This document shows, in pieces, positions 1 through 64,000 of a stretch of DNA of 64,000 bases. The DNA lies in contig CALJAM010000009.1 in NCBI GenBank assembly GCA_938027685.1, forward strand, positions 62,001-126,000, read 5' to 3'. Origin of the DNA: an uncultured Bryobacteraceae bacterium. Its GTDB lineage: Bacteria; Acidobacteriota; Terriglobia; Bryobacterales; Bryobacteraceae. Under the pieces are notes generated by a model. The model made no database searches and was not told where the DNA came from. It was given only the letters and a program-made list of their open reading frames with translations. The stretch's first letter is position 1. Each line of letters starts with the position of its first letter. Both the position numbers and the translations under genes were made by a program.

Positions 1-853
1 AGGGATCACCCGGCCGGCGCGCCTCCCACCGGGTAGGAATTTCACGACCGGTGACCTCACGCGCCGTGCGGACGACCTCCAGCACCGAATAGCCCTTGCC
101 ATTGCCGAGATTCAGGAAAAGCGAGTGACCTCCCTGCCGGAGCCAGACCAGCGCGCGTAGGTGGGCGTCGGCGAGATCGCTTACGTGGATGTAGTCGCGT
201 ACGGCCGTCCCATCGTGCGTGGGGTAGTCATGGCCGAAGATGGGCAAGAAAGGCAACTTTCCTAAGGCGACGGCCAGAACGTTCGGGATCAGGTGGGTCT
301 CGGGATCGTGGTCCTCGCCACAGCGATCGGTGGCCCCCGCCGCATTGAAGTAGCGCAGCGCGACGAAACGGAGTCCGTGCGCGCGATCGCAGCTCTCCAG
401 CACCTGCTCCACGAAATACTTCGACCAGCCGTAGGGGTTGGCCGGGCGGCGCGGATGGTCTTCGGGAATGGGAACGGTTTCCGGCTCACCGTAGACGGCG
501 CATGTCGAGGAGAAGACGAACTGCCGCACGCCCGCCTCCAGAAGGCTTTCGATGAGCATCATGGCCTGGGCCGAGTTGTTCACGTAGTAACGCAAAGGCT
601 GCTCGACCGATTCACCCACGTAGGCCAGGGCCGCGAAGTGGATGCAGGCCTCCAGATCGTGCTCGCGCGCGATCCGCGCCACCAGGTCGCGGTCGCCGGC
701 TTCGCCCCGGTAGAAAGGCACGCCTTCGGGCAGGGCGGCGCGATGGCCGCGCCCTAGATTGTCCAGCACGATGACCCGCTCGCCCCGTTGCACCAACAGT
801 TCGACCGTCACGCTGCCGATGTATCCGGCGCCTCCAGTGACCAGAATCGCCAT
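1..853 (-). CDS. galE: UDP-glucose 4-epimerase, 3' end outside window
   Basis: Interconverts UDP-galactose and UDP-glucose, the last step of the Leloir pathway, in the cytoplasm. The reading frame begins [16 protein letters not shown], a Rossmann NAD-binding GxxGxxG. It continues with FSSTCAVYG and the catalytic YxxxK as NPYGWSK, then the conserved [11 protein letters not shown] region. About 284 codons are visible and the frame is still open at base 1, so the C-terminus is missing. It is the third gene of a minus-strand operon with galT and the phosphatase-like gene, starting 22 bases after that gene's stop. This context supports galactose use over a role only in cell-envelope sugar supply. 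The family call is secure; general NDP-sugar epimerases of this type can have broader specificity. Confidence 0.95.
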
Positions 854-875
854 GGTTCCGCCTCGCCTTTGATTT

Positions 876-1889
876 TCAAGGGATCAGCCCCCGCCGGCGC
901 AGCGCCGCCTGTAGCAGCGGCTCGATGTGCGCGCGGAGTGTTTGGTTCGCGTAGCCGACCCAGGCCACGTCCGCCTCGACGCACAGCGGCGCCTGCAAAG
1001 GGCCGCCCCGCTCGTCGGTGACGATGACGCCTGCCTCGCGCGCGATCAATTCGGCGGCCAGATCGTAGGGATGACAGCAAAGCCCGAGCGCTTGGCCCCG
1101 CTGCTCGAGCACAGGCCGCATGAGAGGACGCAGGTCCGCCACAAAGCGATCGTGCCCCATCATCAGCTCGTAAAGTTGACCGCCGCTGGAAATGTACTGG
1201 TCTTCGAAGCAGGCCGCCTTGCCGGGCGCCGTCGGGCCGACGGCGGCGCGCGCGATCTCGTCGTCGATGGCCGCCAGCTCGTCGCGGGCGCCGGGGAAAA
1301 ACCGGACGACGGTGGCGAAGCCGTGTGCGATGGTCGCGGCCCGCGAAGGGCGGGGAGCGAGCGGAATGCGCTCTCCGGTCAAGCGATTCCAGCGCTCGCC
1401 GCTAACCCCCGCGCCCCGGACGCACCAGAACATATCAGCCAAATGTTGTTTTAGCAGGGGAATCTCGGTCTGGACCGCCAGCTCGATGTCGGCCAGGGTG
1501 GTCGCGGCGCCGAGGTTGGGCGCGACGCCGGTAAGTATCCAGCCGCTGCGCTTCTGGTACATGAGACCGCGCGTGCCGTCGATGGGATCCACGATCAGGC
1601 GCCAGCGCGCCTCGGCTTCGGGGGCTCCGCAGGGCAGCGCGATCCGCCCGCGAGGCAAGCCCTCCGCGATGAGCACCAGGGGCAGATGTGCGGACAGCTC
1701 CTCTTCCACGAGCCTAACGAGCGTCTCTTCGCCGATGCGGTCCACTGCGTAGATGGTGTCGCCTTCGTCGTCACGCGCCACGGCAGCCAGCTCTTCGGCC
1801 GCAGCCTCTTCGAAAGCGGAGAGAATCCGCGCGCGAAGTCGCTCGTGCATCCGCCGCAAGCCGGTCAGCAGGTCAGCGGCGTCAGCCAT
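876..1889 (-). CDS. Inositol monophosphatase-family phosphatase
   Basis: A 337-residue member of the metal-dependent FIG/inositol monophosphatase superfamily. The signature is DPIDGTRG near residue 115, and the second motif appears as [14 protein letters not shown] near the C-terminus, where usual members read WDxAAG. The [11 protein letters not shown] stretch corresponds to the region carrying the upstream metal-binding acid. I place the start at the ATG at 1889, which overlaps the 3' end of galT by eight bases and so suggests translational coupling; an in-frame upstream start would lie inside galT. The gene sits between galT and galE, so a sugar-phosphate or sugar-nucleotide side reaction is plausible. 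The substrate cannot be read from sequence. It is longer than a typical 260-residue inositol monophosphatase. Confidence 0.85.
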
Positions 1890-2928
1890 GACGCGCGACC
1901 TCGCGGTAATGCACGCCGGGCAAGGCACGGAGCTCGCGCGCCGTGGCCTCGGGGGCCGCGTCCAGCATGTAGTTGCCGCCGCCGATCTCGGCGCCGGCGA
2001 GGTATTTGAGCAGATTCGGCTTGCGCAGCGGAGGCAGAAACTCGATGTGCAGGTGGTACCAGCGGTAGTCGCCGCCGTCGGTGGGCGCCTGATGGAGCGG
2101 CATCACGTACGGGAAGGGCATGCGCCAAAGGTTGTCGTAGCGGATGAGCAGCCAGCGCAGGGCTTCGGCCAGATCGGCCGCTTCGGAGTCAGTGAGTTCC
2201 AGAAGCGAGGGCCTCGGCGCCTTGGGCGCCACGATGGTCTCGTAGGGATAACGAGCGAAGTACGGTACGAAGACGATCGCCGACTCGTTTTCGAACAGGA
2301 TCCTGCGGCCGTCTTCCTGCTCGGTCTCGAGAATCTGCTCGAAGAGCCGGCGACCGGTCGCTTCGTAGTGTTCTCGACAGGAGCGCAGCTCGGTCTCGAG
2401 CACCTTGAAAACGAAATTAGTGGCGTAAATCTGGCCGTGCGGGTGAGGATTGGACACGCCCACCACCTCGCCGCGGTTCTCGAAAATCAGTACGCATTGG
2501 ATTTCCGGTCGCGCGCCGAGTTCCCGGTACTGTTCGCGCCAGGCGGCGATAAGGTTTTCCACTTCCCTGGGGCTGAGCTGGGCTGGGCTCAGGTTGTGCT
2601 TGGGGCTGTAACAGACGACCCGGCAGACCCCGCGTGCAGGGCGATTGCGGTAGATGCCCGGCGGCCGTTCCAGCTCCGCCGGGGCGTGCGGCGCCAGGCT
2701 GGGATGATCGTTGTCGAATATGAAAATGCCTGTGTAAGATGGGTTCTGCGCACCGCTCACCCTGCGGTTACCCGGGCAGAGGTAACAATCGGGCAAGTAC
2801 TCGGGCAGCCGTTCCTCAGCGTGTTCGACAACCTCGCCGCTCCAGGGTCTGTCCTGGCGGTGTGCGGCAAGAACGATCCATTCCTGCCTGAGCGGGTGCC
2901 AGCGCTGCTCCCACGGTCCCGGTGTCAT
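1882..2928 (-). CDS. galT: Galactose-1-phosphate uridylyltransferase
   Basis: Transfers UMP from UDP-glucose to galactose-1-phosphate in the Leloir pathway. The 348-residue product carries the zinc-binding CYLCPGNRR near residue 52, the active-site [10 protein letters not shown] with the HPH histidines that form the uridylyl-enzyme intermediate, and the C-terminal HIEFLPP with metal-binding His. The frame is open for about 100 codons further upstream, but I chose the ATG at 2928. It begins [13 protein letters not shown], the usual N-terminus of the family, and follows an AAGAAGG ribosome binding site. It is first in the operon with the phosphatase-like gene and galE. A TACAAT box lies about 35 bases upstream of the start. 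Confidence 0.95.
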
Positions 2929-3076
2929 CGCCTTCTTAGAGTCCAAATGAGTCCGAATCACGATTGTATCGGCCTGTGAAGTGCAACTTTTTGCCAGTCC
3001 GCGGTCGCATTTCGCACGGGTTTGTGCGAAACTTATTTCAGGGTTGGCGGGAAAGCCGACCCGAGGCGCCTCCGCC

Positions 3077-3463
3077 ATGCTGCCCGCGTTTCTCATTCCG
3101 GAAACCGTGTTACGAGAGGATGGCGCCGGCCCGGCCGTTCCTCTTGGTGCCGCGCAGGGCAGGTTGTTGCTCCTGACGCTGGGCATCACTCGCGTCATCG
3201 AACAGGAGAGCCTGGAAGTCAGTCTTTGGGGATCGACGGACGGCAACGCTTGGATCCCGAAGCCTATTCTCGTTCTGCCCCAAAAGTTCTATTGCGGCGT
3301 TTATCGATTTCTGCTGGACCTCAGCGAGCAACCCGAGGTCCGCTTCCTGCAAGCACGCTGGAGGGTGAATCGCTGGGGGCGTGGCGATCCCCGGCCGCTG
3401 TTCGGCGTGTGGATGGCCGCCGAACTAGCCGAACCTCAGGCGATGCGCGCGGGCTCGGGTTGA
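3077..3463 (+). CDS. Conserved-looking hypothetical protein
   Basis: I do not recognise this 128-residue protein. It begins [12 protein letters not shown] and has no signal peptide, membrane segment or Cys cluster. It alternates short hydrophobic and aromatic stretches ([48 protein letters not shown]), as expected of a small beta-rich fold. It sits alone on the plus strand between galT and larB, converging on larB with a three-base gap. The frame stays open upstream to 2981; I chose 3077 because the residues before it look non-coding. A real gene is likely because the frame has protein-like composition and the opposite strand has no better candidate. Confidence 0.6.
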
Positions 3464-3466
3464 GCT

Positions 3467-4213
3467 TTAGAGGCGGTTGATCAGGCTGGCGACGTAGGCG
3501 GCCCCGAATCCGTTATCGATGTTGACCACGGCTACGTTGCTGGCGCAGCTGTTCAGCATACTGAGCAGCGCGGCCAGGCCGCGGAAGCTGGCGCCATAGC
3601 CCACGCTGGTGGGCACGGCGATCACCGGACACTGCACCATGCCGCCGACGACGCTGGGCAAAGCGCCTTCCATGCCTGCGCACACCACGACGACCCGCGC
3701 CTGCACCAGACGCTCGCGGTTGCTCACCAGACGGTGGATGCCCGCGACGCCCACATCGAAGATGGCGTCTACGGGGTTACCCATGACCTCGGCGGTGACG
3801 AGCGCCTCCTCGGCCACGGGCATGTCGCTGGTGCCCGCGGAAACCACTGCGATGGTTCCCTTGCCGTACAGGCTGCGGTCGCGCCAGACCCGCAGCGCTC
3901 CGGAACGTGGGAAGTACTCGGCGTCCGGACACACTTGCCGGACGCGGGCCGCCGTCGCTTCGTCGGCGCGCGTGATGAGGACGTTAGGCGACCGCTCGAT
4001 CAGACGGGCGGCGATCGCCACAACTTCGTCGGCGGTTTTGCCAAGAGCAAAAACCACCTCGGGAACGCCGTGCCGCAGGGCACGGTGGTGGTCCACCTTG
4101 GCGAAGCCAAGATCCTCGAAGGGCAGATGCCGCAGGCGTTCCAGCGCCTGGTCCACGTCGAGTGAACCCGCGCGCACGGCCTCGAGCAACTGGCGCAACT
4201 GCTGTTCCGTCAT
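3467..4213 (-). CDS. larB: LarB-type nickel-pincer cofactor carboxylase
   Basis: LarB carboxylates and hydrolyses nicotinic acid adenine dinucleotide in the first step of nickel-pincer nucleotide synthesis, the cofactor of lactate racemase-type enzymes. The 248-residue protein has the family N-terminus (helical [21 protein letters not shown], then [25 protein letters not shown]) and the PurE-like AIR-carboxylase core with [15 protein letters not shown] and [16 protein letters not shown]. The length is normal. LarC, LarE and LarA are not in the window, so the cofactor pathway must be completed elsewhere or the protein serves another role. It is last of four close minus-strand genes, 36 bases after the DUF192 gene. 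Confidence 0.9.
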
Positions 4214-4249
4214 GGCACTCCCCTATCTCCGTTCCCCGGCGCTTCGGTT

Positions 4250-4699
4250 TCAAAAGATGAGGGCGTCGCCGAGCTTCAGTCCGTACTTGGCCGCCATACC
4301 CCCAGCCAACTCGAGCACGAACAGCGCTCTCTGATTCCCTCCGTAGCTGGGACATTCGCTGGCCTGCTTCAGGCAGGGCGGGGCGTTGGGATAGATCTCG
4401 ACGATGCGGCGCTTCTCATCCAGCCAGATGATATCGAGCGGAATTCGCACCTGGTACATCCAGTATGGGTAATTACCCGGGCTGCCGTGGATGAACAACA
4501 TCCCGCGGTCGGGGGCGAGCGAATCCCGGAACATCATCCCGCGCATCATGTCGGTGGGGTGCGTCATCACTTCCACGCGGATCTTCTGCCCGCCGGGCAG
4601 GATCACGGTGCGCGTACCTCGCTCATCGAGTACGGTGGCCTCACGCCCGCAGCCCCCAGCAGCCAGCAGCAACACCGGGATCAGACAAGCCCGCGCCAT
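4250..4699 (-). CDS. DUF192 lipoprotein
   Basis: A 149-residue exported protein. The first residues, MARACLIPVLLLAAGGCG, form a lipoprotein signal peptide with a lipobox-like AAGGC ending in Cys. The rest is a DUF192 domain with its usual marks: a THPTDMMRGMMFRDSL segment, GMLFIH, the WMYQVRIPLDIIWLD strand pair, and the terminal VLELAGGMAAKYGLKLGD. The biochemical function of DUF192 is not established. A TACAAT box lies six bases upstream of the ATG at 4706-4711, so an internal promoter giving a transcript with almost no leader is possible, although the gene follows the binding-protein gene by only 16 bases and may simply be read from the operon. Confidence 0.85.
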   Translation of the reverse strand: MARACLIPVLLLAAGGCGREATVLDERGTRTVILPGGQKIRVEVMTHPTDMMRGMMFRDSLAPDRGMLFIHGSPGNYPYWMYQVRIPLDIIWLDEKRRIVEIYPNAPPCLKQASECPSYGGNQRALFVLELAGGMAAKYGLKLGDALIF

Positions 4700-4715
4700 G
4701 TCCCTATTGTACGGT

Positions 4716-5609
4716 TTACCCGCCGGACGGCCCTGGCGGTCCGAGCTGCTCCCGGATGAAGGCGGCAGCCGCCTCCCGTGCAGCGCGGGCTGCCGCATCG
4801 GCGACCAATTTGCGAGCCAGCTGCTGCGAGATGCGGCCGCTTAGCGTCTGGAGCGCCGCTTCCATCCCCCGGTGGCTCGCAAGAGCCTGCTCCCGCGCCA
4901 GAACGGCCGCCTGATTGGGCGGGAAGGCATGGCGATCGTCCTCCAGCACGAGCATGTCTTCAGCGAGCAACTCACCGTCGGCGGCGTGCGCGGCGATCAG
5001 TGTAACCTTCCCTTCTCGCAGGGCCCGATAAGCGCCGGAAACCGTCATGGTTTCGGGGCCGCCGAGCAGCCGCAACGAATAGGTCTTCATCAGAGCCGGC
5101 ATGCCGTCGGGGCGGATCAGGAATTCGCTAGGCGCCGCCAGTCTCCAGCCTGGCTGGTAGGCTGCCGCATCGCTGAGGCGGGTCAAACCTGCCCGCTGCG
5201 CGAAATCGCGGCGCAGCACGAGTACGAAGCCGTCGTCAAAGCCCAAGGGGTCCATCCAGCGTACTTGAAATCGCTGGGCGTATTCCAATCTCACGCGCTC
5301 GAACGCGACTTCGCGGCGGGGGTCCGCGGGAGCCCTCAAGATCGAGGTCAGAGCGAAGCCGGTGCACTCGATGATGAGATCCACGCGCCCGGCCAACAGC
5401 GCCTCGTGAGCCGCGAGACCGCCTCCGAGATCCGACTGTCGGGCTACGGAAAAGCCCAGGCTCCGCTCGAGCACCTGAGCGAGGAGCTCGGCGAATACCT
5501 CTCGTCGCGAGGTCGGGGTGCCGGCGGTCAGCGGCGGGAGCGCGGGGCGGCGGCAACCAAGCAGCGGAAGCGCTGCAGTTAGGATCCGGCGGCGCGTGCA
5601 AGCGGCCAT
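4716..5609 (-). CDS. Glycine betaine-type substrate-binding protein (OpuAC fold)
   Basis: A 297-residue extracytoplasmic solute-binding protein of the ProX/OpuAC class that binds quaternary ammonium compounds for ABC import. The N-terminus (CTRRRILTAALPLLGC) is a basic, short hydrophobic lipoprotein-like leader. The family body is visible in VARQSDLGGGLAAHEALLAGRVDLIIECTG-type text, where the second lobe starts, in DGFVLVLRRDFA, and in the AYRALREGKVTLIAAHAADG segment. No permease or ATPase gene is adjacent, which is unusual, because such proteins normally sit with their membrane component. It lies 26 bases after amrS in the same direction. It could have been recruited for ligand sensing; that is inference. 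Confidence 0.75.
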   Translation of the reverse strand: MAACTRRRILTAALPLLGCRRPALPPLTAGTPTSRREVFAELLAQVLERSLGFSVARQSDLGGGLAAHEALLAGRVDLIIECTGFALTSILRAPADPRREVAFERVRLEYAQRFQVRWMDPLGFDDGFVLVLRRDFAQRAGLTRLSDAAAYQPGWRLAAPSEFLIRPDGMPALMKTYSLRLLGGPETMTVSGAYRALREGKVTLIAAHAADGELLAEDMLVLEDDRHAFPPNQAAVLAREQALASHRGMEAALQTLSGRISQQLARKLVADAAARAAREAAAAFIREQLGPPGPSGG

Positions 5610-5635
5610 GGCGGCACGAGCATACCCGGCAGCAC

Positions 5636-6739
5636 TCAGGACGCGTCGCGGGCAACCGCAGGATGGCCTATCGCGGCGCCCCGCTCACGCCCCGCCCAGC
5701 GCCCCGGTATCGCCCGCCCGCATTCTGGGCAACGCCCCTCGGGCGTGAGCCGGGAAGCAAGGATGCGGTATCCGACGCGTCGGATCAGTGTGGCGCCGCA
5801 TCCTGCGCATAGCGTGTCCTCGAGGTTGCCAACACGGCCGGGGAGATTCCCGGCATAGACGTAATGGAGGCCCGCTTCCCGCCCAATGCGCGCGGCGCGC
5901 AGCAGCGTGGAAGCAGGTGTCGGGGGTGGCTCCGTCATTTTATAGTCCGGGTGAAAGGCAGTGACGTGCCACGGGATATCCGGGGAAATGCCGGCCAGGA
6001 AAGAGGCGATGTCGCGCAGTTCTTCGTCAGAGTCATTGAAGCCGGGCACGATGAGAGTGACCACCTCCAGCCAGAAGCCCATACGGTGGATGCGCTGGAT
6101 GCTATCAAGCACAGGGGCCAGGCGGCCGCCCAGCTCGCGGTAGCTGCGGTCCCGGAAGCTCTTTAGATCCACCTTGAACAGATCCAGCCAGGGCCTGAGG
6201 TATTCGAGCGCCTCCGGCGTCGCATTGCCGTTGGAGACGAAACCGGTGAGCAAGCCCTGGGCGCGGGCCTCGCGAAAGACAGCCACCGCCCACTCGGCCG
6301 TTATGAGCGGCTCGTTGTACGTGCTCACGATGGAATCGGCGCCGAACTCGACGGCCTGCCGCACGAGCTGCTGCGGAGTGGTCCGCCAAAGGGAAGACCC
6401 GGCCTCCGGATCGCGCAGGGCCTGCGAGGTCACCCAGTTTTGGCAGTAGGCGCAGTGCAGGTCGCAACCCAACATGCCGAAGCTGAAGGCCAGCGATCCC
6501 GGCAGGACGTGGAAGAACGGCTTCTTTTCGATAGGATCGCAATGCGCGCCCGCCACGTAACCCCACGGCGCCCACAGTTGTCCGTTGCGGTGGAAGCGGA
6601 CCTTGCAGACGCCGGCTTGGCCCTCGAAGATGGGACAGCGATGGCCGCACGCAAGGCAGCGGATGCGGCGCTCGTCGATCCGTTCCCACAGTTCGGCGGC
6701 GCGAACGTTCGCCTCGAGCACATCCTGTAGCGTCGGCAT
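5636..6739 (-). CDS. amrS: AmmeMemoRadiSam-system radical SAM protein
   Basis: A 367-residue radical SAM protein related to pyruvate formate-lyase activating enzymes. The SAM-cluster motif CDLHCAYC follows a first Cys pair (CLACGHRCP, then GVCKVR) as in AmrS, and ends with a C-terminal zinc-ribbon-like pair CAGCG and CPEC. TYNEPL and HVTAFHPDYKM are also typical. In this family the protein is often linked to AmmeMemoRadiSam partners AmrA and AmrB, which are not visible here. It heads a run of four minus-strand genes with 16- to 36-base gaps, followed by the binding protein, the DUF192 lipoprotein and larB. The modified substrate is unknown. Confidence 0.88.
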   Translation of the reverse strand: MPTLQDVLEANVRAAELWERIDERRIRCLACGHRCPIFEGQAGVCKVRFHRNGQLWAPWGYVAGAHCDPIEKKPFFHVLPGSLAFSFGMLGCDLHCAYCQNWVTSQALRDPEAGSSLWRTTPQQLVRQAVEFGADSIVSTYNEPLITAEWAVAVFREARAQGLLTGFVSNGNATPEALEYLRPWLDLFKVDLKSFRDRSYRELGGRLAPVLDSIQRIHRMGFWLEVVTLIVPGFNDSDEELRDIASFLAGISPDIPWHVTAFHPDYKMTEPPPTPASTLLRAARIGREAGLHYVYAGNLPGRVGNLEDTLCAGCGATLIRRVGYRILASRLTPEGRCPECGRAIPGRWAGRERGAAIGHPAVARDAS

Positions 6740-6893
6740 CGCACCCCCGCTTCCATCATAGCCCCGCGCCGCCGCAGCGGTGCACGGCGCACCTTCCGAT
6801 CCTGAGAGTGCACCGTCCGTAATCTATCGGATATAGCCCTTAGGCTTTCAGTGCGTTGGGCCGCTCTGGTATCTTGGGATTACACCTTTCGAA

Positions 6894-9440
6894 ATGGGAT
6901 TCTACGTTCAGCCGGTCAAGGAATTCCTGGTGCGCCCAGCGCTGCCGGAATCGCTGAGCCGCTTGTCCGAACTGGCGTACAACTTCCTGTGGACCTGGGA
7001 GCCTACCATCCGGCAACTGTTCCGGCGGCTGGATGCGGAGTTGTGGCACCAGACCGGTCACAACCCGGTCGCCATGCTGGGGCGCGTACCTCAGTCGACG
7101 CTGGAGCGGATGGCCGCCGATCCGCGCTACGTGGCGCTCTATCGGCGCGCATGCGAACGCTTCGATGCCTACCTGCATCGCCCCGAGCAAAACCGGTCGA
7201 CCGAACTGATCGCCTACTTTTCCATGGAATACGGCCTGGCCGAGTGTCTGCCGATTTACTCCGGCGGCCTAGGAGTGCTCTCGGGCGATTTCCTGAAGTC
7301 ATGTAGCGACGCAGGAATCCCGCTGGTCGGCGTGGGGCTGCTCTACCAGACCGGCTACTTCCAGCAGTATCTGAACCCCGACGGATGGCAGCAGGAGAAG
7401 TTCCCGGTCGCCGACTTTTACATGCTCCCGGTCGAGCCGGTGGTTCGCGACGGCCGGGAAGTCCGCGTCGAGGCGGAGTTGCCGGGCGGAAAGGTCTACA
7501 TCAGGGTCTGGCAGGCGAGCGTGGGCCGTGTCAAGCTCTACCTGCTCGACACCAACATTCCCGAGAACGAGCGCCCGGAGCACCGGGAGATTACGGCGCG
7601 CCTTTACGACGATCGGATGCGCATTCAGCAGGAGATTGTGTTGGGGATCGGAGGCCTGCGGGCGCTCAAAGTCCTGGGGCTGGAACCCACGGTGTTTCAC
7701 ATGAACGAGGGCCATTCGGCCTTTTTGGCGCTCGAGCGGATCAGGGTACTGATGCGCGAGCACGGTCTGAGTTTCGAAGAGGCGCTCGAGGCCACTCGCA
7801 GCAACAATGTTTTCACGACGCACACCTCGGTTCCGGCGGGCATTGACATTTTCGATCCTGGCCTCGTGCACGAATATTTCCAGTCGTTCTGTCGCGAGGT
7901 GGGCATCGGCTTCGAGCAGCTCCTGTCCTTGGGCCGACGGAATCCTTCCGACCCTCATGAGCGCTTCTCGATGGCCATCCTTGCCATCAAGGCTTCGGCC
8001 TGGCGCAACGCCGTCAGCCGCCTGCACCGCCAGGTTTCGCAGGAGATGTGGCAGGATCTGTGGCCCCAACTGCCCGTCTGGGAGGTTCCCATCACCTCGA
8101 TCACCAACGGGGTCCATCTGCGCACCTGGCTTTCCAGCGAGCTGGCAATGCTGTACGACCAGTACCTTCAGCCGGATTGGCAGGAGCGCATCAACGACCC
8201 GGAAACCTGGCGGCTCATCGAAGACATACCGGACCAGGAGCTGTGGGAGGCGCATCGGCGCGCAAAGCGGCGCCTGGTGGCCTTCATTCGCGAGCGCATG
8301 CTCAAATTCGCCCGCGAGCGAAAGGCCTCCGCGACCGAGCTGCGGCGAGCTTCCGAAGTGCTGGACCCGGAAGCTTTCACCATCGGCTTCGCGCGCCGCT
8401 TCGCCACTTATAAACGTGCTACGCTGCTGTTCCGCGACGTAGCGCGGCTGAAGCGTTTGCTGAACAATCCCGAGCGGCCGGTTCAGATCGTCGTGGCGGG
8501 TAAGGCTCATCCCAAAGACCATCCGGGCCGCGAGATGATCCGCTACATCGTTCAGCTTTCACGCGACCCCGAGCTGGCGAAACGTCTGGTGTTTGTGGAA
8601 GATTACGACATGCACGTGGCGCGCAGGCTGGTGCAAGCCTGTGACCTTTGGCTGAACACGCCCCGACGGGGCGAGGAAGCCTGCGGCACCAGCGGCATGA
8701 AGGCCGGCCTCAACGGCGTGCTCAATCTGAGTGTGCTCGACGGGTGGTTCGACGAGGCCTACGAGATCTCCGGAGGCTGGGCGGTGGGCGATCGCGTGCC
8801 GTACTCGGAGGACCAGGACGAAGCTCATGCCACTGCCATCTATTCGCTGCTCGAGAACGAGATCGTGCCGGCTTTTTTCGACCGGGACCAAGGGGTGCCC
8901 CGCGAGTGGATGCGCCGCATGAAGCGCTCGATCATGTCGCTCAGCCCGCAGTTCAGTTGCCAGCGCATGGTGGACGAGTACATGAGCCAGCTCTATCGGC
9001 CCGCGCACGAGGCTTACCAGGCGATGCGGGCCGATGATTACCGCAAGGCGCGTGAGCAGGCGCGCTGGAACCGCCGCGTCCGGGAGGTGTGGGAGAAGGT
9101 GCGTTTCCTCGAGGTGGCCTCGCCCGTGGATGGGCCGCTGGTGAGCGGGCGCCCCTTGCCGGTCCGGGCGGTGGTGGATTTGGCAGGGCTGCAGCCGGAG
9201 GACGTCCGCGTGGAGGTCGTGCTTGGCCGTGTGGGACCGCACGGCGAGTTGCAGGATACCGAAGTGCTGTTGCTGCCGCCGGTCGAGCAGCGGGGCAGCC
9301 TAGCTGTCTTCCAGCGGGAGGTGGTCCCCCGTCAGACGGGGCGAATCGGCTACGCGGTTCGGGTGGCGCCGAACCATTACGGTGATCCCCTGAATCGACC
9401 GTCCCACGCCTTGCTGAAGTGGGCCTCCGCGGAGCTCTGA
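6894..9440 (+). CDS. glgP: Alpha-glucan phosphorylase
   Basis: Phosphorolyses alpha-1,4-glucans to glucose-1-phosphate, using pyridoxal phosphate. The 848-residue protein has an N-terminal DUF3417 region (LSELAYNFLWTWEP), the catalytic GT35 fold, and the PLP-loop region EACGTSGMKAGLNG near residue 600. AYFSMEYGLAE and GGLGVLSGD are the usual early motifs. After about residue 735 comes an extra beta-rich region found in this short-type class. There is no clear Shine-Dalgarno sequence before the ATG; the bases just upstream read TTTCGAA. It is divergent from amrS. It supplies sugar phosphate next to the galactose genes, but is not in their operon. Confidence 0.95.
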   Translation: MGFYVQPVKEFLVRPALPESLSRLSELAYNFLWTWEPTIRQLFRRLDAELWHQTGHNPVAMLGRVPQSTLERMAADPRYVALYRRACERFDAYLHRPEQNRSTELIAYFSMEYGLAECLPIYSGGLGVLSGDFLKSCSDAGIPLVGVGLLYQTGYFQQYLNPDGWQQEKFPVADFYMLPVEPVVRDGREVRVEAELPGGKVYIRVWQASVGRVKLYLLDTNIPENERPEHREITARLYDDRMRIQQEIVLGIGGLRALKVLGLEPTVFHMNEGHSAFLALERIRVLMREHGLSFEEALEATRSNNVFTTHTSVPAGIDIFDPGLVHEYFQSFCREVGIGFEQLLSLGRRNPSDPHERFSMAILAIKASAWRNAVSRLHRQVSQEMWQDLWPQLPVWEVPITSITNGVHLRTWLSSELAMLYDQYLQPDWQERINDPETWRLIEDIPDQELWEAHRRAKRRLVAFIRERMLKFARERKASATELRRASEVLDPEAFTIGFARRFATYKRATLLFRDVARLKRLLNNPERPVQIVVAGKAHPKDHPGREMIRYIVQLSRDPELAKRLVFVEDYDMHVARRLVQACDLWLNTPRRGEEACGTSGMKAGLNGVLNLSVLDGWFDEAYEISGGWAVGDRVPYSEDQDEAHATAIYSLLENEIVPAFFDRDQGVPREWMRRMKRSIMSLSPQFSCQRMVDEYMSQLYRPAHEAYQAMRADDYRKAREQARWNRRVREVWEKVRFLEVASPVDGPLVSGRPLPVRAVVDLAGLQPEDVRVEVVLGRVGPHGELQDTEVLLLPPVEQRGSLAVFQREVVPRQTGRIGYAVRVAPNHYGDPLNRPSHALLKWASAEL

Positions 9441-9727
9441 AGACCCGGTCACAGCCTCTGCGGACGGGGCTCGGCCCCTAAAAAAGTGCCGCCTACTGTC
9501 GAAAGTGCTGGAATTGGTCTCGGGTTTGTGCTACATAGTAGTTTGAAAGCTCGGCGGGCCGAACAGCTACAGTCACCGAGCATCCAGGCAACCCGCGGAC
9601 ACTCGTAATCCCGACCCGACCGTGGCGGGTGGAGTCCCTCACGGCCAGAACGGATCGGCGACCGAGCGGCCCGGAGCCGGATCCCGCCGAATTCCGAAAA
9701 AGCGCCCATCAGGAGTCACGATCCGCC
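9441..9727. other. Gap without a convincing gene
   Basis: This 287-base spacer separates the phosphorylase gene from the zinc-ribbon gene. It contains a GGGGC-TCG-GCCCC hairpin near 9468 followed by A residues rather than T residues, so it is not a rho-independent terminator for the plus strand. Both strands have short open frames that look random in composition. The zinc-ribbon frame stays open to 9629, so part of this spacer could be coding if an upstream start is used. Confidence 0.5.
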
Positions 9728-10198
9728 ATGGAAGGCGACCGCAAGTATCGCCAGCGCGGCTACATGGAGTATGACCGGGATACGCGGGAACCCGGGCGTA
9801 AACGCGAGGAAGGACGGCGCTCGGGTCCCCGCCTGCCTATCGACGTGACGGGCCCGCGTCTGCCCCGTCTCGTACAGACCGTGACGGCGGCCCGCTGTTA
9901 CAACTGTTCGGTAGCCCTCCCGCCCGGCACGGACTTTAACGGCAACTGCCCGAAGTGCGGCGCGGCGTTGCACTGCTGCAAGCAGTGCGCCCATTTCGAG
10001 CCGTCCACCCGCTTCCAGTGCCTGAAGCCCATCCCGGAACGCATAGCGGCCAAGGACAAGGCCAATCAATGCACGTGGTTCGAGCCGCGACTTACCGTGG
10101 CGCGTGAAGCCAGCAGCGTGAACGCGCCCCTGGTCGGCGGCGGGCCGCGCACCCCGGCCGATGCACGGTTGGCCTTCGACAGCCTCTTCAAGAAGTAA
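9728..10198 (+). CDS. Small zinc-ribbon protein
   Basis: A 156-residue soluble protein of unknown function. The N-terminal 50 residues are highly charged and probably disordered. A Cys-rich centre follows, with CYNCS, CPKCG, CCKQC and a lone Cys in FQCLKP, which could hold one or two zinc ions. The chosen ATG at 9728 is preceded by AGGAG about 12 bases upstream; a later ATG at 9764 and an upstream in-frame start at 9629 are alternatives. The tail ends LAFDSLFKK. Proteins of this outline occur in Acidobacteriota without a known role; I cannot assign one. The neighbours do not help, since it lies between two plus-strand metabolic genes with wide spacers. Confidence 0.7.
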   Translation: MEGDRKYRQRGYMEYDRDTREPGRKREEGRRSGPRLPIDVTGPRLPRLVQTVTAARCYNCSVALPPGTDFNGNCPKCGAALHCCKQCAHFEPSTRFQCLKPIPERIAAKDKANQCTWFEPRLTVAREASSVNAPLVGGGPRTPADARLAFDSLFKK

Positions 10199-10277
10199 AC
10201 CGCTCGCGCAGGGGGCGCTGCACGGGGGCTGACTCGCGCGGCGTCGAATCGGAAAGCGGCGGTAGAATCATGAGCTT

Positions 10278-11312
10278 ATGCGTGTCGCCGAGCTGTACGA
10301 ACACCGCCGTTTTCGCATCACCGAGCAGCCCGTACCGGAACCGGGCCCGGGTCAGGTACTCGCCCGCGTACTTGCCGTCGGGACCTGCGGCTCCGATCTG
10401 CACTATTTCTCCGAGGGCGGCATCGGAGATACTCCGTGCGTCTACCCGCAGGTGCTGGGGCACGAACCGGTCGGAGAGGTGGTCAGGCTCGGCCCCGGAG
10501 TGACGGGATGGCAGCCCGGAGACCGTGTGGCGCTGGAACCCGCCATCTACTGCTATCACTGCGAATACTGCCTGAGCGGCCGACATAACGTGTGCGCCCA
10601 CATCCGCTTCATGAGCATGCCGGGCGAGCCGGGGTTCTTCCGGGAGTACGCGGTCGTGCCCGCGCAAAACCTCCTGCCCCTTCCGGCGGCGGTCTCGCTC
10701 GAGCAGAGTACCCTGTTCGAGCCGCTCTCCATTGCGTTGCACTCGATGAAGTTCGTGGCTCTGCGGCCGGGCGAGCGCGTAGCGGTGTTCGGCGCGGGGC
10801 CGATCGGCCTTCTTACGATCGCGGTGCTGAAACTCTCGGGCGCCATGCGCGTGTTCGCCGTCGAGCCGGTCGCCGCCCGCCGTGCGCTCGCTCGTCACGT
10901 CGGGGCCGACGAGACCTTCGACCCCGGGGCCGTCGATCCCGTTCGGGAGATCCTCGCGGCCACCGCCGGCCGTGGAGTGGACGTAGCCATCGATTGCGCC
11001 TGCAAAGGGCCCACGATCAACCAGTGCCTGGCCGTGGCGCGCAACGGAGGCCGTGTGGTGATCACAGGCATCCCCACGACGGTCCAGGTGAGCCTCGACT
11101 ATCACGTCATTCGCCGCAAGGAACTCGTGCTTTATAACGTCCGGCGCTCCAATCACGATTCCGAGACGGCTCTGGAGTTGCTTCGCGAGCGCCCCGCCCT
11201 TTTCGGCCCCATCGTCACGCACCGTATGCCCCTGGAGGAGATTCAGCAAGGCTTCGAAATGCTCGAGCGATACGCGGACGGCGTAGGCAAGCTGGTCTTC
11301 CTGCCTTCCTGA
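10278..11312 (+). CDS. Zinc-dependent medium-chain alcohol/polyol dehydrogenase
   Basis: A 344-residue MDR-family dehydrogenase of the sorbitol / threonine dehydrogenase type, oxidising a polyol or alcohol with NAD(P). It shows the catalytic zinc region GTCGSDLHYF, the GHE motif (LGHEPVGEV), the four structural-zinc Cys in CYHCEYC and HNVC, and the Rossmann VFGAGPIG near residue 175. The start is the ATG at 10278. A TAGAAT box ends nine bases before it and there is no Shine-Dalgarno sequence, so the transcript may be leaderless or nearly so. The substrate cannot be told from sequence. It converges on the secreted amidohydrolase. Confidence 0.9.
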   Translation: MRVAELYEHRRFRITEQPVPEPGPGQVLARVLAVGTCGSDLHYFSEGGIGDTPCVYPQVLGHEPVGEVVRLGPGVTGWQPGDRVALEPAIYCYHCEYCLSGRHNVCAHIRFMSMPGEPGFFREYAVVPAQNLLPLPAAVSLEQSTLFEPLSIALHSMKFVALRPGERVAVFGAGPIGLLTIAVLKLSGAMRVFAVEPVAARRALARHVGADETFDPGAVDPVREILAATAGRGVDVAIDCACKGPTINQCLAVARNGGRVVITGIPTTVQVSLDYHVIRRKELVLYNVRRSNHDSETALELLRERPALFGPIVTHRMPLEEIQQGFEMLERYADGVGKLVFLPS

Positions 11313-11330
11313 GCCTGCCCTGAATCTAAC

Positions 11331-12503
11331 TCAGGACAGTCCCAGCAGGCGCCGTGCGTTCTCGTAGTAAATCTTGCGCAGGATTCCCTCGGGCAGGCCC
11401 AGTCCGTAAATTCTCCAGCGGCCCTGCGGCGGGATCCTGGCCGGCGCGTAATCGAAGTACTCGTCCTCGGTCTCCAGGAAGCGGTAGTAGATCTCGTAGA
11501 GCTCGTCGCAAAAGATCTGCTGCGGATACTCCTCGCCGCGAGGCACCGCGTCGGTTCCGAAGAGGATGCGGTCCTGGTACTTCTCGAAGAAGCGGCGCGC
11601 GGTGCGCGGCTGCCGGCCGAGCTCCCCGATGCGCGCTCCGAACTCGACCCACATGTTCGGGTAGCGGTCCATCCACTCCGAAACCGTGCCCAAGTCCTCG
11701 GCTACGGCCATGTGAAGGCAGACGAATTGGGTCTTGGGGTGGCGCGCCATGACGCGGTTGCGTGCCTCGTGCAGCTCTCGGCTGGTGGGGAAATCTTTCC
11801 CGTAAAACGACCAGTCGGGATGCGCGTGCAGCTCTTCCCAACGCTCGTTGAAGCGGTCGATGGGCAGGAAGAATGCTTCGGGATCCGAAGTATGGATGGC
11901 GACGGGCATCTTGAGGGCCCCGGCTGCCTCCCACATGGGGTCGAATCGGCGGTCGTCCACCTTGATGAGCGGACCGGTGGTGACGTTCTCGCGCAGGTAC
12001 AGGCCCAGCGTCTTGAGCACTTTCAGCCCCCGCGCTCCCGCCTTGTGCGCCCGCTCGATTTCGTCGGCCTGCAGCTTGGGGTAGGACGGATCCGCCACCT
12101 GGTTCCACCAGGGCTCGGTGAAGACCAGGAACCTGTCCGGATAGGGCTTGTGCCAGACGCGCAGGACTTCCTCGAGCACGGCTCCGCGGCCGCCCGTCAG
12201 ATTGACCATCATGCGGATGTTCTTGCGCTCCATGACGGGTAGAATTTCTTCCGGCTGCGCCGGGAACTCCGGTCCGCCTTCCTTGCCGGGGCCGGGCGAC
12301 CACGACAGGTGCGCGTGAAAGTCGATCACCGGGAAGCGCGCCCGCTCCACCCGAGTTTCCTTTACGCGCAACATGCTGCGCGGTTCGAAATCGCTGAGCC
12401 GCAGGTCCGTCTCCTTGACGCCCCGTGCTCGTTCCTGCGAGCTGAACTGGGCGCTCATCCCCGTGAGACCCGCGGCCAGTCCGAGCCAGGTCCTTCTGTT
12501 CAT
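11331..12503 (-). CDS. Secreted amidohydrolase-2 family protein
   Basis: A 390-residue metal-dependent TIM-barrel hydrolase with an export signal of the form MNRRTWLGLAAGLTGMSA. The metal-binding HxH appears as DFHAHLSW near residue 60, followed by IHTSDPEAFF, VCLHMA and a late FGTDAVPRGEEYP carrying the conserved Asp. Relatives decarboxylate or hydrolyse small organic acids and lactones. The start overlaps the stop of the upstream DUF5107-TPR gene by four bases (ATGA), so translation is coupled and the two products probably work in one extracytoplasmic process. The substrate is unknown. The final residues, NARRLLGLS, are the usual family ending. Confidence 0.88.
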   Translation of the reverse strand: MNRRTWLGLAAGLTGMSAQFSSQERARGVKETDLRLSDFEPRSMLRVKETRVERARFPVIDFHAHLSWSPGPGKEGGPEFPAQPEEILPVMERKNIRMMVNLTGGRGAVLEEVLRVWHKPYPDRFLVFTEPWWNQVADPSYPKLQADEIERAHKAGARGLKVLKTLGLYLRENVTTGPLIKVDDRRFDPMWEAAGALKMPVAIHTSDPEAFFLPIDRFNERWEELHAHPDWSFYGKDFPTSRELHEARNRVMARHPKTQFVCLHMAVAEDLGTVSEWMDRYPNMWVEFGARIGELGRQPRTARRFFEKYQDRILFGTDAVPRGEEYPQQIFCDELYEIYYRFLETEDEYFDYAPARIPPQGRWRIYGLGLPEGILRKIYYENARRLLGLS

Positions 12504-15472
12504 CGTTCAACCCCCCGGAGCTTCGAAAGCCTTTCGATTGCGCGCGCCTTCAGCTCGGCCAGCTCGGCCGGCGGTTTCGAGGGTTCCGTGGGTACCTCTA
12601 CGACAGCCGAAGCTGCCTGCCGCCACCACTTGAGCGCCTCCTGCACTCGTCCAGCTGCTTCGAGCGACTCGGCCGCTGCGACCCACTCCCGGATGGTTTC
12701 ATCGAGCGGCGGCCGTCCAACGCCCAGGTTCCGCGGGTATTCCGCTGCGCGCAGGAAGGCGCGAGCCGCTTCCTCATGACGGCCTGCTTGCTGGTGCTCC
12801 GCTGCCAGCCCGCGCCAGGCCCGCCGATAGAGCGCCAAGGCGGAGGTCTCGCCCTCGCCGGTGACGAATTGCGTGTTCTCGAGCAGCGGAATGGCCTCGC
12901 CAAAACGACCGGCGTCGATGTACGCAGCAGCGAGCGCTTGCACCACGACCGAGCGGTCCCGCACTTCCGGCGGGGCCTTTTCGAGCAGCTCAATGCGAGC
13001 ACGGTGATCGTTCATCCGGGCCAGCACCGCTGCGAGTTCCACGTAGAGGCGATGCTGCTGGGGCCAGAGTTCGATGGCCCGGCGGTAGTGGGTGACGGCT
13101 CCAGCGCGGCCGGCCTCCTCGCGCGCCAGGGCCTGCGCAAGGTTGCGGTGGGCCAGCGCGTTGGATGGCTCCAGACGGATGGCCTCGCGCCACGCAGCGA
13201 TCGCTTCCGCGATGCGAAAATTCGCTGCCAACGCGTTCCCCAGGTAATAGGCGGCCCGACCGTCAGCAGGATCGGCCTTGCGCGCCGCCTCGAGCAAGAC
13301 AATCTCTTCGACGCGGTGCGGGAAAACGTAAGCAACCTCGCCCCGGGCTGCGATCTCGTAGCGCCCGGCCGCGTAGGCGAGCATGGGATGATTGCGATGG
13401 CGCTTCAGGCCCTCCTCGAGCGCTTCCGCGGCCTCTTGTTTGCGGCCGCACGCAAGGTAGTCGAACGCCAGCTCGAGGACGGAATCCGGCTCCCGCGAGA
13501 GCAGCCGCCAGAGCTCGGAGCGACTCTTCTCAGCGGCGTCGCGCGCGCCCGCGGCTTCAAGAATACGCGCCTGTTCACTCAGCGCCCAGTAATCCAGCGG
13601 GGCCGTCGCCGTCACCTCTTCGATGCGACGGCGTGCCTCGTCGGCTCGGCCCGCGAGACGTAAAGCCAAGGCTAGGGCGGTGCGCGCTTTCAAGTCGCGG
13701 GGTTCCAGCAGCGCGGCCTGCTCGAGGTGGCCTACGGCCTCAGCGATACGGCCTGCGGCCAGCGCCATCTCGCCGAGCACGTAGCGTGCCAGAGCCTCGC
13801 GGTGTCCGGTCCGCACGCACCACCAAAGTTCGTCCGCCGCCTCCCGCTCCCTGCCTTGCGCTCGCCGCACGAGTCCCAAATAATAGTGCGCGTCGCCGCC
13901 CTCGGGATTGCGACGGAGGGCAGCCTCCAGGTGCCTCGCAGCCGTGTCGTACTCGCCGGTCCGGTAGTAGCTCAGGCCCAGGGCGATGTGCGCGGCTGCG
14001 AAGCCGGGATCGCGCTCGAGCGCTCGCTCATAGGCCGCCCGAGCCTGCAGCAGCCGGCCTTCCTTGTCAGCCTCCATGCCCTCCAACCATGCCTGCTCCG
14101 CGCTGGGCTGGCCGGGGGTGTCAGCGGCGGGCGGCTTGGCCGGCTCAAAATCCGGGTTGCCATCGAGGGGCGTGTCGCTCGAATAAGCGATGATCTCGCG
14201 TCCCGCCGCCATCAGGCGCGCCGTGACGCTCGGGACACCCGGCAGTTCGGCCGCCTCATGAAACGGCGTCGCAGGATCCAGCGATAGCCGGCGGCTGAAG
14301 AGGACCTGGCCTGCCGCCTCCAGCCGCAGTTCGGCGTTCGGCAGGCGGCGATTCACGTTGACGGCGACCCTCCAGCGATCGCCATCACGGACCAACCGCA
14401 TTGCCGCCTCGGCATTGGCTTCGCTGAAGGGACCCCCGAGCCTGTTCACCGGGAACCAATAAAGCGTGAAGCTCTCGACGCGGTGCGGCGCCAACCACTC
14501 GTGTTTCATCTGAGTCTCGTAACGGCCGGACTGGAACTCGACGTACTGACCGTCGGTGTCGGTCAACTTCTCGACCCAGATGGCGCCGCTGTCGGCCGTG
14601 CCCCAGGTCCACGTTTTCTTGCCGGGAACCTCGCGATGATCGGCGACGTGCACGACGCCCCAGTCAGCCTTCTCGTAATAGACCCCCATGAAATCGCGGT
14701 ACGACCGGCGCGCGAACAGCGATAGCGCGTTGGGCACCTCACGGTAGAGGCTGAGATCCACGCCGCGGTGCACCGGGAAGGAGAACACCGGCCAGAACAC
14801 GTGCGGATAGGCCTCGCGCATCGGGTAAACAAAACGCATGTCATCGGCGGCCGGCGCAGCGGCGGTAGCCCAGAACCAGTACCACCCGGGGATCTCGCGG
14901 CGGTTGTTGAGCAGCACACGCGTCTGGACCCGCTTGAGGCCGGGTTCCAGGCAGATCGCCACTGCCCAGTGCATGCGCTGGATGCGTTCGGTGTCGCCGA
15001 CGACGGTGCAGGCTGAGCCGCCGGCCTCCGTGCGCAGCGTGTAGTCGACAGGCGAAACCGTGGTCACGGTGTGCCCGTCGGGGAAGTTCCATTCGATGCC
15101 GCCCGAAGTCCAGGCGCCGCGCAGGCCGACCAGTCCGTATTTGACCACGTGGTTCGTGTACAGAACATCGCGGCTGGCGGTCTTGTCGTATATCGCGTAG
15201 AGCTTGCCGCCCAGTTCGGGCAGGACGGTCACCCGGAGAAATTCGTTCTCGATGAACACCGCACGCCAGCTCTTCTCCACACGGCGGTTGGTGATTTCAT
15301 CCAGCCGGGTGTACGGGTAGATCGGCCGGCGGCTCATGTAAGGGAAGACGGGCAGGGGGTCTTCCGCTCCCAACTGGTATGTCGGCAGGGTCAGCGTGCC
15401 TTCCCATACTCGGGAAGCGTCGGCGGCGTAGGAGAGAGCGGCTGCCGCCAAGAGGAATCCGAGGCGCATCAC
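12500..15472 (-). CDS. Secreted DUF5107 and TPR-repeat protein
   Basis: A 990-residue exported protein beginning MMRLGFLLAAAALSYA, a signal peptide. Residues about 30-340 match the DUF5107 type: PIYPYTRLDEIT, then VTVLPELGGKLYAIYDK, GGIEWNFPDGH and WYWFWATAAAPA. This fold resembles galactose mutarotase and suggests carbohydrate binding. From about residue 435 to the end there are TPR repeats, with AAHIALGLSYYRTGEYDTA and DAHYYLGLVRRAQGRE as clear examples. A beta-sandwich-like linker lies between the two parts. It precedes and overlaps the amidohydrolase gene by four bases. The sugar partner is not predictable. Length and domain order match similar acidobacterial proteins as far as I can recall. 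Confidence 0.85.
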   Translation of the reverse strand: MMRLGFLLAAAALSYAADASRVWEGTLTLPTYQLGAEDPLPVFPYMSRRPIYPYTRLDEITNRRVEKSWRAVFIENEFLRVTVLPELGGKLYAIYDKTASRDVLYTNHVVKYGLVGLRGAWTSGGIEWNFPDGHTVTTVSPVDYTLRTEAGGSACTVVGDTERIQRMHWAVAICLEPGLKRVQTRVLLNNRREIPGWYWFWATAAAPAADDMRFVYPMREAYPHVFWPVFSFPVHRGVDLSLYREVPNALSLFARRSYRDFMGVYYEKADWGVVHVADHREVPGKKTWTWGTADSGAIWVEKLTDTDGQYVEFQSGRYETQMKHEWLAPHRVESFTLYWFPVNRLGGPFSEANAEAAMRLVRDGDRWRVAVNVNRRLPNAELRLEAAGQVLFSRRLSLDPATPFHEAAELPGVPSVTARLMAAGREIIAYSSDTPLDGNPDFEPAKPPAADTPGQPSAEQAWLEGMEADKEGRLLQARAAYERALERDPGFAAAHIALGLSYYRTGEYDTAARHLEAALRRNPEGGDAHYYLGLVRRAQGREREAADELWWCVRTGHREALARYVLGEMALAAGRIAEAVGHLEQAALLEPRDLKARTALALALRLAGRADEARRRIEEVTATAPLDYWALSEQARILEAAGARDAAEKSRSELWRLLSREPDSVLELAFDYLACGRKQEAAEALEEGLKRHRNHPMLAYAAGRYEIAARGEVAYVFPHRVEEIVLLEAARKADPADGRAAYYLGNALAANFRIAEAIAAWREAIRLEPSNALAHRNLAQALAREEAGRAGAVTHYRRAIELWPQQHRLYVELAAVLARMNDHRARIELLEKAPPEVRDRSVVVQALAAAYIDAGRFGEAIPLLENTQFVTGEGETSALALYRRAWRGLAAEHQQAGRHEEAARAFLRAAEYPRNLGVGRPPLDETIREWVAAAESLEAAGRVQEALKWWRQAASAVVEVPTEPSKPPAELAELKARAIERLSKLRGVER

Positions 15473-15551
15473 GGCCCGATCTTAGCAAGAAAGGCGCGGA
15501 CACGACTAGCTGCGTCGGCGAACCCTTTGGGGGATCTTCAGGCGGGCCGGC

Positions 15552-15627
15552 TGGAGCGGGAGACGGGACTCGAACCCGCGACATCGACCTTGGCAAGGTC
15601 GCACTCTACCAACTGAGTTACTCCCGC
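15552..15627 (-). tRNA. tRNA-Gly (GCC anticodon)
   Basis: On the minus strand a complete 76-base cloverleaf can be drawn. The acceptor stem GCGGGAG pairs with CTCCCGC, the D arm reads ACTC-AGTTGGTA-GAGT, the anticodon stem CGACC/GGTCG holds the loop TTGCCAA with anticodon GCC, and the T arm has the invariant TTCGAGT loop. The discriminator base is T and CCA is encoded in the genome. A TTGACA/CAAAAT promoter lies just upstream at 15639-15668. It stands alone, with no tRNA neighbour. Confidence 0.97.
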
Positions 15628-15638
15628 ATCCGATGACT

Positions 15639-15668
15639 ATTTTGCCTCTTCCCGGGGCTGCTTGTCAA
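15639..15668 (-). promoter_or_regulatory. Promoter of tRNA-Gly
   Basis: Minus-strand TTGACA at 15663-15668 and CAAAAT at 15639-15644 are separated by 18 bases. The predicted start point is about five bases before the mature 5' end of the tRNA. The -35 matches consensus fully and the -10 at four of six positions. Confidence 0.6.
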
Positions 15669-15787
15669 TGGCCTGCCTTCCCCCTCGCGTACGCTTGCCT
15701 CCCTGACTTTATCGAGGAGCGCTCGTTACCCACCGTGCGTCCCGGGGGTGGCTGCCGGGCCGATCAACGGTTACAATTGAAGCCGTC

Positions 15788-16696
15788 ATGCGCGTTTTGA
15801 TCACCGGCGGTACGGGGCTGATAGGAACCGCCCTGGCTCGTCGTCTGACGAAAGTCGGCTTTGAGGTGCTGGTGACGGGCCGCCGGGCCCCCGCCGTGCT
15901 GCCGCCGGGTGTGTCTTTTATCGGTTGGGAGACGGAAAGGCCGTTGTTGCCCGATGCCGTGCGCGGCGCCTCCGCCGTCGTCCATCTGGTGGGAGAGACC
16001 GTAGCACAGCGGTGGACGGCCGAGGCGAAGGCACGAATGCGGGCCAGCCGCGTCGAGGGCACGCGCCGTCTCGTCGAAACTCTAGCCGGCTGTGACCAAA
16101 GACCGAGTACGCTCGTCTCGGCATCCGCCATCGGCATCTACGGCGACCGGGGCGACGAATGGCTGACGGAGTCGTCGCCACCGGGTGACGGGTTCCTGGC
16201 CCAACTGGCATGCGAATGGGAGCAGGCCGCAAGCCGCGCGAGCGAGCTGAACATCCGTGTGGTCCCGTTGCGGATCGGCCTCGTGCTCGATGCCCGCGGC
16301 GGCGCACTGGCCCGTATGCTTCCGGCGTTCCGCCTGGGTCTGGGGGCGAAGCTGGGCGGCGGTCGGCAGTGGATGTCGTGGATTCACCTCGCCGACCTGG
16401 TCGAGCTGATCGTCCACATCCTCCATCAGGATCGGTTGAGCGGCCCCGTCAACGCGGTGGCGCCGACCCCGGTGACGAACGCGGAATTCACGCGGACGCT
16501 CGCCCGCACGCTGAGAAGACCGGCCGTGCTGTCGGCGCCGGCCCCGCTGCTGCGCCTGGTCTTCGGCGAGATGGCGGCAGTGCTCCTCGCCAGCCAGCGG
16601 GTGCGCCCGCAGGCGGCCCTCCAGAGCGGATTCCGTTTCCGTTACCCCGAACTGGCCCCCGCGTTGGCCGACTTGCTGGGGGTGCGGAGCGGCTGA
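15788..16696 (+). CDS. TIGR01777-family NAD-dependent epimerase
   Basis: A 302-residue extended short-chain dehydrogenase of the SDR39U1 / TIGR01777 type, related to E. coli YfcH; its substrate is not established. MRVLITGGTGLIGTALA is the nucleotide-binding start, followed by VVHLVGETVA, the YGDRGDEWLTESSPPG segment and the strongly conserved WMSWIHLADLVELI near residue 200. The C-terminal DUF1731-like part includes FGEMAAVLLASQRVRP. The ATG at 15788 has no clear Shine-Dalgarno sequence; TACAAT at 15772-15777 ends ten bases upstream, again suggesting a very short leader. The gene is divergent from the tRNA and precedes efp by 53 bases. Confidence 0.92.
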   Translation: MRVLITGGTGLIGTALARRLTKVGFEVLVTGRRAPAVLPPGVSFIGWETERPLLPDAVRGASAVVHLVGETVAQRWTAEAKARMRASRVEGTRRLVETLAGCDQRPSTLVSASAIGIYGDRGDEWLTESSPPGDGFLAQLACEWEQAASRASELNIRVVPLRIGLVLDARGGALARMLPAFRLGLGAKLGGGRQWMSWIHLADLVELIVHILHQDRLSGPVNAVAPTPVTNAEFTRTLARTLRRPAVLSAPAPLLRLVFGEMAAVLLASQRVRPQAALQSGFRFRYPELAPALADLLGVRSG

Positions 16697-16749
16697 CCGG
16701 CCCGTCGCCGCTGTAGTAGTATTCTGGGTGAAACCAGGCGGAGGGAAGG

Positions 16750-17322
16750 ATGGTCGCAGCATCTCAGTTGCGCGCCGGAATGGCGATTCGCTACGAAGGG
16801 CAACTTTACCGCGTGCTGATCGCCGAGTATCATCCGGGGCAGGGGAAGATGGGTGGCGTCACCCACACTCGGCTCAAGAATCTGACCACGGGCAGCATCT
16901 GGGAGCACAGCTTCCGTGCCGATCTGAAGCTGGAAGACCTGCCCATTGAGAAGCAGCCCATGGACTTTCTGTACTCGGACGGAGAGCAATGCCACTTCAT
17001 GAACCCGGAGACTTACGAACAGCTGGCGGTCCCCACGGCCGTGATCGGCGAGCAGGCCAGGCTGCTGCAACCGGAGATGCGGGTGGCGGTGGAGTTCGTC
17101 GAGGGGCAGCCAGTGAACGTTATCCTGCCCGAGATCCTCGAAGTCCGTGTGGCCGACACGGCGCCGCCCTCTCACCAGCAGACCGATAGCGTCTGGAAGC
17201 CGGCACGGCTGGAGAACGGACTGGAAATCATGGTGCCCCAGTTCATCAAGACGGGTGACGTCATCCGGCTCGATGTGGCAGAGCTGAAATACATGGATCG
17301 CGCCAAGGGCGCCAAAGGTTGA
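16750..17322 (+). CDS. efp: Elongation factor P with Gln at the modification-loop tip
   Basis: EF-P enters the ribosomal E site and relieves stalling at polyproline stretches. The 190-residue protein has the three usual beta domains: KOW-like N-terminus, the MDFLYSDGEQCHFMNPETYEQL middle domain, and the C-terminal VPQFIKTGDVIRLD. In E. coli the domain I loop reads PGKG with Lys34 lysylated. Here it reads PGQG followed by KMGG, so Gln31 occupies the modified position, Lys33 comes two residues later, and the loop up to the next TG is two residues longer. EpmA, EpmB and EarP genes are not seen. A strong GGAGGGAAGG precedes the ATG. It leads a tight set with DUF3467 and a glycosyltransferase. Confidence 0.95.
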   Translation: MVAASQLRAGMAIRYEGQLYRVLIAEYHPGQGKMGGVTHTRLKNLTTGSIWEHSFRADLKLEDLPIEKQPMDFLYSDGEQCHFMNPETYEQLAVPTAVIGEQARLLQPEMRVAVEFVEGQPVNVILPEILEVRVADTAPPSHQQTDSVWKPARLENGLEIMVPQFIKTGDVIRLDVAELKYMDRAKGAKG

Positions 17323-17338
17323 ACGGTCCGGAGGCCTT

Positions 17339-17632
17339 ATGTCCTTTCCCCAGAATCCGCCCCGCATCGAGCTGGTCAAGCGGCCCGACTATCGCGAGGA
17401 GTACGCCAACAGCGTGCAGGTCCGCGCCAACCTGTGGGACTTCTTTCTGATTTTCGGGCGCGTGGACCAGACTTCGCCCGACACCGTGCTCATCCACAAC
17501 TTCCAGGGCATTTACGTCAGCCCGCAGCAGGCCAAGGCGCTGCTCAACGTGCTCCAGCAGCACATCAGCCAGTACGAAGCGACCTTCGGCGAAATCCATC
17601 TGGAACCGCAGACCAGCGGGGTCATCCAGTAA
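17339..17632 (+). CDS. DUF3467 protein
   Basis: A 97-residue cytoplasmic protein matching the DUF3467 outline. The SVQVRANLWDFFLIFGR segment is followed by a middle strand with FQGIYVSPQQAKALLNVL, then QHISQYEATFGEI. The function of this family is unknown. It starts 16 bases after efp and ends three bases before the glycosyltransferase start, so the three are probably one transcript. Residue VQ at the tail and the absence of Cys or membrane segments suggest a small soluble partner protein. An AGG-rich GGAGGC precedes the ATG. Confidence 0.85.
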   Translation: MSFPQNPPRIELVKRPDYREEYANSVQVRANLWDFFLIFGRVDQTSPDTVLIHNFQGIYVSPQQAKALLNVLQQHISQYEATFGEIHLEPQTSGVIQ

Positions 17633-17635
17633 CCG

Positions 17636-19168
17636 TTGCGTAGAGAACGTGAGCCGGCGGCGCCCCCACCCAGCGCACGCACAGGCCCGCGCCCATTGCT
17701 GATCAGCGGCGCGGCCTTCACGCTGATCATCCTGCTCATTCATCTGCCATACCTGGATCTGCCGCTTTTCTGGGACGAAATGGGACAATTCGTCCCCTCG
17801 GCTCTGGACCTCTGGCGTGAGGGGCTGTGGATCCCCAGGTCCACGCAACCCAACGTGCATCCGCCGGGATTGTCGGTGCTGCTTGCCGCAGTGTGGTCGC
17901 TCACCGGCTACTCGATCCCCGCCACGCGCATCGCGATGCTGGTGGTGGCGGGGCTGACGGCGACGGGCACGTTCCTGCTGGCCATCCGGCTGTGCCGCGG
18001 ATTGCCCGGCGCGCCGGCTTTCTGCGCCGTAGCGCTGCTCATGCTTTCGCCGCTGTTCTACACGCAGGCCATGCTGGCGCAGCTCGATCTGCCCGCGGCG
18101 CTCTGCACGGCGTGGGCGCTCGTCGAGTTCCTGGAAGGTCGCTACCGCCGCGCCGCGCTCGTCTGCGCCCTGCTGGTCTTTTTCAAGGAGACGGGAGCGG
18201 TCGTGCCGGTGGTGCAGGGCGCGTGGTTGTGGCGCGAGGGCCGCAGGCGGGAGGCGACGTGGTTCGCCGTACCGCTGCTGGTACTGGGCGGGTGGCTGGT
18301 CGCGCTCGCTGCCGGGACGGGACACTGGTTGGGCAACCCGGAGTTCGAGCGCTACAACCTTTTCTACCCGCTGCACCCGGTCAGGCTCCTGCTGGCCTTC
18401 CTGCGGCGTTTCTTTTTTCTGTTTGTAGATCAGTTCCACTTCATCGGCTGGTTGGGCATACTCCGGGCATGGCGCAGACACCGTCTGTACGCCGAGCGCC
18501 CCTGGCGGGTCACGGCTTGCGTGGCCGCGGCGCAGGCGGTCACCGTCACGGTGCTGGGCGGGGCGACGCTGGAGCGCTATCTGTTGCCGGTTCTGCCGCT
18601 GATGTACATCGCCATGGCGGCGGGCTGGTCTCTCTATCCGGCCAAGCGGCGTCTCGGGATCGTGACGGCGGCCCTGGCGGGCATGGTCCTCTGTCTGTTC
18701 TGGTCGCGGCCGCTGCCCACGCCCATTGAAAACAATCTTGTCATGATTCGTTTCATTCGGCTGCAACGGCAGGCGGCGCAGTATTTGGAACAGCGGGCGG
18801 CGGGCCGCGTGGTGGCGACGGCCTGGCCCTTATCGGAGGCGCTGCGCTCGCCGGATTTCGGCTACGTGCACGAAGGTCTGCGGGTCCGCGAGATTCCCTC
18901 TTTCGACCCGAGTACGTTGGCGACACTCACCGTACAGGACTTCCACGTGCTGGTAGTCTACCGGCGGGACTGGAATCCTGGCCCCTTCTACGACTGGTTC
19001 CCCGTGCTCTCCCGGCTGCGGACCCGTTACTACGGCTTCCGGGGCGAAGCCCAACCTGAGCAGGCTGCACGCCTACTGGGCTTACAGATCTCCGCCCGCT
19101 TCTCGGACGGTGCTCTGTGGCTCGCCGTGTTGGAAAAGCCCGATCGGGCCCGGTTCAGGCCCCGATAA
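17636..19168 (+). CDS. GT-C (GT39-like) membrane glycosyltransferase
   Basis: A membrane protein of up to 510 residues with about ten hydrophobic segments. The first extracytoplasmic loop carries FWDEMGQFVPSALDLW, which holds the acidic residues conserved in lipid-phosphate-sugar dependent GT-C transferases, followed by NVHPPGLSVLLAAVW, also typical of the PMT/ArnT class. Such enzymes transfer a sugar from a polyprenyl-phosphate donor to protein or glycolipid at the outer face of the inner membrane. The start is unsure: TTG at 17636 gives a spacing of three bases from the DUF3467 stop, and a later TTG is possible. The 3' end overlaps the convergent prepilin peptidase by 14 bases. Confidence 0.85.
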   Translation: MRREREPAAPPPSARTGPRPLLISGAAFTLIILLIHLPYLDLPLFWDEMGQFVPSALDLWREGLWIPRSTQPNVHPPGLSVLLAAVWSLTGYSIPATRIAMLVVAGLTATGTFLLAIRLCRGLPGAPAFCAVALLMLSPLFYTQAMLAQLDLPAALCTAWALVEFLEGRYRRAALVCALLVFFKETGAVVPVVQGAWLWREGRRREATWFAVPLLVLGGWLVALAAGTGHWLGNPEFERYNLFYPLHPVRLLLAFLRRFFFLFVDQFHFIGWLGILRAWRRHRLYAERPWRVTACVAAAQAVTVTVLGGATLERYLLPVLPLMYIAMAAGWSLYPAKRRLGIVTAALAGMVLCLFWSRPLPTPIENNLVMIRFIRLQRQAAQYLEQRAAGRVVATAWPLSEALRSPDFGYVHEGLRVREIPSFDPSTLATLTVQDFHVLVVYRRDWNPGPFYDWFPVLSRLRTRYYGFRGEAQPEQAARLLGLQISARFSDGALWLAVLEKPDRARFRPR

Positions 19169-19706
19169 GGAATCCGCCGCCCAGGAAGAACAGGCAGCCC
19201 AACGCAACGACAGCGCCGTGGGGCATCGTCAAACCCTTGCCGCTGCGCACGTCGAACTCCGCGCCGGCGCGCCGCGGCGACCGCAGGTGCACAAGCTCCC
19301 AGAGGATGTATCCGAGATTCCAGAAGGTCTGACGGAGGCGACCCTTGCTGAGCACGATGGCCAGTGCGATGACGCCGCCCAGGATGCCGGAGAAAATGAA
19401 GATGACCAACCAGTTTTTCCAGCCCACGATCGCGCCGATGGCCGTCATGAGCTTCACGTCGCCGGCGCCCATTCCGCCGAGCACGTACAGCGGGAAATAG
19501 ACGCCAAAGGCCACGGCTGCCCCGAGAGCTGCCTCCTTGATGCCCGGCGCGTAGTCGGAACCCAGCAGCGCGTTCAACCCGAGTCCGAGCAGGAACCCGG
19601 GCAGCACCAGCCAGTTGGGAATGCGCCGCCACAAGACGTCATAAACGCCGGCCGCAATTACCACCAGCGCCAACAGCAGCTTCAGCACCAATGGCAGTGC
19701 CGTCAT
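19155..19706 (-). CDS. Prepilin peptidase, A24 / TadV-CpaA type
   Basis: A 183-residue inner-membrane aspartic peptidase that cleaves prepilin leaders. The two catalytic aspartates are visible as YDVLWRRIPN (Asp near residue 23) and GAGDVKLM, the GxGD motif. About six hydrophobic segments are present. The large N-terminal methylase domain of PilD is absent, as in TadV/CpaA. No pilus genes adjoin it; a TadG-like gene lies 20 kb away at 39510. It converges with the glycosyltransferase and its 3' end overlaps it by 14 bases. Confidence 0.88.
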   Translation of the reverse strand: MTALPLVLKLLLALVVIAAGVYDVLWRRIPNWLVLPGFLLGLGLNALLGSDYAPGIKEAALGAAVAFGVYFPLYVLGGMGAGDVKLMTAIGAIVGWKNWLVIFIFSGILGGVIALAIVLSKGRLRQTFWNLGYILWELVHLRSPRRAGAEFDVRSGKGLTMPHGAVVALGCLFFLGGGFLIGA

Positions 19707-19720
19707 GCTCGCCGAGTATA

Positions 19721-21949
19721 CTACGGAACGCCGGCGGCTGCCCGCACTACCAGGGTTTTGGCTACCGTCTGATTGTCGTATTCGTCGGTGACGCGAACGG
19801 CTACGGCGAACTCGCGGCCTCCCGTTGCGGGCAAGAGCACGTCGTAGTCCTCGTCAGACGAGTCCGCGATGCGGTCGATCGGGTTCAAGGGAAGCCAGTC
19901 GCCGCCGTTGATTGAGCATTCCGCCAGGCTGATGGTGCTCGCGGCATCTCGGGTGCGAAAGCGGAGCCGGATGCCCCCCTGCTCCATCGCGGCCTCCAGA
20001 CGCACGATCTCGGGGCCGGTATTGTCGATAAGGAACGGCTCGCTGACCAGCTCGGCCGTGAGCGCCTCGCCGACGGAGTTGTCCGGTTCGTCAGAAGCGA
20101 TCACGCGGATGACATATTCGCCGTCCGCAAAGGCCGTGGTATCCCAACTGAGGTGTTTCTCCCGCACCTTGTCGCGCAACAGCTTCCATTCGGATTCACG
20201 GACTCCGCGGATTTCGACGCGATAGATGAGCTCGTCTCCGTTTTCGTCCGTGGCCGCCCAGCGTACGGTGCGGAAGCCGGGCGCGTAGTTGAGCGTGAGG
20301 CTGGCTGAATCGGCGCCGGCAGCCGGAGTGGAGGGCCGCGGGCGTTGACCGATGGGTGGCAGCGTGAGAGTCTGGGAGGCCGTGAGGGAAAGAGAGGGCG
20401 GCGGCACGCGATAATTGGCCGGCGCAACCTCGATCTGGCTGACCTGAGGTGCGACGTTCCTTTGCCGCCAGGCGATCTCGACGGCGCGCAATTCGGGCGA
20501 GCGGCCGTCAGGCCCGGCCCGCAACACTGCCCGCCATTGGAGGAATCGCGCCGGCGGTGAGCTCACAAGACCGGAAGAGCCACGGATCGCGTCCGAGTAC
20601 GGGCTCCAGTCCTGCTGCGGGCGTTCTAGGTTCCCGCTGCGTGTGGAGATCAGGATCTGTCCGCCGTTGGCGGCGCCACGCCACTTTAGGCGCCCCCAAT
20701 AGGAAAACATCCCGGCATCGAGAGGCTCGCTTTCGACGCTCCCTTCGGGTTCGAGCTCCGGTCCGATGCGGTAAACCTGGCCGATGTTGCCGGTTGCGGC
20801 GTAGATCGCGCCTCCGCGCCCGGCGAGCAGCCGCGTCACCTGGGTCGATGGCAGCGTCACAAGCGCAGTCCATGCATACGGGGAATCGACCCGGTAGACG
20901 GTTCCCTTGTTGCCAGTGGCAAGCAGCGGGCGGCCCTGGGAGTCGAAGGCGATGGCATAGACGATCTCCTGCGGGTGGCTCCAGACCTTGCGTGGGAAGC
21001 CGTCCGGGTCGATGCGATAGATCTCGCTTCCGCCGGTGATCTGTGCGGCGACCGTAGTCAGCGGCGCCAGAGGCGCGGGGGCGGGTTGTGGACGCGCCTG
21101 TTGCTGTGGCGAGAGTGTGGTGGGCAACGGGCTGGGCTGCGGGGCGGGCGCGGGGGCCGGGGCCGGCGGTGGGGCAGGCGCGACGGGCTGCTTCAGACCC
21201 ACGCCGGCGGCATAGATCGCTCCCCCGGGGCCGATCGCGACCGCAGTGATCTCGCGGCGAGGCGCCTGGAATAAAACAAAACCCTCGCCTTTTGGATCGA
21301 TGCGCAGGATGAGGCCCCCGGGCTCGGTACCTACGAGGAGATGGCCCTGGCCGTCCACGGCAAGCGAGCGCGCGTGGGTGTCCGAGAGCTTGTAGAAGAG
21401 CGATCCCGCGCCGCCCGGCAGGACGCGGTGGATCTCTCCGCGGTCGCCGGTGGCCACGTAGAGGCGGCCCTCGCGATCGAAGACGATGTCCCAAATGTAT
21501 TTGGCCTTGGGGTCGTAATAGGTCTCGACGCGGCCGTCCGGGGAGATGCGGTAGACACGCCCGTCAGGCGATGTCGCGGCGTACAGCCGTCCCTGCGGAT
21601 CGAAGGCCAGCGCGTGCACTTCCAGCGCGTCGAGTTCCGCCAGCACTCGCGGCTCTCCCGCGGGCGTGATCACATGGATACGGGCGCCCGAAGCGCCGGG
21701 CCCGCCTCCTGCCGCGTATAGGTTGCCCTGCCGGTCCTCGGCCAGAGCCCAGAGGTACGTGCTCGATGAATCGAGCAGCAGGCGCACTGCAGGCGCCAGC
21801 GTCACTGTGCCGTCACTGGCAAGCGAAACTCTGTCCGATCGGGCCCGCTCGTAGTCCGCGTATTGTTTGTGCGTCCACCAGCGCGTTTCGACCGCCGTCA
21901 GGGCGGGTGCAATAAGGGTCACGGTGGCGGCAAACAGGGGTCGGAGCAC
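19721..21949 (-). CDS. Secreted beta-propeller protein with Ig/FN3-like C-terminus
   Basis: A 742-residue exported protein starting at GTG, with a signal peptide (LRPLFAATVTLIAPALTAVE). Residues about 60-440 form NHL/YVTN-like propeller blades with repeats such as AFDPQGRLYAATSPDGRVYRISPDG, cut here by a proline-rich linker of PAP and QPSP repeats near residue 255-295. The C-terminal half has fibronectin-like strands (VRWAATDENGDELIYRVEIRG, AFADGEYVIRVIASDEPDNS). The GTG start shares its first base with the last base of the stop (TAGTG) of the S55 peptidase upstream. Such proteins often bind or sense surface partners; no enzyme function is apparent. Confidence 0.82.
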   Translation of the reverse strand: MLRPLFAATVTLIAPALTAVETRWWTHKQYADYERARSDRVSLASDGTVTLAPAVRLLLDSSSTYLWALAEDRQGNLYAAGGGPGASGARIHVITPAGEPRVLAELDALEVHALAFDPQGRLYAATSPDGRVYRISPDGRVETYYDPKAKYIWDIVFDREGRLYVATGDRGEIHRVLPGGAGSLFYKLSDTHARSLAVDGQGHLLVGTEPGGLILRIDPKGEGFVLFQAPRREITAVAIGPGGAIYAAGVGLKQPVAPAPPPAPAPAPAPQPSPLPTTLSPQQQARPQPAPAPLAPLTTVAAQITGGSEIYRIDPDGFPRKVWSHPQEIVYAIAFDSQGRPLLATGNKGTVYRVDSPYAWTALVTLPSTQVTRLLAGRGGAIYAATGNIGQVYRIGPELEPEGSVESEPLDAGMFSYWGRLKWRGAANGGQILISTRSGNLERPQQDWSPYSDAIRGSSGLVSSPPARFLQWRAVLRAGPDGRSPELRAVEIAWRQRNVAPQVSQIEVAPANYRVPPPSLSLTASQTLTLPPIGQRPRPSTPAAGADSASLTLNYAPGFRTVRWAATDENGDELIYRVEIRGVRESEWKLLRDKVREKHLSWDTTAFADGEYVIRVIASDEPDNSVGEALTAELVSEPFLIDNTGPEIVRLEAAMEQGGIRLRFRTRDAASTISLAECSINGGDWLPLNPIDRIADSSDEDYDVLLPATGGREFAVAVRVTDEYDNQTVAKTLVVRAAAGVP

Positions 21950-23796
21950 TAGCGGACCTGAATCTTTAAGGCGTAGGAGCCGTTGACGACGAAGTCGAAC
22001 GGGATCACGGTCTGCTCGACGGCGCTTTCCGTCGACGAAGCCAGCGTTCGTGCAGCGGTTCGGCCGGTCTGCATGAGGTTGGCCACCGAGGCAGGGAGGC
22101 TGGGCAGAGTCTTGTCGTCGTAAAAGAATGTGGGACGCGGCTGAACCAGCGAGACGTAAAGACAGTTGTTGCTGCGCTCACGATTGATCAACGAGACCGC
22201 CTGTGGCAGATCAATGAAGCGGTTCATGAAGCCTGCGGCGGTTTCGATCCGGTTCAAGGTGTCGGCGTCGCTGAGCAGGATGCGATGCTCGCCGCGGGAT
22301 AGGCCGGCTGGGATGCGCAACCTGAATTCGCGCTCGATGCGTGCGCCGCGGTACGGGCGCAGGAAAACGCGCACCGGGACTTCCTCACCCGGCTCGACTT
22401 CGTTGGCCGGGATCCAGGCGCCCTCGATCGTGGCCACGCGCCGCTCCGGCAGCAGTTCGATGACCGCATTGACGCTCTTCAAGCGCGGCGTCTTCACGGC
22501 GTTCAGGAAGAGCCGGTTGAACTTGTCACCCCACCAGCCCGCCAGCAGCATGGGCGCCGGCACGGGCAATTCGCCCGGCGCCTGCATGGTGTTGAGCTCG
22601 AGGTTCGGCTGCCCCTCCAGTTCGATTTTTCCGCTCAAGCGGAAGGTGGACTCGTCCATGAAATCGTTCAGGTTGGAGACCGAGTTGAACAGGGTGACCA
22701 TCATCAGGTAGGGCGTCCACTTCTGGTGCACGAATACGTGGAAGCGGAAGGTGCGTTCGCGGCGCACCTGTTGGGTTTCGCCCAGCGAGCGAACCGTGAG
22801 GCTGACGGGGACCATCCGCGCCTCGGCGCCGAGCACGCCGAGCAGCCCGCTGTGACGATCCTGGCGGAGCGCTCCCACGATCTCGCCGGCATTGGCAAAC
22901 TTGTTGGGCTGGAAAGCGGAGGCGTGCGTGAACAGGACCTCGGCGCGCGCCATGGGCATGTCTACAGGCCCTAGATTGAAGAAGGAATGACCGAAAGCCA
23001 GCACGCGGCGCCCGTCGTTGTACGTCACTGTGCCCAAGCCGGAGACGGACATGTCACCTGTGATCAGCACGGCGGCCACCGGCTCACCAGGGCGCAGCGC
23101 CCGTTCCCATCCGGGCGCGGGGCGCGGACCGGATCCGTTGCCCGCAGCGCCTCCCTGAACCGGGGTTACACCGAGTTGTCGAAAGACCGGGCCGAATTCT
23201 TGCAGCACACCGGGATGGAAACCGGCGAAGCTGAGCGGCGTGTGGATCGGCGTCAGCACGGCCTCGGAGCCGACCGCTGCCCCGGCTGGCTGCAGCGCTG
23301 CTGTGAGCAGCAGCGGCGGCAGAGGCAGGACCGCGCGCGCCACGCTTGTGCCGGGAGCGCGTGCGTCGGGTGGAACGCCTCCGTCGTATTCGCCCACTTC
23401 CAACATGAGCTCGATGGGCGTGATGCCGCAAATGGCCTCTGGCGAAAAGACGCTGAGCCTGAGCGAAACGGCGCCGATGAGCCTGCCATCCACGTACACG
23501 GGACTGCCGCTCATGCCGCCGGCCACGTTGGTGCGCGCCGCTTCCCCGCCCATGCGCGCCAGGATCACGTGTTGGCCGGGGCCCCAGGCGTTCCGCCAAA
23601 GACCGATGATTTCGACGGGCACCGGCTCGGGCGTGCTGCCGCGAAACGCTGTCCAGGCGGTCCCCTTCATGCCGGGCCGGATTTCGGAAGCCTTCAAGAT
23701 GGGCACGGGGCCGGCCGCCGGGGGCATTTCCGCGCAAGGCGCCGTCAGGGCGGAGACGAGGATCGCTGCCAATCGGGCGAAGCGTGAGAGGCGCAT
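21949..23796 (-). CDS. S55 (SpoIVB-type) peptidase domain protein
   Basis: A 615-residue secreted protein with signal peptide MRLSRFARLAAILVSALTA. The S55 region is seen in PILKASEIRPGMKGTAWTAF and in NVAGGMSGSPVYVDGRLIGAV, where the Ser in GMSGSP is the proposed nucleophile. ITPIELMLEVGEY and [25 protein letters not shown] are also typical. The C-terminal half is beta-rich. SpoIVB acts in sporulation signalling of Bacillus, but nothing suggests sporulation here. The start at 23796 is followed by a basic-hydrophobic signal; an upstream in-frame ATG at 23844 would disrupt it. A CATAAT box lies 15 bases upstream. It is translationally linked to the propeller gene. Confidence 0.85.
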   Translation of the reverse strand: MRLSRFARLAAILVSALTAPCAEMPPAAGPVPILKASEIRPGMKGTAWTAFRGSTPEPVPVEIIGLWRNAWGPGQHVILARMGGEAARTNVAGGMSGSPVYVDGRLIGAVSLRLSVFSPEAICGITPIELMLEVGEYDGGVPPDARAPGTSVARAVLPLPPLLLTAALQPAGAAVGSEAVLTPIHTPLSFAGFHPGVLQEFGPVFRQLGVTPVQGGAAGNGSGPRPAPGWERALRPGEPVAAVLITGDMSVSGLGTVTYNDGRRVLAFGHSFFNLGPVDMPMARAEVLFTHASAFQPNKFANAGEIVGALRQDRHSGLLGVLGAEARMVPVSLTVRSLGETQQVRRERTFRFHVFVHQKWTPYLMMVTLFNSVSNLNDFMDESTFRLSGKIELEGQPNLELNTMQAPGELPVPAPMLLAGWWGDKFNRLFLNAVKTPRLKSVNAVIELLPERRVATIEGAWIPANEVEPGEEVPVRVFLRPYRGARIEREFRLRIPAGLSRGEHRILLSDADTLNRIETAAGFMNRFIDLPQAVSLINRERSNNCLYVSLVQPRPTFFYDDKTLPSLPASVANLMQTGRTAARTLASSTESAVEQTVIPFDFVVNGSYALKIQVR

Positions 23797-23858
23797 CGCG
23801 GTGTTTAACCTATTATGCCTCAATCCGGGGGCGATCCAGTCCATGAGCGCACGGCGGC

Positions 23859-23888
23859 TTGAAATCCGCCACCCGAGCGTGGTATATT
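23859..23888 (+). promoter_or_regulatory. Promoter of Oar-like receptor
   Basis: TTGAAA at 23859-23864 and TATATT at 23883-23888, 18 bases apart, each match consensus at five of six positions. They give a leader of about 23 bases before the ATG at 23918 with GAGGGG as ribosome binding site. The promoter is divergent from the S55 peptidase gene. Confidence 0.6.
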
Positions 23889-23917
23889 TGCGCCGAAGAT
23901 TTGCGAGGGGTACGCCT

Positions 23918-26900
23918 ATGAGGGTTCACAGGCTGTTATTCGCCGTGATTTTGCTTTGCGCAGTTGCGCAGGCGCAAGTGGCCACCGGCACCATCCTAGG
24001 GACGGTACGTGATTCGACCGGAGCGGCCGTTCCCGCTGCCCAAATCACGATCACCGAGGTAAATAAGGGCACGTCGCTGCAGTTCAGCACCGACGAGACC
24101 GGCGCTTACAACGCGCCGTTCCTTTCGCCCGGCACGTACTCGGTCACGGTCGAGAAATCCGGCTTCAAGCGACAGGTCCGTTCCGGGATCATCCTACAGG
24201 TCGACCAGAGGGCTCGCGTGGACTTCACGCTCGAGGTCGGGCAGGTCACCGAAACCGTGGACGTCGTCGCCGCCGCCCCGCTGGTCCGCTCCGAGAGCGC
24301 CGAGCTGGGAGAAGTCATCGAGGAACGCGCCATCCGCGAGCTGCCGCTGAACGGCCGGCTTTTCACGCAATTGGTGTACCTCGCGCCCGGCATTACCCCG
24401 GGACAGGCCGGAGAGAACCTGTCGGGGCAAAGCACCTTCAACCCGCGTGGACCTTCCAACTTCAACGCTCTCGGCAGCCAGGCCAACGCCAACGCTTGGC
24501 TGATCGACGGCATCGACAACAACGAGTACACCTTCAACACTGTGATCGTCATGCCGTCGCTCGAATCGGTGCGCGAATTCAAGGTCTTGACCGGTGTCTA
24601 CTCGGCCGAGTTCGGCCGGGGCGCGGGCGTGGTCTTGGTCTCGACTAAGTCCGGCAGCAACGAGTTTCACGGTACGCTGTTCGAGTACCTGCGCAATGAC
24701 AAGCTGGACGCCCGCAACTATTTCAATGCCAAGCCGCTGCCCAAGCCGCCCTTCCGCCGGAACCAGTTCGGCGTAGCCTTGAGCGGGCCGGTGTACCTGC
24801 CTGCCCTTTACAACGGACGCAACCGGACGTTCATTTTCGGGGATTACTTCGGCACTCGCGAAGTCAAAGGCCTGACCTACGTCAATACCGTACCTACCGC
24901 CAAGAACCGGGTGGGCGATTTCAGCGAGTTCACGGATCCCAAGGGGACGTTGATCCGCATCTACGATCCCCTCACCACGCGCAGGAATCCCAACTACGAT
25001 CCCACCAAGCCGGTCACGGTGGCTAATCCCCAGTTCCTGCGCGACGCCTTCCCTGGGAACGTAATTCCCTCGAACAGGATCCATCCGGTGGGGCGCAATG
25101 TGGCGAGCATCTACCCGTTGCCCAACATGGCCGGTAACTTCAACAACTACACCTCGGCCGCCAACCGCGTCGTCGACGACAACGGCTTCAACATGCGGGT
25201 CGACCACAATTTCGGCGCTCGCGATACGTTCTTCGCCCGCTACAGCTTCCAGAACTACAAACTCGACGCGCCGCAGGGACAGGCGCAATGCTGCCTCCCT
25301 ACGCCTCCCGAAGCCAAGCAGAGGTTCGATTTAGGTCCCTATGTAGCCGGGATCCAGAATACGCGGCTGAAGACCCAGGGGCTGGCGCTGAACGAAACGC
25401 ACATTTTCCGGCCCAATTTGATCAACGAATTCCGCACCGGCTTTGCGCGCACCACGCCGTTTACGTTCCAATCGGACTTCGGGCGCAAGGCCGCCGAATC
25501 GCTGGGCATCCGCGGCATCAACGTGACGCTGTTCGCCACCGGATTGCCGAACATCAACGTGGCGGATTTCACGGGGCTGAGCGGCGGACCTGCCTTCCTT
25601 CCGGTCAATCCGCGCGAGACGCATTACCAGGTGTCGGACAGCATCTTCTGGATGAAGAGTCGGCACCAGGTCAAATTCGGCTATCACTACGTACGGCGCC
25701 TGGTGTCGCCTTTCACCAATACCGATACGCGCAGCACCTTGAACTTTGCCCGTAATTTCACCAACGATCCGGTGACCAACACTCAGGGCACCGGGCTGGC
25801 CACGCTGCTGATCGGTTACTCGACCGGCGGTTCGCGCGGCTTCCTGCTCGAGCCGTACTACATGACGGTGCAGGACCAGGCCTGGTTCATTCAGGATGAT
25901 TGGAAGGTCTCGCCGCGGCTGACCCTGAACATCGGCATCCGGCATGAAATCCACTGGCCGGAAAAGGAGATTCGCAACCGGCTGACCAACTTTGACATCG
26001 CCAACCTGAAGCTGGTCTATGCGGGGGAGGACGGCATTTCGCGCAGCGTGGGCAAGAAAACGCACTACAAGAACTTCGGCCCGCGCTTCGGCTTTGCCTG
26101 GGACGTCAGCGGCAAGGGTACGACCGTAGTCCGGGGCGGCTTCGGTCTGAGCCATTTCCCCGAGCAGCCCTCGGCCTCGAACCTGCTCGGCCAGCAAGTT
26201 CCCTGGACCATCTCGCAGAACTTCTCGCCGGAAACGAACCCGACCGACTGGACGCGCGTGCCGACGATCGACAATCCTTTCCCGCCCATTCAGGTTGTCA
26301 AGCCCAAAACCACGGCGGAGCTGAACGCGGCCAATCCGCGCGTGCTTGGGCACAGCTGGGAGAACGAGACTCCTTACTTCGAGTCCTGGTCACTGAATAT
26401 CGAGCGCCAGCTTCACGAAACGCTGCTCTGGGAGGTCGCCTACGCCGGCAGCCGCGGCATTCACCTGGTGTTCGCCTACAACGCCAACGAGGTCCAGCCC
26501 GGTCCCGGCTCGCTGGCCTCGCGCCGTTTGCTGCAGCCGTTGTCCAACGTAGCCAACATCATCCAGATCGATCCGCGCAACATGTCGGTTTACCACGGGC
26601 TGCAGACCAAGCTGGTCAAGCGCTATTCGCACGGTTTGCAGTTCCTGGTGAGCTACACGTTCGGGAAGAACCTGGACTTCGGCGGCTCAGCGGCGTCCGG
26701 CGGCGGCCAGACGGGCGGTCCCCAAACGATCACGAACATACGGGCCGGGCGCGGTCCCTCGGGTTACGACGTCAAGCACCGGGGCGTGGTGAGCTACATC
26801 TACGAGCTGCCCTTCGGCCGCAACAAGAAGTGGTTGAGCGGGCCGGGCGCGGCCTCGCGCATCCTGGGTGACTGGCAATTGAGCGGCATCACCACGCTGA

Positions 26901-27304
26901 CCACCGGCCGGCCGTTCAACGTCGGGCTGGCGCAGGGCGTCAACAACGGGGCGCCCAGTTGGCCGGACCGGATCAAGCGTGGCACTCTGCCCAACCCGGA
27001 TCCCTACTACTGGTTCGACGCGACTGCTTTCGTGGCGCCGCCGCCGAACACCTACGGCAACGTCGGCCGGGGCGTGCTCTATGCCCCTGGTCACGTCAAC
27101 TTCGACGTCTCGGTAGTTAAGAACATCGTCCTTCGCGAAGGGATCAGGCTTCAGTTCCGGACCGACGCCTTCAATCTGTTCAACACGCCGGCCTTCGGTT
27201 TCCCCAACGCCAGCATCGGCTCGCCGACCGTGGGCCGCATCACGTCCACTTTGATCGGCATCGACAACCGCGATCTCCAGTTCGCGCTGAAACTGGAATT
27301 CTGA
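23918..27304 (+). CDS. TonB-dependent receptor, Oar-like, with carboxypeptidase-regulatory domain
   Basis: A 1128-residue outer-membrane protein of the Oar type. After signal MRVHRLLFAVILLCAVAQAQ comes a carboxypeptidase-regulatory beta domain (TGTILGTVRDSTGAAVPAAQ, about residues 25-105), a plug domain with LNGRLFTQLVYLAPG and WLIDGIDNNEYT, and a large beta-barrel ending in LKLEF with terminal Phe. FGRGAGVVLVSTKSGSNEFHG is the family-typical plug/barrel junction. Such receptors import large or peptide/sugar substrates by the TonB system, or shape the envelope. No SusD partner is adjacent. The frame runs 226 codons further upstream, but the signal peptide, promoter and GAGGGG set the start at 23918. 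Confidence 0.93.
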   Translation: MRVHRLLFAVILLCAVAQAQVATGTILGTVRDSTGAAVPAAQITITEVNKGTSLQFSTDETGAYNAPFLSPGTYSVTVEKSGFKRQVRSGIILQVDQRARVDFTLEVGQVTETVDVVAAAPLVRSESAELGEVIEERAIRELPLNGRLFTQLVYLAPGITPGQAGENLSGQSTFNPRGPSNFNALGSQANANAWLIDGIDNNEYTFNTVIVMPSLESVREFKVLTGVYSAEFGRGAGVVLVSTKSGSNEFHGTLFEYLRNDKLDARNYFNAKPLPKPPFRRNQFGVALSGPVYLPALYNGRNRTFIFGDYFGTREVKGLTYVNTVPTAKNRVGDFSEFTDPKGTLIRIYDPLTTRRNPNYDPTKPVTVANPQFLRDAFPGNVIPSNRIHPVGRNVASIYPLPNMAGNFNNYTSAANRVVDDNGFNMRVDHNFGARDTFFARYSFQNYKLDAPQGQAQCCLPTPPEAKQRFDLGPYVAGIQNTRLKTQGLALNETHIFRPNLINEFRTGFARTTPFTFQSDFGRKAAESLGIRGINVTLFATGLPNINVADFTGLSGGPAFLPVNPRETHYQVSDSIFWMKSRHQVKFGYHYVRRLVSPFTNTDTRSTLNFARNFTNDPVTNTQGTGLATLLIGYSTGGSRGFLLEPYYMTVQDQAWFIQDDWKVSPRLTLNIGIRHEIHWPEKEIRNRLTNFDIANLKLVYAGEDGISRSVGKKTHYKNFGPRFGFAWDVSGKGTTVVRGGFGLSHFPEQPSASNLLGQQVPWTISQNFSPETNPTDWTRVPTIDNPFPPIQVVKPKTTAELNAANPRVLGHSWENETPYFESWSLNIERQLHETLLWEVAYAGSRGIHLVFAYNANEVQPGPGSLASRRLLQPLSNVANIIQIDPRNMSVYHGLQTKLVKRYSHGLQFLVSYTFGKNLDFGGSAASGGGQTGGPQTITNIRAGRGPSGYDVKHRGVVSYIYELPFGRNKKWLSGPGAASRILGDWQLSGITTLTTGRPFNVGLAQGVNNGAPSWPDRIKRGTLPNPDPYYWFDATAFVAPPPNTYGNVGRGVLYAPGHVNFDVSVVKNIVLREGIRLQFRTDAFNLFNTPAFGFPNASIGSPTVGRITSTLIGIDNRDLQFALKLEF

Positions 27305-27360
27305 GGAGAACGGGAGGCTACCTGCGGCTGATGCTCGGCCCGCGGCTGTAGAATACGGCT

Positions 27361-29793
27361 ATGCTGCGGGCACGAGCCATCGCATGGGTTCTTGTTTGGC
27401 CTTTCACGATCGCGGCGCAGAGCCGCTACCAAAAGCCGCCCAAGGAGATGCTGGACGTTCTCCATGCGCCGCCTCCTCCCCAGGTCTTCGTCAGTCCAGC
27501 GCGCGACGCAATGCTGTTGGCGGAATGGGTGCGGTACCCGCCGATACGTGAGCTGGCGCAGCCCATGCTCCGACTGGCGGGTCACCGCATCGATCCGCGA
27601 ACCAACGGCCCTCACAACCCGCGGTACTTCACGGCGTTCACGATCAAGAGGCTGCCCGGTGGCGAAGAGGTAAAGATCCAGGCGCCCTCGGGCGGCCGAC
27701 TGGGCGAGCCCGAATGGAGTCCCGACGGCCGGCGCCTAGCCTTCACGAACACCACTAACGCCGGAATCGAACTATGGGTGGCCGAGACCGCGACGGGCAA
27801 GGCTCGGCGACTCACCGACGTGATCGTGAACGCGGCGGGCGGCAACGCCATCCGCTGGATGCCGGACAGCCGAACGCTGCTGGTCCGGCTCATACCCGCG
27901 GGGCGTGGCAAGCCGCCGGAGCCTCCGGAGGCGCCCGAAGGCCCGACCATCCAGGAGTCCTACGGCCGCGGCGCACCCGTGTGGACCTTCCAGGATCTAT
28001 TACGCAATCCCCACGACGAGGCGCTCTACGATTACTACTTCACCGCACAGCTCGCGCTGGTCGACGTCACGGGAGGAAAACCGCAGCCGGTCGGCAAGCC
28101 GGCCATCTTCCAGACCGCCTTGCCCTCGCCCGACGGCAAGCTGCTGCTGGTGGCGCGGGTCGAGCGCCCTTACTCCTACCTCTATCCGGACCGCAATTTC
28201 CCCAAGCAGGTTGAGGTCTGGGACACGCAGGGGAAGCTCGTCTACAAGCTGGCCAGCCTGCCGCTGGCCGACGCTGTACCGACGGACGGTGTGCCTACGG
28301 GTCCCCGCCAGTACGGCTGGCGACCGAACGAGCCGGCTACGCTGGTTTGGCTGGAAGCGCTGGACGGCGGCGATCCGCGCCGGAAGGTCCCGCACCGCGA
28401 CCGGATCATGATGCTCAAGGCGCCGTTCACGGCCGCGCCGGTCGAAATCATGCGGACGGAGCATCGCGCCGCGAACTTGCTATGGGGCGCCAGCGGCGGT
28501 CTGCTGCTAGTCAGCGACTTCCAGCGCGAGCGCCGCTGGGCGCGCACCTTTGTGCTCGACGCGGATCACCCGTCGCAGCCGCCGCGTGTGCTTTGGAGCC
28601 GCGACGTCCGCGACCGCTACGGGGATCCGGGCAGTCCCGTGCTGCGCGTGCTGCCGAACGGATACCGAGTCCTGCATCAGAGCGGGCTTTGGATTCTCGT
28701 CAGCGGCGCGGGCGCATCGCCCGAAGGCGAACGCCCCTTCCTGGATCGCGTCCATCTGGAAACCGGTAGGAGCGAACGTCTGTTCCGCTCCGATGCGGAC
28801 TGCTACGAAAGTGTCGTGGCTGTGCTGGACGACGCCGGCGCCCGCGTGCTTACGCGCCGTGAGACGCCGCGCGATCCGCCCAATTATTACCTGCGCACGC
28901 TCGGCAGCGGGCCGAACGCTGCGGTCGCCCTCACTCGGTTCTCGGATCCCACGCCGCAGTTACGCTCGGTGCGGAAGCAGCTCGTCCGCTACAAACGCGC
29001 CGACGGAGTGGATCTCTCGTTCACGCTGTATCTCCCGCCTGATTACAAGGAGGGAACGCGTCTGCCGACCATCGTGTGGGCCTACCCGCTCGAATACGAT
29101 GATCCGGCCACCGCCGGTCAGGTTAGCGGGTCACCCCAACGCTACACCATGCTGGCCGGGGCATCGCACCTGTTCCTGCTGCTGGCGGGCTACGCCATTC
29201 TGGACGGGGCCTCGATGCCGGTGGTGGGCGACTTCCGCACGGTCAATGACACCTACATCGAGCAGATCGTGGCCAACGCCAAAGCGGCCATCGACAAAGC
29301 GGTCGAGTTGGGCGTTACCGATCCGCAGCGGGTTGGGGTGGGCGGCCACAGCTACGGCGCGTTCATGACCGCGAACCTGCTGGCTCACTCGGATCTCTTT
29401 CGCGCCGGCGTGGCGCGAAGCGGCGCTTACAACCGCACGCTGACGCCTTTCGGTTTCCAGAGCGAGCGGCGTACTTTCTGGGAGGCGCCCCAGCTCTACA
29501 TCAAGGTCTCCCCCTTCGCTCACGCGCACAAGATCAACGAGCCGCTGTTGCTGATCCACGGGGAAGCGGACAACAATGCAGGCACCTTCCCCATCCAATC
29601 CGAACGCATGTACCAAGCCATCCGCGGCAATGGCGGCCAGGTGCGGCTGGTCATGCTGCCGCATGAATCCCATGCGTACGCCGCCCGCGAGTCCGTCGAG
29701 CACGTACTCTACGAGATGCTGACCTGGTTCGACAAGTACGTCAAGAACGCGTCGCTCGGCGGCGCGCCCAGTTCGGCGCTTCCCGCTCGGTGA
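27361..29793 (+). CDS. Secreted S9 prolyl-oligopeptidase-family peptidase
   Basis: An 810-residue serine peptidase with signal peptide (LRARAIAWVLVWPFTIAAQS). An N-terminal beta-propeller-like region carries repeats such as EPEWSPDGRRLAFTNTTNAGIELWVAE. The catalytic alpha/beta-hydrolase domain has GGHSYGAFMTANLLAHS (Ser), HGEADNNAGTFP (Asp) and LPHESHAYAARES (His). It resembles acidobacterial glutamyl endopeptidase/dipeptidyl peptidase relatives. The ATG at 27361 directly follows a TAGAAT box at 27349-27354 with six bases between, and there is no Shine-Dalgarno sequence, so leaderless transcription is plausible. It lies 56 bases after the receptor and may use peptides taken up or released there. 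Confidence 0.9.
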   Translation: MLRARAIAWVLVWPFTIAAQSRYQKPPKEMLDVLHAPPPPQVFVSPARDAMLLAEWVRYPPIRELAQPMLRLAGHRIDPRTNGPHNPRYFTAFTIKRLPGGEEVKIQAPSGGRLGEPEWSPDGRRLAFTNTTNAGIELWVAETATGKARRLTDVIVNAAGGNAIRWMPDSRTLLVRLIPAGRGKPPEPPEAPEGPTIQESYGRGAPVWTFQDLLRNPHDEALYDYYFTAQLALVDVTGGKPQPVGKPAIFQTALPSPDGKLLLVARVERPYSYLYPDRNFPKQVEVWDTQGKLVYKLASLPLADAVPTDGVPTGPRQYGWRPNEPATLVWLEALDGGDPRRKVPHRDRIMMLKAPFTAAPVEIMRTEHRAANLLWGASGGLLLVSDFQRERRWARTFVLDADHPSQPPRVLWSRDVRDRYGDPGSPVLRVLPNGYRVLHQSGLWILVSGAGASPEGERPFLDRVHLETGRSERLFRSDADCYESVVAVLDDAGARVLTRRETPRDPPNYYLRTLGSGPNAAVALTRFSDPTPQLRSVRKQLVRYKRADGVDLSFTLYLPPDYKEGTRLPTIVWAYPLEYDDPATAGQVSGSPQRYTMLAGASHLFLLLAGYAILDGASMPVVGDFRTVNDTYIEQIVANAKAAIDKAVELGVTDPQRVGVGGHSYGAFMTANLLAHSDLFRAGVARSGAYNRTLTPFGFQSERRTFWEAPQLYIKVSPFAHAHKINEPLLLIHGEADNNAGTFPIQSERMYQAIRGNGGQVRLVMLPHESHAYAARESVEHVLYEMLTWFDKYVKNASLGGAPSSALPAR

Positions 29794-29925
29794 AACCAGT
29801 GCGAGGTTGCAGGGGGCGGCGCGCTATGCTATGGATAGACCTAAGCCTAGCTACGCAGTCCGCCTGCGCAAGGGCCTGAACGGCCGCGAGGATCGTTAAA
29901 ACGCTTTTATCGAGGGAGTGGCCTC

Positions 29926-30240
29926 ATGGAAACCGCCAATCGTAAGCTGATTCGTCCGTCCTTGGTCGAGGTCAAGGAGCAGATGAATTCCCAGCGCCGC
30001 AACAACCATCCGAAGAAGACGCCGCCCCCGGAGCAGACCAATGCCGAGAATTTTTATTACGTCAAGCAAATGCAGGCCAAGACTCCCATGGTGCTGGTGC
30101 TACAGGACGGCGAAGAGATCAGGGGCACGATCGAGTGGTATGACAAGCTGTGCCTGAAGATCAAGCGCGAGAACGCCCCGAACGTGCTCGTCTACAAGCC
30201 TGCCATCAAGTACATGTACAAGGCCAATCAGGTGAATTAG
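29926..30240 (+). CDS. hfq: Hfq-like RNA chaperone with N-terminal extension
   Basis: A 104-residue Sm-fold protein. Residues about 41-104 match Hfq: [24 protein letters not shown] is the Sm1 region, and [13 protein letters not shown] is the Sm2 strand. Typical Hfq has YKHAIS there; here His is Pro92. Residues 1-40 form a basic, proline-rich extension ([11 protein letters not shown]) that E. coli Hfq lacks. The ATG follows GAGGGAG by eight bases, so the extension is likely translated. It lies alone on the plus strand, 132 bases after the peptidase. Hexamer formation and RNA binding are inferred from the fold; the proximal-face U-binding residue is altered. Confidence 0.82.
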
Positions 30241-30271
30241 CGGTCGCTCGGGGGCGTGTGCCGACGCGCAT

Positions 30272-30766
30272 TCACTTGCGCATGGCCAGACGCCGCTCGC
30301 GTCGCATCCCGGCCTCTTCGTAGCGGCGCCGCTCTTCTTCAGTCTCGGGGATGACGGGCGGCACGGGCGTGGGCCGGCCCTGCTCGTCAATCGCCACGAA
30401 CGTCAGGTAGGCCGAGCAGGTGTGGCGTTGCTCGCCCGTCAGCAGGTCCTCTACGAAGACCTTGACGCCCACCTCCATAGAGGTTCGGAAGACCCGATTG
30501 ACCGAGGAGCGCAGGATCACGAGCTGGCCGATGCGGATGGGGTGCAGGAAACTCATGTAGTCCACTGAGGCGGTGACCACGGGCCGCCGCGCATGGCGCA
30601 TCGCCGCGGTGGCGCCGGCGATGTCCACTAGGTGCATGATGCGACCGCCCAGGAGGAATCCGAAACGGTTGGCGTCGGTCGGCAGGGCCAATTCGGCGTA
30701 CTCGGATGCGGACTCTCGAACGGGCCTGCCGGCCAGGTTGGGGGAGTCGGTGTTGCGCTCCGGCAT
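30272..30766 (-). CDS. Acyl-CoA thioesterase (hotdog fold)
   Basis: A 164-residue YciA/BFIT-like thioesterase that hydrolyses acyl-CoA. ANRFGFLLGGRIMHLVDIAGATAAMRH contains the usual central helix and the catalytic Asp, followed by VTASVDYMSFLHPIRIGQLVILRSSVN and a C-terminal TFVAIDEQGRPTPVPPV. The ending is a charged coil (EEERRRYEEAGMRRERRLAMRK). I use the ATG at 30766; a GTG at 30772 would add two residues. It lies 12 bases after the Cys-containing protein gene in the same direction. Confidence 0.9.
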   Translation of the reverse strand: MPERNTDSPNLAGRPVRESASEYAELALPTDANRFGFLLGGRIMHLVDIAGATAAMRHARRPVVTASVDYMSFLHPIRIGQLVILRSSVNRVFRTSMEVGVKVFVEDLLTGEQRHTCSAYLTFVAIDEQGRPTPVPPVIPETEEERRRYEEAGMRRERRLAMRK

Positions 30767-30778
30767 GGTCACCCGACG

Positions 30779-31228
30779 TCAGCGACGGTGGGGATAACGT
30801 GCATCTTCTTGCGGCTCGCTCTTGCGGCGCAGGTAACTTTCAGCGTAGGCCTGGGCCTGGCGCTCGAGCATCCCGCCGGCGAGGTTGGCGCGGAAGCGGC
30901 GGGCCTGGACCTCGTATTCGATCTCGCCGTGTTCCATGGGACTGCCGTTCTTCTCGATCACGTAGAAAATCCGGAGCAGGTTCTCACGGTCCCCGACGAC
31001 GCTGAAACGCACCATGTCAGGACCGTCAGCGGCGGGAAAGCGCGGACAGCGGTTGCGCGCATAGCCGCGATTGCAAAGCTCGCGCAGCGTTTCTTCGTCG
31101 GGTCGATGCTCGCGCAGAGGGTCCACGCAGCAGAGGCCGACGTAGGGGTCGCCCAGCGGCAGGCGCGGGGGCTTCGGCCAGGCTTGATCGCTGAAGCGCT
31201 CGATCGGGTAAAAGTAAGGGCACGCCAT
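30779..31228 (-). CDS. Small Cys-containing hypothetical protein
   Basis: I do not recognise this 149-residue protein. Five Cys are spread over its first 61 residues (Cys3, Cys33, Cys34, Cys52, Cys61), in CPYF, GLCCVDP and CNRGYARNRCPRFP, and none later. A metal or Fe-S site is possible but unproved. There is no signal peptide. The second half has beta strands (MVRFSVVG, LLRIFYVIEKNG) and a helix (GMLERQAQAYAESYLRRKSE). It is followed 12 bases later by the thioesterase gene. It is too far from a redox enzyme for context to decide a role. Confidence 0.75.
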   Translation of the reverse strand: MACPYFYPIERFSDQAWPKPPRLPLGDPYVGLCCVDPLREHRPDEETLRELCNRGYARNRCPRFPAADGPDMVRFSVVGDRENLLRIFYVIEKNGSPMEHGEIEYEVQARRFRANLAGGMLERQAQAYAESYLRRKSEPQEDARYPHRR

Positions 31229-31306
31229 CGAAAGCCATCTTAGCAGGCACGCTGTCCGCGGTCCGAGCGGAAGGCGTCGTCGCCCGGGACGACGTCGAAC
31301 CCGGCG

Positions 31307-31768
31307 TCAGAATGGCACGTCGTCGTCGGTGATCTCGTCGGGGAACGGTTCCTCGGGCGGCCCGGCCGCAGCTTTCTGCACCCCGCGCACCGGTGGCGCG
31401 ACCATTTCTTCGGCCGAAGGCACTTCAGCGGCCCTGGCGCCTAGAAGGAGCACGTTCTGCGCGACGATTTCGGTCATGTAGCGTTTCTGGCCGGTCTCCC
31501 GGTCCTCGTATGCCCGGGTTTGGATCCGACCCTCGACGTAGACCTGTTGACCCTTGGTCAGGTAGTTGGCCAGGTTCTCCTGCCGCCAAAGCACGACGTT
31601 GTGCCACTCGGTCTCCTCTTTCCACTCTCCGGTCTGCGGGTCTTTGTACCGGTAGTTGGTCGCCAACGGAAAGGTGGTGCGGGCGGCGCCGCCGGCGGTG
31701 AAACGGGTTTCCGCGTCCTTGCCCAGGTGCCCGATGAGAATGACCTTGTTCACGCTTCGGGAAGCCAT
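31307..31768 (-). CDS. ssb: Single-stranded DNA-binding protein
   Basis: A 153-residue SSB that protects ssDNA in replication and repair. The OB fold begins SVNKVILIGHLGKDAETRFT and runs through YRYKDPQTGEWKEETEWHNVVLW and YVEGRIQTRAYEDRETGQKRY. The C-terminal tail ends DITDDDVPF-like (ITDDDVPF), the acidic tip that recruits partner enzymes. I start at the ATG at 31768 (MASRSVNKV) rather than the upstream in-frame ATG at 31822, because family members begin close to NKVILIG. Confidence 0.96.
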   Translation of the reverse strand: MASRSVNKVILIGHLGKDAETRFTAGGAARTTFPLATNYRYKDPQTGEWKEETEWHNVVLWRQENLANYLTKGQQVYVEGRIQTRAYEDRETGQKRYMTEIVAQNVLLLGARAAEVPSAEEMVAPPVRGVQKAAAGPPEEPFPDEITDDDVPF

Positions 31769-31898
31769 AGATTCTTGAACTCTAGCATAGCGGGAATCGA
31801 CCCGGAAGTCCGGCTCGCGCAAAGGATTCGGCCGATTGCTCGGGGTCGGCCTCTTCGCTAGTCGTGGCAGGCGTGGCAGCGAGCCGCGCTGTCGGGGC

Positions 31899-31904
31899 TA
31901 TAAT
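31899..31904 (+). promoter_or_regulatory. -10 box upstream of secreted protein gene
   Basis: A perfect TATAAT sits 93 bases upstream of the ATG at 31998. No good -35 is visible 17 bases upstream. A second box, TAGAAT, lies near 31959. Either could serve the secreted protein and methyltransferase pair. Confidence 0.35.
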
Positions 31905-31997
31905 TGAAAGCGACGGCGGTACGGTGCGCGTGCTCTTCCCGAGCGGAGCGGATGCCGATAGAATGAACGGAGTGAACCCGAGCGGCGAGGGAAGCCG

Positions 31998-33239
31998 ATG
32001 TTGAGGTTGCCGGCACTGCGCGGGGGAAGGAAGCTAACGGCGGCTGTGTGGGGCATGGGACTGGCGATCAGTTCATACGCCCAAGTGGTGCTTGCTCCCA
32101 GCGGCCCCGCAGGTAGAGTGCGGATCTTCAATACGGACCTGGCTGTACTCAGCCTCCAGGAGCCTCGCAAGGACCTGCCTTGCACCGTGATCCCGGTCAA
32201 GCCGTCACTCGGCTTCGACCTCCGCTTTCACAGCGGCTACGAAGTGAGCGTCCCGCTGAGGGAACTTGCGGGTTCGGAGAATTTGCTGACGATCATCTTC
32301 CGCGTGACGCCGCTCGATGCCCCGGGCGAGCCCGTCTACTTCATGCAGCGCGTGCGCGTGCCTCCCATCGAGGCGGACGCTAAAGGAGACGCCTACCTGC
32401 AGGGCGGCTTCGACGTGGGCGAGGGCCGGTATCACGTGGACTGGCTCATGCGCGACCGTACCGAACGCTTCTGCTCGTATTACTGGGATGTGGAGGCGCA
32501 GCTCTCGCCGCGCGACCGGGACCTGGCGGTGGCGCTTCCGCCCGGCCGCATCGAACCGGCCGACGCCGAACCCTTCCGCGAGGAGCCGCCGGTGGCGCGT
32601 GCGCAGGACCAGCCCCCGTTGAACGTCAAAGTGCTGGTCAATTTTGCGCCGCAAAATGCGCGGGCGGCCACCCTTCAGCCGCTGGACATCGCGGCCCTGG
32701 TGGCCATTTTGCGCGGCATCGCGCGCGAGCCGCGCATCAGCAAGTTCTCGGTCATCGCCTTCAACCTGCAGGAGCAGCGCATTCTCTACCGCCAGGATGG
32801 AGCTGACCGGATCGACTTCCCCACGCTCGGCGAGGCGCTGCAATCCCTGAACCTGGGAACCATCGACCTGAAGCGCCTGGCGCAGAAGCACGGGGAAACG
32901 CAGTTCCTCACCGAGCTCATCCAGCGCGAGATCGGCGGCGAGGACCGCCCGGATGCGCTCATCTTCGCCGGCCCCAAGGTGATGCTCGAGGAGAACGTCC
33001 CGGTGGAAGCGCTCAAGGAGGTCGGCGACGTCGAATACCCGGTCTTTTACATGAACTACAACCTCAACCCGCAGGCCAATCCCTGGCGCGATGCCATCGG
33101 ACGGGCAGTGCGCTTCTTCCGGGGCTACGAGTACACGATCACGCGGCCGCGGGACCTCTGGATCGCTCTCAACGACATCGTGGCGCGCGCGCTGCACTTC
33201 AAGAACTCGCGCAAAGCCGCCGGGAGCGGAACGCAATGA
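31998..33239 (+). CDS. Secreted protein of unknown function, vWA-like half
   Basis: A 413-residue exported protein; the signal peptide spans about residues 1-28 (KLTAAVWGMGLAISSYA). The first half is beta-rich with repeated strands (GFDLRFHSGYEVSVPL, GRYHVDWLMRDRTERFCSYYWDVEAQLS). The second half (LNVKVLVNFAPQ to IVARALHFKNS) alternates strands and helices in a way that recalls a von Willebrand A-like domain, but I cannot see a complete MIDAS motif. FCSYYWDVEAQ is striking but unassigned. An AGGGAA precedes the ATG. Its stop overlaps the methyltransferase start by four bases (ATGA), so the two are translationally coupled. Function unknown. Confidence 0.78.
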   Translation: MLRLPALRGGRKLTAAVWGMGLAISSYAQVVLAPSGPAGRVRIFNTDLAVLSLQEPRKDLPCTVIPVKPSLGFDLRFHSGYEVSVPLRELAGSENLLTIIFRVTPLDAPGEPVYFMQRVRVPPIEADAKGDAYLQGGFDVGEGRYHVDWLMRDRTERFCSYYWDVEAQLSPRDRDLAVALPPGRIEPADAEPFREEPPVARAQDQPPLNVKVLVNFAPQNARAATLQPLDIAALVAILRGIAREPRISKFSVIAFNLQEQRILYRQDGADRIDFPTLGEALQSLNLGTIDLKRLAQKHGETQFLTELIQREIGGEDRPDALIFAGPKVMLEENVPVEALKEVGDVEYPVFYMNYNLNPQANPWRDAIGRAVRFFRGYEYTITRPRDLWIALNDIVARALHFKNSRKAAGSGTQ

Positions 33240-33808
33240 CGGCGACTGCGGCCTGGACGGTTTTCGTGCTGGCGGCGGGTTGGCTCTGGCAGGGGGCCGT
33301 GCCGTGGCGCAAGACGCAGCAGTTCCGCCAGCACAGCCTGGCGCCGTTCGTCCCGTCGCCGCAGGCGGTGGTGGAAAAGATGCTGGAGGCGGCCCGAGTA
33401 AAGCGCGGCGAGACGGTCTTCGATCTCGGCTGTGGCGATGGCCGTGTGATCATTACTGCGGTTCGCAAGTTCGGCGCCCGGGGCGTGTGCATCGAGCTCT
33501 CGCCCGACCTCGTGCGGCAGACGCGCGAGGAGGTCAAGCGCTTGGGACTCGACGACCGCATCGTGATCATCGAAGGGAATCTCATGGATGCGGACCTGCG
33601 CGCCGCCGACGTCGTAACCCTTTACCTGCTGACCAGTTCGAACGAGTTGCTCAAGCCGAAACTGGAGTCCTCGCTGAAGCGCGGTGCGCGCGTCGTCTCG
33701 CACGATTTCATCGTGCCCGGCTGGGAGGCCGAACAAGTCGAGAAGGTGAAGGCAGCCGGCCGCGTCCACACCATCTACGTCTATTCAATGCCGCCCAAGC
33801 GGCACTAG
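33236..33808 (+). CDS. Class I SAM methyltransferase with N-terminal membrane helix
   Basis: A 190-residue methyltransferase. Residues about 3-19 are a hydrophobic helix (TAAWTVFVLAAGWLW) that may anchor it. The SAM-binding motif I is FDLGCGDGRVIITA, with acidic residue in VCIELSPD (motif II), and a later ADVVTLYLLTSS and RVVSHDFIVPGW. The order resembles the FAM173/ATPSCKMT lysine methyltransferase family, though assignment of the target is inference. It is coupled by ATGA to the upstream secreted protein; their joint role is unclear. It converges with purD across a 13-base gap. Confidence 0.85.
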   Translation: MTATAAWTVFVLAAGWLWQGAVPWRKTQQFRQHSLAPFVPSPQAVVEKMLEAARVKRGETVFDLGCGDGRVIITAVRKFGARGVCIELSPDLVRQTREEVKRLGLDDRIVIIEGNLMDADLRAADVVTLYLLTSSNELLKPKLESSLKRGARVVSHDFIVPGWEAEQVEKVKAAGRVHTIYVYSMPPKRH

Positions 33809-33821
33809 GCCGCAGCGCCGC

Positions 33822-35093
33822 TCACCAGCGTTTCAGTCCCTTGCGAGCAATATCGCGGCGATAGTGCATGCCCTCGAAGTGGATCTCGCGGACGGCCGCG
33901 TAGGCACGGTCGATGGCGCCGGGCAGATCGGCGGCGGAGGCTGTCACGCCCAGTACGCGCCCGCCGGCAGTGACCAGTTCTCCGTTGCGGCGGCGCGTGC
34001 CGGCATGAAAAACCACCGCGCCTTTGCCCTCGGCCCGCTCGATGCCGGAAATGGGCAGTCCAACGCGCGGCGTGCCGGGGTAGCCTTCGGAAGCCAGCAC
34101 GACGCAGACCGACGGCCGGCCGTTCCAGCGGAGGGCGGATTCGTCGAGCGCTCCGCGTGCGGCGGACGCCAAAGCTGCGGCCAAATCCCCTTCCAGGGTG
34201 TGCATGAGCGGCTGAGCCTCGGGATCGCCCATCCGCACATTGAACTCCAGCACCATCGGCCCCTCGGCCGTGAGCATCAGACCGGCGTATAGGAAGCCGG
34301 TGAACAGCGTGCCTTCGGCCTCCATGGTGCGGATGGCGGGCAGAATGATGCGCTCGAGCACCTGCTCGCGTTGGGGGGCGCTGAGGATGCGACCGTCGCA
34401 GTAGGCTCCCATGCCGCCCGTGTTGGGGCCGGTGTCGCCATCGTTCACAGGCTTATGGTCCTGAGTGCATTCAAAGGCGAGAACGCGGCGCCCGTCGGTC
34501 AAGACTATGAAGCTGGCTTCCTCGCCTTCGAGGCATTCCTCGACGACCAGTTGAGAGCCCGCCGGCCCCACCAGTCGTCCCGACAGCAGATCTGCCGCCG
34601 CCTGCTCGGCCTGCTGACGCGTGCGCGCCACCACGACGCCCTTGCCCGCTGCCAGACCGTCGGCCTTTAAAACCACCGGGACGCCAAAATGTTTCAAAGC
34701 CTCGCGCGCCTCCGCTTCGTTGGCGGCCACGCGGAAGGCTGCGGTCGGGATGCCTGCGCGCCGCATGAACTGTTTGGCGAAGATTTTGCTTCCCTCGAGC
34801 CGGGCCGCCTGCCGGCTGGGACCGACGAGGAGGCGGCCCGCGGCCCTGAAGCAATCCGCTATGCCCGCCACCAGGGGGGCCTCGGGTCCCACCACGGTCA
34901 GATCGGCATCCACGCTTTCGGCCGCGTGGAGAAAGTCCTCGGGCGTAGTCCCGCCGGCTTCAAGACATGTGGCCACGGCAGCCATCCCGGGATTGCCCGG
35001 GCAAGCATACAGGGCGCGTACGGAAGGGCTGCGGGCCAGGCGCCAGCAAAGGGCGTGCTCGCGGCCGCCGCTGCCGATGACCAGCACTTTCAC
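33822..35093 (-). CDS. purD: Phosphoribosylamine-glycine ligase
   Basis: Makes glycinamide ribonucleotide from phosphoribosylamine and glycine with ATP, step two of purine synthesis. The 423-residue ATP-grasp enzyme starts [19 protein letters not shown] and has the [21 protein letters not shown]-binding segment and the [16 protein letters not shown] metal-binding stretch near residue 290. Start is GTG at 35093 with GGAGG eight bases upstream; a TAGAAT box lies on the minus strand at 35128-35133. It is divergent from mnmG with about 104 bases between the starts. Confidence 0.96.
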
Positions 35094-35197
35094 GATGTGA
35101 ACCTCCGGTAGGGAGCCAAATCACCGATTCTAAACCACGGCTCGGCGGCGTCGGCACCATGCGGCCTGTCGATACAATGGAAGTAAATCCCGGGGCG

Positions 35198-37087
<1,890 letters not shown>

Positions 37088-37101
37088 TTCTGAAATCCCG
37101 C

Positions 37102-37878
37102 TCAGCGGACCACGCCCTCAAGCGGGCTGCTGGCGCTGGCGTAGAGTCGCTTGGGGATGCGGCCGGCCAGGTAAGCCAGGCGACCCGCCTCGATGGCGTG
37201 TTTCATGGCGGCCGCCATCATGACGGGATCCTGAGCGCAGGCGATGGCGGTGTTGAGCAACACGCCGTCGTAGCCCAGCTCCATGGCTTGCGTGACGTCG
37301 GAGGCGGTGCCCACCCCGGCATCCACGATGAGCGGCACCTCGGTGATCATCTCGCGCAGAATGCGCAGCGTCGTCCAGTTCTGAATGCCTAGGCCGGAGC
37401 CGATGGGCGCGGCCAGAGGCATCACGGCCGCGGCCCCGGCGTCGACTAGTTTGCGCGCGAAGACCAAGTCGTCATTGGTGTACGGCAACACGACGAAACC
37501 TTCCTTGACGAGTACGCGTGTGGCCTCCAGCAGTCCCTGATTGTCGGGGAAAAGCGTCTTTTCGTCACCAATCACCTCGAGCTTGATCCAGTTGGAAAGC
37601 CCTACCTCCCGCGCTAGCCGTGCCGTGCGAATCGCCTCCTCCGCCGTATAGCAACCGGCGGTGTTGGGCAGGATGAAATACTTGCTGCGATCGATGTAAT
37701 CGAGCAACGACTCGCGGCTGCGATCGTTGAGGTTGACGCGTCGAACAGCGACGGTCACCATCTCGGTACCGCTGGCCTCATGGCAGCGAACCATCTCCTC
37801 GAAGCTGCGGTATTTGCCCGTCCCCACGATCAGCCGCGAGCGAAACTCGCGATCCGCGATGCGCAGAACGTCCGCCAT
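37102..37878 (-). CDS. thiG: Thiazole synthase
   Basis: Forms the thiazole phosphate part of thiamine from deoxyxylulose phosphate, dehydroglycine or iminoglycine and ThiS-thiocarboxylate. The 258-residue TIM barrel begins [21 protein letters not shown]. The Schiff-base Lys lies in [17 protein letters not shown], and the phosphate site in [12 protein letters not shown] and [28 protein letters not shown]. Other thi genes and a thiamine riboswitch are not visible nearby. Upstream lie three imperfect repeats (37888-38035), where a leader could have been expected. Confidence 0.96.
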
Positions 37879-37887
37879 ACATTCCAG

Positions 37888-38035
37888 TGTAGCGCCCCGA
37901 CGTGCGCGGGCTGCGCCGCAGCGTGAGGCGGTGAAAGGCGAGGCGCAGGGTAGCGCCCTGACGCGCGCTGGGCGCGCGGGGCTATTCCGGCTGTGGTGAG
38001 GGCGTTTGGGCTGTAGCGCCCCGACGCGCGCGGGC
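37888..38035. repeat. Three imperfect 24-bp direct repeats
   Basis: The core TAGCGCCCCGACGCGCGC, with one or two changes, occurs at about 37890, 37951 and 38014, a spacing of 61 and 63 bases. Copy one has CGACGTGCGC, copy two has CCTGACGCGCG and copy three is the full form. They fill most of the thiG-porin spacer of 228 bases, where no gene is seen. Confidence 0.6.
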
Positions 38036-38106
38036 CGTTAGGCCGGGGTTGACGACCGTAAGCGCCGTGTTGCGCAGCGGCCGGCGCACCCGAGCCGCGC
38101 GGCAGC

Positions 38107-39390
38107 TCAGAAGCGGTACTGCCACATCAGGTACGGGTAAGTAAAGGAGCTGCCCGGCGTGCTCTGTCTCAGATAGGGTCCCGGGAACAGTCGCGCCCAG
38201 CCCAGCCCGAAGCGCAAACGGTCGGAGTACTGCCAGTCGGCTTGCAAGTCAAGCTCCCAGCCAATCCTGCGGTTCGTCGCCTGCGGATTGCGGACGAATT
38301 CGACGCCGGCCTCGTTGTAGAACGCGTCGCGAGCGTTGGCGAGCCAGAACGAATGGTAATCAAGTCGACCACGCCAGCGACGCGTCGGGCGCCACTCGAA
38401 TCCTGCAGCCAGATCATGAATGTTGCGCCAGCCGATCTGATCCGCAGTTCCGTAGAAGGCATGATTGGAAGGATAGAGTTGGTCGAACGTCCCCCGGCGG
38501 CTGTCGTGCGGATCCTTGTCGCCGGAGGCGAAGTTGTACTCGAGCAGCAGCCGCAACGGGCTCGAAGTAGGCATGGGTACGCCCGCCATCCAGTGCCCTG
38601 CCCAGGCGCGGACGACGTCCGACCCTGCCCTGCCCCACTGGAGCGCCGTTTCGACCTCGTAATCCAGCCGATTCGATGCGAGCTTGCCGGTCGAGCGGAC
38701 ACCGGCTGTCCAAAGATCGAGATCGGCACGGCTTCCACACTCGGTCCTCACCGACGGCGCGGTCTTCCAGAGGATGTACGGCTCCAAGGTACGTCCGTGC
38801 AGGAGGCGGTCGGTCGACGCGTAGAGACCGTAGAAGCCGCTTTGCAGGCGCGGACGATCGAAACGACCGATCACCGCAGGCGTCAGCGCGGCCGCGAAAG
38901 CGTCCAGCCGGAATTCCCTCCCCTGCAAAGTAAGCCGCAAAGCGTCGAAGGTTCGCGCGACGTTGCCCCAATTGGCGGCACCCACCAGACGCTCGGCGCC
39001 CAAGGCCAGCTCCTGACGGCCTACGAGCAAGCGCACGGGGCCCTTATCGCGATTGCCAACAGCCACGTAGGCCTGCCGGAGGTCGAGCGTGTTGACGGCG
39101 CCGGCGAGGTGGCGGCGGTTCGCACCCGGGGCCTGGGCGTCCTGAACCTCGATGAACAGGGCCAGTCGCGGGGCCGGCTCAATGGAGGCCTGGAGGCGCA
39201 GACGGTGCAGGTAGTAGTCGTCGTCCGCACCGGGGACGTGTCCCATTCCTCTCCACCACTCGCCGCGCCCGCGCAATTCGGCGCCCAGCTTGAACCAGGG
39301 GGGCAGTGCTTGCAAGGGCTGCGATGTCGTTTGATTCGGCTGTGCCCAAAGCAGGGATGCGCCTGCCGCCAGGAGTACGCTGCGCCGCAT
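38107..39390 (-). CDS. Alginate-export-family outer membrane porin
   Basis: A 427-residue outer-membrane beta-barrel of the alginate export (AlgE-like) type. It begins with signal peptide MRRSVLLAAGASLLWAQ and then WFKLGAELRGRGEWW, YYLHRLRLQASIEPAPRLALFIEVQDAQ and VGRQELALGAERLVGAANW, all typical N-terminal strands. The alternating aromatic strands continue to the C-terminal Phe (LMWQYRF). It probably passes sugars, oligosaccharides or organic acids; alginate itself is not implied. The frame is open to 39468, but the signal peptide fixes the start at 39390. It has no operon partner; the spacer holding the three repeats lies downstream, between its stop and the start of thiG. Confidence 0.85.
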   Translation of the reverse strand: MRRSVLLAAGASLLWAQPNQTTSQPLQALPPWFKLGAELRGRGEWWRGMGHVPGADDDYYLHRLRLQASIEPAPRLALFIEVQDAQAPGANRRHLAGAVNTLDLRQAYVAVGNRDKGPVRLLVGRQELALGAERLVGAANWGNVARTFDALRLTLQGREFRLDAFAAALTPAVIGRFDRPRLQSGFYGLYASTDRLLHGRTLEPYILWKTAPSVRTECGSRADLDLWTAGVRSTGKLASNRLDYEVETALQWGRAGSDVVRAWAGHWMAGVPMPTSSPLRLLLEYNFASGDKDPHDSRRGTFDQLYPSNHAFYGTADQIGWRNIHDLAAGFEWRPTRRWRGRLDYHSFWLANARDAFYNEAGVEFVRNPQATNRRIGWELDLQADWQYSDRLRFGLGWARLFPGPYLRQSTPGSSFTYPYLMWQYRF

Positions 39391-39509
39391 GGCTCCTCGA
39401 TGGTTAGGACCATCATAGCGGGAGGACGACGTGGGATCACCGTCGATGGCGGGGACGAACGCGCTCATGTTTGCGCGAAAGCGGCCGATAGGGTCGGCGA
39501 GGAGCCGTC

Positions 39510-40046
39510 GTGCACGCGCGGCGCTTCTGGCCCAATCGAATGGCGAGGCTGGCAGGCGGAGCCTGCCTGCTTGCCGGGTTGACGCTGACGGCGGATATGG
39601 TTCGACTTCACTGGGCGCGCCTTGCGGTACGGGCTTCCGTGGCGGCTGCTGCCCTCGCGGCGGCCGCGGAGTTGGACGGCACTGCCCAGGGCCTGCTTCG
39701 CGCGCGCCAGGCCGTGCAGCAAACGTGGGCGCGCTCCGTGATCGCCACGACCGTGGCCGCGGTCGCCAGACCGGATTTTGCTCCGTCTCCTCAAGGTCCT
39801 TGGCAAAGCGAGCCGGAGGCTTCGGCCAGTTGCTGGTTCGTGCGGGTACGGGCCGGCGGAGCGGTGACCCTGCGGGTGCTTCCCCTCCTCCAACGTGGTT
39901 CTGCGCGAGTTCTGCAGGCCGAGGCCATCGCAGGCCCCGTGCATGCGCCGGAGACGCATGGCGTTCCGGACGACGCGGCCTTCACGAGTTCGGCTCGGCT
40001 GGTTGCTGTCTTCGTCGGCGATAAGCGAATTATTTCCCCACAGTGA
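39510..40046 (+). CDS. TadG-like pilus-associated membrane protein
   Basis: A 178-residue protein with one N-terminal membrane segment (MARLAGGACLLAGLTLTADM) followed by RLHWARLAVRASVAAAALAAAAELDGT. That segment order is typical of TadE/TadG minor pilins, where the hydrophobic helix is followed by an Ala-rich stretch ending in ELDG. The C-terminal half is beta-rich. The GTG start at 39510 has GGAG five bases upstream; an ATG 30 bases later is an alternative. Other Tad genes are not adjacent. I assign the family with moderate confidence. Confidence 0.65.
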   Translation: MHARRFWPNRMARLAGGACLLAGLTLTADMVRLHWARLAVRASVAAAALAAAAELDGTAQGLLRARQAVQQTWARSVIATTVAAVARPDFAPSPQGPWQSEPEASASCWFVRVRAGGAVTLRVLPLLQRGSARVLQAEAIAGPVHAPETHGVPDDAAFTSSARLVAVFVGDKRIISPQ

Positions 40047-40097
40047 GCGTACCGGCGCTCGGGCCTCGGGCGAGTGGGTGATATCGCGCAGCTTCGC

Positions 40098-40103
40098 TAT
40101 AAT
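40098..40103 (+). promoter_or_regulatory. -10 box of sigma-54 activator gene
   Basis: A perfect TATAAT lies 21 bases before the ATG at 40125, predicting a leader of about 15 bases with no Shine-Dalgarno sequence. No recognisable -35 is present 17 bases upstream. Confidence 0.4.
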
Positions 40104-40124
40104 GAAAGTCTGATCCCCGCCCAC

Positions 40125-41471
40125 ATGGCTAAGTTACTTCCCGAGTGGCAGTCGGCCAAGGTTCTTGAGGCGGTCTTCGACCAACTCTCCGACGCCTTGA
40201 TCATCTACGATCGCGACCTGAGAATCACCGGGGTGAACCGGGCCGCGGAACGATTGCTGGGCCTGTCGGCCTCCGAGATGATCGGCCGCAATTGCCGCGA
40301 GGTTTTTCGCTGCGCCGCTTGCGAGAGCGGTTGTGGCCTGCTCGAAGGGCTGCAAGATACTTCGCCCCACGGAACGGTGCGCCTGCACACCGACGACGGC
40401 CGCGAGCGCCTTGTGCTGATCCGCACCAGCCAGCTCTTCGATGAGCGCGGCAACCTGGAAGGGGCGGTGGCGACCGTCAAGGACGTCACCGAGGAGCTGG
40501 CGCCCATGAAGCGGGAAGTAATCGCCGAGTCGCCCGCCATGCGCGAGGTCATCAACTTCGTGCGCAAGGTGGCGGTGAGCGAGGCGACGACGATCCTGCT
40601 GGAGGGCGAGAACGGCACGGGCAAGGATCTGATCGCCAAGACGCTCCATTACGAAAGCCCGCGGCAGGCCGAGCCCTTCATCGCCATCAACTGCGCAGCA
40701 ATCCCCGAGACGCTGCTGGAAAGCGAACTGTTCGGCTACGAGAAGGGCGCCTTCACGGACGCGCGGGCGCAGAAGCGCGGACTGTTCGAGCTGGCCGATC
40801 GCGGGACCCTGTTTTTGGACGAGATCGGTGAGATCCCGCTCACTCTGCAAGCCAAGCTGTTGCGCGTCCTCGAGGAACAGAGTTTTCGGCGTCTGGGCGG
40901 TCTGAAGGATATCCGGGTGGACGTCCGTTTCATTGCGGCTACCAACAAGAACCTGCGCGAGGCCGTGCGGGAGGGGGCGTTCCGTCAGGATCTTTATTTC
41001 CGACTCAACGTGATCCAGATCGTGATACCGCCGCTGCGCGAGCGCAAGGAGGACATCCTCCCGCTGGTGAAATTCTTCATCGACCATTACAACCGCAAAT
41101 TCAAGCGTCACATTCAGGGAGTGACGCCGGAAGCGGCCGAGCTATTGCTGGCGCACGAATGGCCGGGCAACGTGCGTGAGCTGCGCAATGCCATCGAGCG
41201 GGCGATGATCCTCGAGGAGGGCACCCACATCACGCCGGCCAGCCTTCCTATCGCCCTCAACAAGGTGGAGCCGCGGCCCGTATCGACGACACCGGCGAGC
41301 ACAGAGCTCCCCGACCCCGGCCTTTCGCTGGCGGAAAACGAGAAGCAGCTTCTGCTACGGGCGCTCGAAAGGACCAACGGCAACCAGACGCAGGCGGCCA
41401 AATTGCTGCGAATAACGCGCGACACGCTGCGCTACAAGCTCAAGAAATACAACCTGCGCTACCCGAAGTAA
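40125..41471 (+). CDS. Sigma-54-dependent activator with PAS domain
   Basis: A 448-residue NtrC-class regulator. An N-terminal PAS domain ([21 protein letters not shown]) contains a Cys group [10 protein letters not shown]. The AAA+ domain has Walker [19 protein letters not shown] in place of the canonical GAFTGA loop, Walker [11 protein letters not shown] and an arginine-finger region [10 protein letters not shown]. The C-terminal Fis-type HTH is [21 protein letters not shown]. It senses an unknown signal through PAS and drives sigma-54 promoters. The start at 40125 is chosen over an in-frame ATG at 40074 because the -10 box at 40098 lies between them. It sits upstream of rpmI. Confidence 0.92.
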
Positions 41472-41555
41472 GCGGCGCTGCGGCCGCCTGTGCTAGACTG
41501 AACATTACCCTAGGCGGAAGGCAGGGCGGCAGTCCTGCGGTCCGGAAGGCGAACC

Positions 41556-41750
41556 ATGCCCAAGCTGAAAACACACAAGGGAGCCAAGAAGCGCTTCAGG
41601 AGAACGGGTTCCGGCAAGATCATGCGGCGTCACGCGTTCGCGCGTCACCTGCTGACATCCAAGAGCCGGGCGCGCAAGCGCCGCTTAAGCCAGGAGGTTC
41701 CTGTCGAGGGCGCCAACCGCAAGGCCGTCAAGCGGATGTTGCCGTACTGA
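41556..41750 (+). CDS. rpmI: Ribosomal protein L35
   Basis: A 64-residue basic protein of the large ribosomal subunit. The sequence [20 protein letters not shown] and ending AVKRMLPY are those of L35. A TAGACT box lies at 41494-41499, and a GCAGG/CCTGC hairpin at about 41522-41540 lies in the leader. infC, which normally precedes rpmI, is not here; the sigma-54 activator takes its place. Confidence 0.97.
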
Positions 41751-41884
41751 GGCGCAGCCCCGCCGGTCTGGCAAGCCGTCCCGCGATACCGCCGACGGTC
41801 CGGGTGCGGACGGAGCGCAAGGCACGTGCCCGATCCGCCTCGTCAGCGCCCTGAGGGCGAAGGTAGATCAAAAGGAGGAAAAAC

Positions 41885-42253
41885 GTGCCCAGAGTCAAGC
41901 GTGGTCCCAAGCGCCGCCGTGCGCGGCGCAAGGTTCTCAAGGCGGCCAAGGGCCAGTTTCTCACCAAGAGCAAGCTCCACAGGGCGGCGAAGCTCGCCGT
42001 TCAGAAGGCGCTTCGCTATGCCTACCACGGCCGCCGGCAGCGAAAGCGCGATTTCCGCAGCCTGTGGATCACCCGGATCAACGCGGCCTGCCGGCAACTG
42101 GGCGTTTCCTACAGCAAGTTCGTGGGAGCGCTGAAGTCCGCCGGTGTGGAGCTGAACCGCAAGATGCTGGCGGAACTGGCGGTCAAGGACGAGGCCGCCT
42201 TTGCCGCCTTGGTGGAGAAGGCAAAGGCGCAAATGGCCAAAGCGGCGACATGA
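41885..42253 (+). CDS. rplT: Ribosomal protein L20
   Basis: A 122-residue large-subunit protein with the basic N-terminus PRVKRGPKRRRARRKVLKAAKG and the RKRDFRSLWITRINAACRQLG segment. The start is GTG at 41885 with AAAGGAGG just upstream. The 134-base spacer after rpmI is longer than usual and could carry an autoregulatory site, since L20 represses its operon by RNA binding in several bacteria. The stop overlaps the next start (ATGA). Confidence 0.97.
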   Translation: MPRVKRGPKRRRARRKVLKAAKGQFLTKSKLHRAAKLAVQKALRYAYHGRRQRKRDFRSLWITRINAACRQLGVSYSKFVGALKSAGVELNRKMLAELAVKDEAAFAALVEKAKAQMAKAAT

Positions 42254-42522
42254 CGGAAGCGGCCGCACAGGACTCCATTTCCCTCGACGCGCTGGAAGAG
42301 CGGATCCGCCAGGCCATCGAGCTGGTGGCCCGCCTGCGCCAGGAAAAGCAAGCCGCCTTGGCCGAACGCGATGCAGCCCTGCGTGAGGCCGCCCAGGAAA
42401 GGCAGCGAGCCGAGAAGCTGGCGGCGGAGCTGGAGAGCCTGCGCGAGGAACGGCGCCAGGTGCGCGCCCGCATCGAAAAGCTCCTCAGCCAGATCGACGC
42501 GCTGGCGGGGGGCGCTCTCTGA
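42250..42522 (+). CDS. Small coiled-coil protein
   Basis: A 90-residue protein, almost entirely a coiled coil (heptad-like RLRQEKQAALAERDAALREAAQERQRAEKL). It starts inside the stop codon of rplT (ATGA) and ends five bases before zapA, so translational coupling to both sides is likely. By position and shape it resembles ZapB-like division proteins, but this is inference, as the sequence is generic for coiled coils. Confidence 0.78.
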   Translation: MTEAAAQDSISLDALEERIRQAIELVARLRQEKQAALAERDAALREAAQERQRAEKLAAELESLREERRQVRARIEKLLSQIDALAGGAL

Positions 42523-42527
42523 CGTCT

Positions 42528-42842
42528 ATGCCTGAAGAGTCCGGCGGAAAGCGCCCGGTTCGCGTCACTATCCTGGATCAAACCTACACTCTGCTGGCGG
42601 CGGGGGACGAGCGCGAAGTCCAGGAACTCGCCGATTCCGTGAATCAGCTCATGGCCGCGATCGCCGCGCGCTGTCCTAAGGCCGACGACCTCCGCGTCGC
42701 CGTCTTGGCCTGCCTTCACCTGGCGGACCGGCTGCGGGCGCTAGAACGCGAGCTCGAGGAATTCCGCCGCCGCGTCGAGCAAAAGAGCCGCACTTTCGGC
42801 CTTCTGCTGGAGGAAGCGATCCGCTCCGAGCCCCGGTCCTGA
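42528..42842 (+). CDS. zapA: Cell division protein ZapA
   Basis: A 104-residue FtsZ-associated protein that promotes bundling of FtsZ filaments at the Z ring. VRVTILDQTYTLLAAGDEREVQELADSVNQLM is the globular N-terminal domain, and the LADRLRALERELEEFRRRVEQKS C-terminal helix forms the dimer coiled coil. It follows the coiled-coil gene. In many bacteria zapA is next to the 6S RNA gene; the spacer here has strong hairpins. Confidence 0.9.
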   Translation: MPEESGGKRPVRVTILDQTYTLLAAGDEREVQELADSVNQLMAAIAARCPKADDLRVAVLACLHLADRLRALERELEEFRRRVEQKSRTFGLLLEEAIRSEPRS

Positions 42843-43045
42843 GGACTCGGATTTGCGGATACAAGGGCCTGCAATGTCTCTTGCGTTTCCCTGATTCCCT
42901 GGATTATCTTTTGGAATGGCCTGCCGCAGGCTCGCCCGGCCTGCGGGCAGTTGAACTTCTTGGGTTGTCCCCGAGCGCTGCGGGGACAGGGAGTGGACGA
43001 GGAACCCGTCCCGGGCTGAAGCTCGGGCGGCGGAGAAGAAAGGCC
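42843..43045 (+). ncRNA. Candidate structured RNA or leader between zapA and gltA
   Basis: No gene is seen in these 203 bases. Three stable hairpins follow each other at 42921-42950 (10 pairs, one bulge), 42966-42988 (eight perfect pairs, TGTCCCCG/CGGGGACA) and 43006-43030 (10 pairs with a TGAA loop). None ends in a T run. The size would fit a 6S RNA, which often lies after zapA, but I could not draw the 6S fold with confidence. A gltA leader is the alternative. Confidence 0.35.
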
Positions 43046-44335
43046 ATGGGGAACGACACGCTGACTATTACCGACAATCGCACGAACGCAACGTATACGA
43101 TCCCGATCAAGGACGGCGCCATCCGCGCCATGGATCTCAGGCAAATTAAGACCGGTCCGGACGATTTCGGGCTGATGAGCTATGATCCGGCCTTCATGAA
43201 CACGGCCTCCTGTCGGAGCGCCATCACCTTCATTGACGGTGATCGCGGCATTCTTCGCTATCGCGGTTATCCCATCGAACAACTCGCCGAAAACTGCCGC
43301 TTCCTGGAGGTCGCCTACTTGATCCTGAACGGCGAGCTGCCCACAGCCAAGCAGCTTGCCGACTTCGAAGCGCAGATCAAGGCTGAGCTGGCGGTGCCGG
43401 AAAACATCAAGCGCATCATCGAGGGTTTCCACCATGATGCGCACCCGATGGCGGTGCTGGCCAGCACGCTGGCCGCGCTGTCGACTTTTTATCCCGACGC
43501 CAAGAAGGTGCGGGACCCGGCCAACCGCCGCAAGCAGATCATCCGTCTGATCGCCAAAGTTCCGACACTGGCCGCCTACTTTTATCGTTACAGCCGCGGC
43601 TTGCCCTACGTCGACCCGGATCCCAGGCTCAGCTACACGGGCAACTTCATGAAGATGCTCTGGAAGGGGCTCGAGCCGGAGTACGAGGTGAATCCGGTGG
43701 TCGAGCGCGCCCTGGACATCCTCTTCATTCTGCACGCCGACCACGAGCAGAATTGCAGCGCCAACGCGATGCGCAGTGTCGGCAGCTCGGAGGCCGACCC
43801 CTACGTCTGCGCAGCCGCGGCTACCGCTGCCCTCTTCGGTCCCCTGCACGGCGGCGCCAACGAGCAGGTGTTGCGCATGCTTGACGAGATCGGCTCGGTG
43901 GAGAACATTCCCGCCTACATCGAGGACGTCAAGAACCGCAAGCGCCTGCTGATGGGCTTCGGCCACCGCATTTACAAGAACTACGATCCGCGCGCCCGCA
44001 TCATCAAACAGACCGCCGACAAGGTGTTCGAGGTCACCGGGCGCAATCCCAAGCTCGACATCGCGCTCGAGCTGGAGCGCATTGCGCTCTCCGACGAATA
44101 CTTCATCTCGCGCAAGCTCTATCCCAACGTGGATTTCTACTCCGGAATCATTTACCAGGCGCTTGGTTTCCAGCCGGAGATCTTCACCGTGCTGTTCGCC
44201 ATCCCGCGCATGACCGGCTGGTGTGCTCAATGGGACGAACTCATGGGTGATCCGGAGCAAAAGATCGCTCGGCCGCGGCAGGTCTACATCGGCCACGGAC
44301 ACCGAGAATTCGTTCCCATGGACAAGCGCGGCTGA
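43046..44335 (+). CDS. gltA: Citrate synthase
   Basis: Condenses oxaloacetate and acetyl-CoA to start the citric acid cycle. The 429-residue protein has active-site His in HADHEQNCSANAMR and in GPLHGGANEQVL, with GFGHRIYKNYDPRARI and FAIPRMTGWCAQWDEL further on. The length fits the larger (type II) bacterial class. The frame is open upstream for 55 codons, but the family N-terminus and GGAGAAGAAAGG ribosome binding site fix the start at 43046. A clear terminator follows at 44363. It lies after zapA across a 203-base structured spacer. Confidence 0.96.
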   Translation: MGNDTLTITDNRTNATYTIPIKDGAIRAMDLRQIKTGPDDFGLMSYDPAFMNTASCRSAITFIDGDRGILRYRGYPIEQLAENCRFLEVAYLILNGELPTAKQLADFEAQIKAELAVPENIKRIIEGFHHDAHPMAVLASTLAALSTFYPDAKKVRDPANRRKQIIRLIAKVPTLAAYFYRYSRGLPYVDPDPRLSYTGNFMKMLWKGLEPEYEVNPVVERALDILFILHADHEQNCSANAMRSVGSSEADPYVCAAAATAALFGPLHGGANEQVLRMLDEIGSVENIPAYIEDVKNRKRLLMGFGHRIYKNYDPRARIIKQTADKVFEVTGRNPKLDIALELERIALSDEYFISRKLYPNVDFYSGIIYQALGFQPEIFTVLFAIPRMTGWCAQWDELMGDPEQKIARPRQVYIGHGHREFVPMDKRG

Positions 44336-44362
44336 GCAGGGTCGTTCCGGCGTCCGCGTGAG

Positions 44363-44391
44363 GGCCGCCCGACAAGCGGGCGGCCTTTTTT
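44363..44391 (+). terminator. Rho-independent terminator after citrate synthase
   Basis: GGCCGCCCG at 44363-44371 pairs with CGGGCGGCC at 44377-44385 around a five-base loop, followed by six T residues. It ends the gltA transcript. On the minus strand no T run follows, so it serves the plus strand only. Confidence 0.9.
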
Positions 44392-44803
44392 ATTCCTCGC
44401 GAGCCTGCTCCATCTGCTGCACGAAGCTGAGGATGTCGAAGCGCCGCACGCTGCGACCGGGGAAGAAACTGTTGACGGCGTCGAGCTCATCGTCGAAGAT
44501 CTCGAAGACGGTCTCCAGCTTCGTGAAGATCAGCAGCTCGATGTTGCGGCGGCTGAGGTGGAGCAGCTTCAGCATGCCCCCGGCCTTGCGCAAGCTCGTG
44601 AAGCCCATAACCAATGCGCCCAGGCCGGTACTGTCTATGTAGTCCACGTTCTGAAGATTGAGGATGACGCGGGTCTTGCCCTCCGTAACAAGACGACGGA
44701 GTGTTTCGCGCAGGTGAGCAGCCTCCTCGCCGGCCGTGATGCGGCCGTCCAGATCGAGGATGATGATGCCTTCCCGTTGTCGTTCGCGGATCTCAAGAGC
44801 CAT
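44390..44803 (-). CDS. STAS-domain protein (anti-sigma-factor-antagonist type)
   Basis: A 137-residue SpoIIAA/STAS protein. VILNLQNVDYIDSTGLGALVMG contains the phosphorylatable Ser58 of DSTGLG. The N-terminus (ALEIRERQREGIIILDLDGRIT) is typical. A 30-residue C-terminal extension (AVNSFFPGRSVRRFDILSF) goes beyond the plain domain. It would be controlled by a Ser kinase of the anti-sigma type, not found nearby. Just upstream is the response regulator gene, with a gap of 26 bases, so the pair may form one signalling unit. Confidence 0.88.
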   Translation of the reverse strand: MALEIRERQREGIIILDLDGRITAGEEAAHLRETLRRLVTEGKTRVILNLQNVDYIDSTGLGALVMGFTSLRKAGGMLKLLHLSRRNIELLIFTKLETVFEIFDDELDAVNSFFPGRSVRRFDILSFVQQMEQAREE

Positions 44804-44829
44804 GGCAGAGAGATGGTCGATAAGCGGCT

Positions 44830-45534
44830 TTAGGCCTCCGCCGGTCTGCCCCCGGGCTTATCCCCTGCGTCAATCATGTAGCCGATGCCACGCACCGTGC
44901 GGATCAGCTTGTGCGGCCAGCGGTCATCGATCTTGCTGCGCAGGTGGCGGATGTAAACATCCACGATGTTGGTCAGCCCGTCGTAATCCATTTCCCAGAC
45001 ATGCTCGACGATGGCGGTGCGCGTCAAGGGTTTGCCGGCGTTGCGCATCAGGAATTCGAGGATGCTGAACTCCTTGGGAGCCAGCTCGATGGGCTGTCCG
45101 CCGCGACTGACTTTGCGGCGGGTGACGTCCATGACTAGGTCGCCCACCTGCAGACGCTCGCGCAGCGGCTGGCCCCGGCGGAGCAGTGCACGCACCCGGG
45201 CAAGCAATTCATTGAAGGAGAACGGCTTGCTGAGGTAATCGTCGGCGCCCCGTTCCAGGCCCTTCACACGGTCCTCGACCGCTCCCAGAGCGCTAAGAAT
45301 CAAGATGGGAGGACAATGCTTGCGGTTGCGCAGCTTCTCGAGCACGCGCAAGCCGTCCATATCGGGCAGGATCAAATCGAGGATGACCACGTCGTAGTCG
45401 TGGGTCTGCACCAGCTCCAGGCCGCGACCTCCCTCGCTGACGAAATCCACTTCGAAGCCTGCGTTCTGCAATCCGCGGGCGATCAGCTCCGCGAGGCGCT
45501 TCTCGTCTTCGATCAAGAGGACCCGTGCAGCCAT
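44830..45534 (-). CDS. OmpR-family response regulator
   Basis: A 234-residue two-component regulator. The receiver has VLLIEDEKRL, the phosphoacceptor Asp in VVILDLILPDMDG and the conserved Lys in LSKPFS. The C-terminal winged helix is IELAPKEFSILEFLMRNAGKPLTRTAIVEHVW, with NIVDVYIRHLRSKID and IRTVRGIGYMID. No sensor kinase lies beside it. It leads into the STAS gene in the same direction. GGAGGGCGAGAG is the likely ribosome binding site, before the ATG at 45534. Confidence 0.94.
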   Translation of the reverse strand: MAARVLLIEDEKRLAELIARGLQNAGFEVDFVSEGGRGLELVQTHDYDVVILDLILPDMDGLRVLEKLRNRKHCPPILILSALGAVEDRVKGLERGADDYLSKPFSFNELLARVRALLRRGQPLRERLQVGDLVMDVTRRKVSRGGQPIELAPKEFSILEFLMRNAGKPLTRTAIVEHVWEMDYDGLTNIVDVYIRHLRSKIDDRWPHKLIRTVRGIGYMIDAGDKPGGRPAEA

Positions 45535-45764
45535 GGCGTTCTCTCGCCCTCCGGGACCACTCGCGTCCCGTGCCTCCCCGCCATACCGCCAAACATATCA
45601 CAAAGGCAGCACAAGTACAGCACCGGCAGGACTTAAGCGCTGCTGTTTGCCACCAGCCAAGCCTAGTTTTCAGAATAGCAGGGTTTTAGATCTTTCGTGG
45701 GGGCTGCGCCGGCAGCCGGAGCCCCTAAAGTTTCCGCCCGCAGCGACGATGAAAGTCTGCGAGC

Positions 45765-46730
45765 ATGGATCCGAGGTCCGTCCGGTCTCTGGGACCCCTC
45801 GCCGCGGGCAGGCTGGAGCGGGCTTCGACCGCCGCCCAGCTCAAGCGGATCCTTGAAGCGCACCGAGCTTGGCTCCAGGAACTCCCTGAAGGCAAGCGCG
45901 CCGTCCTTACAGCGCAGGCTCTGAACGAAGCCGATCTCAGCGAGGCGGTTCTCCGGGGCGCTCTCCTGAGGGGGTGCAGCCTGCTCGAGGCCAGGCTGGT
46001 CAAAACAGACCTCAGCCGTGCTGTGCTCATCCGTTGCGATTTCAGCCAGGCTACGATGACCGGCGCGGATCTTACCGGCGCAGAGCTGAAAAGCTGCATC
46101 TTTGACGTGGCCCTACTGGCGGAGGCCAACTTCACGGAAGCGGTTCTTCACGGGGGACGCTTTCGTCGCGCCCTGCTGCGCGAGGCGCGATTCCTGGACG
46201 CGCACCTGGAAGAGTGCGACTTTGCGGCCGCGGTTCTGACCGGCGCCAGTTTCCATCACGCCCGCCTCGGGATGAGCGATTTCAGCGACGCCGATCTGGA
46301 AGCCGCCCTCCTATACCACGTCCGCGCCTCAGCGGCGCGTTTCGTGGGGGCTCGCATGAGCAGGGCCAACTTTACCTCGGCGCGCCTGCAGGGCTGTGAC
46401 TTGCGGCTGGCGCAATTGCTGGGGGCACGCTTCACGAATGCCGACCTCGGCCAGAGTTGCTTCTCGCGGGCCACTTTGGATGAGGCGGATTTCCGCCAAG
46501 CCAATCTGCGGGGGACGGATTTCTCCGCCGCGTCCCTGGAAAACGCACGTTTCGACGAGGCTGACCTTATGGCTGCAGATTTTCGCGGCGCTAACCTGAA
46601 AGGTGCGCGGGGTCTGACCGCCAACCAGCTCGCCCGGGCACGCACGGATCAGTCCACCATTTTGCCCAACGGGAAAAGAGGCGCCTATCTGAAAGGCTCT
46701 GGAGCGGAACGCCCAATGCCGAGTCGTTGA
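45765..46730 (+). CDS. Pentapeptide-repeat protein
   Basis: A 321-residue cytoplasmic protein. From about residue 50 to 290 it consists of A(D/N)LxX repeats such as ADLTGAELKSC, ANFTEAVLHGG, SDADLEAAL and ANLRGTDFSAASLENARF, which fold into a quadrilateral beta helix. An N-terminal helical region (RLERASTAAQLKRILEAH) precedes them. Some proteins of this fold mimic DNA and protect gyrase, but most have no known role. It stands alone; the 230-base spacer before it holds no gene. Confidence 0.9.
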   Translation: MDPRSVRSLGPLAAGRLERASTAAQLKRILEAHRAWLQELPEGKRAVLTAQALNEADLSEAVLRGALLRGCSLLEARLVKTDLSRAVLIRCDFSQATMTGADLTGAELKSCIFDVALLAEANFTEAVLHGGRFRRALLREARFLDAHLEECDFAAAVLTGASFHHARLGMSDFSDADLEAALLYHVRASAARFVGARMSRANFTSARLQGCDLRLAQLLGARFTNADLGQSCFSRATLDEADFRQANLRGTDFSAASLENARFDEADLMAADFRGANLKGARGLTANQLARARTDQSTILPNGKRGAYLKGSGAERPMPSR

Positions 46731-46793
46731 TCGGCCGCATCAGCCTTCCGCCCGACGCGCATCAGCCCGCTAAGCGCTGCCCTAAGTGCCGCC

Positions 46794-46823
46794 TTGCATC
46801 TTGTCAGGTGCAACGGTTATAAT
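46794..46823 (+). promoter_or_regulatory. Promoter of second Oar-like receptor
   Basis: TTGCAT at 46794-46799 and a perfect TATAAT at 46818-46823 are 18 bases apart. The predicted leader is about 65 bases to the ATG at 46896, which has AAAGGAG upstream. This is the best sigma-70 type promoter pair in the window. Confidence 0.6.
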
Positions 46824-46895
46824 CGCTCGGCGTGATGCGCGCGAGCGCATCCGAGGTGGGGCAAAAAAGAGAGTTCACTGCGAAAAGGAGACCAA

Positions 46896-49800
46896 ATGCG
46901 AAGGCCGATCCGACTCGTGATTCTCTCAACGTTATTGGCCTGCCTGGCATGGTCACAGGTGGCGACGGGTTCCATGCAAGGGACAGTGACGGACCCCGCC
47001 GGCGCCGCGGTTCCGAGCGCCAAAGTCTTGGTGCGGCACGAGCCTACCCGGCAGGAATTCGAAACCGTCACAACCGAGGCGGGTCTATTCGTGTTCCCGA
47101 GCTTGCCCGTGGGGCCTTATTCGCTGACGGTGGAGAAAACCGGCTTCAAGAGGGCCACCCAGGGCAACATTGAAATCCGTGTGGCCCAGCGGCAGATCGT
47201 GGACTTGCGCCTCGAGTTGGGCGAGGTGCAGCAAACCGTAGAGGTCCGCGAAGCGATCGTGCTGCTGGAAACGCAAACGCCGGAGCGCGGCCAGAATTTC
47301 TCCCGCCGGTTCATGGAGACACTACCGCTGTTCACCGGCGGAATCCGCAATCCGGAGGCTTTCGTCGTTTACATGCCCGGCGTCAACACCGGCTACGGTG
47401 AAACTTCCATTTCCGGTTCGGGCGGCCGAGCCAAAGAAGTGCTGCTCGATGGCGCCAGCCAGACGATTCCGGAATCCGGCGGCGTCGTTTTCAACTTTCC
47501 CGCGTCGGAGCAGTTCGGCGAGTTCAAACTGATCACGTCCAACTACAACGCCGAGTACGGTCGGTTTGGCGGCGGCGTCGAGGTCTTCATTACACGTTCA
47601 GGCACCAACGAGCTGCACGGAGGCGCTTTCCTGAACATGCGGCGCGATATCTGGAATGCGGCCGGCTACAACGTGAACCGTGTGGTGGGCAGGCCGCGCG
47701 GCTTTCGGCCCAAGGAGCGCTTCAACGAGGTGGGCGGCGTCATCGGTGGGCCCATCTGGCTGCCCCGAGTTTACGACGGACGCAACCGCACGTTCTGGTT
47801 CTTCACCATCGCCAAGGACTTGCGGCCGGCTTCCATCAGCCAGGCCACATCCACTCTCCCCACGCCACGCATGAAGCAGGGAGATTTTAACGAGGTGCCG
47901 CAGTTGATTTATGACCCGCTGACTACCGCAGGCAACACGCGCCAGCCCTTCCCGGGCAAAGTGATTCCGCGCAGCCGCTGGAGCAAAGTCTCGCAGAACG
48001 TGGTGCCGCTGATCCCGGACGCCAACCTACCCACGCTCACCGGTAACTATCAGTTCACCAACCAGCAGGTGATCGACGACACTCACTGGAGCCTGAAGTT
48101 CGATCACGCCGTCACGGCCAATAACCGGTTCGCTTATTACATGAGCCGCCAAAACCAGAACGTTCAGAACACGTTCACTTTCCCGGGTCCGCTCGGGACG
48201 GGCCTCGGCGCCAACACGCAACGGCCCGAGAATTACCGTCTCAACCATGACCTGGTCATCAGCCCCACGGTGCTGCTGCACTCCACCTTCGGCTTCACAC
48301 GGCAGCAGCAAGGCTGGGACAATCCCGCTCAGAAGGGTTGGGGCTCCCGAATCGGCCTGCCGCTTTCCGGCCTCTCCGACGCGTTCCCCGTGGTGCGCTT
48401 CACGGGCGCCGACGGTTTGAGCGCCTGGGGTGTTCAGGATGGCAAGGTCTCTAACGGGACCCAGTTCAACTGGACCTTCCACTTCACGCAATCGCTTTCG
48501 GTCATTCGCGGCAAGCACGAGATCAAAATGGGTTGGGATTTCCGCCGCCTGCGGACCTTCTCGGATCCGCCCGATCTGGCCGGAACGAACGGGCGCTACG
48601 TCTTCGCCCGCTCGCAGACGGCTTCGCCCACCGCCATCGCAACGACCGGCCACGCCTTCGCCAGCCTGCTTCTTGGCGCGGTGGATCAGGCGGCGATGAC
48701 GCCGCTGCCGGTCATCCCGGGCGAGGCGCGTTACGGTTACCAGGCTGTTTACTGCCAGGACAACTGGAAGGTCACCCCCAGGCTGACCCTCACGTTGGGC
48801 ATGCGCTATGAAGTGCCTGAAGGCTGGTACGAGAAGGACGGCAATTACTCGCACGTGGATTTGACGAAGCCCAACCCCGGCGCGGGCGGGCTGCCGGGCG
48901 CCCTGGTCTTCGCCGGTTTCGGCGCCGGTCGCGTGGGTAAGAAGCGCTTTTATCCTACCGACTACGGCGACTTCGGCCCGCGGATCGGCTTCGCTTACCG
49001 TATCTTGGACAAGACCGTCCTGCGCGGCGGTTACGGCATTTACTATCAGACGCTGGGTAACGGCGGCTGCGGCTGCCGCGTTGGGTTCGGCGCCTATTAT
49101 GGCGTCACTTGGGATTCCGACGGACTGAACCCGGTGCTGAACTGGGACAACGGAATCCCGCTGCCGCCCAACTTTCAGCCGCCGCCTTTCCTCGATCCGG
49201 CCTACGGGAACTTTCAGGACGTCGACGTCATGGGGCCGACCTTCGGCTTGGCGCCCCGCATCCACAATTGGAGCTTCAACATCCAGCACGAGTATAGGAA
49301 CTTCCTATTCGACATCGCTTACGTGGGCAACCGCGGCAGCCGCTTGAACTCTTCCATCGAGCTCAACCAGCTGCCTGTGAGCCGGCTCTCGCTTGGCTCG
49401 CTTTTGCAAAAGCGCATAAGCGACCCCGAGGTGGCGGCGGCCGGTTTCCGCAAGCCTTTCCCCACCTTCCCGGACAACTACACTCTGGCGCAGGCGCTGC
49501 GGCCTTACCCGCAGTACTTCGGCGTGATCTCGCGCAACGCGGGCGTAGGCCGCAACTGGTACGACTCCTTGCAGATCAAAGTCGAGCGGCGCTTCGGCGA
49601 TTGGCAGATGATGACGGCGTACACCTGGTCGAAGAGCCTGGCGCTGGCTCACTACCGACAGGTCTTCACCCAGTCGCAGGTGTGGGCGCAGGATAACTAC
49701 AACATTCGTGACATGAAATCGTTCCTGCACTTCGACCAGCCTCACGTGCTGAACGTGCTCAACAGCTACGATCTGCCCTTCGGCCGGGGCAAGCGGTTCC

Positions 49801-50333
49801 TGAACACGCAGAATCGCTGGCTCGATCTGATCGTGGGGCACTGGACGATCGCTGCCGCCCAGCGCTATTACAGCGGCAACCTGATCAAGGTCGAGGCGCC
49901 CAACACGCTGGGCTCCGGCGTGCTCTTCACGCGCTTCAAGAAAGCGAACGTGACGGGCAATCCCATCCGCACGGGCGTCAGCCGGACCTCGCTCGACCCG
50001 GACAATCCCGCCATCCGCTGGTTCAACTCCGGCGAGCGTTCACCCTTCGCGCTGCCCGGGCAGTTCCAGCTCGGCAACGCGGCCATCTTCTTCAGCGACT
50101 TCCGCAATCCGCCCATTCTTTCCGAGAATGTTTCGATCCAGAAGCGGTTCAAGTTCAACTACGCGGGCGATCGTTCGATCGACCTGGTCTATCGCGCAGA
50201 CGCCTTCAACCTGTTCAACCGCACGTGCTTCGGAGGCGTGGTGGGCACTGTGGGCAATCCCAATTTCGGGCGGCCCACCGCTCCGCAACTCAGCCCGCGC
50301 ATCATTACGATGGGCCTGCGGTTGGACTTTTGA
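46896..50333 (+). CDS. TonB-dependent receptor, Oar-like (second copy)
   Basis: An 1145-residue outer-membrane receptor. It has the same order as the receptor at 23918: signal peptide (RRPIRLVILSTLLACLAWSQ), carboxypeptidase-regulatory domain (QGTVTDPAGAAVPSAKV), a plug region (VFITRSGTNELHGGAF) and a barrel ending in GLRLDF. The two differ strongly in the plug and barrel, so they likely carry different substrates. A GGCGCRVGFGAYYG stretch near residue 725 places Cys in a barrel loop. No SusD is adjacent. AAAGGAG precedes the start, and a terminator follows at 50352. Confidence 0.93.
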   Translation: MRRPIRLVILSTLLACLAWSQVATGSMQGTVTDPAGAAVPSAKVLVRHEPTRQEFETVTTEAGLFVFPSLPVGPYSLTVEKTGFKRATQGNIEIRVAQRQIVDLRLELGEVQQTVEVREAIVLLETQTPERGQNFSRRFMETLPLFTGGIRNPEAFVVYMPGVNTGYGETSISGSGGRAKEVLLDGASQTIPESGGVVFNFPASEQFGEFKLITSNYNAEYGRFGGGVEVFITRSGTNELHGGAFLNMRRDIWNAAGYNVNRVVGRPRGFRPKERFNEVGGVIGGPIWLPRVYDGRNRTFWFFTIAKDLRPASISQATSTLPTPRMKQGDFNEVPQLIYDPLTTAGNTRQPFPGKVIPRSRWSKVSQNVVPLIPDANLPTLTGNYQFTNQQVIDDTHWSLKFDHAVTANNRFAYYMSRQNQNVQNTFTFPGPLGTGLGANTQRPENYRLNHDLVISPTVLLHSTFGFTRQQQGWDNPAQKGWGSRIGLPLSGLSDAFPVVRFTGADGLSAWGVQDGKVSNGTQFNWTFHFTQSLSVIRGKHEIKMGWDFRRLRTFSDPPDLAGTNGRYVFARSQTASPTAIATTGHAFASLLLGAVDQAAMTPLPVIPGEARYGYQAVYCQDNWKVTPRLTLTLGMRYEVPEGWYEKDGNYSHVDLTKPNPGAGGLPGALVFAGFGAGRVGKKRFYPTDYGDFGPRIGFAYRILDKTVLRGGYGIYYQTLGNGGCGCRVGFGAYYGVTWDSDGLNPVLNWDNGIPLPPNFQPPPFLDPAYGNFQDVDVMGPTFGLAPRIHNWSFNIQHEYRNFLFDIAYVGNRGSRLNSSIELNQLPVSRLSLGSLLQKRISDPEVAAAGFRKPFPTFPDNYTLAQALRPYPQYFGVISRNAGVGRNWYDSLQIKVERRFGDWQMMTAYTWSKSLALAHYRQVFTQSQVWAQDNYNIRDMKSFLHFDQPHVLNVLNSYDLPFGRGKRFLNTQNRWLDLIVGHWTIAAAQRYYSGNLIKVEAPNTLGSGVLFTRFKKANVTGNPIRTGVSRTSLDPDNPAIRWFNSGERSPFALPGQFQLGNAAIFFSDFRNPPILSENVSIQKRFKFNYAGDRSIDLVYRADAFNLFNRTCFGGVVGTVGNPNFGRPTAPQLSPRIITMGLRLDF

Positions 50334-50351
50334 GCGCTACGATTCTGCGGA

Positions 50352-50381
50352 GGGCGGTCGCCGCGCGCGGCCGCCCTTTTT
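50352..50381 (+). terminator. Rho-independent terminator after second receptor
   Basis: GGGCGG at 50352-50357 pairs with CCGCCC at 50371-50376, extended inward by TCGC/GCGG with one G-T pair, and is followed by TTTTT. It lies immediately after the receptor gene and overlaps no coding sequence. Confidence 0.85.
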
Positions 50382-51665
50382 CTACTTGAGCTCGCCCCGC
50401 GGCGTGATCCGCTCCGCATCGAGGTATGGACGCAGCGCTTCGGGGATGATCACGCTGCCGTCGGCCTGCTGGTAGTTCTCCACCACCGCTACCCAGGTCC
50501 TTCCCACGGCCAGTCCGCTGCCGTTGAGCGTGTGAACATACTCGGACTTGCCGCGGCCGGTCTTCATGCGGATGCCTGCCCGACGCGCCTGAAAGGCCTC
50601 AAAATTCGAGCAGGAGGAGATCTCCTTGTACTCGTTGAGACCGGGTAGCCAAACTTCGAGATCGTAAGTCTTCGCAGCCGAAAAGCCCAGATCGCCCGTG
50701 CACAGCACAACTCGGCGATACGGCAGTCCCAGGCGCTCGAGAATATCCTCGGCGTCGCGCGTCAGGCTCTCCAGCTCGTCGTAGCTCTGGTCAGGGCGCG
50801 TGAATTTCACCAACTCCACTTTCTGGAACTGGTGCTGGCGGATGATGCCGCGCACGTCCCGTCCGTAGGAACCCGCCTCGCTGCGGAAGCAGGGAGTATA
50901 GGCGGTCAATTTGATGGGTAGGCTGTCGGCATCCAATGTCTCGTTGCGGAAGAGATTGGTTACCGGCACCTCGGCCGTGGGCGCCAGCCAGAAGTCGCAG
51001 CCTTCGCATTTGAAAAGATCCTCGGCGAATTTGGGCAGCTGGCCGGTGCCGAACAGGCTCGCGGAGTTGATGAGGAAGGGGGGCAGGACCTCGATGTAGC
51101 CGTGCTCGCGAGTGTGCACATCGAGCATGAAGTTGATGAGCGCGCGCTCCAGCTTGGCGCCCAGGTCCCAGTAGACGGCGAAGCGGGCGCCCGTGATCTT
51201 GGCCGCCCGCTCCAGATCGAGGATGCCCAGTTCCGGACCCAGCTCCCAATGCGGCTTGGGGGTGAAGCCGAACTGCCGCGGCTCGCCCCAGCGTCGCATC
51301 TCGACGTTATCCTCCGAGCTCCGCCCGACAGGCGTGGTCTCGTGCGGGAGGTTGGGTACGCTGGCGAGCAGGCGGCGGAATTGCTCGTCCAGCTCCTCCG
51401 CCTCGCGGTCCAACGCCGCGATGCGCTCACCGGCCTCGCGAACCTTTTGCTGGCGCTCGGTGGTGTCCACGCCCTGCTTTCGGAGTCGGCCGATCTCGGC
51501 GCTTTCGGCGTTCCGCCAGGCCTTCAAGCGCTCGCTCTCGGTGAGAGCCGCCCGGCGCCGGGCATCCAGCTCTCGGAACTGCTCGACTTCCAGCGTATAG
51601 CCCCGCGTGGCCAGGCGTTGAGCGATAAGTTCCAGGTGGGAGCGGAAGAACGCCAGATCGTACAT
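50382..51665 (-). CDS. serS: Seryl-tRNA synthetase
   Basis: A class II aminoacyl-tRNA synthetase of 427 residues. The N-terminal coiled-coil arm ([30 protein letters not shown]) precedes the catalytic core, with motif 2 [26 protein letters not shown] and motif 3 [18 protein letters not shown]. The frame is open further upstream to 51779, but the family start [10 protein letters not shown] gives 51665. It converges with the receptor across the terminator and is divergent from the E1 gene at 51760. Confidence 0.97.
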
Positions 51666-51759
51666 AACATCCAGCTTACGGCTCCGGCCGCCGGCACCGT
51701 AAGGGCCCCTGACGGAGCCACCGGCGGCCGGGCTACACTTGAAGCGGGAGGATGCGGGG

Positions 51760-53865
51760 ATGACCACGCCGCCCACCACGCAACCGGGGCCCGATCTGCT
51801 GGCGCGTTTCGCCGGACTGGAGACCGATCATCTGATCCGCGCTCTGCGCGTGATGCAGATGTCACGCCGACTGGACGATCGCGAGATTCTGCTCAAGAGG
51901 CAGAACCGGATCTACTTCCAAATCTCGGGCGCGGGCCACGAAGCCGTCAGCGCCGCCGCAGGCATGGCTCTGCGACCGGGCTATGACTGGTTCTATCCCT
52001 ACTACCGCGATCGCGCCATGTGTCTGGCGCTGGGCGTAACCGCTGAGCAGATGTTGCTTCAGGCGGTAGGTGCAGCGGACGACATCGCCTCGGGCGGACG
52101 GCAGATGCCGTCGCACTGGGGTTCGCCTGAACTGCACATCGTCAGCGCCTCGTCACCCACGGGCACGCAGTTCCTGCAGGCGGTGGGGTGCGCCCATGCC
52201 TCCGTGTATTTGAACTCCAACGGCGACGAGGTGACGCTGGTCAGCTCGGGCGATGGGGCCACCAGCGAGGGCGAGTTCTGGGAGGCACTCAACGTGGCCT
52301 GCCTGGACCGCTTGCCCGTGTTGTTCCTGATCGAGGACAACGGTTGGGCGATTTCGGTGCCCATTGAGCGGCAGACGGCCGGGGGCAGCATCTCCCGGTT
52401 GGTCCGCGGTTTTCCCGATCTGCTGGTCCTCGAGGTGGACGGCACCGATTTCCTGGCCTCCTATCAGGCAGTGCGCGAGGCCGCGGCCTGGTGCCGAAGC
52501 CGCCGGGGTCCGGCCCTGATCCATGCGCACGTCATCCGGCCTTACTCGCACTCGCTCTCCGACGACGAGCGGTTGTACAAGACCCCGGAGGAGCGCGAAG
52601 CGGAAGCTGCGCGCGACCCGATTCAGCGCTTCCCCGAGTTTCTGCTGGCGGAGGGGGTGCTGGACCGCCATCGCCTCCAACTCCTCTTCGATGAGGTGGA
52701 GCGCGAGGTCCAAGAGGCCACGGAAAAGGCTCTCGCCGCCGCCGATCCTCCTTCCGGCTCCGCCCTGCTCCATCTTTATTCGGACCGCGTCGACCCCACT
52801 TCGGAGCAGTTCGCTGCCGACCCGGTTTTCGAAGGCGCTCCCCTGACCATGGTGGACGCCATCAACCGCACGCTGCGGGACGAGATGCGGCGCAACCCGC
52901 GCATCCTGGTGTTCGGCGAGGACGTGGCCGATTGCAGTCGCGAGGAAAACCTACCGCGCGTCAAGGGAAAAGGGGGCGTCTTCAAGGCCACCCACGGCCT
53001 TCAGACTGAGTTTGGCAGCCGCCGCTGTTTTAACACGCCGCTGGCGGAGGCGGCCATCGTGGGACGGGCCATCGGACTCGCGACCCGCGGCCTGAAGCCG
53101 GTGGCCGAGATCCAATTTTTCGATTACATCTGGCCGGCCATGATGCAGATTCGCAATGAGCTGGCCACGCTGCGCTGGCGCTCGAACAACGGCTTCTGCT
53201 GTCCTGCGGTGATTCGGGTGGCGATCGGTGGTTACCTGCAAGGGGGCGCCATCTACCACAGCCAGTGCGGCGAGGTGGAGTTCACGCACATCCCGGGTCT
53301 GCGCGTGGTCATGCCCTCGAACGCATTGGACGCCTGCGGATTGCTGCGCACCGCGCTGCGGGCCGACGACCCCGTGCTTTTCTTGGAGCACAAGAAACTT
53401 TACCGGGAACCCTATAACCGCTCGCCCTACCCGGGACCCGACTTCACGATCCCCTTCGGCAAGGCGCGCGTGGTCAAAGTGGGGCGCTCGCTGACCATCG
53501 TGACTTACGGCGCCCTGGTGCAAAAAGCCTTGCAGGCGGCTACGCTCATCGAACAGAAGAACCCGGATTGCACCATCGAGATCCTCGACCTGCGCACGCT
53601 GGCGCCTTACGATTGGGAAGCCATCTGCCAGTCAGTCCGCAAGACGGCGCGTGTGATCGTCGCTCACGAAGACTGCCTTTCCTTCGGATACGGCGCTGAG
53701 ATCGCAGCACGCATCGCCGACGAATTGTTCGCATGCCTGGACGCACCGGTACGCCGCGTGGCTGCGCTCGATACCTGGGTCGCCTACAACCCGAGCCTCG
53801 AGAACGAGATTCTTCCTCAAGTCGAAGATCTCGTGTGCGCGGCCGAAGCGCTGTTAACGTACTGA
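51760..53865 (+). CDS. Fused E1 alpha-beta of branched-chain 2-oxoacid dehydrogenase
   Basis: A 701-residue thiamine-diphosphate enzyme that decarboxylates branched-chain keto acids and hands the acyl group to lipoyl-E2. The N-terminal half is E1 alpha with the ThDP motif [18 protein letters not shown] followed by IEDNGWAIS. The C-terminal half (from about residue 360) is E1 beta, with [36 protein letters not shown] and [12 protein letters not shown]. In many bacteria these are two proteins. The start is the ATG at 51760 with GGGAGG upstream. E2 and E3 genes are not in the window. A 2-oxoisovalerate role is preferred over pyruvate by overall similarity. Confidence 0.88.
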
Positions 53866-54569
53866 GGGAACCGTTCCGCGCGCTCCGCGACGGCGCAAAG
53901 GGTCGCTCCCTCTTGGCAGCGTCCGCGGCCGCCTGAATCCTCAGGTCGACGGCCAGAGTCGGGGGCGGCGGCCGGACGCGTCGCATCGCGCCCTTGGCCG
54001 CAGCACTTCATGGAATTGGCTTCCGCGCGCGCTCGTTTGAGCCCGGCGGCCGAAGCGTCCGGCGCTTTGTGAGGCCGGCCGAACGGCACTGCAGCCGGAA
54101 CCTCATGCTTGGCGCCGCCTGGGAAGCGGCTACGTCCCGCGCCCAGTCGAGGTCCCCGCGCGCGCCTACTGTCCCGCTACCTCGAGCAGGGTCGATCCCG
54201 CTTGCCGCGCCACCCACGTCGCGGCTCGAAGACGCTGCGACGTTAGGAGTTTGTCGACAAATTCTAACCGCCACGTTGACGTCGTCGCGTCGCGCAGCCT
54301 CGTATTTCACGCGATGAATCGCCCGCAGCACTTAGTTAGTCTCGATCGCAAGGCCTCGAGGGTTTTTTGACAAACTATCAAACCTTCCCGAGACGGGGCC
54401 GGACAGCGCAAGCTCAATCCGACCCCAGGCGCGTGGGGCCTAGCGCCCGCAGCGAATTTGCAGAAGGTTCGGCGAAGGTCGAGTTGGATCAGCGAAGGTT
54501 AGGTAAATACAGCCTATGTGAGTTTCACAGCCGGAAACATCCGCTGAACTTGCCGGCGAGCTGGGGAGG
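53866..54569. other. Long gap without a convincing gene
   Basis: About 700 bases lie between the E1 and kinase stops. Open frames on both strands are short, basic and rich in Arg, Ser and Pro, as expected of random GC-rich DNA. A near-palindrome sits at 54243-54267, and a TTGACA at about 54366 has no matching -10. The stretch near 54301-54400 has lower GC than its surroundings. I see no tRNA or known RNA fold. Confidence 0.5.
54243..54267. repeat. Near-palindromic inverted repeat
   Basis: A perfect 12-base palindrome TTTGTCGACAAA at 54250-54261 is flanked by TTAG on the left and CTAA on the right, which also pair when one base is allowed to bulge. The whole lies in a gene-free gap and could be an operator or a cruciform element; no regulator is next to it. 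Confidence 0.5.
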
Positions 54570-56399
54570 CTATTGGCCGAGCTGGAAAAACAGGCGCACC
54601 AAGGCGCCCTCCTTGATTTCGATGACCTGTTGGTCTCGGCGGCCGTCTTTGACCACCTCGATTTGGTACTTGCCAATGGGCAGAGTGAGTGTGGCGGGCG
54701 TGGTCTCCCCGCGCGCCTGGCCGTTGAGCAGGATCTGCGCTCCGGCGGGTGCCGTCTCAATGCGCACGGTGCCCGTCTGCGCCGTCATGGATAAGAAGAT
54801 TTCGCGAGGGCCGCTCATTTCGAGGATGCGCATCTCGGGCCGATGGCCGGGCAGCGTGGCAACCAGAGTGTGCCGCCCGGGGCTCAAGGTTACGCTGCAC
54901 GGCGTTTTGCATCGCAGGTCGGGGTTTGCGTCGAATACAACCTCCGCGCCAGGCGGACTGGAGGTCACCATCAACTTGTACTCGCTGGCGGCAACCCCGG
55001 GCTTGCGTGGTGGGGCCCCAGGGGTGACGCTCGGGGGCCATTGGGCGGGTGCAAGCGGAGCTGACTCCTGCTGCCCCCCGCGAGGCTGGCCGGCCGTGGC
55101 CGCCTGCGCCCCGCTGCCGGACGTCTTCTGGGCCGCGGAGGACGGTTCGGTGACGGGGGATGTGGTAGGTGTCTGCACGGGCTTGGTAAGCGGGGCGGGC
55201 GGTGCGGGCTGGCTGAGGGGACCGCGGGCTTGAACGTCTGCCGGTGTTGCCGCCGGAGCGGTGGCCTGAGGCGCCCCCTCCGGCATCGGCGACGGCTTTG
55301 ATGGCGTCTGCGGTCCGGGCGTCAGGACCGAGGACTCGGCGAGTCGAGCCGAACCGCCCATTCGCTTCCATGCCAGGAACAGCCCCCCTGCCAGGGTCAC
55401 GAACCCGACCAGCGCCAAAACCACCACCGGAGTCCGTCGGCGTGGTCGGGCCGGCGCAGAGAGAGGCGGTGCGACCGCTTCCTCGACGCGTGCCGCCACC
55501 TGCTCTTTGACCGTGGTGCCCACGGTGGCGGTGGGCAACGCCTCCTCACCTGCCCGCTGGCCTGCCCGCCAGTCCGCCTTCGTTTCCAGCGCTTTTTCCA
55601 ACGCCTCAATGAATTCGGCGCAGGTGGGATAACGCTCGGCAGGATCCTTGGCCAGCGCTCGGTTCAGCACGAGCGAAACAGGCCACGGCAGCGACGGATT
55701 GATCTCCTGCGGCGGCCGCGGTTGCTCGGCCACGATCTTGTAAAGAACCGTTGTGAGCGTGTCGCCCGTGAAAGGCTTCTGCCCGGTAAGCAACTCGTAG
55801 GCGATGACGGCGAGCGAAAACTGGTCGGCGCGCCCGTCGACCGGCTTGCCCTGCACCTGTTCGGGTGACATGTAGTTGGGCGTGCCCAGCACGGTTCCGG
55901 CGATGGTCAACTGCTGCGAGCTGGAGATCTTCGCCACCCCGAAATCCGTGATCTTGACGACCCCGTCTTCGCTAATCAGGATGTTGGCCGGCTTGATGTC
56001 GCGATGAACGATTCCCTTCCTGTGCGCGTAATCCAGCGCGGCCGCGGTCTGACGGAGGACGCTCAGGATGGTCTCCCGACTCAGCGGCTCTTTGTCCTCC
56101 ATCAGGCTTTCCAGACTGCGACCGGCGACGAGCTCCATGGCAATGTAAGCCAGATCGCCCTCCTGACCGACGTCGTAGACGACGACGATGCCCGGGTGGG
56201 AGAGAATTCCGGCCGAGTGAGCCTCGCGCCGCATGCGTTCGCGCAGTCGCTCGCTCTCTACAGGATCGGCGAGCCCCGCCATCCGGATCGTCTTGATGGC
56301 GAGCAAGCGGCCGATGCTGGGATCACGGGCCCGGTACACGACGCCCATGGCTCCCCGGCCCAGCTCGTCCAGGATCTCGTACCGCCCGATCCTCTGCAT
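54570..56399 (-). CDS. Ser/Thr protein kinase with PEGA repeats
   Basis: A 609-residue PknB-like membrane kinase. The kinase domain (residues 1-270) has GRGAMGVVYRA, the ATP-binding Lys in AIKTI, HRDIKPANIL and DFGVAK. A single membrane helix lies near residue 328-347 (VVVLALVGFVTLAGGLFLAW). A Pro/Ala-rich linker follows, then two PEGA domains (VTSSPPGAEVVFDANPDLRC and VRIETAPAGAQILLNGQA), which should be extracytoplasmic. It follows the CcmH-like gene by 91 bases in the same direction. The ligand of the PEGA part and the substrates are unknown. Confidence 0.93.
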   Translation of the reverse strand: MQRIGRYEILDELGRGAMGVVYRARDPSIGRLLAIKTIRMAGLADPVESERLRERMRREAHSAGILSHPGIVVVYDVGQEGDLAYIAMELVAGRSLESLMEDKEPLSRETILSVLRQTAAALDYAHRKGIVHRDIKPANILISEDGVVKITDFGVAKISSSQQLTIAGTVLGTPNYMSPEQVQGKPVDGRADQFSLAVIAYELLTGQKPFTGDTLTTVLYKIVAEQPRPPQEINPSLPWPVSLVLNRALAKDPAERYPTCAEFIEALEKALETKADWRAGQRAGEEALPTATVGTTVKEQVAARVEEAVAPPLSAPARPRRRTPVVVLALVGFVTLAGGLFLAWKRMGGSARLAESSVLTPGPQTPSKPSPMPEGAPQATAPAATPADVQARGPLSQPAPPAPLTKPVQTPTTSPVTEPSSAAQKTSGSGAQAATAGQPRGGQQESAPLAPAQWPPSVTPGAPPRKPGVAASEYKLMVTSSPPGAEVVFDANPDLRCKTPCSVTLSPGRHTLVATLPGHRPEMRILEMSGPREIFLSMTAQTGTVRIETAPAGAQILLNGQARGETTPATLTLPIGKYQIEVVKDGRRDQQVIEIKEGALVRLFFQLGQ

Positions 56400-56490
56400 C
56401 AGGTTACCCCCGGCTTCTCAGGGTGCGTGCCCCGCCGCGTGCCCCCCACGCTGCCGGATCGCGTACGCGGACAATTCTATCGCATCCTCC

Positions 56491-56874
56491 TCAGGCAGGA
56501 ACGTCACCGGCCTCCGCGGCGCGCCGCCACTTGCGGAGGATCAAGGCTACAACCACTCCGCCGCCCACCAGCATAAGCACGGGCACGACGTTCATGATCC
56601 ACCACTGCGCGCCTTCAGGCTCGGCCAGAATCCGGGCTCCGTATCGTTGCTTGTAATAGTCGAGGATTTCGCGTTCGCCGCGCCCGGACACGACCATCTC
56701 GGCGATCTCTGCGCGCATGGCTCGCGCCTGCTCACTGTTGTGCGTGGCGACGACCTCCTGATAGCAGCACGGCGCCAGCAGAGCGCGCTCGAGTTTCTCG
56801 ACCAGAGCACGCTGTTCCGGCGTCAGGGCGGGCGCCGCGGCCAGAAGCATCCCCATGACGGTAGCGGCCAGCAT
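56491..56874 (-). CDS. CcmH-family cytochrome c maturation-like protein
   Basis: A 127-residue exported protein with an N-terminal signal helix, an extracytoplasmic domain and a C-terminal membrane helix (VVPVLMLVGGGVVVALIL). The middle (SEQARAMRAEIAEMVVSGRGEREILDYYKQRYG, then ILAEPEG) follows the CcmH/NrfF pattern of a heme-lyase partner. The usual LRCPxCQ redox motif is replaced by APCCYQ, with Cys36 and Cys37 adjacent. Other ccm genes are not nearby. It lies between a CigR/RcnB-like gene and the kinase, so a maturation role cannot be taken from context. Confidence 0.78.
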   Translation of the reverse strand: MLAATVMGMLLAAAPALTPEQRALVEKLERALLAPCCYQEVVATHNSEQARAMRAEIAEMVVSGRGEREILDYYKQRYGARILAEPEGAQWWIMNVVPVLMLVGGGVVVALILRKWRRAAEAGDVPA

Positions 56875-56941
56875 ACTGCCTAACAGTATCCCACCTCGTG
56901 AAAGCGGCGCGCACGTAACAGACCGCGCTTTACGTCAGGGA

Positions 56942-57367
56942 TCAATCAAGGGGGAAGAAGACGTCGAAGATCACCCGCGTCGAAGGATTGTAGACAATGA
57001 TCCGGCCGGCAATCGCGCCGCGTACGAGGCCGCTGCGGAGAGGCGCCAGCCGGCGTTCGATCTCGAACGGGATAGGCACGATGCGCTTCTCGAGCCCCGG
57101 CGGCAGGCGGCCTTTGCGAACAAGTTGTTTTTCAAGGCCCGGGGGCAGGTCTCCCGCGCGCTTGGCCAGGCCTGGCGGCAGATCGGGGCCGAAGCTTCTG
57201 GCCCATTCCCGCAGGATCTCCCTGTCCTGTGCGGTGAGAATGGCAACCGCGACCCCCGCGGCGGTCTTGCCTGTCTGCTCCCGCGCACGGCCTTTGCCTT
57301 TCTCCTGCCACGGGTTCGCCAGGGGCACGAGCAGAGACAAACCAGCGAAGAGATCCCTGCGCAGCAT
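56942..57367 (-). CDS. Secreted CigR/RcnB-like protein with LPPGL repeats
   Basis: A 141-residue exported protein. The signal peptide (RRDLFAGLSLLVPLA) is followed by a basic stretch and three near-repeats of LPPGL(A/E)K at about residues 62-96, spaced by 14-residue units. The C-terminus (GAIAGRIIVYNPSTRVIFDVF) has the strand pair seen in CigR and RcnB-like periplasmic proteins. CigR is an inhibitory factor in Salmonella and RcnB modulates nickel/cobalt export in E. coli; neither role should be assumed. It starts the minus-strand set that continues with the CcmH-like gene. Confidence 0.7.
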   Translation of the reverse strand: MLRRDLFAGLSLLVPLANPWQEKGKGRAREQTGKTAAGVAVAILTAQDREILREWARSFGPDLPPGLAKRAGDLPPGLEKQLVRKGRLPPGLEKRIVPIPFEIERRLAPLRSGLVRGAIAGRIIVYNPSTRVIFDVFFPLD

Positions 57368-58435
57368 AGTGCACTTTCCTTTGCCCGGCGCTACGGTTTG
57401 CGTCTCACTCTACCACAATGCGCTAAACGTTACCGGATAGGGTAGCACGAGACCGCCCGGCGTTCGGCATTGCCCGGCTAACCCAGCCATCCCGGGCGCG
57501 GCTATCTCGAAAATTCAAGCCTTCCCCTCGCTGAGAATTCGCCGCTTAGGCGGGTCGTTCAAAAGCTTTGTTTTCTACTCCTCAACCAACAAAGCGCAAT
57601 AGACTCGACGCGGCAGCGGCAGTTATCACAAAGCTTCCCCGAAACTTCGTTCGTTTCGTGCGCCCTTGTCAACGTCACGGCTTTGGCGGGCAGCGGCCAC
57701 CCGGCCTAGGGCAGGTCTCTGCCAGGCGTCAGAAGGTTCGCATGGGAGGCGTTGCTTCCTGCGCTCCGCAGAAGATGACTGAACGCTGCTCGGCTTTCCG
57801 TGCGCGGGCGAGGAGGCGTCCGGTACGATGCCGCCACCCATTCCGCACCGCGGTCTCGGACGCATCCACAGCCCGGTGCCGTTCGTGCGACCGGTCGCCG
57901 GAGAAGGGCCGCCGATGGACCGGTAAAGAGCGGCCGGCCAAAAGTGTGGAGTCCGCCTGCTTGCAGGATTGCAAGCTGCCTCCCATGCCGCCGTAGGTTC
58001 GCCGGACGGACCGTCGTGCCCGAGTTGCGCGGACGTCGTCGGAGGTGCAACGGACTACGGTGCGCCCCGCCCTGGACGAGGGTTTGGCGCAGTCCGCCGC
58101 TGAGTCGCCCTGGATGGGGAAGGGGGAGGCGCTATTAGGAACGGGCGTGCTCGCGTCAACCGCGGATGGATGAAGGACGGTGTATGGCCGTAGCTAGGTG
58201 GCTGCCGGACGCCCGAATCTGCTGCACCGCTCGCCCAGCGAAGCGGGCGCGCTCTCCTTAAGCAGCACAATGGCAGCAAGGCATGAGTCCCCGGGCGCTT
58301 TTGGCGCGCATCGCCAAGAGGATACGGCGAGACCGCGCGCTGCCGATGGGTACGACGGCATCCTTAGACAAGAAACGCTCGCGAGGGGCTCGCTTGACAG
58401 TGCAGCATGGTCTCCGGTAACAATGGCAGCTACGC
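57368..58435. other. 1.07 kb stretch without a convincing gene
   Basis: This is the longest gap in the window. Open frames of up to 140 codons exist on both strands, but their composition (many Arg, Cys and Pro, few hydrophobic runs) does not look like protein. A 7-bp hairpin GCTTGCA-GGAT-TGCAAGC is at 57959-57976. The permease promoter is at its right end. I found no tRNA, terminator or repeat that explains the rest. Decayed genes are possible. Confidence 0.55.
58394..58424 (+). promoter_or_regulatory. Promoter of lactate permease
   Basis: TTGACA at 58394-58399 is followed, after 18-19 bases, by TAACAAT ending at 58424. The predicted start point is only a few bases before the ATG at 58436, and there is no Shine-Dalgarno sequence, so the transcript may be almost leaderless. 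The -10 is a weak match. Confidence 0.5.
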
Positions 58436-60067
58436 ATGTGGAGGCAGAACTACACACCAGTGGCCGACAGTCTGGCGCTTTCCGCCGTCGTGGCGGCGGC
58501 GCCGGTTTTCGTGTTGCTTTACTTGCTGGGGGTCAAGCGGAAGCCCGCCTGGGTGGCCGCGTTGAGCGGGCTGGGGACAGCAGCGATCGTGGCCTTGGTT
58601 GCCTACCGGATGCCCGCGAGCACGGTGGCGGCAGCGACGACTTACGGCGCCGCCTTCGGTCTGTTTCCAATCGGCTGGGTCGTTTTCTGCGCCATTTTGC
58701 TTTACCGCATCACGTTGGAAACCGGAAAGTTCGAGATCGTCAAGGACTCGGTGGGCGGTCTGACGGACGACCGCCGGATCCAGGCGCTCCTGATTGCCTT
58801 CGCATTCGGAGCCTTCATCGAGGGGGCGGCCGGCTTTGGGACGCCGGTGGCTGTGGCTGCGGCCATGTTGGCTGGGCTGGGTTTTTCGCCTTTTTACGCT
58901 GCCGGCATCTGCCTGCTGGCAAATACGGCTCCGGTGGCTTTCGGATCCATCGGCACGCCCATCTTGACGCTGGCCACGGTCACCGGCCTGCCCATGGACA
59001 AGCTGAGTGCGGCTACAGGGCGCATATGCGCGCCCGTGTCGCTCATCGTGCCCGCCTACCTGATCATGGTCATGGGCGGCTGGCGGGTGATGAAGCCCGT
59101 GCTGCCTGCTGTGGCCGCCTGCGGCCTGAGCTTTGCCGGGATGCAGTTCGTGGCCTCCAACTGGATCGGGCCGCAGTTGACCGATATCCTTAGTTCGCTG
59201 GCTACAATCGGCGCGCTCATCCTGCTTCTGGTGGTCTGGAAGCCGCGCGATCGTTTCGAATTCGAAAACGCGGATCCGCAGCCCACGGTACTACGTAGAC
59301 ACAGCCGGCGTGAACTTCTGCTGGCGTGGGGTCCGTACGCTTTCCTCGTCATCCTCGTCCTGTTGTGGGGCTGGCCGCCAGTGCGGGGCTTCCTGAATTC
59401 CTACCGGATCGAGTTCGCCTGGCCGGCGCTGCACCATTCGATCGAAAGGATGCCGCCGGTCACGCCCGCTCCCTCGCCCTATCCCGCGGTTTACAACTTC
59501 AACTGGCTGGCCGCCTCGGGTACCGCCTGCCTGTTTGCAGCACTGCTCTCGGCTTTGCTTTTGCGAATGGGGCCGCTCCGGTTCGGACGCGTGTTTTGGG
59601 CCACGTGTAAGCAACTCGCCTTGCCTGAGCTCACCATCGCCGCCGTCTTAGGATTGGCCTTCTTGATGAACTACTCGGGCGCTACGGCCACGCTGGGCCT
59701 GGCCTTCGCCGCAACCGGCGCTCTCTTTCCCTTCTTTAGCGCGATGTTGGGCTGGCTCGGGGTTTTTCTTACGGGCTCGGACACGTCAGCCAACGCTTTG
59801 TTCGGCAACTTGCAGGTGATCACCGCGGGCCGGCTCGGTTTCAACCCGGTGCTTATGGCGGCCTCGAATTCAGCCGGTGGGGTTATGGGCAAGATGATCA
59901 GCCTGCAAAGCATCGCGGTAGCGGCCGCCGCCACCTCCATGGCTCGGGCCGACGAAGGGCGCCTCTTCCGCTTCACCCTCCGGCATAGCGTCCTGCTGGC
60001 GTCGCTGATCGGGCTGGTGACGGTATTCTATGCGTACGTCATGCCCGCCTGGGCGCCCGGGCTGTAA
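58436..60067 (+). CDS. L-lactate permease
   Basis: A 543-residue inner-membrane lactate/glycolate transporter of the LctP/LldP family, with about 12-14 helices. MWRQNYTPVADSLALSAVVAAAPV is the family N-terminus, and FGAFIEGAAGFGTPVAVAAAMLAGLGF, NTAPVAFGSIGTPI and GSDTSANALFGNLQVI are conserved. The last helix ends near AYVMPAWAPGL. It lies alone. No lactate dehydrogenase is adjacent, so the lactate must feed a dehydrogenase elsewhere. The nickel-pincer gene larB 50 kb away may relate to lactate but is not linked. Confidence 0.94.
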   Translation: MWRQNYTPVADSLALSAVVAAAPVFVLLYLLGVKRKPAWVAALSGLGTAAIVALVAYRMPASTVAAATTYGAAFGLFPIGWVVFCAILLYRITLETGKFEIVKDSVGGLTDDRRIQALLIAFAFGAFIEGAAGFGTPVAVAAAMLAGLGFSPFYAAGICLLANTAPVAFGSIGTPILTLATVTGLPMDKLSAATGRICAPVSLIVPAYLIMVMGGWRVMKPVLPAVAACGLSFAGMQFVASNWIGPQLTDILSSLATIGALILLLVVWKPRDRFEFENADPQPTVLRRHSRRELLLAWGPYAFLVILVLLWGWPPVRGFLNSYRIEFAWPALHHSIERMPPVTPAPSPYPAVYNFNWLAASGTACLFAALLSALLLRMGPLRFGRVFWATCKQLALPELTIAAVLGLAFLMNYSGATATLGLAFAATGALFPFFSAMLGWLGVFLTGSDTSANALFGNLQVITAGRLGFNPVLMAASNSAGGVMGKMISLQSIAVAAAATSMARADEGRLFRFTLRHSVLLASLIGLVTVFYAYVMPAWAPGL

Positions 60068-60072
60068 CGGGT

Positions 60073-60834
60073 TCAGCGAAGTCCTGCCCGGCGACGCCGG
60101 GTTTCGAAGAGGGTCAGTGTGACCAACCCGAGGGCCGGCAACATCAACGTCGACGGCTCCGGAACGGGACTGGGATCCGCAGGCTCCTGGAAGGGCTCGG
60201 CGGAACCCAGCCGCAGCCAGAGCCGAGGCCGTTCATCGGAGTTCCCGTTGGCCGAGAAGATCAGCGAACCGCGCACGTCGAGGTTGCCGAATAGACCCTG
60301 GCTGTCGGTGAATAGCACTTGCAGCACGGAGTTGCCGCTGGTGAAAGTGCCGAAGGAGACCCCGTTGACGGAAAGATCTTGAGCTGTCGCCGTAGCGGGA
60401 CCGTTGCCTTGGTTGTTGCCTTGGATGAAAAGGTTCAGATAGCGGAAACTGCGGCCGGCCAGCGAGGCCGATACGTGAATTGCCGATTCGCCCGGTTCGA
60501 AGGCGCCGTTCCGATTGAAGTCGATGCTCCAAATAGTCGTGCCCGTCGCGTAAAGGTACTGAAGGTGGAACGGGTAAGGATTGCCGTAGGACCAGACGGG
60601 CGCGCCGTAGGGATTCATGTACGTCGGCGCGTTGTCCGGGCTGAACAGAGCGGCCTCCCACCCCGTGCGGCCGTTTCGCGCTTGAGCCACGATGTCCCAG
60701 GGGCCTGAAAATGGATCCACACTCAGGATCGGTGTGGCGCCGAGCGTCCCCGCCAGAATGGCGGCCAGCAGCCCGTGCCGCAACCACCGGCGGGCGCGAC
60801 AGATAGGAAAGCTGATAGCGAAGGGCGGACGCAT
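60073..60834 (-). CDS. PEP-CTERM sorting-signal protein
   Basis: A secreted protein of about 253 residues. After a signal peptide with a basic start (RARRWLRHGLLAAILAGTLG), the body is beta-rich. The C-terminus SPVPEPSTLMLPALGLVTLTLFETRRRR has the Pro-Glu-Pro motif, one hydrophobic helix and a basic tail, the signal for exosortase-dependent sorting to the envelope. No exosortase gene is in the window. The start is uncertain: ATG at 60834, with 60864 as alternative. It converges with the permease across a five-base gap. Confidence 0.82.
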   Translation of the reverse strand: MRPPFAISFPICRARRWLRHGLLAAILAGTLGATPILSVDPFSGPWDIVAQARNGRTGWEAALFSPDNAPTYMNPYGAPVWSYGNPYPFHLQYLYATGTTIWSIDFNRNGAFEPGESAIHVSASLAGRSFRYLNLFIQGNNQGNGPATATAQDLSVNGVSFGTFTSGNSVLQVLFTDSQGLFGNLDVRGSLIFSANGNSDERPRLWLRLGSAEPFQEPADPSPVPEPSTLMLPALGLVTLTLFETRRRRAGLR

Positions 60835-61003
60835 GCGTAGCACAAAGTTGCGCACGTAATACATTCTCGGGTGGCTTTGTCTGACAAGCAATCCCTCGGT
60901 GGTACTAGGAGTTACGCAACCGGGTCAGAGCACTGGCGCCGACCCGTTGAGAGGCTGAACCGTCCGTCTGCACCAAAACCATAAGGAGCAGGAGGTCCTG
61001 GGC

Positions 61004-62185
61004 ATGGCGATGGTCGCCGGCCGTATGACGCGCGAAGAGGAGCTTTATTGGCTCGCCTTGCGCATGACGCCGGGATTGGGGACGCGCTGGATGGCTCGGC
61101 TGATCGAGCATTTCCGCACGCCGCAGGCAGTCTTCGCGGCCCCACGCAGCGAGCTGGAAGCGCTGGGCCTGAGCGGCAGCGTGGCCCAGAGCCTGGCCAG
61201 CGGCTGCGCCTTCGAAGACGCCGTCATCCAACAGGAGAAAATGCGTGCCGCAGGCGCCGTGGCTCTCACCCTGAACGATGATCGCTACCCTTGGCGACTC
61301 CGCGAAATCTTCGATCCGCCGGTGGTCCTGTTCGCCAAGGGGAGCCTCGAAGTGCTGGATTCGGTAATGCTGGCGGTGGTGGGAACGCGCCGCGCGACTC
61401 CGTACGGGCTGGCTGCCACCGAGCGGCTGACGGGCGATCTGGCTCGCGCAGGTCTGGTCATCGTCAGCGGTATGGCCCGCGGCATTGACACGGCCGCCCA
61501 CAAAGCGGCGCTAGCCGCGGGCGCGCCCACCGTGGCTGTGCTGGGTTGCGGCGTGGACGTGGTCTATCCCGTGGAGAATCGGCGCTTGGCCGAGCAGATC
61601 GCCGCGCGTGGCCTCCTGCTTTCGGAGTTCCCCATGGGGACCCCGGCGTATCCGCAGAATTTCCCCATCCGCAACCGCATCATCAGCGGGCTCAGCGCGG
61701 GCGTGCTCGTGGTGGAAGGCGCTCAATACAGCGGCAGCTCGATCACGGCGCGGCTGGCGCTGGAACAGAACCGGGAGGTCTTCGCCGTGCCCGGCAACAT
61801 CACCTCCCGCATGAGTTGGGGACCGAATCTGCTCATCAAGCAGGGCGCCAAGCTGGTGCAGGACGCCGACGACGTCCTCGTGGAGTTGTCGCTCGAAGAT
61901 CGCCAGCGCCTAGCCCTGGAAGCGGAAGGGCGACTGTTCGGCGTGCCCGGGATGCGCGAACGCCGCGCCGATACGAACGACGCCGTCAGCGATGCGGCGC
62001 GTCGCGTGCTGGCCCGTCTGCGCGTCGATGAAGCGACGCATCTGGACCGACTGCTGGAAGCCTTCGAGGAGTTGAGCTCCTCGGAGATCGTCGCGGCATT
62101 GTTCGAGCTCGAGATGGCCGGACTCGTGCGCCAACTCCCCGGGAAGAATTTTGTTAAAGTGTGGGGAGAGTCCCGGTCCTCGTGA
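61004..62185 (+). CDS. dprA: DNA processing protein DprA
   Basis: Loads RecA onto incoming single-stranded DNA in natural transformation. The 393-residue protein has a short N-terminal SAM-like region (YWLALRMTPGLGTRWMARL), the Rossmann-like core (VVGTRRATPYGLAATERL, IVSGMARGIDTAAHKAAL, VLGCGVDVVYPVENRRL, SGLSAGVLVVEGAQYSGSSI) and a C-terminal winged helix. The start at 61004 has GGAGG about nine bases upstream; ATGs at 61010 and 61025 are close alternatives. It lies 58 bases before topA, the common neighbour order. Confidence 0.95.
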   Translation: MAMVAGRMTREEELYWLALRMTPGLGTRWMARLIEHFRTPQAVFAAPRSELEALGLSGSVAQSLASGCAFEDAVIQQEKMRAAGAVALTLNDDRYPWRLREIFDPPVVLFAKGSLEVLDSVMLAVVGTRRATPYGLAATERLTGDLARAGLVIVSGMARGIDTAAHKAALAAGAPTVAVLGCGVDVVYPVENRRLAEQIAARGLLLSEFPMGTPAYPQNFPIRNRIISGLSAGVLVVEGAQYSGSSITARLALEQNREVFAVPGNITSRMSWGPNLLIKQGAKLVQDADDVLVELSLEDRQRLALEAEGRLFGVPGMRERRADTNDAVSDAARRVLARLRVDEATHLDRLLEAFEELSSSEIVAALFELEMAGLVRQLPGKNFVKVWGESRSS

Positions 62186-62243
62186 AGCATCCCGCTGGAC
62201 CGGCGCCGGCGCGAGCCGGCCGCTTCCGCTTCTTCTTCGTCGT

Positions 62244-64000
62244 ATGGCGAAATCGCTGGTCATTGTTGAATCTCCGGCCAAGGCCCGCACGATCAGCAAG
62301 TATCTGGGCAAAGACTTCGTGGTGAAGGCCTCGCTCGGGCACATCAAGGACCTACCCAAGAACGAGTTGGCCGTGGACATCGAGCACGATTTCAAGCCCA
62401 CCTACGTGCTGATCGAGGGCAAGAAGAAGCTGCTTCAGGAAATCAAACAGGCGGCGAAGAAGGCCGAGCGCATTTATCTGGCGGCCGACCCGGACCGCGA
62501 GGGCGAAGCCATCTGCTATCACCTCCAGCAGGAACTCGAAGGCAAGCGCAACGGCGGCCCCCCCATCCATCGGGTCATGTTTCACGAGATCACCGCCAAC
62601 GCGGTGCGTAAGGCGTTCGAGAACCCCGGCAGCGTCGATCTGCGGTTGGTCGAGGCCCAACAGGCGCGCCGCATTTTGGACCGACTGGTCGGCTACAAGA
62701 TCTCGCCGCTGCTGTGGGACAAGGTTCGCCGGGGACTTTCGGCGGGGCGCGTGCAGACCGTTGCGCTGCGGCTCATCGTCGAGCGCGAGCGCGAGATTCG
62801 TAACTTCCAGAAGCGCGAGTACTGGACGATCGACGCCCACCTGCAGGCGCGCAAGCCGCCCGCCTTCACGGCGCGGCTGATCAAGCGCGACCGGCAAGCC
62901 GTCGAGATCCCCGACGAGGCCGCCGCCCGCGAGCTCGTGGCGCAACTGGAAGGCGCTACGTTCAAGGTCTCCTCGGTGGAGCGGCGCGAGAAGCGCCGGC
63001 AACCCCCGCCGCCCTTCATTACCTCCACCCTTCAGCAGGAGGCGGCGCGCAAGCTCCGCTTCAGCGTCAAGCGCACGATGGCCCTGGCGCAGCGCCTCTA
63101 CGAAGGCGTGGATCTGGGCGAGGAAGGCCCTGTGGGCCTGATCACCTACATGCGCACGGATTCGACGCGCGTCTCCGAAGAGGCGCTGGGGCAGGTGCGC
63201 GCGTTTATCGCCGAGAAGTTCGGGCGCGAGTACCTGCCCGAGACGCCCAACGTCTTCCGCAGCAAGAAAGAGGCTCAGGATGCGCACGAGGCCATTCGCC
63301 CCACTTCGCTGCGTTACACGCCCGAAGCGGTCGCGCCCTACCTGCAGGAAGACGAGCTGAAGCTCTATCGGCTGATCTGGCTACGTTTCATCGCTTCGCA
63401 GATGACTCCCGCGCTGTTCGATCAGACTACCATCGAAGTTACGGCGCGCGGCAAGGACGGGGCCGAGTACCTGTTCCGCGCCACCGGTTCGGTCCGCAAG
63501 TTCGAGGGCTTCATGGCGGTTTACGAGGAAGGGAAAGACCAGGCCGACGAAGAGGACGAGGAACTCAAGCACAAGTTGCCCGAGGTCCGCGAAGGCGAGA
63601 CGCTGAAGCTGCGCAAGCTCGTTCCCGAACAGCATTTCACCGAGCCGCCGCCGCGCTACACCGAGGCCAGCCTGGTCAAGCAATTGGAGGCGGACGGCGT
63701 GGGCCGGCCGTCTACGTACGCGACCATCCTCTCGACCATCCAGGAGCGTGGGTACGTGACCAAGCAAGGCGGCCGCTTCGTGCCTACCGAGCTGGGCATG
63801 GTCGTCACCGACCTGCTGGTGGAGAACTTCGACGACATCTTCGAGGTCCGCTACACGGCGCGGATGGAAGAGGAGTTGGACGAGATCGAAGAGGGCAAGC
63901 GGGACTGGCGTGAAGCAATGCGCGAGTTCTACGAAAAGTTCCAGAAGGACTTGGAGCGCGCCGAGCGCCAGATGACCAACCTCAAGGTGTTGGAGCGTCC
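62244..64000 (+). CDS. topA: DNA topoisomerase I, 3' end outside window
   Basis: Relaxes negative supercoils by single-strand passage. The frame begins MAKSLVIVESPAKARTISKYLG, the Toprim start, with DPDREGEAI of the Toprim acidic site following. Later come the VGYKISPLLWDKVRRGLSAGRVQ segment and the active-site Tyr in GLITYMRTDSTRVS. HEAIRPT and GVGRPSTYATI also match. About 585 codons are visible and the frame remains open at the right edge. It has no visible Shine-Dalgarno sequence; TTCGTCGT precedes the ATG. The position after dprA is the common one. Confidence 0.96.
   Translation, partial: MAKSLVIVESPAKARTISKYLGKDFVVKASLGHIKDLPKNELAVDIEHDFKPTYVLIEGKKKLLQEIKQAAKKAERIYLAADPDREGEAICYHLQQELEGKRNGGPPIHRVMFHEITANAVRKAFENPGSVDLRLVEAQQARRILDRLVGYKISPLLWDKVRRGLSAGRVQTVALRLIVEREREIRNFQKREYWTIDAHLQARKPPAFTARLIKRDRQAVEIPDEAAARELVAQLEGATFKVSSVERREKRRQPPPPFITSTLQQEAARKLRFSVKRTMALAQRLYEGVDLGEEGPVGLITYMRTDSTRVSEEALGQVRAFIAEKFGREYLPETPNVFRSKKEAQDAHEAIRPTSLRYTPEAVAPYLQEDELKLYRLIWLRFIASQMTPALFDQTTIEVTARGKDGAEYLFRATGSVRKFEGFMAVYEEGKDQADEEDEELKHKLPEVREGETLKLRKLVPEQHFTEPPPRYTEASLVKQLEADGVGRPSTYATILSTIQERGYVTKQGGRFVPTELGMVVTDLLVENFDDIFEVRYTARMEEELDEIEEGKRDWREAMREFYEKFQKDLERAERQMTNLKVLER

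Follow-up and report, generated by a model that had tools for sequence, protein, structure and literature searches.

For its activity, EF-P is thought to depend on being modified or, failing that, on having a special loop. The stretch of DNA analyzed here, 64,000 nucleotides from an uncultured Bryobacteraceae bacterium (hereafter, the window), encodes an EF-P whose β3-β4 loop reads PGQGKMGG. The question raised by this locus is which residue of such a loop occupies the tip, and whether a protein so built would need to be modified at all. The features that bear on the matter are collected in Table 1.

Table 1. Features of the window considered in this work, with the evidence for each assignment
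Feature	Coordinates	Strand	Evidence
tRNA-Gly (gcc) gene	15552-15627	-	
GGAGG, Shine-Dalgarno-like, 5 nt upstream of the ATG	16740..16744	+	sequence reading
Accessory EF-P paralogue (here "type B"), 190 aa	16750..17322	+	Pfam, NCBI models, AlphaFold, Foldseek
β3-β4 loop PGQGKMGG, residues 29-36 (8 residues)	16834..16857	+	DSSP on AlphaFold model
Gln31 codon, branch-specific, predicted not to be the tip	16840..16842	+	position-31 survey of the family
Lys33 codon, predicted tip residue, column of E. coli Lys34	16846..16848	+	alignment and family survey
Domain III loop I region TAPPSHQQTDSVW, without a GDT-type motif	17158..17196	+	alignment
DUF3467 protein, 16 nt downstream of the EF-P stop codon	17339..17632	+	PF11950, 68.5 bits

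The EF-P gene is a complete reading frame starting with ATG, and the loop, with its Gln31 and Lys33, lies exactly where the preliminary description placed it, within an intact protein of 190 residues. The protein comprises KOW-like, OB and C-terminal EF-P domains, whose Pfam matches all exceed their cut-offs (PF08207, 57 bits; PF01132, 68 bits; PF09285, 56 bits). It passed the broader NCBI model for EF-P (NF001810, 179.1 bits vs a cut-off of 161) and stayed below the cut-off of the equivalog model efp (TIGR00038, 173.2 vs 185.8 bits). Scores against two EfpL/YeiP models were 109.7 bits (cut-off 216) and 103.9 bits (cut-off 264). The AlphaFold model had a pLDDT of 91.9; its top Foldseek match was 1ueb (E = 3.9e-19), and the comparison with Corynebacterium EF-P (6s8z) gave TM values of 0.86/0.89.

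The nearest relative in public genomes is a Bryobacteraceae protein with 90% identity. Between the two genes the frame is kept, dN/dS is about 0.05, and the differences at codon positions 1, 2 and 3 number 16, 2 and 79, implying that the loop is neither a sequencing nor a chance artefact. Strong purifying selection acts on the gene.

Two EF-P genes are present in the genome, which comprises 3.93 Mb and is 96.7% complete. The second one, on contig 27 (L001:1123-1680, minus strand), is the housekeeping EF-P, with a PGNKRG tip and Asn in the tip column. In what follows, we designate as type A the housekeeping EF-Ps with an Asn tip (PGN[LKW]R), as type B the EF-P of the window, and as type C those with an EfpL-like PTARGG loop.

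EF-P matches were found in all 61 genomes of the order Bryobacterales, and a type-A gene could be read in 59. The housekeeping tips across the order were NLR (40 genomes), NKR (17) and KGR (2), so that the Asn tip is nearly universal. Type B was present in 13 of the 61 genomes, all belonging to the family of the window (41 of the sampled genomes); type C occurred in 17, and A, B and C were found together in two. In these 61 genomes, type A was present in every case in which a complete gene was readable alongside type B or type C, and in our sample of the phylum each genome with a type-B-like gene had at least one further EF-P match. Given the second EF-P in the genome and this co-occurrence in other genomes, we conclude that the window gene is an accessory EF-P, a paralogue working beside the housekeeping one.

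A tree inferred with the loop columns removed joined type B to its deeper relatives in one clade (97/88) and placed E. coli EfpL apart from it, but on a very long branch. A pattern scan of 84,980 species, which covers the PGQG type only, returned such relatives solely from Acidobacteriota records or from ones that seem to be mislabelled Acidobacteriota, and the accessory clade is so far known only from this phylum. Two records, labelled "Arcobacter sp." (L120) and "Acidimicrobiia" (L128), contain Bryobacterales-type EF-P genes (68% and 63% identity, respectively) and are probably mislabelled MAGs.

The type-C EF-Ps (L059-L063, L066-L072, L074, L075 and L080-L082), with their PTARGG loops, fit the published definition of EfpL, i.e., a long loop and an Arg tip. 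The one that we scored reached 141 bits against the NCBI EfpL model, whose cut-off is 216.

When DSSP was applied to the AlphaFold model of the window EF-P, strands were assigned to residues 18-28 and 37-44, enclosing a loop at 29-36. The model of a type-A Asn-tip EF-P of the phylum had strands at 18-28 and 36-43 and a seven-residue loop (29-35), in the middle of which lies Asn32. Seven is also the length in E. coli EF-P (KPGKGQA), compared to nine in EfpL (SPTARGAAT) (PMC11611912). The window loop exceeds the canonical seven by one residue and falls one short of EfpL's nine; it had been described as two residues longer than in E. coli, but between the same strand anchors the count is 8 vs 7. 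This length was constant in all 69 members of the family formed by type B and its deeper relatives.

When 65 EF-Ps, among them those of E. coli (EF-P and EfpL), were aligned with L-INS-i, Lys33 fell in one column with E. coli Lys34, EfpL Arg33 and the Asn of type A. In a comparison of the two models, the counterpart of the tip in the window EF-P was Gly32 when counting from the left strand and Lys33 when counting from the right, and was never Gln31. Only three residues occurred at position 33 among the 69 family members, namely K (54), Q (9) and R (6), and at least 11 changes from one to another were counted on the tree that leaves out the loop columns. As judged from alignment and models, the apex residue is Lys33, not Gln31. 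Pro29, four residues before Lys33, varies within the clade. One close relative, encoded in a single MAG (L129:4001-4561), has Gln33 (PGQGQMGG), the sole such case in the PGQG branch, which may reflect an error in sequencing.

Could Lys33 carry one of the known modifications? The preliminary description had reported no EpmA, EpmB or EarP gene in the window, an observation that extends to the whole genome, at 96.7% completeness. No EpmA was found in this genome, the best match to the EpmA model being a lysyl-tRNA synthetase of full length, which scored 652 bits against the NCBI model for that enzyme, and EpmB/KamA had no match. EarP (PF10093) had no match in the 61 genomes of the order, a search set that included no EarP-positive control genome.

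The genome does contain a deoxyhypusine synthase (DHS)-like gene (G000:C34:48523-49401, L210; PF01916, 312 bits), the product of which is closest to the NCBIfam deoxyhypusine synthase PRK00805 (412 bits, just under the cut-off of 434). Lys33 might then be modified by an undescribed enzyme, for instance this DHS-like protein, to yield a hypusine-like tip: the tip residue is Lys in 54 of 69 family members, and DHS-like genes have been noted in bacteria whose EF-Ps have Lys or Asn tips (PMC6544042). We consider such a modification unlikely, however. Arg or Gln replaces the tip Lys in 15 of the 69 members, and both do so even within the closest branch. Within the order, just 3 of the 13 genomes with type B have a strong DHS-like gene, and of the 20 strong genes, 17 belong to genomes that lack type B; without co-occurrence, DHS was discarded as the modifier of the accessory EF-P. 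Furthermore, with Lys33 as the tip there is no Pro at position -2, which is typical of Lys-modified EF-Ps (PMC6544042). More generally, because the tip residue has changed between K, R and Q on at least 11 occasions, it is unlikely that the whole clade depends on a lysine-specific modification, although one could exist in some members.

We also considered DHS as a partner of the NKR tip of type A, a strong DHS-like gene being present in 16 of the 17 NKR genomes of the order vs 2 of the 40 NLR genomes. This candidate was rejected as well, because the independent switches were too few and the link failed across the phylum, the exceptions being Acidobacteriaceae NLR genomes with a strong DHS and one NKR genome (G074) with a weak one. 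In a further acidobacterium (G191, family f62), contig 9 carries a DHS-like gene (17532-18416) and, about 2.4 kb apart, an EF-P gene with a PGNWRG tip (20805-21362), a pairing that would be a starting point for asking whether DHS acts on EF-Ps with an Asn tip.

Domain III of the window EF-P is also unusual. Loop I of this domain in EF-P (G144-G148) contacts bases 1 and 2 of the E-site codon, D145 and T146 contributing side-chain contacts (PMC11611912). At the position of the GDT motif, the window EF-P reads SHQQTDSVW, and no G[DAQNE][TS] of any kind was present in this region in 66 of the 69 family members, while GDT or a near variant is kept in type A, type C, E. coli EF-P and EfpL. The loss of the motif suggests that the E-site codon is not read as it is by EF-P.

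Of the established classes, EfpL (YeiP) resembles type B in being accessory to a main EF-P, in having a lengthened β3-β4 loop and a basic tip, and probably in needing no known modification enzyme. EfpL has an extended loop with an Arg33 that mass spectrometry found unmodified, the R33K variant of the E. coli protein lost function, and loop extension has been described as a mark of EfpL only, in combination with an Arg tip (PMC11611912). EfpL differs, however, in its nine-residue loop (vs eight), in its Arg tip (vs Lys, Arg or Gln in the type-B clade) and in a Pro three residues before the tip, which the window EF-P lacks; the GDT-type motif is lost in type B, which in the tree groups with its deeper relatives, apart from the very long EfpL branch, and whose representative in the window scored far below the cut-offs of the EfpL models. 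Filing the window EF-P as an EfpL was accordingly rejected, since its loop length, the tip residue, the Pro position and the scores with the models all speak against it.

With the EF-Ps that EpmA converts to β-lysyl-Lys34, the window protein shares a Lys in the tip column, the same three domains and the same fold, but it differs from them in its eight-residue loop, in Gln31 instead of Pro two residues before the tip, in lacking the GDT motif, and in coming from a genome with neither EpmA nor EpmB. The EarP class (Arg-rhamnose) is similar in fold, and a few type-B relatives do have an Arg tip, whereas the window EF-P has Lys on a longer loop and no EarP match was found in the order genomes. The Bacillus-type EF-P, which carries 5-aminopentanol and has the SDR enzyme YmfI as its modifying enzyme, has a PGKG loop, unlike the window EF-P. 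Type A shares with type B the genome, the three domains and membership of the EF-P family, but has a seven-residue loop, an Asn tip, a conserved GAT/SAT motif in domain III and an order-wide presence. Ordinary EF-Ps with Asn, Gln, Met, Ser or Gly at the tip have been described (PMC11611912, PMC6544042).

The explanation that we favor, with moderate confidence, is that this paralogue serves Acidobacteriota as an accessory to the housekeeping EF-P, presenting a probably unmodified Lys33 at the apex of a longer loop. The one additional residue in the loop may allow the bare side chain to reach the CCA end with no need for β-lysine, rhamnose or aminopentanol, a mechanism modelled earlier for EfpL and its nine-residue loop. 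In domain III, the absence of the GDT motif would probably go with a range of stall contexts that is different or wider. By analogy, the window EF-P would bind the ribosome and probably work in an EfpL-like manner, though it is not an EfpL, without modification. Since EfpL R33K is non-functional in E. coli (PMC11611912), there is no certainty that an unmodified Lys would function on a longer loop. The preliminary description had left the choice between an unmodified factor and an undescribed modification at Lys33 or Gln31; the loop is indeed unusual, the known enzymes are missing genome-wide and the unmodified state is the likelier one, but Gln31 is rejected as the tip.

The gene downstream of that for EF-P encodes a DUF3467 protein, and such a gene adjoins the type-B EF-P at 10 of 52 related loci. 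The two are probably co-transcribed, and DUF3467 could be a partner of type B or a mere operon neighbor. When we looked across the loci of the clade for a conserved neighboring modification gene, none was found; only DUF3467 was shared, in near relatives. This pairing, the loss of the motif for the E-site codon, the patchy distribution (13 of 61 genomes) and the loose tip residue would also fit an accessory EF-P that has left polyproline rescue, either for another ribosomal job or to act as a brake on the ribosome. Such a departure seems rather improbable, given that the three domains, the fold and an apical side chain, basic or amide, have all been retained, and that EfpL is an accessory paralogue with an overlapping role at polyprolines (PMC11611912).

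The residue at position 31 is Gln in all 53 members of the PGQG branch, a set partly fetched with a pattern containing GQG (an unbiased profile search gives Gln31 in 13 of 13), and both a pairwise phmmer comparison and one MAFFT run placed PGQG on the PGKG of E. coli, i.e., Gln31 opposite Lys34. The reading put forward in the preliminary description, with Gln31 in the place of Lys34 and either unmodified or carrying a new Gln modification, is nevertheless very improbable: position 31 is G, T, S or V in 15 of the 16 deeper relatives (with tips such as AGGGK, AGGGQ, AGTAK, GGSGQ, SGVAQ and MGGGR, from about ten families of the phylum), yet position 33 is always K, R or Q; Gln31 is off the apex when counting from either strand; and among 1166 surveyed EF-Ps a Gln tip was never combined with a Pro at -2 (PMC6544042). 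An equivalence of Lys33 with E. coli Lys34, which counts against the Gln31 reading, is largely borne out by the L-INS-i alignment of the 65 EF-Ps.

Returning to the accessory EF-P with a bare Lys33, it may represent an undescribed, separate class, characterized by an eight-residue loop, an interchangeable Lys/Arg/Gln tip and the loss of the E-site motif, which would stimulate peptide-bond formation free of modification and with a context preference unlike those of EF-P and EfpL. This broader proposal is tentative, and we would put it somewhat short of an even chance. We found no description of an accessory clade with an eight-residue loop and a K/R/Q tip in the open-access literature.

Irrespective of its classification, the clade, whose tip changes between K, R and Q while its loop stays at an intermediate eight residues (between seven and nine), offers a natural test of whether modification can be replaced by loop length, and its loss of GDT provides a way to test the contribution of E-site codon reading. 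An accessory EF-P is not necessarily an EfpL, and the class of an EF-P is poorly predicted by its tip residue alone.

Elsewhere in the window, a plus-strand ORF ending in GDGTRTRDIDLGKVALYQLSYSRIR overlaps the tRNA-Gly (gcc) gene and is a spurious antisense reading of it.

Follow-up and report, generated by a model that had tools for sequence, protein, structure and literature searches.

The zapA-gltA spacer and its question

The window, the whole 64,000-nucleotide stretch of Bryobacteraceae DNA analysed here, carries a GC-rich (70%) spacer of 203 bases (42843-43045) between the genes for ZapA and citrate synthase, and the question is what this spacer encodes. A sequence-only reading had placed three consecutive hairpins in it and proposed either a 6S RNA gene or a leader controlling citrate synthase. 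Upstream lies zapA (42528-42842, plus strand), a 104-amino-acid ORF matching Pfam ZapA (PF05164, E 7.8e-15), with relatives in 57 of 61 genomes and 58 matches in all. Downstream lies gltA (43046-44335, plus strand; PF00285), which starts with an ATG at 43046 and encodes a 429-amino-acid product exceeding the cut-offs of both NCBIfam citrate synthase models, NF004126 and TIGR01798; relatives were found in 147 of 150 family genomes.

Ten nucleotides upstream of the gltA ATG, the plus-strand motif GGAG (43032-43035) is, judged by its sequence, a probable Shine-Dalgarno element. A strong intrinsic terminator with a 12-pair stem followed by a T-run (44360-44388, plus strand) directly follows gltA. 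Since the terminator scan found none on the plus strand of the spacer and a strong one behind the gene, gltA looks like a transcription unit of its own, possibly with read-through from zapA. The open frame preceding 43046 was considered as an N-terminal extension of gltA and rejected, because single-base indels among the three genomes of the genus break this frame and its end points differ (551, 504 and 458 codons).

Search for 6S RNA

The order zapA-ssrS has been reported for beta- and gamma-proteobacteria (PMC7641849) and also for Alcanivorax (PMC9788540). That the spacer encodes 6S RNA in the same manner fits its size and position, and the covariance search with RF00013 that the sequence-only reading had suggested found no 6S match in 42600-43400 at E≤10. 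Nor did RF00013 match anywhere in the 64-kb window at gathering score, or in the whole genome of the window at E≤0.001. At gathering score, Rfam matches nothing in the window but a tRNA (15555-15627), and no known riboswitch aptamer class was found there. Over the hairpins, a sub-threshold match to the snoRNA sR22 (20.1 bits against a cut-off of 40, E 0.16) is taken as chance.

RF00013 matches 61 of 101 family genomes at E≤0.001, 19 of them over the Rfam cut-off. From an alignment of 28 family 6S genes found with RF00013, a family 6S model (R1) was built. Searching the genus genomes with R1 gave one strong 6S RNA in each, on a contig other than that of zapA-gltA in all three. The 6S RNA of the window's genome (G000) is at G000:C24:87783-87973 with 114.5 bits, and those of the other two genomes are on G001:C99 (113.3 bits) and G002:C261 (121 bits). 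Scored against RF00013, the G000 gene (locus L175:1501-1691) reaches 26.1 bits, below the Rfam cut-off of 46.4; it directly precedes a ymdB gene (PF13277, E 8.5e-106).

Across the window, R1 reached 6.8 bits at best, and with filters off in 42700-43200 its best match was 9.1 bits on the minus strand at 42815-42864, partly within zapA. The flanks (≤1.5 kb) of 30 zapA loci, all in the family and drawn from the 58 zapA matches, were also searched with R1 and held no 6S RNA, with a best score of 12.7 bits; contig ends shortened the flanks of L002, L011, L025, L027 and L029. Five 6S control loci in this search, none of them used in building R1 and three originally found by it, scored 113-157 bits. 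Among 24 genomes with both zapA and 6S matches, the two were on different contigs in 21 and at least 19 kb apart on the same contig in three, although draft-genome contigs cannot rule out every adjacency.

The fold also differs. 6S RNA forms one long rod with a central bubble, whereas the spacer stems that recur in the genus are short and separate, and the consensus folds lack such a rod. A 6S gene in the spacer is thus refuted by Rfam, by the family model and by the location of the genome's 6S RNA on another contig, and as an explanation of the locus it is hardly tenable. The zapA-ssrS order of the proteobacteria does not carry over to this Bryobacteraceae genome. Guessing 6S RNA from the gap behind zapA fails in the family because 6S sits away from zapA and often scores below the cut-off. 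This placement, apart from zapA wherever both could be placed, is a firmer result than the gltA leader discussed below.

Three hairpins and their folding energy

Inverted-repeat and folding analyses bore out the three hairpins of the sequence-only reading, all on the plus strand. Hairpin 1 (42921-42950 including its outer pairs) contains a perfect 8-bp inverted repeat, 42924-42931/42939-42946; hairpin 2 (42966-42988) is a perfect 8-bp stem, 42966-42973/42981-42988; and hairpin 3 (43006-43030) has a stem that forms in all three genus genomes when folded alone. When the window's leader is folded alone, hairpins 1, 2 and 3 all form. When the entire spacer is folded, the optimal structure contains hairpins 1 and 3, but an arm of hairpin 2 pairs upstream instead.

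The fold energy of the whole spacer is ordinary (z 0.24, with 117 of 200 shuffles as stable), and that of 42863-43046 gives z -0.81. Folded locally, the three genus genomes give z values of -1.7, -1.16 and -2.94. The local folding strength of the spacer is reached in the 64 kb by 30 windows out of 1452 and, when GC content is matched, by 10 out of 417. Twelve separate perfect hairpins (stem 8, loop 3-9; 13 rows, one nested) occur in the window, two of them in the spacer. Some unrelated gltA upstream regions are equally structured, among them L057 (z -3.83) and L066 (z -2.65). By single-sequence energy, the structure of the spacer is only weakly above chance. Chance hairpins with no function in a GC-rich spacer would account for the ordinary whole-spacer energy and for the GC-matched windows that fold as strongly. 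The comparative evidence is better than the energy, as each of the three genus genomes allows all three stems to be drawn.

Conservation within the genus

The genus comparison comprised three genomes, G000, G001 and G002. All three keep the order zapA-spacer-gltA, with a spacer of 202-205 bases, and conservation in close relatives, whose absence the sequence-only reading had named as a refutation, was found for a promoter-like block, with three stems drawable in each of them. The block, at 42881-42918, shows good conservation and reads TTGC(G/T)T-N18-TATCTT-TTGGRATG in all three genomes, one base shorter in G002; in each it adjoins hairpin 1 on the 5' side. Its -35-like element (42881-42886, plus strand) is TTGCGT, TTGCTT and TTGCGT in the three genomes and too weak for a consensus promoter scan. 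The -10-like TATCTT (42905-42910, plus strand) follows at an 18-base spacing in all three and was sub-threshold in that scan. The block looks like a promoter, with a predicted transcription start near 42916-42918.

Over the window's hairpins, 35 of 58 paired columns are invariant across the three genomes against 11 of 52 unpaired ones (p 4e-5). Leaving out hairpin 1, 28 of 36 paired columns are invariant (p 2.2e-7), and leaving out hairpin 3, 18 of 38 (p 0.012); these p-values are rough, since related sequences yield columns that depend on one another. The difference comes from hairpins 2 and 3: in hairpin 3, near the ribosome site, 17 of 20 arm positions are invariant and none of the four loop positions, and the arms of hairpin 2 are invariant at 11 of 16 positions. 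Those of hairpin 1 are invariant at 7 of 22, little above the unpaired bases (11/52). This excess of paired over unpaired conservation argues against chance hairpins.

Covariation and consensus folds

Compensatory changes, which the sequence-only reading had proposed to look for, were found in part: two pairs of hairpin 2 changed on both sides and still pair (U-A/G-C and C-G/G-C), but the covariation term of RNAalifold for the whole leader is unfavourable (+1.44) with n=3. Hairpin 1 shows one C-G to G-C change in a hand alignment. The U-G/C-G difference in hairpin 3 across the genus is less telling because that U is unpaired in the window's own best fold.

Local consensus energy (pair span ≤40, automatic alignment) gave z -2.86, and 2 of 500 column shuffles attained the observed energy. 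With the hand alignment, which favours hairpin 1 and the structure, it gave z -4.71 and no column shuffle was as good. The named structure pairs in 85% of cells against 36-53% for slid controls. Letter shuffling reached the observed pair-count values in 46-116 of 500 trials, and one of the slid controls showed two two-sided changes, as many as the named structure. In the unrestricted RNAalifold fold of the whole leader, hairpin 2 is recovered and parts of hairpins 1 and 3 are paired otherwise; the span-limited consensus fold deviates at hairpin 3, and in the unconstrained fold of G001 hairpin 1 is not formed. Taken together, these tests support hairpin 2 well, hairpin 3 by its conservation and hairpin 1 weakly.

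The weak pair-shuffle control and consensus fold would suit hairpins without function, as would a leader not seen beyond the genus, and the column-shuffle test stands against it along with the conservation of paired columns. We regard chance hairpins as unlikely, though still worth weighing.

The same changes bear on a further explanation, in which the inverted repeats are DNA operators bound by dimeric regulators. Not far downstream of the promoter-like block, hairpin 2 forms a near-perfect palindrome, and compensatory changes preserve the symmetry of the DNA just as they preserve pairing in RNA. An operator is expected to retain its sequence and spacing; the half-sites of hairpin 2, however, change across the genus, and in G002 its repeat is 26 bases long instead of 23. 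Operators are accordingly judged quite unlikely.

A possible leaderless mini-ORF

An ATG is found 4-5 nt downstream of the -10-like element in all three genus genomes and opens ORFs of 12, 13 and 14 codons. In the window this possible leaderless mini-ORF of 12 codons (42916-42954, plus strand) starts at the expected transcription start. An attenuator-type switch could be built on it: a leaderless peptide, whose ORF would open at the message's first base and close downstream of hairpin 1, would couple translation to the folding of hairpins 2 and 3. Alternative pairings for such a switch can be drawn, since in the window sequence the hairpin-2 arm at 42970-42976 has a second possible partner in hairpin 3 (43021-43027), and the whole-spacer fold gives a hairpin-2 arm another partner upstream. 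The three peptides, however, are unlike one another and lack any stretch of a repeated control amino acid, the leader has no intrinsic terminator, the transcription start is a predicted one, and the alternative pairing with hairpin 3 was examined in one of the three genomes, that of the window. The leaderless-peptide switch is given little weight because the peptides do not resemble each other, and an attenuator of this type appears improbable. Very improbable, in our estimate, is its genus-specific variant, an RNA switch without a classical terminator in which translation of the 12-14-codon peptide would decide how the hairpins fold and hence the amount of gltA product.

How far the proposed leader extends

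A profile of the gltA leader was made from the genus (R2). Among 237 family genomes, R2 scored 115-130 bits in the three of the genus, and in the 234 others it gave two matches only (E 0.02 and 0.045), which are treated as noise; weak relatives could be missed because this search had stricter filters, with 14 candidates scored per listed genome. In 38 other gltA loci (at most 37 distinct ones, L059 and L064 being the same record), R2 gave no match on the gltA strand just upstream of gltA; weak matches were three at L052 (E 0.0033, 0.016 and 2) and one at L072 (E 0.36). No consensus structure emerged from a 12-sequence alignment of other gltA upstream regions. The neighbourhood is restricted likewise: gltA lies in the flank of zapA at 3 of 30 zapA loci, just the three genus members. 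On this evidence, the gltA leader appears to be genus-specific. A repeated palindromic element was also considered and rejected, as R2 finds the leader just once in its genome (next match E 0.49).

A different element, about 110-190 nt 5' of the gene and roughly of the form GGTGGG-N-CACCCA-N-GCTTGCGTGAAAAGCCCC, is common to many other gltA loci of the family, namely L038, L039, L042, L043, L045, L046, L047, L050, L054, L055 and L059. Most of these loci add a block nearer gltA, like ACATTCRGGTGTGGAAATC-N-GTGCA. Rfam gave no match over the element in any of the eight loci scanned out of these 11, and the element was not seen ahead of the window's gltA. At one of these loci, L042, a group II intron RNA (RF02005, 166 bits) lies shortly behind gltA (1148-1371, minus strand).

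The probable gltA leader and its proposed role

On balance, we consider it somewhat probable that the spacer consists of a promoter and a structured 5' leader of about 130 nt, restricted to the genus, that sets the stability or translation of the gltA message. Observed are a set of hairpins that recurs in the genus, a promoter-like block ahead of them, a leader with no intrinsic terminator and the terminator after gltA. The start of transcription, action as an RNA and a stabilising or translational role are what we infer from them. The second proposal of the sequence-only reading, a gltA leader, therefore holds for its anatomy (a promoter-like block, recurring stems with some compensatory changes and adjacency to gltA in all three genomes), and control of citrate synthase is its conjectural part.

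According to this model, RNA polymerase would start near 42916-42918, the leader would fold as successive hairpins, and the Shine-Dalgarno element, 3' of hairpin 3, would be at least half open; transcription would stop at the terminator behind gltA. In the predicted folds of the three genus genomes, the ribosome site has a mean unpaired probability of 0.47-0.66 over positions -14 to -5, and that of the gltA start codon varies from 0.21 to 0.86. The hairpins would most likely shield the message at its 5' end and pace ribosome loading, and so influence citrate synthase output. That they would affect message stability or ribosome loading is suggested by their predicted position at the 5' end and beside, not over, the ribosome site. 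Most likely, the citrate synthase message simply begins with a structured stretch of an ordinary kind.

Comparison with known systems

Leader-peptide attenuators include leaderless ones, such as S. meliloti trpL. Like the gltA leader, they have a short ORF at the start of the message followed by hairpins; unlike them, the gltA leader has no U-run terminator, no run of control codons and no conserved peptide. 6S RNA (RF00013, ssrS) resembles the spacer in following zapA in beta- and gamma-proteobacteria and in its similar length, and differs in that the spacer matches neither Rfam nor the family 6S model. In the part of the literature covered on gltA leaders and riboswitches, 6S RNA in connection with zapA or Acidobacteria, structured Acidobacteria RNAs, control of gltA by sRNAs and leaderless leader peptides, no comparable gltA leader was found.

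Three RNA candidates from Acidobacteria, Acido-1, Acido-Lenti-1 and Solibacter-1, are listed in a table of PMC2864571. Acido-1 and Acido-Lenti-1, both with Rfam numbers, gave no match to the gltA leader in the Rfam scans, and Solibacter-1 stands without an Rfam number in that table. The same source presents sucA-II and sucC, structured leaders named after citric-acid-cycle genes, as candidate cis-acting RNAs; they differ from the gltA leader in gene and taxon, and the Rfam scans gave no match to them. If the gltA leader is regulatory, it would make citrate synthase a target of cis-acting RNA in Acidobacteriota-type bacteria.
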